Positions 1-34,426 of a stretch of DNA of 34,426 bases are shown piece after piece (position 1 is the stretch's first letter; each line of letters opens with the position of its first letter). This DNA comes from Desulfohalobiaceae bacterium (GTDB lineage: Bacteria; Desulfobacterota; Desulfovibrionia; Desulfovibrionales; Desulfothermaceae): NCBI GenBank assembly GCA_021737615.1, contig JAIPDR010000015.1, positions 1-34,426 of the forward strand. The letters are read 5' to 3'. The translations under genes and the position numbers were made by a program. Under the pieces are notes generated by a model. The model saw nothing but the letters and a program-made list of their open reading frames with translations. It made no database searches and was not told the origin of the DNA.

Positions 1-135
1 GGTCGATTCAGCGTACTTGTGGAGGCGATCACAGAAATTACCGCTGAAAAATTGCACCCGCAGGGCGCGGCGGACATAAATCGTGCTACTTTTTTTGTTT
101 TGAGTAACACCATACGGGTGAATCGCTCAATTTAG
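1..135 (+). CDS. Possible 3' end of a truncated open frame, unrecognised
   Basis: Frame 1 is open from the first base of the window and ends at TAG 133-135, giving 44 residues that begin GRFSVLVEAITEI. The start lies outside the window. The first dozen residues look like a real amphipathic helix, but the rest matches no family I know. It could be the tail of a gene entering the window or a chance open frame. No ribosome binding site or downstream terminator helps decide. Confidence 0.22.
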   Translation, partial: GRFSVLVEAITEITAEKLHPQGAADINRATFFVLSNTIRVNRSI

Positions 136-213
136 GTCTGAGTGTCATTCCCTTCTTTTGCCCGTTCTCAGATACCCAATTCTTCATCCTGTCGGTGACC
201 AGGCTCCTGAACA

Positions 214-252
214 TTTTTACCTCTCGTATTTATCTCTCATATTTATCTCTCT
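214..252 (+). repeat. Three tandem 13-bp units upstream of a promoter
   Basis: Units at 214-226, 227-239 and 240-252 read TTTTTACCTCTCG, TATTTATCTCTCA and TATTTATCTCTCT. The last two differ only at the final base; the first is diverged. The array sits about 35 bp upstream of the candidate -35 box at 288. Such spacing is typical of direct-repeat activator sites, but no regulator can be named. Confidence 0.4.
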
Positions 253-287
253 TATCGGATACTACGGGAAATTTCCTTATAAAAGGC

Positions 288-316
288 TTGACAAAATTCT
301 GCTAATAAATATGTTA
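288..316 (+). promoter_or_regulatory. Candidate sigma70 promoter for the hybrid-kinase transcript
   Basis: A consensus -35 box TTGACA lies at 288-293. A weak -10 follows 16 bp later (TATGTT, 310-315). It points towards the kinase gene starting at 502, which would leave a 5' leader of about 180 nt. The overlapping palindrome at 298-321 adds weight to this being a regulated promoter. Confidence 0.45.
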
Positions 317-321
317 GCAGA
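298..321. promoter_or_regulatory. Operator-like 8-bp inverted repeat over the promoter spacer
   Basis: TCTGCTAA (298-305) and TTAGCAGA (314-321) are perfect reverse complements separated by 8 nt. The dyad covers the spacer and -10 of the candidate promoter, where a dimeric repressor would block polymerase. The binding protein is unknown. Confidence 0.45.
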
Positions 322-501
322 CATGTCCTAACCAAACTCGACTACCGACATAAAACTTATTTAAATTTAATACGTTAACTGAAGCCCGAAAGGGGCTCAA
401 GAAAAGTACTAAAAAGGTGCAATAACGATGAAAGAGGCCTTTTTCATGCTGCATGTCCCGGTGATACAGCATAGTCATATACCTCAACCAAGGTGCTTTT
501 C

Positions 502-2544
502 ATGAATTCCCCGATTCCCACCTATGAAGAACTGGAATACAAAATTAAAAAGCTGGAACAGGAACTGGCCGCATGCAGAAGAAGCCGGATGCCGACCGGG
601 GCCAGGAAGAAATCAGACCGTTATCTCGCAAAAAAACATGAGCCTTTTGAAAAAACTCTGGATTATTTTCCTTACGGGATCATCATCGCTGATCAAGACG
701 GCAATATAGAATTTGTAAATTCCCCGATCCGCTACGAATTCGGGGATCCCGGTACCCGCAAATGCTACGAGTACTTTCATGATCTTTCCGAACCGTGCTC
801 ATGGTGCCCAAGTGCCAAGGTCTTCCAGGGTGAAACAATCCGTTGGAATTGGCACTCTCCCAAGAACAGCCGTGACTATGAGCTCGTGGACATTCCCTTA
901 TTCAGTAGCGACGGAACCATCATCTCCAAACTCGAAGTTTTCAAGGATGTCACAGCTCACAAGCGTACCGAAAATGCCCTGCGTGAAAGTGAGGAAAAAT
1001 TCCGCATCCTGGCTGAAAATTCGGCAGATGTTATCTGGAGCATGGATGCCAACCTGGGATTTACCTATCTCAGCCCAGCAGTAGAGTGAATTCTGGGGTA
1101 CGCCCCTGACGAGGCGATCCGCCTTGGCCTTGATAAAATTGTCACCCCTTCTACCTACGCCATCATTATGGAAAAACACCGGGAGGCCAAAGCCGGGGCA
1201 ATAAGGAAAAACATAACCCTGGAGTTGGAGCAGGTCCACAAAAACGGCTCCATCGTCTGGACAGAGGTCAGTATCACCCCTTTGTTCGACCACGAGAACA
1301 GGCTGGAGACTATACTGGGCATCGCCAGAGATATTACCGAACGTAAGGAGGCCGAAGCCCTCCGTTTGGCCAAAGAAGCGGCTGAAACCTCAAATTTGGC
1401 CAAATCCCAGTTTCTGGCCCGGATAAGCCACGAAATCAGGACTCCGATGAATTCTATTCTGGGCATGCTCCGGCTGGCTATCTTAAGCGATCTCCCCCAG
1501 AAACAGCAGGAAAGAATCCAGGTTGCCAAAAGTTCTGCGGAATCTCTGCTCAGTCTCTTGAACGACCTCCTCGACCTTTCCAGCATCGAGGCAGGTAAAC
1601 TTTCTCTGCATGAAAAGGAGATTCCAACGCACAATTTTCTCAACGAAGTCGCCAAGGCTATGGAATTGCTGGCAGCGGAAAAAGGGCTAGACCTCTATCT
1701 CAGTTGCGACAGTCAGCTGCCGAGGAGTCTCATCGGTGATCCCTACCGCTTAAAACAGATCCTGATCAATCTCTTGAACAATGCCATCAAGTACACTGAC
1801 AAGGGCTGGATATCTCTGGAAGCCGGACTGTCCGGCACAAGCCCCGCTGAGGACAGCACGGGCAGAACCTCCAATCTTCTTTTCGTGATCAGGGATACAG
1901 GCAGAGGGATCAATGCTGAAAACCTTAAGAATATATTCGAACTCTATGAACAGGGAAGTCAGTTGTCGTTCTCAAATGAACAGGGGATCGGGCTTGGATT
2001 GGCCATTTGCAGAAAAATCACCGAAAAGATGAACGGTTCTCTCTGGGCTCAAAGTGAACCCGGCCAAGGAAGCGTCTTTTTCCTGCAGATTCCTTTTAAG
2101 ACAAACCATGGCGGGATTAGCAGCACAGAGGCTTTATTTTCAGACCCAGAAGCGTGGGAAGACCTGCCTCCTTTGCGAATTCTCCTGGTGGAAGACCAGA
2201 GGATGAATCAAATATTTACCACTGATCTGCTTACCAGTCAGGGGCATAGCGTGGAGGTTGCCGAAGACGGACTACAGGCCTTGGCAATGCTCGGTCAAAA
2301 GAGCTACGACATGGTGCTTATGGATATTAAAATGCCTGGTATGGACGGCATAGAGGCAACCAAACGAATCCGTAGCGCTGATCCATTGTTTATGGATCCC
2401 GATATTCCGGTCATCGGCCTTTCTGCCCATGCCGTCTCCGAAGAGGAGATGGATACATTTCAAAACTCTGGATTCAACGATTACGTAATCAAGCCGGTCA
2501 ACTTTGAGAAGCTATTTGCCGCCATGAAAAAAGCATTGTGTTGA
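502..2544 (+). pseudogene. Hybrid sensor histidine kinase/response regulator interrupted by an in-frame TGA
   Basis: The frame encodes a cytoplasmic-looking sensor of 680 codons. It has an N-terminal coiled coil (MNSPIPTYEELEYKIKKLEQ), a PAS domain at about residues 50-155, a second PAS from about 165, and HisKA with SHEIRTP (His at about codon 310). A HATPase follows (LLNNAIKYT, DTGRGI and GLGLAI motifs), then a C-terminal receiver with LMDIKMP (Asp at about codon 608). Codon 196 (1087-1089) is TGA inside the second PAS, between YLSPAVE and ILGYAPDEA. Both sides are in the same frame and together make a normal PAS, so this is a single nonsense change (for example CGA to TGA) rather than two genes. 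ATG 502 is chosen because AAGG lies 8 nt upstream; a GTG at 493 is also in frame. A truncated kinase half could start at ATG 1168. It may be a pseudogene, a recoded gene or a sequencing error. Confidence 0.8.
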
Positions 2545-2655
2545 AAAAAGACGGACAGACCACCGACTCCAGACTCCTGAGCCGGAAACAGGCACTCGGA
2601 CATCTGCTCCTTGCTGGCCGGCCTGGTCCTGGTCGTGCTGCTCCAGCTGATCTGA
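2541..2655 (+). pseudogene. Possible frameshifted small membrane-protein remnant after the kinase
   Basis: A frame starting with GTG 2538 or TTG 2541, overlapping the kinase stop, reads as a basic stretch ending RKQALGHLLLAG. One base over, the sequence continues LVLVVLLQLI and stops at TGA 2653-2655. Joined by a +1 shift these would form a protein of about 37 residues with one transmembrane helix. As written, neither frame encodes it. With the TGA in the kinase, this could mean a decaying locus or local sequence errors. The join may also be chance. Confidence 0.18.
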
Positions 2656-2755
2656 GCCCCAGGACCAAATACTCGGCCTGACCGAGCCGTTTCCGGAAGA
2701 TATCATGTCAAACAAATCAGTATATGATCTCCCTTGACCAGGCACCAAACCTGTC

Positions 2756-2775
2756 AGGCGACAACGATGTCGCCT
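2756..2775 (-). terminator. Hairpin 3' of the PAS-exonuclease gene
   Basis: AGGCGACA and TGTCGCCT form a perfect 8-bp stem with a 4-nt loop, about 10 nt past the stop of the minus-strand gene ending at 2785. No clear U-tract follows on the minus strand, so it may be a weak or Rho-assisted terminator, or a 3'-end protector. Confidence 0.4.
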
Positions 2776-2784
2776 TACGGGAAA

Positions 2785-4890
2785 CTAGAGCGCCTGCTTT
2801 AGAGAGCGAATTCCCCGTCTGGACAGAAGCGGGATGAGCCTTAGAAAGATTTCCGCCGTGGCCAGGGCGTCACCAAGGGAGGAGTGCCGATTGTTGATCC
2901 TGACCCCGAGCCTGGCCGCCAGGGCCTCAAGGCTGTGGTCCTTTTGGCTGGGATGGACCAGGACCGAGAGCTTGAAGGTGTCCAGGACCTGATTGGACAA
3001 GCTAATGCCGCTGCTCTTCTCTCTTTTCTTCAAAAAGGCGAGATCGAAATCCGCGGAATGGGCCACCAGAACGGTTTCCTCGCAGAACTTGGCAAACAGG
3101 GGCAGGACTTCGTCGATACCCGGCTTGTCCCTGAGCATGTCCTCGCTGATTCCGTGAATCCGCACCGCGTCATAGGGGACCGGCCGTCTTGGATTGACCA
3201 GCTGATCAAAGGATTCCTCGCTGATGATCCTGTTGTTGACCACCCTGACCGCGCTGATGGACACGATTTCATCGTGGTTTGCCGGATCAAGACCCGTGGT
3301 CTCCAGATCAAAGACCGTGTAGACGACCTCTTTCAACGAGGTATCGCCCTCTTCAGAACTCCGGGAGGGCCTGGTAAAAATCCCGAAATCATACTGCGGG
3401 ACTCGGACCTCTTCAGGAAAAGTCCTATCGATCCGCTTGACTGCATCTACTGAAGGCAGCTTGAGGCGCAGATAGGAATTTCCCCCGTATCCTTGGGCCG
3501 AGAAGATTTCCGCCTCATGCCGGGCCAGGACGTCCTGGACGTTCAAGACCCCCTCCTGCTCCCGGTCGAGAAAGGTCTTTTTCTTCCAGGCATCCAGGAT
3601 ATTCTCCCCAACCGGATCCCCTCTCCACAAGAGATCTATATCGATTGTTTCCTCGACCAAAGCGGCCACGCAGGTCAAATCGCGGACAGCATGCTCATAT
3701 TCCAGCAAATGCAGCAAAAAAAGCAGGCCGCGTATAAAGGTGTAGAGCTCCACGCGAAGCAGCATCTTCTGCATACTCCCGGTGAGATGAATGGTGATGC
3801 TGGTCTGTCTTCTGGCCTCCTGTTTGAGGATCTGAAAGACCTTTTCGATGTCTATGGACTGCATGGGCCACTGGGATTTGAAGGCCACGGGGAGCTCGGA
3901 CAGGGCCTCTTCCAAATCCCCGTTCAAAATCTGCACATTCTCGCAGATCAGGTTCTTGTTCTTCTTCATCTCCCGCTCTGAGATATCCCGGTTTTTGATC
4001 AGATCATCTATGGAAGCGCAGATCCCGGCCACGTTCTCCCGGGTCCGCTCCAGAAAGCGGTTAAGCAGATCCTGGGTTTTCTGTTCAATTTTCATCTGCA
4101 AGCTGAGATCGGAAATGAGCAGGACATAGCCGCTGATTGAATCGTCTTCGCCCCTGATAGTGACCATGCTGATCTTGAAAAGCTGCTCGGCCGCCCCCTT
4201 GGCCATGAAGTTGTAGACCGCGGGCCTGTTTATTTCCTGCAGGCGCTTTTCCAGGTCATGCAGGGAATGATCCAGGAGGTAACCGTCCAGGAGGCTGTAG
4301 ATGGAGCGTCCCAAACCGAGATAGCCGCAGGGGATGGTGGAGTTTGAATCCACCTTGGAACTGGGAAAGAATTCCCTGGCCTTTTGATTGTATAGAAGGA
4401 TATCTCCCTTGAGATTGCAGACCACGACTCCTTCCGGGAGTTCTCCGATGACCGCCCCCAGGATCTGCTTCTCCTTTTCCAGCTCGGCGGTCACCTGCTG
4501 GAGCTGTTCCCCCACCGAGCTCTGCATGTCCTGGAGCCGCTCCGCCGCCTCGTTGATACTTTTGCCCAGTCGAAGAATCTCCCGGCAGCCCCGGACTCTC
4601 ACCCGGTGGCCCGGATTGACCGTGGATATCAGGGCCGTCTCTTCGGTCAGATGATACAAGGGCAGGATATAATTGAGGAAGATATCCCCGGCAAAAATCA
4701 GGGACAAAAGAATAACCAGGAAGATGGAGAAAAAAAGGAGGCTGAAATGCTCCCCGGCAACCTGAGCCAGAATCTGCCAGACCTCGGGGGAAACCTGGCT
4801 GTGAAAGAGAAAAACCGTTCCCAGGATCAGGAAAATAAGCAACAAGAGGCTGCCCACAGTGAAGACCCAGAATTTTTTCTTCAGATCCAT
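2785..4890 (-). CDS. Membrane-anchored HAMP-PAS protein with degenerate kinase core fused to a DEDDh 3'-5' exonuclease
   Basis: This 701-residue protein has transmembrane helices at about 8-30 and 48-72, a HAMP-like linker to about 130, a coiled coil and a PAS domain at about 145-260 (GVVVCNLKGDILLYN). The region 270-490 has the layout of a histidine kinase but lacks the catalytic His and clear N/G boxes; it ends in an HATPase-like GYGGNSYLRLKLP. The last 175 residues are a DnaQ-type exonuclease with all five DEDDh residues: D528 and E530 (FDLETTG), D616 (HSADFDLAFL), H669 and D674 (RHSSLGDALA). The nuclease therefore looks active while the kinase core looks dead. The exonuclease faces the cytoplasm if the N-terminus is a standard two-helix anchor. 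It has no operon partner: a terminator lies 44 bp upstream. Automatic annotation would probably call it DNA polymerase III epsilon, but a replicative role is unlikely for a membrane sensor fusion. Confidence 0.88.
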   Translation of the reverse strand: MDLKKKFWVFTVGSLLLLIFLILGTVFLFHSQVSPEVWQILAQVAGEHFSLLFFSIFLVILLSLIFAGDIFLNYILPLYHLTEETALISTVNPGHRVRVRGCREILRLGKSINEAAERLQDMQSSVGEQLQQVTAELEKEKQILGAVIGELPEGVVVCNLKGDILLYNQKAREFFPSSKVDSNSTIPCGYLGLGRSIYSLLDGYLLDHSLHDLEKRLQEINRPAVYNFMAKGAAEQLFKISMVTIRGEDDSISGYVLLISDLSLQMKIEQKTQDLLNRFLERTRENVAGICASIDDLIKNRDISEREMKKNKNLICENVQILNGDLEEALSELPVAFKSQWPMQSIDIEKVFQILKQEARRQTSITIHLTGSMQKMLLRVELYTFIRGLLFLLHLLEYEHAVRDLTCVAALVEETIDIDLLWRGDPVGENILDAWKKKTFLDREQEGVLNVQDVLARHEAEIFSAQGYGGNSYLRLKLPSVDAVKRIDRTFPEEVRVPQYDFGIFTRPSRSSEEGDTSLKEVVYTVFDLETTGLDPANHDEIVSISAVRVVNNRIISEESFDQLVNPRRPVPYDAVRIHGISEDMLRDKPGIDEVLPLFAKFCEETVLVAHSADFDLAFLKKREKSSGISLSNQVLDTFKLSVLVHPSQKDHSLEALAARLGVRINNRHSSLGDALATAEIFLRLIPLLSRRGIRSLKQAL

Positions 4891-4933
4891 TCACACCGCC
4901 CTGCTTGTCCTTCGAATAAAACGAATCGATAAA

Positions 4934-4969
4934 AAAAGCGGGAGACCCGGCTTCGGGCCCCCCGCTTTT
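4934..4969 (-). terminator. Intrinsic terminator of the acs-symporter-microprotein transcript
   Basis: AAAAGCGGG and CCCGCTTTT close a GC-rich hairpin with an inner CCCG/CGGG stem. On the minus strand it is followed by a run of seven T. It lies 14 bp beyond the stop of the microprotein gene and directly upstream of the PAS-exonuclease gene. Confidence 0.8.
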
Positions 4970-4982
4970 CTGTTATCTGTTA

Positions 4983-5069
4983 TTATCCCCACCATCCCCA
5001 ACCAAAAGTACAGGTAAAGAGTATGGAGAAAAGGACTACCACGATGAGCCAGATATCTTCTCGGGCCAT
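4983..5069 (-). CDS. 28-residue single-helix membrane microprotein next to the symporter
   Basis: The frame runs ATG 5069 to TAA 4983 and starts MAREDIWLIVVVLFSILF, followed by a short Cys/Trp/Gly-rich tail ending GWWG. The charged N-terminus and about 16 hydrophobic residues predict one membrane helix. AAAGGAG lies 7 nt before the ATG, an excellent ribosome binding site. The gene lies 37 bp downstream of the symporter stop and just before the operon terminator, so it is co-transcribed with the symporter. Small accessory proteins are known beside SSS-type symporters; a role as a stabilising or regulatory subunit is inferred from position only. It is short enough to be missed by standard gene callers. 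Confidence 0.72.
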   Translation of the reverse strand: MAREDIWLIVVVLFSILFTCTFGWGWWG

Positions 5070-5106
5070 AATCTCACTCCTTTGTATTTGACAGGTTCAA
5101 AAGTCA

Positions 5107-6885
5107 TTATATCTCCTGGACCACTATATTCTGCTCTTCATCGGCCCGTTTGATCTGCTCTTCAGAGGTGGTCGACATCTCCGCCTTGAAGCACAGGGCC
5201 CACATCATGATGATCCCCAGGATCCACCAGACGATCTGCCAGGACCAGATAGGCAGGAATCCGCCGAATTCAAACATGTTGTTCCCGAGCAGACACAGGG
5301 GGCCGATGGCGAACAAAAACCAGATCGGAACCACCCATTTCATGGCGTTACGCCACTTCTGCCCTTTTTCGGTCGGCCCGTCGACGCTCTGGATCCATTC
5401 CCTGACCTCGGCCTGCCGTTTTAGGGTCTCCTCGCTGTCCTTTATGCCGATGCCGCGGCAGGCGTAGGCAACGACGAGCCCCACGAACAGACCCCAGAAG
5501 GCGGTGTGCAGGGACAACGGGTACTGGTAGAAGAAGTAGGTGATGAAACAGGCGATGATGGCGGCCACCAGACCCAGGGCGGCCCCGACGCCCGGGAACT
5601 TGAAACCGTAGTGCACACCCAGAAGCATCAGGTACATGATGAATCCAAAGGCGGTGGCGAAGCCTCCGATCATGACGATGGCCCCGGGCGAGGTCAGACT
5701 GACAACAACCGCCAGCAGGGTGATCACCGTCACAAAGATGCGGTTGGCCCAGATCTGTTCGGCGTGTCCGGCTTTTTGTTTCTTGATGTACCGCCAATAG
5801 ATGTCTCTGAGGACGATGGTCCCGCCGGTTCCGATATAAGGGGCCGACGTGGAGTGGATGGCCGCAATGATGCCCAGAAAGACGATGGCCATGACCGGAC
5901 CGGGGAGCACGTAGTTCATGAGCATGGGGACCACATCGCCGTCTGTTTGCGGGGCGATCTCTCCCATACCCTGGAGGATCCTGGCGCCCATCCCCTGGAA
6001 TGCGGTGAAGAAGAACAGGGCCACGCCCACGACAAAGGTGGACATGAAGACCTGCTGCCAGGCCAGGGGCTTCGGGGATTTGATTCCGAAATTCCAGAGG
6101 GTGAAGGCGGGCGAGGACTGGATGCCCATCAGGGCGAACATGTAAGTCAGGATCATGACCGCGGTCCAGCCGCCCGAACCCAGCCCGAAGTGGATCAGCT
6201 TTGGCACCTCGACGTACTTGTCTTCAAGCCCCCGCAGCTGGGTGGTGAATTCAGTCCAGCCGCCCAAGGCCTCGGTGGTGATGGTGTAATAGCCCAGAAG
6301 GACGATGCTCAGGACCAGGAGGATGAACTGGATGACCCCGACCCAGGTGCTGGCTTTGAGCCCTCCCGTGACCACGTAGAACCAGACGATGAAGGCCATG
6401 AATAAGAGCCCGGCTGTGTAAGGCACTCCGGCCACGATCTCGAAGAGTTTGGCGGCCGCGATCAACTGCAGACCGGAATAGAACATGGAATAAAGGACTG
6501 CGGCCAGAACGGTCAGCCAGCGCACGGCTTCGTTGTTGTAGTAATAGGCGAACATGTCGCCCGGAGTCATGAATCCGTAGCGTTTGCCCATCAGCCAGTT
6601 CCTTTTGGCGAAAAAGGCTCCGGTGATGGGAATGGTCAGGACATAGAAGGAGGCAAAGGCGTAGGCCATGCCGTCGCGCCAGATCAGTCCCGGATGGCCC
6701 ACGGTGGTCCACCCGGAAAAGGAGGCCGCGGTGGCGGCCATGAGAAAGGCAATGAAGGGGATGGAGCGCCCTCCGATCGAATAGCCGGCTGAGGTCTTCT
6801 CGGTGAAGTACCCGCGCAGGCCCCACCAGAAACAATAAATTATGTATATTCCCAAAAAGATATAAACCCAGGTTCTAGGTTCCAT
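5107..6885 (-). CDS. Sodium:solute symporter (SSS family), probably for acetate or another short carboxylate
   Basis: This 592-residue polytopic membrane protein has the SSS layout. An N-terminal helix (WVYIFLGIYIIYCFWWGLRG) is followed by the YSIGGRSIPF segment, ATAASFSGWTTVGHPGLIW, a long series of hydrophobic segments and a hydrophilic C-terminal tail. ATG 6885 is preceded by AGGAGG. It lies 171 bp downstream of acs on the same strand, and the microprotein gene follows. The pairing with acetyl-CoA synthetase suggests uptake of acetate or a similar acid driven by sodium. The actual substrate cannot be read from the sequence; it is not a clear ActP orthologue by eye. The 171-bp gap from acs has no obvious terminator. 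Confidence 0.88.
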   Translation of the reverse strand: MEPRTWVYIFLGIYIIYCFWWGLRGYFTEKTSAGYSIGGRSIPFIAFLMAATAASFSGWTTVGHPGLIWRDGMAYAFASFYVLTIPITGAFFAKRNWLMGKRYGFMTPGDMFAYYYNNEAVRWLTVLAAVLYSMFYSGLQLIAAAKLFEIVAGVPYTAGLLFMAFIVWFYVVTGGLKASTWVGVIQFILLVLSIVLLGYYTITTEALGGWTEFTTQLRGLEDKYVEVPKLIHFGLGSGGWTAVMILTYMFALMGIQSSPAFTLWNFGIKSPKPLAWQQVFMSTFVVGVALFFFTAFQGMGARILQGMGEIAPQTDGDVVPMLMNYVLPGPVMAIVFLGIIAAIHSTSAPYIGTGGTIVLRDIYWRYIKKQKAGHAEQIWANRIFVTVITLLAVVVSLTSPGAIVMIGGFATAFGFIMYLMLLGVHYGFKFPGVGAALGLVAAIIACFITYFFYQYPLSLHTAFWGLFVGLVVAYACRGIGIKDSEETLKRQAEVREWIQSVDGPTEKGQKWRNAMKWVVPIWFLFAIGPLCLLGNNMFEFGGFLPIWSWQIVWWILGIIMMWALCFKAEMSTTSEEQIKRADEEQNIVVQEI

Positions 6886-7056
6886 AGTTTTTCCTCCTGT
6901 ATCCGCTTACAGTTTTTCCGTGAGCTACTCTGGAACACGATTACCGGTATGATTCCCGGCCGAGCCGGAGAATTTCCCGGCAATGGCATTGTGAGGTCTG
7001 GAAAGCACCACCGGCCCTGAAGATAGTCGTCTCTTGCGGCCCGGCAGGCACTGTTT

Positions 7057-9078
7057 TCAGTCCTGGACCTGCTTCCTGATCTGTTCCACAATCTGGGGAT
7101 TGGCCAGGGTGGTCACATCCCCGACATCGTTGTAATTGGAGATGGAGGCCAGAATGCGGCGCATGATCTTGCCGGATCTGGTCTTGGGCATGTCGTCCAC
7201 GATATAGACGTGGGCCGGCCTGGCGATCTTGCCCACAACGTCCGAGACCGCCCCGGACACTTTCCTGGCCAGGTCTTCACTGGGATCGAAGCCCGGTTTG
7301 AGGGAAACATACAGATCGGGAATGGTCCCCTTGATCTCGTCCTGCACCGAGACCACGGCCGCCTCGGCCACCTCATCCGCGGTCAGGGCCGCGGACTCGA
7401 TTTCCTTGGTCCCCAGGCGGTGCCCGGCTACATTGATGACGTCGTCGATCCGGCCCAGGATCCGGACATAGCCGTCCTCGGCCATGACCGCGGCGTCTCC
7501 GGCCATATAGGGCCAGTCCCTCCAGTCTGTGCTCTTGGGATCCTTGCAGTACTTCTCGTAATAGGTCTTGACGTAGCGCTCCCTGTTCTTCCAGATGGTC
7601 TGAAAGGCTCCGGGCCAGGGATTCTGGATACAGATGTTCCCGGCCCGGCCGTCGCCGGGCTTGATCTCGTTGCCTTCGTCATCGTAAATGATCGGATGGA
7701 TGCCGGGCACCCCGGGTCCGGCGCTGCCGGGTTTCATGGGCTTGATGCCGGGCATGGTGCTGCACAGAAAGCCCCCGTTCTCGGTCTGCCACCAGGTGTC
7801 GACGATCGCGCAATTGCTCTTGCCCACCACCTTGTAGTACCAGCGCCAGACCTCGGGCTCGATGGGCTCGCCGACCGTGGTCATGTGCTTGAACTTGAAG
7901 TTGTATTTTTCGGGCTCATCGCCGCCGGCCTTGCGCAGGCCGCGGATTGCCGTGGGCGAGGTGTGGAAGATGTTCACGCCGAGATCTTCGGCCACCCTCC
8001 AGGGCCGTCCCGGATCAGGGTAGGTGGGCACCCCTTCGTAGACCACGGAACTGGCCCCCAGGGCCAGCGGGCCGTAAACGATGAAGGAATGGCCGGTTAT
8101 CCAGCCGATGTCGGCCATGCACCAGTAGACATCCTCGGGATGGATATCCTGGACGTACTTGGACATCCAGGTCACATAGGACAGATAGCCGCCGATACTG
8201 TGCTGGCAGCCCTTGGGTCTCCCTGTGGAGCCGCTGGTGTACATCAGAAACAGGATATCCTCGGCCGGCATGGACACAGGGTCGACTATCCTGCCCCAGT
8301 AGTCCTTGAGGACTTCATCCATGAAATAATCCCGGCCTTCCACCTTTTGCGTGGGAGAGGAGTAAGTTCCGGGATATCGCCTCCAAATGAGGACTTTCTT
8401 GACTTTCTGTCCCTGCTTCTCCGCCGCTTCCACCGCCTCGTCCGCATTGACCTTGTGATCAAGCAGCTTGCCGCTGCGGTAGTAGGCGTCCATGGTGATC
8501 AGGACTTCGCTTTCCGAATCCCAGATCCGGTCCCCGCAGGCCTTGCCGCTGAAACCGGCGAAGACTTCGGAATGAATCACCCCGAGCCTGGCGCAGGCCA
8601 GCATGGTAATGGGCAGCTCCGGAGTCATGGGCAGATGCAGGGTGACCCGGTCCCCGGCCTTCAGCCCGGCAAAATCCCGGAGCAGGGCCGCGGTCTCATT
8701 GACCCGCCGGTACAGATCCTGATAGGTAATGTGCTGGATCGCTTCTTCTTCCAGTTCCGGGACAAAATGAATCGCGGTCTTGTTCCTGTAGGCATCCAGA
8801 TGCCTGTCCACACAGTTGTAGCTGGCGTTGAGCCTGCCGCCCACGAACCACTTCCAGCAGGGAGCGTCGCTGGTGTCCAGGGTAGTGTGCCAGTACTTGT
8901 CCCAATGCAGGAGATCTGCAAACTCACGGTAGCATTCGGGAAAACGGTCAAGGCCGAACCGTTCGTAGATGCCCGGATCAGTGCAGTTGGCCTGACCCAC
9001 GAACTCCGGAGGAGGATAGTAATACTCCTCTTCCTGCCAATGCACGGCATAATGCTTGGCACTTTGACTTTCCGCCAT
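7057..9078 (-). CDS. acs: Acetyl-CoA synthetase (AMP-forming)
   Basis: This 673-residue cytoplasmic ligase would convert acetate, ATP and CoA to acetyl-CoA, AMP and pyrophosphate. It carries the P-loop-like YTSGSTGRPKG at 280-290, the DTWWQTENGG motif characteristic of acetyl/propionyl-CoA synthetases, and the C-terminal KTRSGKIMRR. Lys637 in that motif is the catalytic lysine that Pat-type enzymes acetylate in other bacteria. Length matches the family (about 650). ATG 9078 has AAGGAGG just upstream. The divergent neighbour is a Pat-type acetyltransferase and the downstream gene a symporter, so uptake, activation and post-translational control appear grouped. Propionate is a possible alternative substrate. 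Confidence 0.95.
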   Translation of the reverse strand: MAESQSAKHYAVHWQEEEYYYPPPEFVGQANCTDPGIYERFGLDRFPECYREFADLLHWDKYWHTTLDTSDAPCWKWFVGGRLNASYNCVDRHLDAYRNKTAIHFVPELEEEAIQHITYQDLYRRVNETAALLRDFAGLKAGDRVTLHLPMTPELPITMLACARLGVIHSEVFAGFSGKACGDRIWDSESEVLITMDAYYRSGKLLDHKVNADEAVEAAEKQGQKVKKVLIWRRYPGTYSSPTQKVEGRDYFMDEVLKDYWGRIVDPVSMPAEDILFLMYTSGSTGRPKGCQHSIGGYLSYVTWMSKYVQDIHPEDVYWCMADIGWITGHSFIVYGPLALGASSVVYEGVPTYPDPGRPWRVAEDLGVNIFHTSPTAIRGLRKAGGDEPEKYNFKFKHMTTVGEPIEPEVWRWYYKVVGKSNCAIVDTWWQTENGGFLCSTMPGIKPMKPGSAGPGVPGIHPIIYDDEGNEIKPGDGRAGNICIQNPWPGAFQTIWKNRERYVKTYYEKYCKDPKSTDWRDWPYMAGDAAVMAEDGYVRILGRIDDVINVAGHRLGTKEIESAALTADEVAEAAVVSVQDEIKGTIPDLYVSLKPGFDPSEDLARKVSGAVSDVVGKIARPAHVYIVDDMPKTRSGKIMRRILASISNYNDVGDVTTLANPQIVEQIRKQVQD

Positions 9079-9149
9079 AGAGACCTCCTTGTGGTTTGCA
9101 TACCGGTTTTGGTTCTTTCAGTTTACCAAAGACGCACCACACCCCTTAA

Positions 9150-9192
9150 AAAATTAAAGTTTGCAAGACCTTCTTATGCAAATTTTAATTTT
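9150..9192. promoter_or_regulatory. Large palindrome between acs and pat, operator candidate
   Basis: AAAATTAAAGTTTGCA (9150-9165) and TGCAAATTTTAATTTT (9177-9192) pair at 15 of 16 positions, separated by 11 nt. It is the strongest dyad in the 217-bp divergent intergenic region and lies 72 bp upstream of acs and about 100 bp upstream of pat. The half-site core is TTTGCA. A dimeric regulator controlling both promoters is the simplest reading. It could also form an mRNA hairpin if transcribed. Confidence 0.5.
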
Positions 9193-9233
9193 ACAAACTA
9201 TTACAAGACACCTTTTCTTTGTCAAGCAGTAAT

Positions 9234-9262
9234 TTGATAAAATCCGTATTTTCGGATAACAT
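9234..9262 (+). promoter_or_regulatory. Candidate pat promoter
   Basis: TTGATA (9234-9239), 17 bp, then TAACAT (9257-9262) would start transcription about 25 bp before the pat ATG. The boxes are only partial matches to sigma70 consensus. Confidence 0.3.
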
Positions 9263-9295
9263 CTGCCCTGAATCCAGACCAGGCCGGAGAAATGT

Positions 9296-11983
9296 ATGAG
9301 TCTCAGTCACCTTGACGCCTTGTTCCGTCCGAAATCAATCACCGTTGTCGGGGCTTCAAACAGACCCAGGAGCATTGGCTCAGTAGTTATCAAGAACCTG
9401 CTGCACGAAAACTTCTCCGGCCCCATTCTTCCGGTGAACCCCAAATATACGGCTGTCGGCGGCATTCTGGCCTACCCGTCCGTGTCCGAGCTCCCTCTTT
9501 CACCTGATCTGGCTATCGTCTGCACCCCTCCGGAAACGGTGCCGGACTATATTCAGGCCCTCGGCCGAAAAAAGGCCGGGGCCGTTTTGATAATGAGCAC
9601 CGACCTGGAACAGTTACGGGACGAATCAACCGGCCTCAACTACCGGGATTTGAGCCTCAAGCATGCCCGGGACTTCTCCATGCGGATCCTGGGACCCGAT
9701 TGTCTGGGATTGATTATTCCCAGATCCGGATTGAACGCCAGCTTTGCCCACACCTCGGTCCTCAAGGGAGAGATAGCTTTTGTCTCCCAATCGGATTCAC
9801 TGGGCATAGCCGTGCTGGACTGGGCAAAAGACCGGGGCATCGGCTTCTCCCATTTCATCTCCCTGGGTGATTATGCGGATATCGACTTTGCCGATGTCCT
9901 GGATTATCTCGGCGGCGACCCTTACACCAGTTCCATCCTGCTCTATATAGAAGATATCCGGAACGCGCGGAAGTTCATTTCCGCGGCCAGGTCCGCCTCC
10001 AGAAACAAGCCAGTGGTGGTCATCAAGAGCGGACAACTTGAAGAGACAATCCAGCCCTCGACCCTGCCGGCCGGGACCCCGGTCGAGTGGGACGACATCT
10101 TCGACGCCCTGTTCCGCAGGGCGGGCATGCTCAGGGTCTACAATGTGGCCGAGCTTTTCGATTCGGTGGAGACCCTGGCCCGGGCCAAACCGCTGCGAGG
10201 GGACAGGCTGGCCATCTTGAGCAACGGAAGGGGCCCGGCCGTCATGGCCATGGAAATCCTGCTCAAGCAGGGGGGGCATTTGGCTCCGCTTACAGAGAAG
10301 ACAACCGCGAAACTAGGTTCCGACCTGGAGAATGAGTTTACCGGGACTAATCCGATCAGACTAAAGGACAGGGCCGCCAGCGAGGCTTACGCCCAGGCCC
10401 TGGAGAGCTTGATAAAAGACGAAAACGTGGATGCAGTCCTGGTCATCCACATCCCTACCGCCTTTACCTCGAGCGAGGACATCGCCGGAGCCGTGGTCAA
10501 CGCAATCGGCCGCAGCCGGAAAAACATCTTCACCGTCTGGCTGGGAGAGAAGGAAACAGCCCAGGCCAGGCGGATTTTCGCCCTGGCCGGCGTTCCAACA
10601 TATGAAACCCCGGATCAGGCCACCCAGATCTTTATGGACATGGTCCGTTATCGGCGCAATCAGGAAATGCTCATGCAGACCCCTGACTCCATCCCCAAGG
10701 AGTTCACTCCGAATCCGGACACGGCCCGGGCCATAATCAACAACGCCCTGGCTGAAAACCGCAGCCGGCTGAACCAGGCGGAAACAAATGAGATCCTCTC
10801 GGAATACAGGATACCTGTGGTGGAGACCAGGATAGTTGAAAACGCCGAGGAAGCGGCCCTCATGGCCAGAGAGATCGGGTTCCCGGTCGCCCTCAAGGTC
10901 CTGTCTTCAGAGCTGAGAAGCAAATATCAGGCCGGGGGAGTGGCCATGGATCTGGAATCTGAGGAGGATATCATCAAAGCGGCCCGGGCCATGACCCTGA
11001 GGATCGAGACTAACAATCCCGATATCAAACTCGAAGGTTTTATCGTCCAGAAAATGGCCCGCAGGCCGGGAGCCCAGGAACTTCTCCTGGGAATGACCAG
11101 CACACCGGACCTGGGACCGGTGATCCTCTTCGGACAGGGAGGACCGGCGGCCAGAGTCATCAGGGATCAGTCCGTAGGCTTGCCGCCATTGAATATGAGC
11201 CTGGCCAACGAGATCATTCAGCAGACCAGGATAGCCAAAATTCTCAAAGGCTTTCAGGGACAACCCGGAGTGGATGTCAAGAGCATCAGGCTGACCCTGG
11301 TCCAGCTCTCGCAGCTGACCATCGATCTGCCCGAGATCAAAAGCTTGAGCATCAATCCGCTTCTGGCCGATGTTTCCGGGGTCATGGTCCTTGACGCCCG
11401 CATCGTGGTCCAGAAATCTGCGGGTGCGGATCAGTTGAGGCTGGCCATTCAGCCCTACCCGGAACACCTGGAAGAGGAAGTCAGCTTGAAGTCCGGGGAG
11501 AAAATCCTCTTGCGCCCGATCCGACCCGAAGACGAGCACAGCCATGCCGAGTTCATCAACTCCCTGTCTCAAGAGGACATTCGGATGCGCTTCTTCGGAA
11601 TCGTCCACACCTTTTCCCATTCCCAGCTGGCCAGATACACCCAGATAGACTACGCCCGGGAGATGGCCTTTGTGGCCACCAGCGGCAGCCAGGGCCGGCT
11701 AAAGACCCTGGGGGTCGTGCGCACTTATTTTGATCCGGACAACACCTTTGGGGAATTCGCCATCGTTGTCAGATCGGATCAAAAATCGCAGGGACTGGGC
11801 ACGATCCTCATGGACAAGATGATCCGCTATTGCCGGGATCGGGGGACCGGGGAACTCATGGCCTACACCTTGCGCGAAAATAGGGGAATGCAGGCTCTGG
11901 CCAAAAAAATCGGATTCACGGTTCGGGCCTCCAAGGACGACCCGGAAACGGTGGAGCTCAGGTTGCGGCTGAGGGAGGATTGA
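9296..11983 (+). CDS. pat: Pat/YfiQ-type protein lysine acetyltransferase (inactive ADP-forming acyl-CoA synthetase plus GNAT)
   Basis: The 895-residue protein has a CoA-binding fold (SITVVGASNRPRSIG, residues 14-28), the succinyl-CoA-ligase-like and ATP-grasp parts of the ADP-forming acyl-CoA synthetases (ATP-grasp from about 490), and a C-terminal GNAT domain from about 735 with the acetyl-CoA loop QGLGT at 832-836. The loop that holds the phospho-histidine in active synthetases (SHTGALAG type) reads STLPAGTPVEWDD at 255-267, with no His. The ligase half is therefore probably a non-catalytic sensor, as in E. coli and Salmonella Pat, whose length (about 886) matches. The expected target is the catalytic lysine of the divergently encoded Acs. 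GGAGA precedes ATG 9296. No sirtuin-type deacetylase is present in the window. Confidence 0.9.
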   Translation: MSLSHLDALFRPKSITVVGASNRPRSIGSVVIKNLLHENFSGPILPVNPKYTAVGGILAYPSVSELPLSPDLAIVCTPPETVPDYIQALGRKKAGAVLIMSTDLEQLRDESTGLNYRDLSLKHARDFSMRILGPDCLGLIIPRSGLNASFAHTSVLKGEIAFVSQSDSLGIAVLDWAKDRGIGFSHFISLGDYADIDFADVLDYLGGDPYTSSILLYIEDIRNARKFISAARSASRNKPVVVIKSGQLEETIQPSTLPAGTPVEWDDIFDALFRRAGMLRVYNVAELFDSVETLARAKPLRGDRLAILSNGRGPAVMAMEILLKQGGHLAPLTEKTTAKLGSDLENEFTGTNPIRLKDRAASEAYAQALESLIKDENVDAVLVIHIPTAFTSSEDIAGAVVNAIGRSRKNIFTVWLGEKETAQARRIFALAGVPTYETPDQATQIFMDMVRYRRNQEMLMQTPDSIPKEFTPNPDTARAIINNALAENRSRLNQAETNEILSEYRIPVVETRIVENAEEAALMAREIGFPVALKVLSSELRSKYQAGGVAMDLESEEDIIKAARAMTLRIETNNPDIKLEGFIVQKMARRPGAQELLLGMTSTPDLGPVILFGQGGPAARVIRDQSVGLPPLNMSLANEIIQQTRIAKILKGFQGQPGVDVKSIRLTLVQLSQLTIDLPEIKSLSINPLLADVSGVMVLDARIVVQKSAGADQLRLAIQPYPEHLEEEVSLKSGEKILLRPIRPEDEHSHAEFINSLSQEDIRMRFFGIVHTFSHSQLARYTQIDYAREMAFVATSGSQGRLKTLGVVRTYFDPDNTFGEFAIVVRSDQKSQGLGTILMDKMIRYCRDRGTGELMAYTLRENRGMQALAKKIGFTVRASKDDPETVELRLRLRED

Positions 11984-11985
11984 AT

Positions 11986-12281
11986 AATTGCTAATTGTTA
12001 ATGGTTAATGAAAGAATTTTCCGATGTCATTACAATGAGAAATATACTGATCCAACTTAGTTTTTGTGAAATTTGGGCCTGGAGGCTTGGGGTCTCCAGT
12101 CTTTGTTGTAAAAACCAAAATTGGATCAGTATACCAGCGGCCTGCGTTCAGTAATTAGTGCTTGGAAGTAAGCTCACCCAAATTAACAATTACCCTTTTC
12201 GTTCAGACATTAATTAGGCGCCTGTGGTCATCTCGCATGATCTATGTTATTCTTTTTATTAAAAATTAACAATTAGCAATT
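11986..12281. repeat. AT-rich intergenic region bounded by a perfect 17-bp inverted repeat
   Basis: AATTGCTAATTGTTAAT (11986-12002), three bases after the pat stop, is the exact reverse complement of 12265-12281, just before the uvrA stop. Related AATTAACAATTA stretches recur at about 12180 and 12282-12297. The 310-bp gap between convergent pat and uvrA holds this repeat family and the MITE-like element at 12043-12133. I see no gene in it. Confidence 0.7.
12043..12133 (+). mobile_element. MITE-like element, copy 1 (91 bp)
   Basis: The ends are a perfect 13-bp inverted repeat, TATACTGATCCAA and TTGGATCAGTATA, and the interior continues as an imperfect hairpin. A close copy in the same orientation lies at 34035-34126. 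There is no coding capacity. If the outermost TA is the target duplication, the true ends are TACTGATCCAA, as for IS630/mariner-type elements; this is inferred. Confidence 0.75.
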
Positions 12282-12293
12282 GACAATTAACAA

Positions 12294-15035
12294 TTACAAG
12301 AAGGCTCCCGTGACCGAGTCAGGATTGGCTTTAATCTCTTCCGGAGTTCCCCTGGCCACGATCCTCCCACCGAACTCCCCTCCTCCCGGTCCCAGGTCCA
12401 GGACATGGTCGGCCGCCCTGATGACATCGGCGTTATGTTCGATGACCACCACCGTGGCCCCTTTGTCCACAAGCCGCTGCAGGACCTGAATCAGTTTGCC
12501 CACCTCGTGCATGTGCAGGCCGGTGGTGGGTTCGTCAAGGACATACAAGGCCCGGGGCAGGCTCTTTTTGCCCAGCTCCTTGGATATCTTCAACCGTTGG
12601 GCCTCCCCTCCGGACAGGGTGGTGGCAGCCTGTCCCAGGGAGAGATACTCCAGGCCGACCTGTTCCAGGACACTCAGTTTCCTTTCCAGGACCGGATAGT
12701 TCCGAAAGAACTTCGCGGCCTGACGCACGGTCAGCCCCAGGATCTGGGCAATGTTCAAGCCCTTGTACTCGACATCGAGGGTCTCCCGGTTGTATCTCTT
12801 ACCCTGACAGACTTCACAGGTGACGAAGACATCCGGCAAGAAATGCATCTCCACCCTGATCTGCCCGTCGCCCTGGCAGGCCTCGCAGCGTCCGCCCCGG
12901 ACATTGAAGCTGAAGCGTCCCGGTCTGTATCCTCGTTTCTTGGCTTCCTTGGTGTTGGCAAAAATCCTGCGGATCTCATCGAAAATCTTGGTGTAGGTAG
13001 CCGGGTTCGAGCGCGGGGTCCGGCCGATGGGGGACTGGTCGATGGAGACGATTTTTTCCACCTGCTCGGCCCCTTGAAAACCGTCCAAAATTCCGGGACC
13101 TTCCACCTTGATTCCCCTGTCCAGGGCCAGGTGTTTGTAGAGGGTGTCCACGACCAGGGAACTCTTACCGGATCCCGACACCCCGGTCACGCAGACCAGC
13201 ACGCCCAAGGGCACTTCCAGGTTGACCGCCTGCAGATTGTTGGTCCGGACATTGAGCAATTTCAAGGTTCCCTGGGGAGAACGCCTCGATCCCGGTTCAG
13301 AGACCCGCAGTTCCTGGCGCAGATATTTCCCTGTCAGGGAATCAGCCGTCCGCAGGAGTCCGGGGACGTCTCCGCTATAGACTAGCTCGCCGCCGAGGGC
13401 CCCTGAGCCGGGGCCTAGTTCCAGGACATGATCGGCCGAGCGGATGGTCGGTTCGTCGTGCTCGACCACCAGGACGGTGTTTCCCCTGGACTGCAGCCGG
13501 CGAAGCGATTGCAGCAAAAGCTCGTTGTCCCTGGGATGCAGGCCGATGCTGGGTTCATCCAGGACATAGGTCACCCCTACCAGACCGGATCCCAACTGAC
13601 CGGCCAGACGAATACGCTGGGCCTCGCCCCCGGACAGGGTGGACATGTTCCGGTCCAGACTCAGATAGTCCAGCCCGACACTGCTCAAGAATTCCAGCCT
13701 GTGGGTCAGCTCCTTCAGGATCGGTTCGGCTATCCTGGCTTGAAACCCGGAAAAGCTCTGAGAACGAAGCCAGTCTCTACCGTTTCTGATCGACCAGTTG
13801 CAAAAATCCCTGATCGTAGCCGTGCCCACCTTGACCGCCAGGGCCTCCGGCCTGAGTCTGGCCCCCTCGCATTCAGGGCAGACCCTTGTCTGTCTGAATC
13901 TGGACAATTCATCCCTCCAGGTCCGGCCGAACTCCATTCCTCTTTGCAGAATCTCGATCACACCAGGCCAATCTTCGTGGCTGCTCCCGTAGAACAAGGC
14001 CTGATGCGCCTGAGGCGACAATTCTTTCAAAGGGGTGTCCAGATCGAAACCCAGCTTTTGCCCCAGGGACTGGACCCTTTCCTTGTAGCGGGCCAACACT
14101 TTCTGGTTTTTCCAGGGCAGCACAGCCCCCTGATTTAAGGATAAACCCTTGTTCGGGGCGATTAGCTTCGGCTCGAAATACTCGACGCTGCCCAGCCCGG
14201 AGCACTTCCGGCAGGCTCCCTGGGGACTGTTGAAGGAGAAGAGCTGCGGACTCGGGGTGGGCAGACTTATTTTGCATTCAGGGCAAACCGCTTCTGTGCT
14301 GTAGAAAAGATCCCGGCCCTGGACCAGGGCCACGATGATCCCCCCGGAGCCTATATTCAAAGCCAGTTCCAGGGAATCGGCCAGGCGTTTGCGGATATTC
14401 GGCTTGATCACCAGCCTGTCCACAACCACTTCCACCGTGTGCTTTTTCTTTTTGTCCAGTTCCGGCGGCTGTTCCAGAAGATACACTTGTTTATCCACCC
14501 TGACCCGGACAAATCCCTGACTTTTCAGTTTCTTGAACAGATCGGCCTGGGTTCCCTTGCGGCCTTCAACCTGAGGCGACAGAAGCATAAATTTCGACCC
14601 CTGCGGCAAGTCCAGGATGGAGTCGATGATTTCATCCGCAGTCCGGGACTCTATGGCCTGTCCGCACAAAGGACAGTATGGTTTACCCAGTCTGGCAAAA
14701 AAGACCCTCAGAAAATCATAGACCTCGGTGACCGTACCCACCGTGGACCTGGGATTCTTTGAGGTGGCATGCTGTTCCAAGGAGATGGCCGGAGAGAGGC
14801 CTTCTATCTTTTCCACCTCGGGCTTGTCGAGTTGCGGCAGGAACTGACGGGCGTAGGCCGACAGGGATTCCACGTAGCGCCTTTGTCCTTCGGCATAGAT
14901 GATATCAAAGGCCAGGGTGGATTTGCCGGAACCGCTCGGACCGCAGATCACAACCAGCTTGTTTCTGGGAACACTGATCTCCAGATTTTTCAGATTATGA
15001 TGTTTTGCGCCTTGAATATGGATATGATCATGCAT
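12294..15035 (-). CDS. uvrA: UvrA, excinuclease ABC subunit A
   Basis: This 913-residue ATPase is the damage-recognition subunit of nucleotide excision repair, partner of UvrB. It has two ABC modules with Walker A GPSGSGKST (32-40) and GVSGSGKSS (618-626), two LSGGEAQR signatures and two DEPSIGLH/DEPTTGLH Walker B regions. The zinc-binding pairs are CPEC/CRKC in the first half and CEAC/CEVC (717-743) in the second. Length is slightly below the usual 940. ATG 15035 is preceded by a C-run with no Shine-Dalgarno sequence, so initiation may be weak. The C-terminus ends abruptly at SVTGAFL, with the TAA falling in the flanking AT-rich repeats; a shortened tail relative to relatives is possible. 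Convergent with pat. Confidence 0.97.
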   Translation of the reverse strand: MHDHIHIQGAKHHNLKNLEISVPRNKLVVICGPSGSGKSTLAFDIIYAEGQRRYVESLSAYARQFLPQLDKPEVEKIEGLSPAISLEQHATSKNPRSTVGTVTEVYDFLRVFFARLGKPYCPLCGQAIESRTADEIIDSILDLPQGSKFMLLSPQVEGRKGTQADLFKKLKSQGFVRVRVDKQVYLLEQPPELDKKKKHTVEVVVDRLVIKPNIRKRLADSLELALNIGSGGIIVALVQGRDLFYSTEAVCPECKISLPTPSPQLFSFNSPQGACRKCSGLGSVEYFEPKLIAPNKGLSLNQGAVLPWKNQKVLARYKERVQSLGQKLGFDLDTPLKELSPQAHQALFYGSSHEDWPGVIEILQRGMEFGRTWRDELSRFRQTRVCPECEGARLRPEALAVKVGTATIRDFCNWSIRNGRDWLRSQSFSGFQARIAEPILKELTHRLEFLSSVGLDYLSLDRNMSTLSGGEAQRIRLAGQLGSGLVGVTYVLDEPSIGLHPRDNELLLQSLRRLQSRGNTVLVVEHDEPTIRSADHVLELGPGSGALGGELVYSGDVPGLLRTADSLTGKYLRQELRVSEPGSRRSPQGTLKLLNVRTNNLQAVNLEVPLGVLVCVTGVSGSGKSSLVVDTLYKHLALDRGIKVEGPGILDGFQGAEQVEKIVSIDQSPIGRTPRSNPATYTKIFDEIRRIFANTKEAKKRGYRPGRFSFNVRGGRCEACQGDGQIRVEMHFLPDVFVTCEVCQGKRYNRETLDVEYKGLNIAQILGLTVRQAAKFFRNYPVLERKLSVLEQVGLEYLSLGQAATTLSGGEAQRLKISKELGKKSLPRALYVLDEPTTGLHMHEVGKLIQVLQRLVDKGATVVVIEHNADVIRAADHVLDLGPGGGEFGGRIVARGTPEEIKANPDSVTGAFL

Positions 15036-15071
15036 GGGGGGATAGAATCGGGAAGCTGACCGCCTGAAAGA

Positions 15072-15095
15072 TAAGATGGTAAGATACTGTAAGAT
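15072..15095. repeat. Three direct TAAGAT repeats upstream of uvrA
   Basis: TAAGAT occurs at 15072, 15080 and 15090, at 8- and 10-bp steps, in the 86 bp between the mlaA stop and the uvrA start. It may be part of the uvrA promoter or a regulator site. No LexA-type box is recognised. Confidence 0.3.
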
Positions 15096-15129
15096 AAATA
15101 GATTCCTCCGGCCGGAGGAATCTATTTAT
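15094..15129 (-). terminator. 36-bp perfect palindrome over the mlaA stop codon
   Basis: Positions 15094-15111 and 15112-15129 are exact reverse complements meeting at GG|CC. The core is TCCTCCGGCCGGAGGA. As RNA it folds into a long stem that includes the mlaA TAG (15122-15124). It most likely ends the mla operon transcript, although no strong U-tract follows. Confidence 0.65.
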
Positions 15130-15874
15130 TGACCTGAGCCTCTCGATACTGGAGGTATCCGTCCTTGAAGGCGGTATACGGATCGAGAGCGCCTTCTTTC
15201 AACTCTTCGTATTCATCCGGATTGAAGGATTGGGAATTGATTCTGTCTCCTGCTTTCAAGCCGGTGGACAGAATGCCCGGATTAACATAGGTCAAGGGAT
15301 TGAGGAAGTAATCTCCGACACGGCCGAATGTGTCCCGCAGGGTCGAAGGCCCCAGGACTGGCCAGACAATATAGAAACCATTGTCAACCCCCCATTTGCC
15401 GAGAGTCTGCCCGGTGTCTTCCTCAGGGAGGGGAGAGGACAGGCTCTCAAACTCCGTGGAGACCTCGGCCAATCCCAACATGCCCACCGTGGAATCGAGC
15501 AGAAAGGAGCCGGTCTCTTTGGCGGCCCGATCGAATTTCCCCTGAAAGAGGCTGTTGATCAGGCGAATTGGATAACGCAGGTTTTCAAAGATGTTGTCTA
15601 ACCCCTGCCTGATCTCCCGGGGAACAACTTTTCCATATCCTTTGGCCAGCGGCTGCAGCAGGCAGATATAGAGCGAATCGTTAAAGGCAAAGACCGCCCT
15701 GTTCCAGCCCTCCAGTGGATCGGGCACATCCTCCCGGTTACCGCCTTCGGTATAATCTGCGCTCAATTCATCAAACAGGAGGTCATCGCTGGAATCCTGA
15801 GCCGGCAAGCTGCCCGGAAACAGCAGCACCCCGAAAACAAGGGCCACTATGACGGATAAGACGCCGGTTTTCAT
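15122..15874 (-). CDS. mlaA: MlaA/VacJ, outer-membrane component of the Mla lipid-transport system
   Basis: This 250-residue exported protein removes mislocalised phospholipid from the outer leaflet of the outer membrane and passes it to MlaC. It has the family signatures DPLEGWNRAVFAFND (about 52-66) and the later GPSTLRDTFGRVGDYFLNPLTY region. The signal peptide is about residues 1-25 with a likely signal-peptidase-I site at LPAQ. E. coli MlaA is a lipoprotein, but there is no Cys in the first 60 residues here, so no lipobox. AGGAG precedes ATG 15874. It is the last gene of mlaEFDCA, 15 bp after mlaC. Confidence 0.93.
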   Translation of the reverse strand: MKTGVLSVIVALVFGVLLFPGSLPAQDSSDDLLFDELSADYTEGGNREDVPDPLEGWNRAVFAFNDSLYICLLQPLAKGYGKVVPREIRQGLDNIFENLRYPIRLINSLFQGKFDRAAKETGSFLLDSTVGMLGLAEVSTEFESLSSPLPEEDTGQTLGKWGVDNGFYIVWPVLGPSTLRDTFGRVGDYFLNPLTYVNPGILSTGLKAGDRINSQSFNPDEYEELKEGALDPYTAFKDGYLQYREAQVNK

Positions 15875-15889
15875 ACTTTCACTCCTGTA

Positions 15890-16525
15890 TTATTGCTTGG
15901 CATCGGGATTTTTTTGGACCTTTTCCCGCAAGGATTGCAGCATTTCCTGCGCTGTTTTTTTTACTAAAATTTCATGGAACTGCTTCCGGTAATTGTTTAT
16001 CAGGCTGACCCCCTCCACGTAAACATCGTAAATCTTCCAATCTCCGTTTCTTAAAACCAGGCGATAGTCAACCGGAATGTGCTCCCCTTCGTGTTGGATC
16101 ACTGTTTTGACTTCGGCTTTTCTCGAGGAAAAAACGGTTTCATCCACCACCCGGACTTTATCCGATGAATACCCCTTGATGTCCTCGAAGTGTTCGACAA
16201 TCTTCCCGAAATAATTTGTCTCGAGCAGCCGGGTGTACAGGTCTACGAACTCATTCTGCTGCTTTTCAGTCAGTTTCTGCCAATGATGGCCCAGACTCAT
16301 CCTGGACATGATCCTGAAATCGAAGATTTCGTTGCCCAGATCCCGCAAGGTCTTTTTCAGCTCCGGACTGGAAGCACAATCGGTTTCACAGATATCCGAA
16401 TTTTGAAAGGCCTTCAGGACCCGGTCGACATAGGCGGAAATTCGTTCGGCAGGCTCATCCGCATGCGATGGTCCCGCCCAGAACAGCCAGCATACACTCA
16501 ACAAAAGAATGACTCGCTTGCGCAT
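15890..16525 (-). CDS. mlaC: MlaC, periplasmic phospholipid shuttle
   Basis: This 211-residue protein has a signal peptide (MRKRVILLLSVCWLFWAGPSHA, shown in part by its hydrophobic core LLLSVCWLFWAG) and the Ttg2D/MlaC fold. Visible family markers are FRIMSRMSLGHHWQKLT, a Tyr/Arg-rich FVDLYTRLLETNYF helix, and VDYRLVLRNGDWKIYDV near the C-terminus. It ferries phospholipid between MlaA and the inner-membrane MlaFED complex. GGGAG lies upstream of ATG 16525, 22 bp after mlaD. Two Cys (CETDC) near residue 48 could form a disulfide in the periplasm. Confidence 0.93.
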   Translation of the reverse strand: MRKRVILLLSVCWLFWAGPSHADEPAERISAYVDRVLKAFQNSDICETDCASSPELKKTLRDLGNEIFDFRIMSRMSLGHHWQKLTEKQQNEFVDLYTRLLETNYFGKIVEHFEDIKGYSSDKVRVVDETVFSSRKAEVKTVIQHEGEHIPVDYRLVLRNGDWKIYDVYVEGVSLINNYRKQFHEILVKKTAQEMLQSLREKVQKNPDAKQ

Positions 16526-16547
16526 CTTTTCTCCCTGTCAGTCTATG

Positions 16548-17003
16548 TTAGTCCTTAACATTTCCAAATACATACTTGCTGACAAGCTCTCCAATATCGA
16601 TAGGGGGCTGAGTATCCAGGATCATCTCGCCCGGTTCCAGATACATGCCCGACCCTCCGGGAGATATGCTGATGTACTTGTCTCCTATCAATCCGCTGGT
16701 CTTGATTGAGGCCATGGAATCGTCACTTATCTTGATCTCCTTGTCGATCTTCATGGTCACAATGGATACAAAGTCTTCTTTGTCCAGGGTGATCCTGGAA
16801 ACCTGCCCCACTTTCACTCCGGAGATACTGACCTCATTTCCGGTCCGCAACCCGGTTACCGAGGTGAACCTGGCTTTCAAGGGGAAATACTCCGCACCGA
16901 GGAGTTCCACCTTGCCCAGCTTGACGGTCAAATACCCGACACAGAGAAGAGAAAGAACGACGAATATCCCGACACTTGTTTCCACGACATACTGCTTTGA
17001 CAT
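16548..17003 (-). CDS. mlaD: MlaD, MCE-domain substrate-binding subunit
   Basis: From ATG 17003 the protein is 151 residues: a short cytoplasmic start (MSKQYVVETSVG), one membrane helix (FVVLSLLCVGYLTV), then a single MCE domain (FTSVTGLRTGNEVSISGVKV to GDKYISISPGG). In E. coli a hexamer of MlaD sits on MlaE and channels lipid. The start is set by the GAGGG in the end of mlaF and by the family N-terminus; the frame extends upstream to 17048, but those residues overlap mlaF. Its ATG is 1 nt past the mlaF stop, suggesting translational coupling. Confidence 0.92.
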   Translation of the reverse strand: MSKQYVVETSVGIFVVLSLLCVGYLTVKLGKVELLGAEYFPLKARFTSVTGLRTGNEVSISGVKVGQVSRITLDKEDFVSIVTMKIDKEIKISDDSMASIKTSGLIGDKYISISPGGSGMYLEPGEMILDTQPPIDIGELVSKYVFGNVKD

Positions 17004-17004
17004 A

Positions 17005-18237
17005 TTACCCTCGCTGCTTCCATTGAACACAACCAAGATCAAGAACATGTCTGCTCTGCGACAGAGCCTCGGCGACGAAATCCTGAAACGGGAGCGCCTT
17101 TGTTCCTGGAGAAGTTCCGATCTTCAGCCTGAAGTTGACGCATTGGGCGCCGTTATCCGCCTCATGGATAAAATCCAACTGATCGAGCTCTTTCTTCACC
17201 TTGTCGGACAGGGCAGGGATATCCTGCGATCCTCCCGGCATTATCCCGACCAATAACTTTTGACTGTAACGGCCGGCCAAACCGTTTTTTTCAGAGACAC
17301 TTCTTAGAAAGACCCCGGAAATACGGGCCAGGAGCTTATGCGCGGTAATCAAACCGAGTTCTTCCTTGACTCCTTCTATATTGTCGATAACCAAAAGGAC
17401 CAAGGTAAACTCCTGGTCATCGGGAAAAGCCGCATAGAACGTAGCCAAATCCGATTCCAAAGCCTTTCCGGTATTTAACGAGATGACCCTGTTTTCCAGT
17501 TCCTGTTGGCTGTCAATAAATTCGCGAACTACAGCGTGCGGATTGTGTTCCAGTTCCAGGGGATTGCCCTGAAACACCACCTGCCCTTGATCGATGAGAA
17601 TAATCCTGTTGGAGACATAGAATACATCAGGAACGTCATGACTGACAAGAATTCCGGTAAAACCGAACCGTTTCTGATTGTCCACGATCATGGCCAGGAC
17701 ATTGATCTTTCGCACCGGATCGAGGCCGGTGGTCGGTTCGTCAAAGAGAACGACCTGTGGCCTGGTGACCAGAGCCCTGGCCAGGGCGACTCGTTTCTGC
17801 ATGCCTCCGGAGACTTCGGCCGGATACTTTTCTTCGCTCCCGGTCAATTCCAGAAAATCGATCTTTTCCTGAACCCTTTTGTGTATCTCCTTTGGACTGA
17901 ACGTCGACCCTTCCTTGAGGGGCAGCCCGATATTATCATAGATATTCATGGAATCAAAAAGGGCATTGCTTTGAAACATGAAGTTCACCTGCTGTTTCAT
18001 CTGCGTTCTTTCCTTCCTGTCCATCTTTGAAAGATCCCGGCCCTTGTACAGGATTTCTCCTTCATCAGGAAGCATCAGCCCCATGATCAGCTTCAGCGTG
18101 ACACTCTTGCCGACCCCGCTTTTCCCAAGCAGAGTCGTGACCTCAGCCGGATAGATGGACAGGTCTACTTTGTCCAGGACAACTTTGCTCTCAAATCGTT
18201 TGGAAACCTTTTTAAACTCTATCAAGGGTTCGGTCAT
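17005..18237 (-). CDS. mlaF: MlaF, ABC ATPase with a degenerate GGDEF-like C-terminal extension
   Basis: From ATG 18237 the protein is 410 residues. Residues 1-245 are a complete ABC ATPase: Walker A GKSGVGKS (38-45), signature VSGGMQKR (142-149), Walker B VVLFDEP (162-168), switch His200. MlaF normally ends there (about 270 residues). Here another 150 residues follow, with the pattern of a diguanylate cyclase domain: TLVLLVIDNIEGVKEELG, then LLARISGVFLRSV, then RYSQKLLVGIMPG where an active enzyme has RYGGDEFxxLLPG. The catalytic signature is lost, so it is probably a sensor or interaction domain. An in-frame GTG at 18273 is also possible; neither start has a clear Shine-Dalgarno sequence and both follow a strong hairpin. 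No mlaB (STAS partner) gene is present. Confidence 0.9.
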   Translation of the reverse strand: MTEPLIEFKKVSKRFESKVVLDKVDLSIYPAEVTTLLGKSGVGKSVTLKLIMGLMLPDEGEILYKGRDLSKMDRKERTQMKQQVNFMFQSNALFDSMNIYDNIGLPLKEGSTFSPKEIHKRVQEKIDFLELTGSEEKYPAEVSGGMQKRVALARALVTRPQVVLFDEPTTGLDPVRKINVLAMIVDNQKRFGFTGILVSHDVPDVFYVSNRIILIDQGQVVFQGNPLELEHNPHAVVREFIDSQQELENRVISLNTGKALESDLATFYAAFPDDQEFTLVLLVIDNIEGVKEELGLITAHKLLARISGVFLRSVSEKNGLAGRYSQKLLVGIMPGGSQDIPALSDKVKKELDQLDFIHEADNGAQCVNFRLKIGTSPGTKALPFQDFVAEALSQSRHVLDLGCVQWKQRG

Positions 18238-18274
18238 AACGAGTAGAATATCGAGGTAAAAAACAATTTTCACT

Positions 18275-18326
18275 ATATCAGTTTTGCGCCTTTAAAAAGG
18301 AATGTTTAAAGGCGCAAAACTGATAT
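18275..18326 (-). promoter_or_regulatory. Perfect 22-bp inverted repeat between mlaE and mlaF
   Basis: Positions 18275-18296 and 18305-18326 are exact reverse complements around an 8-nt loop, beginning ATATCAGTTTTGCGCC. In the mla mRNA this is a very stable stem right at the mlaE stop. A T-rich stretch (GTTTTTT) follows about 10 nt beyond it, so it could act as an attenuator or an intra-operon processing or stability element. The mlaF start lies 38 nt past the stem. Confidence 0.75.
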
Positions 18327-19132
18327 TACAGCAAGAACGAAGTCAGGACATAATCGCTGATCAAAACACAGACACAGGAGATAACTACGGCAGAGGTCGT
18401 GGCCTGACTGACCCCTCTGGCCCCGTGCCGTTCACTGCGCAGATGGACATTAAAGCCTTGGTAACAGCAGACAGTAACCACGAGCAGACCAAATACGAAC
18501 GATTTATAAAATCCGCCGCTTATATCCTGTATGGTCACCATATCCGACATTCTGGAAAAGTATATTGCGGAATTGATGTTCAAAAGCAGAACTCCTGAAA
18601 CATAGCCGCCGATTATGCCGATAACATCGAAAAGGGCCGTCAGTAATGGAAAAGACAGTATCGAAGCGGCAAACTTCGGGCTGATCAGGTAACGGATCGG
18701 ATTGATATCCATGGTCACCAGGGCATCGATCTGTTCGGAGATCCTCATGATCCCTATTTCAGCGGTCATGGCCGAACCGGCCCTGGCCACGATCATGATC
18801 GCAGCCAGGACAGGACCCAATTCCCTGATGATGGACAGAGCTACCGCCCCCCCAAGCAGGCCTTCGGAACCGAACTTGACCAGGGTGTAATAGCCCTGCA
18901 GGCCAATGACCATCCCGGTGAAAAGCCCCACCAAAAGGATGATAAACATGGATTTGGCCCCGATGAAATAGATCTGCTTCAATATCTTCCCGAACTGAAA
19001 GGGCAGGACAAAAAGAAGGCCGAGCCCGTTCAGAAAAAAAAGGAACATGGACCCGAGCCGGCGGATGATCCTGATCATGCCGCGGCCGATAACACCAAAG
19101 AGATTCAAGTATTCCAAGCTTATCGATCCCAT
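18326..19132 (-). CDS. mlaE: MlaE, permease of the Mla lipid ABC transporter
   Basis: This 268-residue inner-membrane protein has an N-terminal amphipathic helix, about five membrane segments and the MlaE/YrbE signatures GMVIGLQGYYTLVKFG and RAGSAMTAEIGIMRISEQIDAL. It pairs with MlaF and MlaD to move phospholipid between the inner membrane and the periplasmic carrier MlaC. GGAG lies 9 nt before ATG 19132. It is the first gene of the minus-strand operon, and apbE diverges from it. Confidence 0.95.
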   Translation of the reverse strand: MGSISLEYLNLFGVIGRGMIRIIRRLGSMFLFFLNGLGLLFVLPFQFGKILKQIYFIGAKSMFIILLVGLFTGMVIGLQGYYTLVKFGSEGLLGGAVALSIIRELGPVLAAIMIVARAGSAMTAEIGIMRISEQIDALVTMDINPIRYLISPKFAASILSFPLLTALFDVIGIIGGYVSGVLLLNINSAIYFSRMSDMVTIQDISGGFYKSFVFGLLVVTVCCYQGFNVHLRSERHGARGVSQATTSAVVISCVCVLISDYVLTSFLL

Positions 19133-19263
19133 TGCGCAACACTCCGCATGACTTCAGCCTGTTTGCTTTGCTCAGCAGTTTGTACTCTTTTTCAGGGCCT
19201 CGGTCAAACCTAATCCATGCTTTTTGAACAATATACCCCCGCAGAGACAGTACATTGAAGACC

Positions 19264-19293
19264 TTGACAACACGGTCAAACATGACGTATGTC
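19264..19293 (+). promoter_or_regulatory. Candidate apbE promoter with a small dyad
   Basis: TTGACA (19264-19269) is followed 18 bp later by TATGTC (19288-19293). The -10 lies inside the dyad TGAC-GTAT-GTCA (19283-19294). Transcription would begin about 50 bp before the apbE ATG. The -10 is poor. Confidence 0.3.
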
Positions 19294-19350
19294 AGGATTG
19301 TTCACTCTCAAGGATGGTGCTTAGATGCTAGAGACACAAGGTGGTTGATC

Positions 19351-20388
19351 ATGGCGACTGTAAGCAGAATGAGTCGAAGATCGTGTTTGAAGCTTATCGG
19401 GGCTCTCGGTCTTGGGGTATCCGCCCCGGACCTTTTTTTCGAACCAGCTCGGTCCCTTGCCGAACCAGCCCGGCATACTGTTGCCAGGACATTACCCTTA
19501 ATGAACACCCTGGTTTCCATTACTGTCTGCGATGCATCACGGGATCTGGCGGAAGAGTCTCAGGAAGCGGCCTTTCAGACTATGAAGGACCTGATCCCCA
19601 TTTTCAACCGCTTCGATCCAGAAAGCCGGATCAGCCGGCTCAATGTCTCCGGAAAACTGAACGATGTCCCCCCTCACTTTCTGCAGGTCCTTGAAACCTC
19701 GCAGGATCTCTTCTACCAAAGCGGCAAGGTCTTCGACATCACCGTGCTTCCCCTGCTCGAAAGACAGCAAGAAAGCGTCGCCAAAACCGGCAGGCCGCCG
19801 CAAATTCAAGAAATTCAGGATATGCGCAAAAGCCTAGGCTTTGAAAAAATAAAGTTCGGTCCGGGAAAAATCGTTTTTGCCCATGCAGGGGTCAGGATCA
19901 CGTTAGACGGAATCGCCAAGGGCTATATCGTGGATCAGGCGGCCAGGACCCTGGAAAAACACGGTGTAAAATCCGCCTTGATCAACGCCGGGGGTGATAT
20001 CCGGGCTATCGGCGGCAAGGGTCCTGTGCCCTGGCAGGTAGGACTTCGGGATCCGCTCGATCGCAGACAGCATGTCCAGATCTTCAACCTGGCGCACATG
20101 GCCGTGGCCACATCTGGCAACTATGAAAACTACTTCGATCCTCTGGCCAGACACCACCATATCATCAATAAAGATCTCGGTGATTCGCCCCGACGGACAA
20201 TCAGCGCCACTGCAGTAGCCCGGACCGCGATGATGGCTGATGGCCTCTCCACTGCGATGTTTCTGGCCGGCCCGAAAAAAGGCCTGAAACTGATCGAATC
20301 TCTGCCCGGGGCCGAGGCCCTGGTCATGACCCGGGGAAGCCGGATTTTCAAGTCCTCCGGCTGGAATCAGTTTGCCGCGAGAGGCTGA
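19351..20388 (+). CDS. apbE: ApbE, FAD:protein FMN transferase, Tat-exported
   Basis: From ATG 19351 (AAGGTGG just upstream) the protein is 345 residues. The N-terminus has a twin-arginine signal, MSRRSCLKLIGALGLG, so it is folded with flavin before export to the periplasm. ApbE motifs follow: MNTLVSITV, LDGIAKGYIVDQAA, NAGGDIRAIGG, the ATSGNYENYF strand, a HHHIINKDLG loop and MMADGLSTAMFLAG. It covalently attaches FMN to Thr/Ser of target proteins such as Rnf or Nqr subunits; no target gene is in the window. A longer in-frame start at 19255 exists, but its extra residues look non-coding. Most ApbE proteins are lipoproteins; the Tat form is a common variant. Confidence 0.93.
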   Translation: MATVSRMSRRSCLKLIGALGLGVSAPDLFFEPARSLAEPARHTVARTLPLMNTLVSITVCDASRDLAEESQEAAFQTMKDLIPIFNRFDPESRISRLNVSGKLNDVPPHFLQVLETSQDLFYQSGKVFDITVLPLLERQQESVAKTGRPPQIQEIQDMRKSLGFEKIKFGPGKIVFAHAGVRITLDGIAKGYIVDQAARTLEKHGVKSALINAGGDIRAIGGKGPVPWQVGLRDPLDRRQHVQIFNLAHMAVATSGNYENYFDPLARHHHIINKDLGDSPRRTISATAVARTAMMADGLSTAMFLAGPKKGLKLIESLPGAEALVMTRGSRIFKSSGWNQFAARG

Positions 20389-20601
20389 TGCCTTCCCGCC
20401 GGCTGTACATCATGAAGGCTTAACGTCCAGGAAGAGCCCACTGTGGACAGCGGTACGCATTCTGTACTATAAATCAGCAACTTTTGTGAAACTTCCCGTA
20501 AGGCATTGAAGTTTCTGACTCGATCTAACTGGCAATTATGGACTTCAACCCAGTTACATAATAGCCTGGCTAAATATCTTATATAAATTAATCAATTATA
20601 T

Positions 20602-20628
20602 GTCAGATTTGCCAGAGGCAAATCTGAC
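20602..20628. terminator. 12-bp perfect hairpin shared by convergent apbE and the 209-residue gene
   Basis: GTCAGATTTGCC (20602-20613) and GGCAAATCTGAC (20617-20628) form a perfect stem with a 3-nt AGA loop. It touches the TAG of the minus-strand gene (20628-20630). AT-rich flanks on the minus side make it a plausible terminator for that gene, and possibly bidirectional. The rest of 20389-20601 shows nothing recognisable. Confidence 0.6.
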
Positions 20629-21257
20629 TATTGTCTTGAATGAGGCCGGGGCACGACCCGCAGTTCCGCCCACCCGCTCTTAACCTGTCTGCATATAGCT
20701 GCCTGGGATTCGGGGACCGCCCGCTCCCCGTCGCTTTCCACCCTGAAAAACCCTTTCCAAACTTCCTCTGGCAGACTGTCGCTGAAAAAAACGGCGCTTT
20801 CCTCTCCGCTTAAAAGCACCCCTTGTTTGAGAAGCCCTGGCCCCAGCTCCCGGGCCGGAAAATTATAGAGCTTGACTTTGAGCACTCCCTTCTTCTTTTC
20901 CTGGTTCAGAGACGGCTTGGAGGCGCAGCTGATGGACTCCCTCATCTGGGAATAATAGCCCTGCCTCCGGAAACAGGCTCCGATCAGACCCGGCATGGCC
21001 GCAGAAAGGGACAGCGAGCTGTGGTCAGTGTTCACGGTTTTTCGCAGGTCATCGACAGGCTGATTGTCCAGGAAAATGGTCTGGAGCCGGGTCTGGATAT
21101 AATCTTCCGGGATCTGCAGGTCGCACTGCAGGATCTCCTGCAGAGTGCTTCCCAGCATTATCGGCAAGTAAACTCCCTGCCTGAGCAAAGGAAAAAATTC
21201 CGCTGTCAGTTCAGGATCGATCCTGAATTCATAGCGGACCAAGGTTGTGTTCTTCAT
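20628..21257 (-). CDS. Unrecognised 209-residue protein in tandem with aldehyde:ferredoxin oxidoreductase
   Basis: I do not recognise the family. The protein starts MKNTTLVRYEFRIDPELTAE, has no signal peptide or membrane helix, and seems a soluble alpha/beta protein. It contains IPEDYIQTRLQTIFLDNQPV, a few scattered Cys (about residues 44, 94 and 111) with no metal-binding pattern, and a basic C-terminus. AAGG lies before ATG 21257. It is 62 bp downstream of the oxidoreductase gene on the same strand and ends at a hairpin, so the two probably share a transcript. Phrases such as FLDNQPVDDL suggest a beta-grasp-like segment, but too weakly to call. A role in cofactor insertion, maturation or electron transfer for the oxidoreductase would be a guess from position. 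Confidence 0.7.
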   Translation of the reverse strand: MKNTTLVRYEFRIDPELTAEFFPLLRQGVYLPIMLGSTLQEILQCDLQIPEDYIQTRLQTIFLDNQPVDDLRKTVNTDHSSLSLSAAMPGLIGACFRRQGYYSQMRESISCASKPSLNQEKKKGVLKVKLYNFPARELGPGLLKQGVLLSGEESAVFFSDSLPEEVWKGFFRVESDGERAVPESQAAICRQVKSGWAELRVVPRPHSRQ

Positions 21258-21319
21258 TTCTTTACCTTATCCGGTCTGCGCCGGCGGACCAGAATTCCAC
21301 AGGCGCAGGCCGGATATCC

Positions 21320-23053
21320 TCACCAGTTAAAGACCTGATCCAGTTCCGCGTCCGGGACGTCGAAGACCGTGGCGTGGGGATCCAGGGCTTCTCTTTTGAA
21401 GTATCTCGGCAAACGGTCGTCCTGGACCGTAAAGCCCGCAGCCTTGTTAAAGTCCCGCTCCGTCTTTAGAATTTTCTTGCCCAGTTCGGTGACGTCATTC
21501 GTGTCCAGCTTCAGGCCGTAACAGGTGTTGACCAGGTCGATCATGGCCTGGAAGGTCTCCGGCTGGTCGAGGACCGGAAAGGCCACGAACAGGCACATGC
21601 CGGTGGAGTCCACGACTGCCGTGGCGATCTGCAGGTTTCGGGAAAGCTCCGCCTGCCCCTGGGGTTTGAGCGGATCCACGTCGCCGCCGACCTTCATGAT
21701 GTTCGCAGCCACGGCATAACCGGCTGTATGGTCCCCTCCCATGGGCGAGGTGGCATAGGTCACCCCGATGCCCTTGACCGCTCTGGGGTCGTAGGCCGGC
21801 AAGGCCTGGCCCTTGACCACCGGGGCCTTTTCCATTCCAAAAGCCTTGGCGGTCACTGCGGCCCCGCTGCCAAGAATCCTGCCCAGCGGCGTCCCCTCAC
21901 CCACCTCCTTGACCAGCTCTATGGCCCGTTCGCCGTCGCCAAACTCCAGGAGTCCGGCCTCCATGGCCACTCCGATGGTCGCTCCCATTTCAATGGTGTC
22001 CAGGCCGAAGTCGTCATCCAGCCGGTCCAGCTGGGCGATCACATCCAGATCGGAAATAGCGCAGTTGCCCCCATGGGCCCAGACCGTCTCGTACTCCGGC
22101 TGTTTGGTCAGATAGTTGCCGTCCTTGTCCACATACACCCCGGAGCAGCGGATGACGCAGCCGCGATGACAGCCGTGGGTCGGGTTTCCGCCCCGCTTGC
22201 TTTCCAGCTCAGCCTGGGCCTCTCCGCTGATCTTCTCGGCCCCCACAAACTGTCCTGTCTTGAAGTTGTAGGTGGGATAGCCCCCGGCCTCGTTGATAAT
22301 ATTGGTCAAAACATTGGTCCCGTAGGCAGGCAGACCTTCGCCGGTGACCGGGTGTTTTTTCAGGCCTTCTCCGAAGAGCCTGTTGGCCTTTTTAAAACCT
22401 TCCGGATCTTGAGGCTGTCTGGCTTTGGTCCCGGTTCCGTCCAGGATGATGCACTTTATCCCCTTGGAACCCATGACCGCTCCGACCCCGCCGCGACCGG
22501 CATGACGCGTGGGCCTGCCTTCAGGATCGGTGACCGCAACCGTGGAGTTGGCCATCCGCATCTCCCCGGCCGGACCGATGCTGAGCATGGACCCGTTCTT
22601 CTGGTACTCCCCGATAAACCTGTCCATGAGCTGATAATTGGTGAACATCTTCAAATCATTGTCTTTCTCGATCTTGACCCCGTCCTTGCTCAGGCGCAGG
22701 ACATAGAGGTCCTCGTTCTGCCTGGCTCCCTCCAGGACAATAGCGGCGTAGCCGAGTCTGGCCAGGACCTGGGCCCCCTGCCCTCCGGCGTTGGCTTCCT
22801 TGATCCCGCCGGTCAATGGACTCTTGCAACCCACGGACAAGCGTCCTGAATTGACCGCCGCAGTCCCGCTCAAAAGCCCGGGGGCGATCACCAGCTTGTT
22901 CTCCGGCCCCAGGGGATGGCAGTCCGCAGGTACTTCCTTTGCGATCAGAGTCGAAGTCAACCCCCGGCCCCCCAGTCCTGCATATTGCCCCAGGGCCTCT
23001 TCCCTGGCCTTGACCTCCTGACCGCTGACATCGATCCGCAAGATCTTGTCCAT
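21320..23053 (-). CDS. aor: Aldehyde:ferredoxin oxidoreductase family (tungsten/molybdenum bis-pterin enzyme)
   Basis: This 577-residue cytoplasmic enzyme belongs to the AOR family, which oxidises aldehydes to acids with ferredoxin, or the reverse. The N-terminal half has pterin-binding signatures: LGGRGLTSTLI (27-37), PGLLSGTAAVNSGRLSVGCKSP and RHAGRGGVGAVMGSKGIK (183-200). The 4Fe-4S ligands are C295, C299 and C303 in HGCHRGCVIRC, plus C487 in STGMC. GATSPMGGDHTAGYA-like residues appear as TSPMGGDHTAGYA. AAGGAGG precedes ATG 23053. The length is slightly below the 605 of archaeal AOR. The substrate is not readable; with acs upstream in the window, acetaldehyde/acetate interconversion is conceivable. 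The 209-residue gene follows. Confidence 0.94.
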   Translation of the reverse strand: MDKILRIDVSGQEVKAREEALGQYAGLGGRGLTSTLIAKEVPADCHPLGPENKLVIAPGLLSGTAAVNSGRLSVGCKSPLTGGIKEANAGGQGAQVLARLGYAAIVLEGARQNEDLYVLRLSKDGVKIEKDNDLKMFTNYQLMDRFIGEYQKNGSMLSIGPAGEMRMANSTVAVTDPEGRPTRHAGRGGVGAVMGSKGIKCIILDGTGTKARQPQDPEGFKKANRLFGEGLKKHPVTGEGLPAYGTNVLTNIINEAGGYPTYNFKTGQFVGAEKISGEAQAELESKRGGNPTHGCHRGCVIRCSGVYVDKDGNYLTKQPEYETVWAHGGNCAISDLDVIAQLDRLDDDFGLDTIEMGATIGVAMEAGLLEFGDGERAIELVKEVGEGTPLGRILGSGAAVTAKAFGMEKAPVVKGQALPAYDPRAVKGIGVTYATSPMGGDHTAGYAVAANIMKVGGDVDPLKPQGQAELSRNLQIATAVVDSTGMCLFVAFPVLDQPETFQAMIDLVNTCYGLKLDTNDVTELGKKILKTERDFNKAAGFTVQDDRLPRYFKREALDPHATVFDVPDAELDQVFNW

Positions 23054-23188
23054 GCCGCACCTCCTTGAAAAAGTTTTCTTCAGGGAAATAAATAGATTTC
23101 AATAGGCAAAGTTACAAGAGTTTCAGGCAGGATGCAAGCAAAAACTGGAATCTTTGACATGCAAGGCGCAAATGGTTACTTCATTTTC

Positions 23189-25327
23189 ATGAGCAAGAAG
23201 AAAAAAATCAGCAAAATCCAAAAAGGACCTGACCGCTTACTGCAACTCTTTCACCGGTCGGACCACCCTTTGAGCCTGAAGAAGATCCTTCGTTCCTTTG
23301 CCCCTAAAAAGCACCATAAAAAAGAGATCCTGGAGAGAATAGAAGAACTGGTGGCCTCGAACAGACTGATTTCCCTGAACAGGGGCCGGGCTTTCGTCCC
23401 GCCGGACAAACTCAAACAGATCAAAGGCCGACTGGAAATGACGGCCTCGGGAGCTGGATTTCTCCTGCCCGAAGAAAAGGGCCACGCTGATGTCTACATT
23501 TCTCCGGACGATCTGGGCGGGGCCTGGCCCGGTGATACGGTCATCGCCGCGGTTCTGCCGGGGAGAAGGGGAAAAAAGCCAGAAGGCAGGGTCATCAGGA
23601 TCAAAGAGCGCAGGATGGCGGAGACCCTCGTGGTCCTCACCAGAAAAACCGCGGCCCATACCTTCGCGGCCAGGGCGATGGACAGGTATTTTCAGATCTT
23701 CTTTCTGGTCGATGTCCGCCCGCTCAAGGGGAAGGCCGAACCGGGAGAGGTCCTTGTGGTCAAGACCCTCCGGCAGCTTGAGGCCGGAATGTTCAAGGCC
23801 GAAGCCCTTTACAGCCTGGGGCGGGAAGAATCGGTCCAGGTCCAGGAAAGTATCGTCAAGATCCAGAAGGAGATCTCCCGGGAGTTTCCGGAAAAGGTTC
23901 TGGAAGCAGCCGGGACCCTGCCCCTGGATCCGGATGTCTCGGATTTCGAGGCTCGCGAGGATCTGCGCGCTTTGGGATTCGTGACCATAGACGGCGAGGA
24001 TGCCAAAGATTTCGACGATGCCGTCTTTGTGTACAGGCAGGACGGGACCTTCAGGCTCATCGTGGCCATTGCCGATGTCAGCCATTACGTCCAGGCAGAC
24101 GCGCCTCTCGATCAGGAGGCGGCCAAGCGGGGAAATTCATTCTATTTTCCCTTATCTGTGGAACCCATGTTCCCCGGGGAGCTCTCAAACGGGCTCTGCA
24201 GCCTGCTTCCGGACAGAGACAGGCTGGTCATGGCCGTGGACATGAATTTCTCCCGGACCGGGGAACGGACTGACTCCCGATTTTACCCGGCCCTGATCAG
24301 ATCAAGGGCCAGACTGACCTACACCCAGGTCAAAAAAGGGGTTTTGCAGGAGGAAGAAGAGGTTCGAAATGAAATCCGGGATCAGCTCCCCATGCTGCAT
24401 CTGGCTGAACAGCTGGCCAGGACCCTCAATGCCAAGCGAAAACAGAGGGGCTCCCTGGATTTCGACCTCCCGGAACCGGAAATCGGCTTCGATTCCGGGG
24501 ATGCTCCAACTCATATCCGCTACCGGGAACATCACTTCGGGCATCAGATCATAGAGGAATGCATGCTGGCCGCAAATGAAGCCGTTGCCGAATTCCTGGG
24601 GCAAAACGGCTTTCCCTGCCTCTATCGAATCCATCCTGAACCTGACCCGGAAAAAATCCTGAGCCTCTTCAATCTCTTGTCCAAGTCTGATTTGCAACCC
24701 GCAGTCCCGGAGACGGCCGACCCCAAGAGCCTGCAGCAACTGCTCCAAAAGGCAGCGGGAACGAAACAGGAGTTTCTGGTCAACAGGCTCCTGCTCAGGT
24801 CCATGATGCAGGCCGCCTATTCGGCAAAAAACAAGGGTCATTACGGTCTGGCAGCCGCGCACTACTGCCATTTCACCTCTCCCATCAGGCGCTATGCCGA
24901 TCTCATGGTCCACCGCATCCTGAAAACAGCCCTCGGCCTCTCCCGGGCCAGAAGCAGGTCCCGGCGCTCCCTGGAGAACATGGCCCTGCATCTGAACGAC
25001 CAGGAGAGAAAAGGGGTCGATGCCGAACGGGAGATCCACAAACGCTTGACCATCATCTACCTTATGGACAAAATCGGGGAACGGTTTACCGGACTGGTTT
25101 CATCGGTGGCGGAAAAGGGGTTCTGGGTGGAACTCGACCAAATTCCCGCAGAAGGGCTTGTCAGGCTGGACACCCTGCCCAACGACTATTTCGTCCTCAT
25201 CCCCGAGGAACAGCGCCTCAGAGGGCGGCGGACAGGCAAGACCTTCGGCCTCGGGGATCAGGTCCGGGTCAGATTGAGCAATTGCAGTCTCTCCCGTCTG
25301 GAGATCGATCTGGAAATCGAGAATTGA
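23189..25327 (+). CDS. rnr: RNase R-type 3'-5' exoribonuclease
   Basis: This is an RNB-family exoribonuclease that degrades structured RNA. From ATG 23189 it has 712 residues: a Lys-rich start (MSKKKKISKIQKG), a winged-helix segment, cold-shock domains, the RNB catalytic domain with DGEDAKDFDDAV (268-279, metal-binding aspartates) and later HYCHFTSPIRRYADLMVHR. A C-terminal S1 domain follows (FTGLVSSVAEKGFWVEL). The frame is open back to ATG 23132, adding 19 residues; neither start has a strong Shine-Dalgarno sequence, and I prefer 23189 because the family begins with a basic stretch. Unlike E. coli RNase R there is no long basic tail. Convergent with mnmE. Confidence 0.93.
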   Translation: MSKKKKISKIQKGPDRLLQLFHRSDHPLSLKKILRSFAPKKHHKKEILERIEELVASNRLISLNRGRAFVPPDKLKQIKGRLEMTASGAGFLLPEEKGHADVYISPDDLGGAWPGDTVIAAVLPGRRGKKPEGRVIRIKERRMAETLVVLTRKTAAHTFAARAMDRYFQIFFLVDVRPLKGKAEPGEVLVVKTLRQLEAGMFKAEALYSLGREESVQVQESIVKIQKEISREFPEKVLEAAGTLPLDPDVSDFEAREDLRALGFVTIDGEDAKDFDDAVFVYRQDGTFRLIVAIADVSHYVQADAPLDQEAAKRGNSFYFPLSVEPMFPGELSNGLCSLLPDRDRLVMAVDMNFSRTGERTDSRFYPALIRSRARLTYTQVKKGVLQEEEEVRNEIRDQLPMLHLAEQLARTLNAKRKQRGSLDFDLPEPEIGFDSGDAPTHIRYREHHFGHQIIEECMLAANEAVAEFLGQNGFPCLYRIHPEPDPEKILSLFNLLSKSDLQPAVPETADPKSLQQLLQKAAGTKQEFLVNRLLLRSMMQAAYSAKNKGHYGLAAAHYCHFTSPIRRYADLMVHRILKTALGLSRARSRSRRSLENMALHLNDQERKGVDAEREIHKRLTIIYLMDKIGERFTGLVSSVAEKGFWVELDQIPAEGLVRLDTLPNDYFVLIPEEQRLRGRRTGKTFGLGDQVRVRLSNCSLSRLEIDLEIEN

Positions 25328-25385
25328 ACGCTTGTTGATCCAGCTTCGCTTTCCCAACCCTGTAGGTTGCGTAATCTGAATAGCC

Positions 25386-26753
25386 TCACTTGCCGATGCA
25401 AAACCGCGAAAAAATCTGCTCCAGGACATCATCCGAGGTGATCTCCCCTGTAATCTCGGACAGGCTGGAAGCGGCCTCATCCAGGTAAACGGTCAGGGCG
25501 TCGAACCCGACCCCTTGGGCCAGCGCCTGCTCGCATTCCTTTAGCGCCTGCAGGGCGGACCGGGTTTTTTCCCGCTGTCTCAGGTTGGGAACCAGTTCAT
25601 CAGAGCCTGGTTCAGCCTTGTTTCCGATAATTTTCTGCCTGATCCCCTCAATCAGATCGTCCAGCCCCCGGCCGGTTTTGGCTGAGACCAAAACAGAGTC
25701 AAATCCTGGCGGCGAAAGGTCAGTCTCGTTTAGCTCAACCGGCATCAGATCCCATTTATTATGCACCAGAAGGACCTTTTCCGGGCCGATCTCTGTGGCG
25801 CGTCTAAGAATCTCCGCTTGAAGCGGTTCTGAAACGTCCAGGGTCAGACAGACCAGATCCGCTGCCTGGATCAGCTCCTGGCCCTGATCGAGGCCGGCCT
25901 GTTCGACCTGGTCGCCGGCCTCCCTGAGTCCTGCGGTGTCCACGAGCCTGACCGGAAGTCCTCTCAGGTTGACCGCCTCTTCCAGATAATCCCGCGTGGT
26001 TCCGGGTACCGGGGTGACAATGGCCCGGCTTCGTCCCAAAAGGCAGTTCAAGAGGCTGGACTTGCCGGCGTTGACCCGGCCAGCCAGCACGACCAGGGCC
26101 CCTTCCCGCAGGCAGTTGTATCTGGAGAAATTATCCAGCAGCCGCTTCAAGGGGAGCTCGACCTCCTGCAGCCCGACCAGCAGTGCCTGCGGAGACAGGG
26201 GTTCCAAATGGTCTTCAGGAAAATCCAGATCCGCGCTCAGGTCTGCCTTGATCTGCAGCAGCTTTTCCTTCAAGGCAAAGACATGACGTCCAAAAGCGCC
26301 GGACAGTTTTTGTCCTGCGAAACGCAGTCCACCCTCGGCCGGGGCAGCGATAAGCTCGGCCACTGATTCGGCCTGGCTCAGATCCAGACGGTCGTTCAAA
26401 AAGGCCCTCAGGGTAAACTCGCCTCTTTCCGCGGCCCTGGCTCCCAGCTCCAGGACCCGCTCCAGGACGGTCTGGACCACGGCCGGACCTCCATGACAAT
26501 TGATCTCCAGGACGTCTTCCCCGGTATAGGAGCCCGGTCCCGGCATATAACTGACCAGAACATCGTCCAGGAGGCCCCCGGCCTTGTCTTTGATAGCCCC
26601 GTGATGCAGGACATAGGCTTTGAAGCCGGAAAAACCGGTTTTGGCCGGAACAAAGAGCTCGAGACCGATAGACCGGCTCTCGGGGCCGCTGATGCGGATA
26701 ATCCCTATTCCCCCTGAACCGAGAGGAGTCGAGACTGCGGCTATGGTCTCAAT
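25386..26753 (-). CDS. mnmE: MnmE (TrmE), tRNA modification GTPase, with an apparent non-AUG start
   Basis: With MnmG it makes the xm5 modification on wobble uridine of tRNAs. The first in-frame ATG is at 26546 and would remove 69 residues, including the conserved N-terminal domain. The same frame is open upstream and reads ETIAAVSTPLGSGGIGIIR, exactly the family start. The only initiation candidates there are ATT (26753) or CTG (26756), 8-9 and 5-6 nt after a strong GGAGG, overlapping the jag stop. This gives 455-456 residues, the normal length. G-domain motifs are GRVNAGKSS (225-233), TTRD, DTAG (272-275) and NKWD. The protein ends with the C-terminal FCIGK motif needed for modification. 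Last gene of the rpmH operon. Confidence 0.93.
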   Translation of the reverse strand: METIAAVSTPLGSGGIGIIRISGPESRSIGLELFVPAKTGFSGFKAYVLHHGAIKDKAGGLLDDVLVSYMPGPGSYTGEDVLEINCHGGPAVVQTVLERVLELGARAAERGEFTLRAFLNDRLDLSQAESVAELIAAPAEGGLRFAGQKLSGAFGRHVFALKEKLLQIKADLSADLDFPEDHLEPLSPQALLVGLQEVELPLKRLLDNFSRYNCLREGALVVLAGRVNAGKSSLLNCLLGRSRAIVTPVPGTTRDYLEEAVNLRGLPVRLVDTAGLREAGDQVEQAGLDQGQELIQAADLVCLTLDVSEPLQAEILRRATEIGPEKVLLVHNKWDLMPVELNETDLSPPGFDSVLVSAKTGRGLDDLIEGIRQKIIGNKAEPGSDELVPNLRQREKTRSALQALKECEQALAQGVGFDALTVYLDEAASSLSEITGEITSDDVLEQIFSRFCIGK

Positions 26754-27405
26754 CAGAGCTTTCCTCCGACCGCACCTTCTTTGGAGAGATCAAGACCCGC
26801 TTCATCTTCCCCTCCCCTGTGCTGCGGGTGGCGACCTGATCATCATCCTGGAGTTCCATATGGACCAGCCTGCGGTGATAGGAACTCAAGGGTTTTGTGG
26901 ATTGGGTCTTGCCTGTCTCCTTGACTTTTTCCGCCAGAAAGCGGGCGTTCTGCTTCTGGAATTCATCCTGCCGGCTCCGGTAATCGCCGGCATCAAGCTG
27001 GACGTAAACCTTTTCCGGCCATTCTCTGGCCAGAACCCGGTTGACCAGGTATTCAAAAGCGGCAATATTCTGCCCGTCTTTGCCGATAATCAATCCTGAA
27101 TTTTCAGGATCCGTAATGATCACATCGGCCCGGCTTCCGTTCAGCCTGACCTGGAGTTCGGGATTATCCGTTATCATTTCCAGCAGCTTGCAGACAACAT
27201 CCTTGATGCGTTCTTCCAGGCCGCTGCCTGTGTCTTTGAGGCCGGCCTGAATGACCGTGTTTCTTCCGCCAAGACCGAAGATTCCGGTCGAGCCGGAATC
27301 CAGCACTTCTACGGACAGGCCGTCTTCATCGGTATTGAAATAGGAACAGGCCTTTTTGATGGCTGAAGCCATATCTTTATCTTCAAATCTTTTTACCTCG
27401 CTCAT
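26749..27405 (-). CDS. jag: Jag/KhpB RNA-binding protein
   Basis: This 218-residue cytoplasmic protein has the Jag layout. An N-terminal Jag domain (MSEVKRFEDKDMASAIKKAC, IFGLGG) is followed by a KH domain with the GKDG loop (SGLIIGKDGQNIAAFEYLVNR region) and a C-terminal R3H domain (SSYHRRLVHMEL). An acidic/basic tail follows the R3H domain. Jag homologues bind RNA and influence cell division and envelope growth; the gene usually follows yidC, as here. GAGGG precedes ATG 27405. Its TGA overlaps the mnmE initiation region. Confidence 0.93.
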   Translation of the reverse strand: MSEVKRFEDKDMASAIKKACSYFNTDEDGLSVEVLDSGSTGIFGLGGRNTVIQAGLKDTGSGLEERIKDVVCKLLEMITDNPELQVRLNGSRADVIITDPENSGLIIGKDGQNIAAFEYLVNRVLAREWPEKVYVQLDAGDYRSRQDEFQKQNARFLAEKVKETGKTQSTKPLSSYHRRLVHMELQDDDQVATRSTGEGKMKRVLISPKKVRSEESSD

Positions 27406-27465
27406 AATGCCCTCATCTTGAACGCCGTGAGTTCACTTTTCTTGATATTCTCTTTGTCTCTGGGA

Positions 27466-29115
27466 TCAGACCTTGCGCAGGGTATACCACTGCTGCAGGA
27501 TGGAGATCATATTGTTGGCGAAAAAGTAAACCACCAGTCCGGATGGAAAATTCAGGAAAATAAAAGTCAAAAACAACGGCATGATCATCATGATCTTAGC
27601 CTGTGTCGGGTCGCCGGCAGTAGGCGAGAGTTTCTGCTGCAAGAACATGGACAAGCCCATGATGACCGGGGTCACATACAGCGGATCCTTGGCTGCCAGG
27701 TCAGCCAGCCAGACGATGTCGGTGAAGGGGACATGAGAAATAAACGGCGCGTGCCGAAGTTCCACCGAGCCAAGGAGCGCTTCGTAAAGACCGATAAATA
27801 CCGGAATCTGAAGGAGCATCGGCAGGCAGCCCCCGGCCGGGTTGACCTTGTAGGTCTTGTAGAGCTGCATGAGCTCCTGATTCATTTTTGTGCGGTCTTC
27901 CTTGTACTTCTCCTTCAACTCCTTCATCATCGGCTGGATCTTCTTCATCTTTTCCATGGATTTGTAGCTCTTGTGGGTCAAGGGCCAGAAAAGGATCTTG
28001 ATGACAAGGGTCAGCAGGAGGATGGCCACACCGTAATTGCCCACAAAGCCGTAAAAAAACTTGAGCAGCTGAACCAGGGGCTTGGCCACGATGTTCAGGT
28101 ATCCATAGTAAATGGAGGCTTCGAGGTCTTTGGGAATCGGGGCCAGGAGTGATTTCTTCTTGGGACCCAGAAAATAAATAGCACTGAGGTCCTGCCGCTG
28201 TCCGGGCTGAAGGTTCAGGTTCGTCTCCAGGGAAACCCTGTAGATTCCCTGCTCATAGACCCCCTTGAAAAAAGCGTCACCGGAGGTGGGCACCAGGGCC
28301 AGCAGAAAATAGTTGCTGTCTATTCCGGCCCATTTGACCGGGTTGGCCGGCTGGAGCCCCACGCTCAGATCATCGGTGTCGTCTTCTCTTTCCAGACCGT
28401 TCTCTTCCTGATAATAGATCATGTTGGTCCGGTTGTACCTGTTCTCATTCTCCACCAGACCCTGACTGGCCATGGTCTGTCCCAGAAAACCGCTGGTCAG
28501 GCCCTGTGTCTTGTTGATGACCGACAACTCCTCGCTGATCTGGTAGGTATCGGCCTCGAAGATGAGCCTGCGCTCGAGGATCAAGCCATTAAGATTGCCC
28601 CGGAGGGTCAACTCGCCTCTTTCCATACCCTGCAGGTGAAGGTCCTTTCCTTCCAGAGACCACTTGCCCTGACTCCAGGTCGGTTTCAAATTCAAAAGGA
28701 GGCCCATGGGGGCCTTGGCCCGGGATTCGGGAGAGACCAGGTCGACAGGCGGGGAGTCTTCCTCGATGGTCTCGTCGTATTTTTTCAGGAGAAAATGCTC
28801 CAGGATTCCGCCCCGAGTGTTGATGACCGCTTGATAGAGCGGGGTATCCACAGTTATCCGCCGGCCTGTCTGTTCCTGAAATTCAGAGGCGGGAAGCGCA
28901 CCGTGACTAGGCTGCTGGTCGACAGGCTGTTCTCCTCCCGTGGTCTGGTTGCCCATTTCGGCCGCAGGACCGGGAGCCTGCGACTGCTGCCTGACTTCTG
29001 TCCCGCTATTCTTCCCTGTCTGCACCGGTTGTTCCGGGGGAAACAGCAGGTTCCAGCCGACAAGAACGACCATGGTCAGGCCCAGGGCAAGCAAAATTCG
29101 CCAGTTATCATTCAT
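27466..29115 (-). CDS. yidC: YidC/Oxa1 membrane protein insertase
   Basis: This 549-residue inner-membrane insertase has the Gram-negative form: an N-terminal helix (ILLALGLTMVVLVGWNLLF), a long periplasmic domain at about 30-345, and the conserved C-terminal core with five helices from about 350. Core markers include GNYGVAILLLTLVIKILFWP, the cytoplasmic coiled hairpin MKKIQPMMKELKEKYKEDR, and NPAGGCLPMLLQIPVFIGLY. It ends KV without the long basic tail of some species. A GAGGAG lies 14 nt before ATG 29115, a wide spacing. It sits between yidD and jag in the conserved operon. Confidence 0.96.
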   Translation of the reverse strand: MNDNWRILLALGLTMVVLVGWNLLFPPEQPVQTGKNSGTEVRQQSQAPGPAAEMGNQTTGGEQPVDQQPSHGALPASEFQEQTGRRITVDTPLYQAVINTRGGILEHFLLKKYDETIEEDSPPVDLVSPESRAKAPMGLLLNLKPTWSQGKWSLEGKDLHLQGMERGELTLRGNLNGLILERRLIFEADTYQISEELSVINKTQGLTSGFLGQTMASQGLVENENRYNRTNMIYYQEENGLEREDDTDDLSVGLQPANPVKWAGIDSNYFLLALVPTSGDAFFKGVYEQGIYRVSLETNLNLQPGQRQDLSAIYFLGPKKKSLLAPIPKDLEASIYYGYLNIVAKPLVQLLKFFYGFVGNYGVAILLLTLVIKILFWPLTHKSYKSMEKMKKIQPMMKELKEKYKEDRTKMNQELMQLYKTYKVNPAGGCLPMLLQIPVFIGLYEALLGSVELRHAPFISHVPFTDIVWLADLAAKDPLYVTPVIMGLSMFLQQKLSPTAGDPTQAKIMMIMPLFLTFIFLNFPSGLVVYFFANNMISILQQWYTLRKV

Positions 29116-29141
29116 TGTTTTCTATTTACTCCTCTTTGATC

Positions 29142-29372
29142 TCACTTTTCAGAGCGCCCTTTATCAGGGACGGGGTCGAATCCGGGTTGAGCCAGCGGGT
29201 GGCAGCGAACCAAACGCTTCAGAATCAGCAGTCCACCCATTAAAGGCCCATGGATTTTCAAAGCCTGCAGGGCATATTCTGAACAGCAGGGATGGAAACG
29301 GCAACTCGGGGGCAGAAAAGGAGAGACTGTCCATTGATAGACACGGATCAGCCAGATTAATGGTTGGTACAT
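29142..29372 (-). CDS. yidD: YidD, membrane protein insertion efficiency factor
   Basis: The 76-residue protein carries the family core: LIRVYQWTVSPFLPPSCRFHPCCSEYALQAL (split here as SPFLPPSCRFHPCCSEYA) followed by KRLVRCHPLAQPGFDPVP. The conserved Cys and the N-terminal amphipathic helix that attaches to the inner membrane are present. It assists YidC-dependent insertion. It starts 8 bp after the rnpA stop and ends 26 bp before yidC, so it is operon-coupled. Confidence 0.94.
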   Translation of the reverse strand: MYQPLIWLIRVYQWTVSPFLPPSCRFHPCCSEYALQALKIHGPLMGGLLILKRLVRCHPLAQPGFDPVPDKGRSEK

Positions 29373-29380
29373 TATGGGAA

Positions 29381-29767
29381 TTAACTCTTCAACTCATTAC
29401 AAATCCTGGAGACAACCGGCGACAACTCTCGATCGACCTGGAAGTAGCTGAGCTTCCCGGGCAGGAGATGCTTCTTGGGAACAACGACGATATCCACATC
29501 CACATCCATATCGAGTCGATGTTGGTTCAATCGAAAAAATTCCTTTAGAATCCGCTTGACCCTGTTTCGTTTGACGGCCTTGCCGATCTTTTTGCTTACA
29601 GCTGTACCCACCCGCAATCCATGGGCCCGCATTCCTCGACAACTGACAAAAAGGATGAAATTTTTGGAAAAGTAGCGTCTTCCGTTCCGATAACAGGCGA
29701 GGAAATCCTGTCGCTTTTTGAGCCTGCGCTCACCGGGATAAGGGTACCCAGTCAATACTTGCTGCAT
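29381..29767 (-). CDS. rnpA: RnpA, protein component of ribonuclease P
   Basis: This 128-residue basic protein supports the RNase P RNA in 5' maturation of tRNAs. It shows LKKRQDFLACYRNGRRYFSKNFIL, and the RNR-type RNA-binding helix appears as KKIGKAVKRNRVKRILKEFFR. An acidic Asp-rich patch (DMDVDVDIVVVPK) leads into the last strand. It begins 12 bp downstream of rpmH with no Shine-Dalgarno sequence, so coupling to rpmH translation is likely. Confidence 0.95.
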   Translation of the reverse strand: MQQVLTGYPYPGERRLKKRQDFLACYRNGRRYFSKNFILFVSCRGMRAHGLRVGTAVSKKIGKAVKRNRVKRILKEFFRLNQHRLDMDVDVDIVVVPKKHLLPGKLSYFQVDRELSPVVSRICNELKS

Positions 29768-29779
29768 AAGCTTTTGGGA

Positions 29780-29914
29780 TCAGACGGCCAATCGCTTCCG
29801 TCCCTTGGCCCGTCTGCGTTTCAGCACGGCTCTGCCGCTTTTGGTTCGAGAGCGGACAAGAAACCCGTGCGTCCTCTTCCGGCTGATTTTGCTCGGCTGA
29901 AATGTTCTTTTCAT
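29780..29914 (-). CDS. rpmH: Ribosomal protein bL34
   Basis: The gene encodes 44 residues, starting [19 protein letters not shown] and ending with the basic [13 protein letters not shown] tail typical of bL34 in the 50S subunit. AAAGGAG lies 7 nt before ATG 29914. It is the first gene of the rpmH-rnpA-yidD-yidC-jag-mnmE run. An AT-rich TATTATAAAA stretch at about 29970-29980 on the minus strand could supply the -10. No dnaA or obvious DnaA-box cluster lies upstream, so the origin is not adjacent. Confidence 0.97.
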
Positions 29915-30104
29915 AAGTATGCTCCTTTCTTTGAGTTGTGATCGAACCGTTACGAAAATGTCTCAGGCCGAGCGTTTTATAATAGAAATAAACAGGGAGC
30001 GGCCCGAGACAGCGACGTCTGTATTTTCTTTGCAAAAAAAGTATGTATTTACCTGCAAATCCATCCACAGTCAAGAGTCACTATCCGCTTGAAAATTTGA
30101 AAAA

Positions 30105-30365
30105 TCAAGCTGCGTCCCGGGCCTCCGTCAACCAGCGATAGAACATGATCAAGGCTATCAGCTGGCCGACGAAAAGGACGACATCTCTGGCCAGAAACGC
30201 GTGCAGCATGACCAGAGACGCCCCGAAGGTCAGGCAAAGGACGTTTATCCGGAAGAACAGCCTCTTTCCTAATCTGTATTTGGTCCTTGACAGGCAGATA
30301 AGCGTCACAAAAACAAGCTGCAGAAAAGAACCGAGTACGATGGAAATCAGTTCGAGCCAGAACAT
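30105..30365 (-). CDS. Small membrane protein resembling the lipid-A-biosynthesis N-terminal (LAB_N) domain
   Basis: This 86-residue protein has three hydrophobic segments: FWLELISIVLGSFLQLVFVTL, INVLCLTFGASLVMLHAFLA and VVLFVGQLIALIMFYRWL. The ARDVVLFVGQLIALIMFYRWL pattern matches the RDPVFxLGQxxGxxIYxRNL signature of LAB_N proteins, small membrane domains found alone or attached to lipid/sugar transferases. No enzyme is fused or adjacent. It lies between the rpmH promoter region and the divergent initiator tRNA. Function unknown; a role in envelope lipid handling is inferred from the family. Confidence 0.75.
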   Translation of the reverse strand: MFWLELISIVLGSFLQLVFVTLICLSRTKYRLGKRLFFRINVLCLTFGASLVMLHAFLARDVVLFVGQLIALIMFYRWLTEARDAA

Positions 30366-30376
30366 AAGAATTATAC

Positions 30377-30405
30377 TTGACAGGGAACAACATTCTTTGT
30401 ATATT
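30377..30405 (+). promoter_or_regulatory. Near-consensus sigma70 promoter of the initiator tRNA
   Basis: TTGACA (30377-30382), a 17-bp spacer and TATATT (30400-30405) predict a start about 7 bp before the mature tRNA. It is the best promoter in the window, fitting a stable-RNA gene. Confidence 0.8.
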
Positions 30406-30418
30406 CTTCATTCAGCGA

Positions 30419-30495
<77 letters not shown>

Positions 30496-30503
30496 AAGAT
30501 TTC

Positions 30504-30536
30504 AAGGGGTTGAGACCGACAAGGTTTCAACCCCTT
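30504..30536 (+). terminator. Terminator-like hairpin after the tRNA
   Basis: AAGGGGTTGA (30504-30513) pairs perfectly with TCAACCCCTT (30527-30536) around a 13-nt loop, 9 nt after the tRNA CCA. The T-tract is weak (CTGCGTTT). Confidence 0.65.
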
Positions 30537-30621
30537 CTGCGTTTGCCGCCTTGTTACTCACCAGCTGGCCGTCTGTTGCCGGACCTGGTATGGTGCACGG
30601 GCTTTTGTCTGCGGTCTGAAC

Positions 30622-30855
30622 CTAGCCCCCTTCAACCGCAGGGAGCAGGGTGACGTGATCTGCATCCGCCAAAACCCGATCTTCCCGGGCTTGGCGGCCG
30701 TTGACCAAAACGATCTTGCTCCTGTTCGAACCAAGGCCGAGGTGCTGAAGCAGATCCGCAATGTCCGCCCCGGACTCGAGGTCCAGTTCGAATTCCTCCC
30801 CATGGCCGGGAGCAAATCGTTTCAAGTCGCCGAGCAAGGTGATTGTAAGCCGCAT
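30622..30855 (-). CDS. moaD: MoaD/ThiS-like sulfur carrier protein
   Basis: The 77-residue beta-grasp protein starts MRLTITLLGDLKRFAPGHG and ends LLPAVEGG. The C-terminal Gly-Gly is the residue pair that is adenylated and thiocarboxylated in MoaD and ThiS. The internal IVLVNGRQAREDRVLADADHV is typical of the MoaD side of the family. AGGAGG lies upstream of ATG 30855. It stands alone, with no moaE, moaB or thiF beside it. It may supply sulfur to molybdopterin/tungstopterin for enzymes such as the AOR in this window, or be a ubiquitin-like carrier for another pathway. Confidence 0.85.
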   Translation of the reverse strand: MRLTITLLGDLKRFAPGHGEEFELDLESGADIADLLQHLGLGSNRSKIVLVNGRQAREDRVLADADHVTLLPAVEGG

Positions 30856-30873
30856 CCATTGCCTCCTGGATTC

Positions 30874-30903
30874 AAGAGAATATATTATTCAGAGAGTTCT
30901 CTT
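30874..30903 (-). promoter_or_regulatory. Inverted repeat in the moaD 5' leader
   Basis: AAGAGAA (30874-30880) and TTCTCTT (30897-30903) are exact complements with a 16-nt AT-rich spacer. The dyad ends a few bases before the moaD Shine-Dalgarno sequence. It could be an operator over the promoter or a leader hairpin near the ribosome site. Confidence 0.35.
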
Positions 30904-31184
30904 TAGCTGGTGTTTGGCCGGGAACTCACCCATATACTTCGTCACTGCAAAAAGATGTGCTGAAGCCTCAATGACCTGCAGGTCCCGAAACACTTCTCTC
31001 TCCCCGCTTCTTGCAATAGGCCGGGAAGAACTTGATTTCCTGAAAAAACTTTAGAAAAAGGCGCGGTCTTTTGTCAAGCGAGGGCGAGGCAAGCAGGATT
31101 CGGTCTCAAGCCTTCAACCGGAGCCGGCCTTATTGCAGAAAGTCAATGGTGGCTAAATCCGTTATTTGTACTGCCGCTAAACTT
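30904..31184. other. Intergenic region between moaD and nfi, no gene seen
   Basis: About 280 bp lie between the moaD leader and the nfi stop (both genes on the minus strand). Open frames here are short or extend antisense into nfi. I see no convincing hairpin, tRNA-like fold or repeat. It presumably carries the moaD promoter. Confidence 0.5.
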
Positions 31185-31841
31185 TCAGCCGGAACTGAGC
31201 TGATCAGCCAGACGGATGGGCTCGGGAATCCGGTAGCGGGGACAGAGGGAGAGCACCAGGTCCACCGCCGTTTCCAGGCCGACTCTGTGTCCAGTGGAGA
31301 CGTAGACCGGCTTGACCCTGCTCCTGGTCCTGACTACAGCGCCGATCGTTTCGCCCTTGTCCACAAGCGGGCTCCAGTCCCCCTTTTTCGGCCCGGGCAG
31401 GCTGTGCTGGCCCAGGAGTCTGGACTTGGCAACTCCGATGCTGGGCAGATCCAGGAGCAGGCCAAGGTGCGAGGCCAGGCCGAAGCGTCTGGGATGGGCT
31501 AGACCCTGACCGTCGCAGAGGATCAGATCCGGGCTCAGGGCAAACCGCTTCACGACCCGGTATAGAACCGGGGCCTCCCTGAATGAGAGAAACCCCGGAA
31601 TATAGGGAAAGAGCACTTTGTCCCGGACAACGATTTGGTCCACAACCCGCAGACCATGACGATCAAGGATAACGCCGGCCGCCTGGACCGTATTCGGAAT
31701 TTTTTTGCAATATCCGACATCCAGCCCTGCGATATAGCGAAGACCTTGAAAGCCGCCCTCCCGGACGATCCGGCTGCGGAGCCTATCTTGAATCTCCCTG
31801 GCCCGATCCAGGCTGACCGGGCCTGAAGGTAATAATGACAT
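31185..31841 (-). CDS. nfi: Endonuclease V (deoxyinosine 3'-endonuclease)
   Basis: From ATG 31841 the protein is 218 residues. It nicks DNA, or cleaves RNA, one base 3' to inosine in repair of deaminated adenine. Catalytic positions are visible: Asp41 in AGLDVGY, Glu89 in PGFLSFREAP and Asp110 in LCDGQGLAHPRR. These agree closely with the known Asp-Glu-Asp spacing of the family. GGGAG lies 6 nt before this ATG; the frame also opens at 31871, adding ten unlike residues. It stands alone on the minus strand, divergent from the ferritin-like gene. Confidence 0.95.
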   Translation of the reverse strand: MSLLPSGPVSLDRAREIQDRLRSRIVREGGFQGLRYIAGLDVGYCKKIPNTVQAAGVILDRHGLRVVDQIVVRDKVLFPYIPGFLSFREAPVLYRVVKRFALSPDLILCDGQGLAHPRRFGLASHLGLLLDLPSIGVAKSRLLGQHSLPGPKKGDWSPLVDKGETIGAVVRTRSRVKPVYVSTGHRVGLETAVDLVLSLCPRYRIPEPIRLADQLSSG

Positions 31842-32071
31842 ACCATGCTCCCATATAATCAGGCTCGTCATAAGCCGTGCATCATGAACCCCGTAATTTC
31901 TGCTCTATTGCCTCTGCTGGCAAAAAATGATAAAAAAGACATAAGCAGTGCTGAAATAGCGATCCAATTCAGTCTCTTCTGGCAAAGACCCTTGCCTCTT
32001 CATTTCAGCGTCTGTTTCTGGAAAGGATACAGCCAAGCAGTATAGCCCAACAATCAAACACGGAGGAACAG

Positions 32072-32539
32072 ATGAATTTCGAAAACCTGGACGAAATCCT
32101 CGATTTCGCTATAGAAAAAGAGATAGAAGCTTCTGATTTCTACAGGACACTGGCCAAAGAGGAACGCTACTCCGACCCAACCACAATGTTTGAGGAGTTT
32201 GCCGGGGAGGAGGAAAAGCATAAGAAAATGCTGCAGAACTTCAAGGAAAAAGGAGTCAGTCGAAGCCTCCAGGAATATAAACTGAAATGGATAAAGGATT
32301 TGAAACGCAGTGACTACCTTGTTGACTTGGAGTATAAACCCGGACTGCCCTACAACGATATTCTTCTGCTGGCCATCAAACGGGAAGAAAAGTCCCTCAA
32401 ACTCTACAACGAACTCCTGGACAAGGTCGATGACGGGGACAGCAAAAAGCTTTTCCAGGTCCTTTGCCAGGAAGAAGCCAAACACAAGCTGACCCTGGAG
32501 ACCATGTACGACGACTACATGGCCAAAATGGGAGACTGA
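32072..32539 (+). CDS. Ferritin-like diiron protein (rubrerythrin-type domain without rubredoxin)
   Basis: The 155-residue protein is a four-helix bundle with two ExxH-type repeats. Ligand candidates are Glu17 (EKEIEASDFY), Glu47/His50 (GEEEKH), Glu105 (REEKSLKLY) and Glu135/His138 (QEEAKH). This is the classic rubrerythrin/ferritin-like iron pattern. There is no C-terminal CxxC rubredoxin centre, so it would need another electron donor. Such proteins serve in iron binding or peroxide defence in anaerobes. GGAGG lies 6-7 nt before ATG 32072. It precedes phr by 79 bp on the same strand; co-transcription is possible. Confidence 0.9.
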   Translation: MNFENLDEILDFAIEKEIEASDFYRTLAKEERYSDPTTMFEEFAGEEEKHKKMLQNFKEKGVSRSLQEYKLKWIKDLKRSDYLVDLEYKPGLPYNDILLLAIKREEKSLKLYNELLDKVDDGDSKKLFQVLCQEEAKHKLTLETMYDDYMAKMGD

Positions 32540-32618
32540 GATTCAGATCGGCCCCTGGAAACGTCCGGGGTCGATCTGGATCCTGCTTTGAGCGCTCAAG
32601 AAAATCGGGCACAAAAAA

Positions 32619-34028
32619 ATGCAAATACCTCCCATTGAGACCACCCGCATTCAACCCCTCAACCACAAACATTCCAGGGACGGCAAATACGTGCTGTACT
32701 GGATGCAGCAGTCCCAGCGGGCCGAGCACAATCCGGCCCTGGAGTACGCCATTGCCGAAGCCAACCGGATCCGCCTCCCGGTCCTGGTCGTCTTCGGGCT
32801 CAGCCAGACCTACCCGGAGGCGAATCTGCGTCACTTTACCTTCATGCTCCAGGGGCTGCAGGAAACCAAGACATCTCTAGCCGACAGAAAAATCCTGCTG
32901 GCGGTCCAAAAGGGAACGCCACCGGAGGTGGCCATCCAGGCGGCACGGGGCGCAGCCCTGCTGGTCTGCGACCGGGGGTATCTGCGGCACCAGAAGAGAT
33001 GGCGTGAACAGGTGGCCGATGCCGTGGATTGCCAGGTGATTCAGGTCGAGGGGGAGGTGCTGGTGCCAACACATGTGGTCTCGAGCAAACAGGAGCATGC
33101 GGCCAGAACCATCCGGCCTAAAATCCACAGGCACCTCCCCCGCTATCTTCTGGACTGTCCGTCCGGGGAGCCGAGGCTGAGCTCCCTGGATATGAACATG
33201 GAGAGCCTTGGCTTGTCGGACCTGAACAAGGTATTGAAGGATCTTCGAACCGACCGGGATATCCTGCCGGTGGACCGTTTTTTCAAAGGAGGAACCCGGC
33301 GGGCCAAGAAGATCTTTGCCGATTTTACGGCAAACAGACTCGAACGCTACCCAGAGAACCGCAACCAGCCCCAGACCGACGACGTCTCCCATATGGGCAT
33401 GTTTCTGCACTTCGGCCAGATCTCTCCTGTCTGGCTGGCCCTTACGGTTTACAGGCTGGACAGCCCCCTTTCAGAACCCCAGGAGGTCTTTTTAGAGGAA
33501 TTGATCGTACGCCGGGAACTGGCCGTGAATTTCGTTGAACACACCCCGGATTACGACCGCTACTCCTGCATACCGGCCTGGGCCGCCAGGACTCTGGATG
33601 AACACCGGGACGATCCCCGCCCCTGTTTCACGCCGGAAGAGCTGGAGGCCGCCGAAACCCACGATCCATACTGGAACGCTGCCATGAAGGAAATGAAGGC
33701 CAGCGGCTACATGCACAACTACATGCGCATGTACTGGGGCAAAAAGATCCTGGAGTGGTCCAGGGAGCCCAAAGAGGGGTTTGCCCTGGCTCTTCGCCTG
33801 AACAACCGCTACTTCCTGGACGGCCGGGATCCGAACTCCTACGCCGGAGTGGCCTGGATCTTCGGGGTCCATGACCGGGGCTGGCCGCAACGGCCGGCCT
33901 TCGGCAAGGTCCGTTCCATGACCGCCAAGGGGCTGGAGCGCAAATGCGACATCAAGGGCTATGTGGACAAGGTCGAAGCCCTCTGTCAGCGCGACCGCAG
34001 CCGCGCTGACATATTGAATGTTGACTGA
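32619..34028 (+). CDS. phr: Class II CPD photolyase
   Basis: This 469-residue flavoprotein repairs cyclobutane pyrimidine dimers with blue light. Class II features are YWMQQSQRAEHNPALEYAI near the start, HFGQISPVWLAL, the RRELAVNFV segment, MHNYMRMYWGKKILEW, and the C-terminal NNRYFLDGRDPNSYAGVAW followed by IFGVHDRGWPQR. Length matches class II enzymes. ATG 32619 has no strong Shine-Dalgarno sequence. The last residues, ADILNVD, lie 6 bp before the MITE-like element. In a mostly anaerobic lineage it implies exposure to light at the surface or in shallow water. Confidence 0.96.
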   Translation: MQIPPIETTRIQPLNHKHSRDGKYVLYWMQQSQRAEHNPALEYAIAEANRIRLPVLVVFGLSQTYPEANLRHFTFMLQGLQETKTSLADRKILLAVQKGTPPEVAIQAARGAALLVCDRGYLRHQKRWREQVADAVDCQVIQVEGEVLVPTHVVSSKQEHAARTIRPKIHRHLPRYLLDCPSGEPRLSSLDMNMESLGLSDLNKVLKDLRTDRDILPVDRFFKGGTRRAKKIFADFTANRLERYPENRNQPQTDDVSHMGMFLHFGQISPVWLALTVYRLDSPLSEPQEVFLEELIVRRELAVNFVEHTPDYDRYSCIPAWAARTLDEHRDDPRPCFTPEELEAAETHDPYWNAAMKEMKASGYMHNYMRMYWGKKILEWSREPKEGFALALRLNNRYFLDGRDPNSYAGVAWIFGVHDRGWPQRPAFGKVRSMTAKGLERKCDIKGYVDKVEALCQRDRSRADILNVD

Positions 34029-34034
34029 GGAAGA

Positions 34035-34126
34035 TATACTGATCCAACTTAGCATTTTGTGAAATTTGGGCCTGAAGCCTTGGGGTCGCCGGTCTTTGTT
34101 GTAAAAATCAAAATTGGATCAGTATA
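34035..34126 (+). mobile_element. MITE-like element, copy 2 (92 bp)
   Basis: The ends are TATACTGATCCAA and TTGGATCAGTATA, identical to copy 1 at 12043-12133 and in the same orientation. The interiors share long identical blocks such as GTGAAATTTGGGCCTG and GTCTTTGTTGTAAAAA, with scattered substitutions and one extra base here. It lies between convergent phr and the mutY-like gene. Confidence 0.78.
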
Positions 34127-34187
34127 GAACTCTCCGGTCTTCGCTGGTTGAAGTTTCTCAAAAGCAACCAAAGAAAGATTATCCGTG

Positions 34188-34426
34188 TCAATCCGGGTGA
34201 TCCGTGGGCATATTCCCGTCGTCGCCAAGCAGCTCGATGAGCTTTTTGTCCGCCGCCGGAAAGGCGAACCGGGAAAGTTCATCAGCACGGACCCAGCGGC
34301 TGTCAACGGCAAAGCAAAGCTTGGGCTGCTGTTCTTCGTCTTTGAGACGACACCAGAAGGTGTGCAGGGTGACCCGGAAGACTGTGTAGCTGTGCCGGAT
34401 AACAATGATCTTCTCTCCAACCGTGA
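34188..34426 (-). CDS. mutY: C-terminal part of a MutY-like A/G-specific adenine glycosylase, cut by the window edge
   Basis: Reading the minus strand from the window end gives 78 residues and TGA 34188-34190. They include GEKIIVIRHSYTVFRVTLHT, then FWCRL, and WVRADELSRFAFPAADKKLI. This is the NUDIX-like C-terminal domain of MutY that recognises 8-oxoguanine opposite adenine. The catalytic HhH-GPD domain would lie beyond the window. A stand-alone MutT is less likely because of the HSYTVFRVTLHTF phrase. The gene has no ATG within the window. A longer open frame at 34049-34420 in another phase is a shadow that runs through the MITE. Confidence 0.72.
   Translation of the reverse strand, partial: TVGEKIIVIRHSYTVFRVTLHTFWCRLKDEEQQPKLCFAVDSRWVRADELSRFAFPAADKKLIELLGDDGNMPTDHPD

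Follow-up and report, generated by a model that had tools for sequence, protein, structure and literature searches.

A predicted membrane-anchored DEDDh exonuclease on a pseudo-histidine-kinase chassis, encoded in acetate/monocarboxylate uptake modules

One gene in the 34,426-nucleotide stretch of Desulfohalobiaceae DNA analysed here (the window) encodes a sensor chassis of the histidine-kinase type that has lost its catalytic motifs and that is fused to a DEDDh exonuclease domain. The fusion represents a widespread, mislabelled and unstudied family, and its gene belongs to acetate/monocarboxylate uptake modules composed of Acs, a sodium:solute symporter (SSF), a DUF294 protein and, often, a response regulator with an SLC5-STAC-type kinase. 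We give even chances to the proposal that a pseudo-histidine-kinase here tethers a 3'-5' exonuclease to the membrane and gates it by a signal, and that the protein tunes carboxylate metabolism, probably at the RNA level. The features of the locus and of the protein are collected in Table 1.

Table 1. Features of the exonuclease fusion and of its locus in the window
Feature	Positions	Strand	Evidence or remark
Membrane HAMP-PAS-pseudokinase-DEDDh exonuclease fusion, 701 aa	2785..4890	-	ORF (ATG start) and homologues
DEDDh exonuclease domain, residues 524-686	2833..3321	-	RNase_T E=1.8e-36
'YDFDLF'-type linker motif (PQYDFGIF), residues 498-505	3376..3399	-	conserved in most of 18 homologues
Pseudo-CA (HATPase-like), residues 341-480	3451..3870	-	hhalign of CA part 95.8%
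Pseudo-DHp (HisKA-like), residues 266-340	3871..4095	-	hhalign of DHp part 97.6%
PAS domain, approx. residues 146-265	4096..4455	-	PAS_9 E=0.0089, below cut-off
HAMP-like linker, approx. residues 70-122	4525..4683	-	weak in window protein, E=0.076
TM helix 2, residues 49-67	4690..4746	-	hydropathy peak 2.84
TM helix 1, residues 9-27	4810..4866	-	hydropathy peak 2.62
Intrinsic-terminator-like hairpin	4930..4982	-	-31.7 kcal/mol, z=-6.6, U tract
28-aa membrane peptide MAREDIWLIVVVLFSILFTCTFGWGWWG	4983..5069	-	between symporter and exonuclease genes
Sodium:solute symporter (SSF)	5107..6885	-	PF00474 E=5.6e-33
Acetate--CoA ligase (Acs)	7057..9078	-	TIGR02188 752 bits, over cut-off
ADP-forming acyl-CoA synthetase fused to GNAT (Pat-like) acetyltransferase	9296..11983	+	divergent from acs

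Domain architecture of the fusion

An earlier note made from the letters of the window had proposed the transmembrane-HAMP-PAS layout of a sensor kinase. This layout is supported by the two hydropathy peaks, by a WalK HAMP-PAS model that covers residues 36-274 (E=2e-12), and by Pfam matches in other family members, with best E values of 1.9e-10 for HAMP and 1.6e-8 for PAS. In the window protein both domains are sub-threshold in Pfam, leaving RNase_T as the sole confident Pfam domain, and the PAS region matches a WalK chain in the PDB at E=0.016. An extramembrane input domain is essentially absent from the window member. The loop between the two transmembrane helices is only ~20 residues long, so that any sensor input must come from within the membrane or from the cytosol (PAS). 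AlphaFold2, run on the window protein with one relative, gave a mean pLDDT of 35.7, with two long helices (residues 270-331) followed by alternating helices and strands up to residue 477, which is only loosely compatible with a DHp-CA core.

The C-terminal part matched RNase_T (Pfam PF00929) over the cut-off at residues 526-682, and the protein ends soon after this domain. All five catalytic residues had been claimed to be present, and a search of the alignment for the loss of any of them found none, with D528, E530, D616, H669 and D674 unchanged across 18 homologues. Judged by these residues and the Pfam match, the window protein is predicted to be a DEDDh 3'-5' exonuclease. The closest solved structures are the PolC, DnaQ and DinG exonucleases (PDB 2p1j, 1j53, 8zef). 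The fusion shares the catalytic domain and the five residues with enzymes of this type but, unlike them, has a membrane sensor chassis and no polymerase or helicase partner.

The degenerate kinase core

Pfam gives no significant match for residues 262-514 of the window protein, which hold the 240-aa kinase core. Using hhalign, we compared 15 homologous cores with 12 true kinases encoded in the window and near the homologues. The pseudo-core aligned with true DHp-CA at a probability of 99.0% (score 124). The alignment spans 214 columns, starting ahead of the H box and reaching the ATPase domain's end. When restricted to the window-like subgroup, the comparison with the true kinases still gave 97.8%. 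The controls (reversed; column-shuffled, 8 runs; HAMP-PAS; exonuclease) all scored below 20, with probabilities below 1%. By this profile comparison, residues 262-514 are a true DHp-CA derivative.

The motifs required of a kinase are gone from this core, as the earlier note had stated. In the profile alignment the phospho-His position of the H box is E281, the N-box Asn position is L395, and the G1 DxGxG position reads W-R-G-D-P (W422-x-G424-x-P426), so that the G1 Asp is lost; no glycine-rich G2 was found in the pseudo-CA. An intact H or N box, which would have spoken against a dead core, was sought in the window protein and is not present. Across the 15 core-bearing members the phospho-His column holds no His at all. 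One subgroup retains a recognisable H box that has lost its His (L049, LPSMLRSPLSSMHSL, compared with SHELRTPLTSI). The fusion shares the TM-HAMP-PAS-DHp-CA chassis of WalK-type HAMP-PAS sensor histidine kinases but, unlike them, has no phospho-His and no ATP site, and a nuclease replaces phosphotransfer. When the window gene is compared with its two closest relatives, dN/dS is 0.11-0.13 for the pseudo-DHp and the pseudo-CA, and the exonuclease gives 0.11. The dead core is therefore under purifying selection as strong as that on the exonuclease, and is a maintained pseudokinase rather than a decaying one.

Gene context and distribution

In the window, the genes for Acs, the symporter, a 28-aa membrane peptide and the exonuclease follow one another in this order on the minus strand. 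The peptide occurs at the same position in C40, G008, G009 and G010; it is identical in C40 and G008, and its pattern is kept in G009 and G010. A family search with the peptide gave nothing over the cut-off, and we regard it as a candidate small symporter subunit. The hairpin, which lies between the peptide and exonuclease genes, was found by folding and missed in a terminator scan, and C40 has the same kind of fold, of different sequence. Because of this strong hairpin, co-expression of the exonuclease gene with the symporter and peptide genes is not assured, and expression may be partly uncoupled. The divergently encoded acyl-CoA synthetase/GNAT fusion may acetylate Acs. Neither a response regulator nor an SLC5-STAC kinase is encoded next to the exonuclease in the window, and the DUF294 gene of this genome lies on another contig.

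Two further observations concern the assembly. At 493-2544 (plus strand) the window carries a gene for a PAS-PAS-HisKA-HATPase-receiver hybrid kinase with one in-frame TGA (1087-1089) in the second PAS; the frame is intact after the TGA, which is either a nonsense mutation or a sequencing error. C40 (L039) holds a second exonuclease-SSF pair in the same assembly. This pair shares 87% of its nucleotides with the window copy and 94% with G008, and probably comes from a related strain that was binned together with this genome (5% contamination); a paralogue is less likely.

The acs-SSF-exonuclease module was found in the genus of the window, and in G009 and G010 it is extended by an adjacent DUF294 gene (acs-SSF-exonuclease-DUF294). 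A single-domain response regulator is encoded directly upstream of the exonuclease in nine of the 16 Desulfobacterota loci examined (G035, G069, G105, G133, G161, G210, G220, G233 and G242), and an SLC5-STAC-type kinase adjoins the exonuclease in five (G035, G233, G210, G031 and G254). The homologues in G136 and G188 sit outside the carboxylate-uptake module. In Alphaproteobacteria, the order is acs-DUF4212-SSF-DUF294-hypothetical-response regulator-exonuclease in Marivivens, acs-DUF485-actP-DUF294-response regulator-exonuclease in P. yeei, and DUF294-small protein-SLC5 kinase-response regulator-exonuclease in P. denitrificans and P. ferrooxidans. DUF294 is present in 17/17 genomes with the fusion compared with 69/230 others (Fisher p=5e-9, uncorrected for phylogeny). 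The gene linkage that marks a CrbS/R-type carboxylate-regulon exonuclease is thus observed, with acs and SSF adjacent and DUF294 in the 17 fusion genomes. In two genomes of the window's order, the gene for a stand-alone DEDDh protein of 210-240 aa adjoins DUF294 and has an SSF gene nearby. The alphaproteobacterial operons also encode an unrecognised membrane protein of 160-175 aa between DUF294 and the response regulator/exonuclease (L061:4446-4970, L063:4835-5323); a Pfam search with the L061 protein gave no match.

The earlier note had treated the fusion as an isolated oddity, which the survey contradicts: the family is widespread, and its genes lie within clusters for acetate/monocarboxylate uptake and SLC5-STAC two-component systems. 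A scan for related loci gave a single relative. Matches at E<=1e-40 were found in 17 of the 247 sampled Desulfobacterota genomes (~7%), and the majority of these cover all or almost all of the length. The family extends to Alpha- and Betaproteobacteria, with full-length homologues on Cupriavidus and Paracoccus megaplasmids. The Paracoccus/Cupriavidus proteins (e.g. WP_011751332.1, WGR62393.1) have their parts in the same order over ~85-90% of the length at ~32% identity, rising to ~50% in the exonuclease domain, and have the same dead-core positions. Their gene clusters are of the same type but differ in content, a response regulator and an SLC5-STAC kinase standing in place of the Acs and SSF genes of the window locus. 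No published function for these homologues was found in the literature searched. Public records label the homologues 'DNA polymerase III subunit epsilon' or 'exonuclease domain-containing protein'; the former label had been predicted, and is borne by the P. ferrooxidans record.

The dead kinase core is less widely kept than the membrane anchor and PAS/HAMP stalk. L042, L043 (same family) and L055 lack it; the middle of the protein is much shortened in the Rhizobium, Shinella and Tateyamaria members. By inspection, L050, L052 and L056 have longer, CACHE-like sensor ends. As a separate observation on the order, several complete genomes (e.g. G006, G258, G261, G273) have no RNase_T-family match and therefore no recognisable DnaQ epsilon.

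Possible roles of the fusion

A genetically studied stand-alone counterpart is PP_0353 of Pseudomonas putida, an RNase_T protein encoded in one operon with PP_0354 (CBS), which is a target of MxtR/ErdR (CrbS/R); a pp_0353 mutant is impaired in growth on pyruvate but not on acetate, mRNA degradation was put forward by the authors as a speculation, and homologues in P. aeruginosa adjoin actP/yjcH (PMC9927547). Its likeness to the fusion rests on RNase_T membership and gene context. Its partner is a CBS gene, and the stand-alone counterparts beside DUF294 and SSF genes in genomes of the order Desulfovibrionales have the arrangement described for P. aeruginosa. Unlike the fusion, PP_0353 has no reported TM, HAMP, PAS or pseudokinase parts. 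The SLC5-STAC kinase systems CrbS/CrbR and RpuS/RpuR, which belong to carboxylate physiology, are cluster neighbours of many homologues; the CrbS/R and RpuS/R literature searched does not mention the exonuclease fusion, and no paper describing a sensor-pseudokinase-exonuclease fusion was found in the openly accessible literature, subscription papers being outside the search.

In the mechanism that we propose, a DEDDh exonuclease borne by a pseudo-histidine-kinase would be anchored in the inner membrane with its nuclease in the cytoplasm. The HAMP-PAS-pseudo-DHp stack would form a dimer and relay a membrane or cytosolic signal to the nuclease, and this signal may be tied to monocarboxylate (acetate/pyruvate) flux or to energy state. 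In lineages where a single-domain response regulator is adjacent, its phosphorylation by the SLC5-STAC kinase next door would lead it to bind the pseudo-DHp and so to switch the nuclease. RNA is the most likely substrate, in line with the role proposed for PP_0353 (PMC9927547), and its trimming would retune the expression of genes for carboxylate uptake and activation. Control of the nuclease by a signal is plausible. The mechanism is favoured by the selection on the pseudokinase, the conserved modules, the association with DUF294 and the pyruvate phenotype of the pp_0353 mutant. Against it stand the absence of a regulator or kinase gene next to the exonuclease in the window, the DUF294 gene on a different contig, the hairpin, and the homologues in G136 and G188.

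The HAMP-PAS-pseudokinase may instead be a mere membrane tether or dimeriser of a constitutive nuclease that is regulated by transcription alone, which we consider unlikely. The members without a kinase core and the soluble 210-aa stand-alone exonuclease, which fills a similar operon slot, suggest that the sensing domains are dispensable for the function of the family. Against a simple tether, the fusions keep their TM, HAMP and PAS-like parts, the sensor ends vary as they do in true receptors, and strong purifying selection acts on the pseudo-core.

A more elaborate proposal, which we hold as doubtful, is a two-component-like system with cleavage of RNA (or nucleotide) as its output. Here a phosphorylated single-domain response regulator would switch the exonuclease via the pseudo-DHp, with DUF294 as the writer and the exonuclease as the eraser, giving post-transcriptional control of carboxylate transport or metabolism. 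Somewhat more doubtful is that the exonuclease simply erases a nucleotide that the DUF294 nucleotidyltransferase attaches to a target (the symporter, Acs or an RNA end). DUF294 accompanies both the fused and the stand-alone exonuclease, and the DUF294 protein carries CBS, cNMP-binding and nucleotidyltransferase domains, but we know of no DEDDh enzyme that removes protein-bound nucleotides.

That the fusion is a membrane-tethered proofreading (epsilon) subunit of polymerase III is very improbable, and we rejected this identity. It would agree with the annotation in some records, with the DnaQ/PolC type of the exonuclease domain, and with the fusion being, besides the near-copy on C40, the sole RNase_T-family protein found in this incomplete genome. 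However, the score against the DnaQ equivalog TIGR01406 is about half the cut-off (107 bits vs 222.7), and the gene context is carboxylate uptake. Furthermore, G007 of the same genus (94% complete) and G006 of the same family (100% complete) have no RNase_T-family protein, so the fusion is not the replicative proofreader of the group. An equally improbable role is that of a scavenging nuclease for the use of external DNA as a nutrient, as its membrane location and the nearby uptake genes might suggest. This too was rejected: an exonuclease placed after TM-HAMP-PAS should face the cytoplasm, and P. putida does not grow on DNA, nor does the pp_0353 mutant show a DNA-dependent difference (PMC9927547). 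Least probable of all is a sensor kinase in decay that was fused by chance, a pseudogene reading that the lost kinase motifs might invite but that we rejected on the conservation of the architecture across phyla, the invariant DEDDh residues and the low dN/dS in both dead core and nuclease.

For the preferred reading of a signal-gated nuclease, the conserved response regulator beside the exonuclease makes the gating idea directly testable. The family is linked to acetate/pyruvate uptake modules, and for one of these, that of P. putida PP_0353, a growth phenotype on carboxylates is known but unexplained. Phosphotransfer is the usual output of a histidine-kinase chassis. A nuclease on a pseudokinase that has been selected for would link a membrane signal directly to the decay of RNA.
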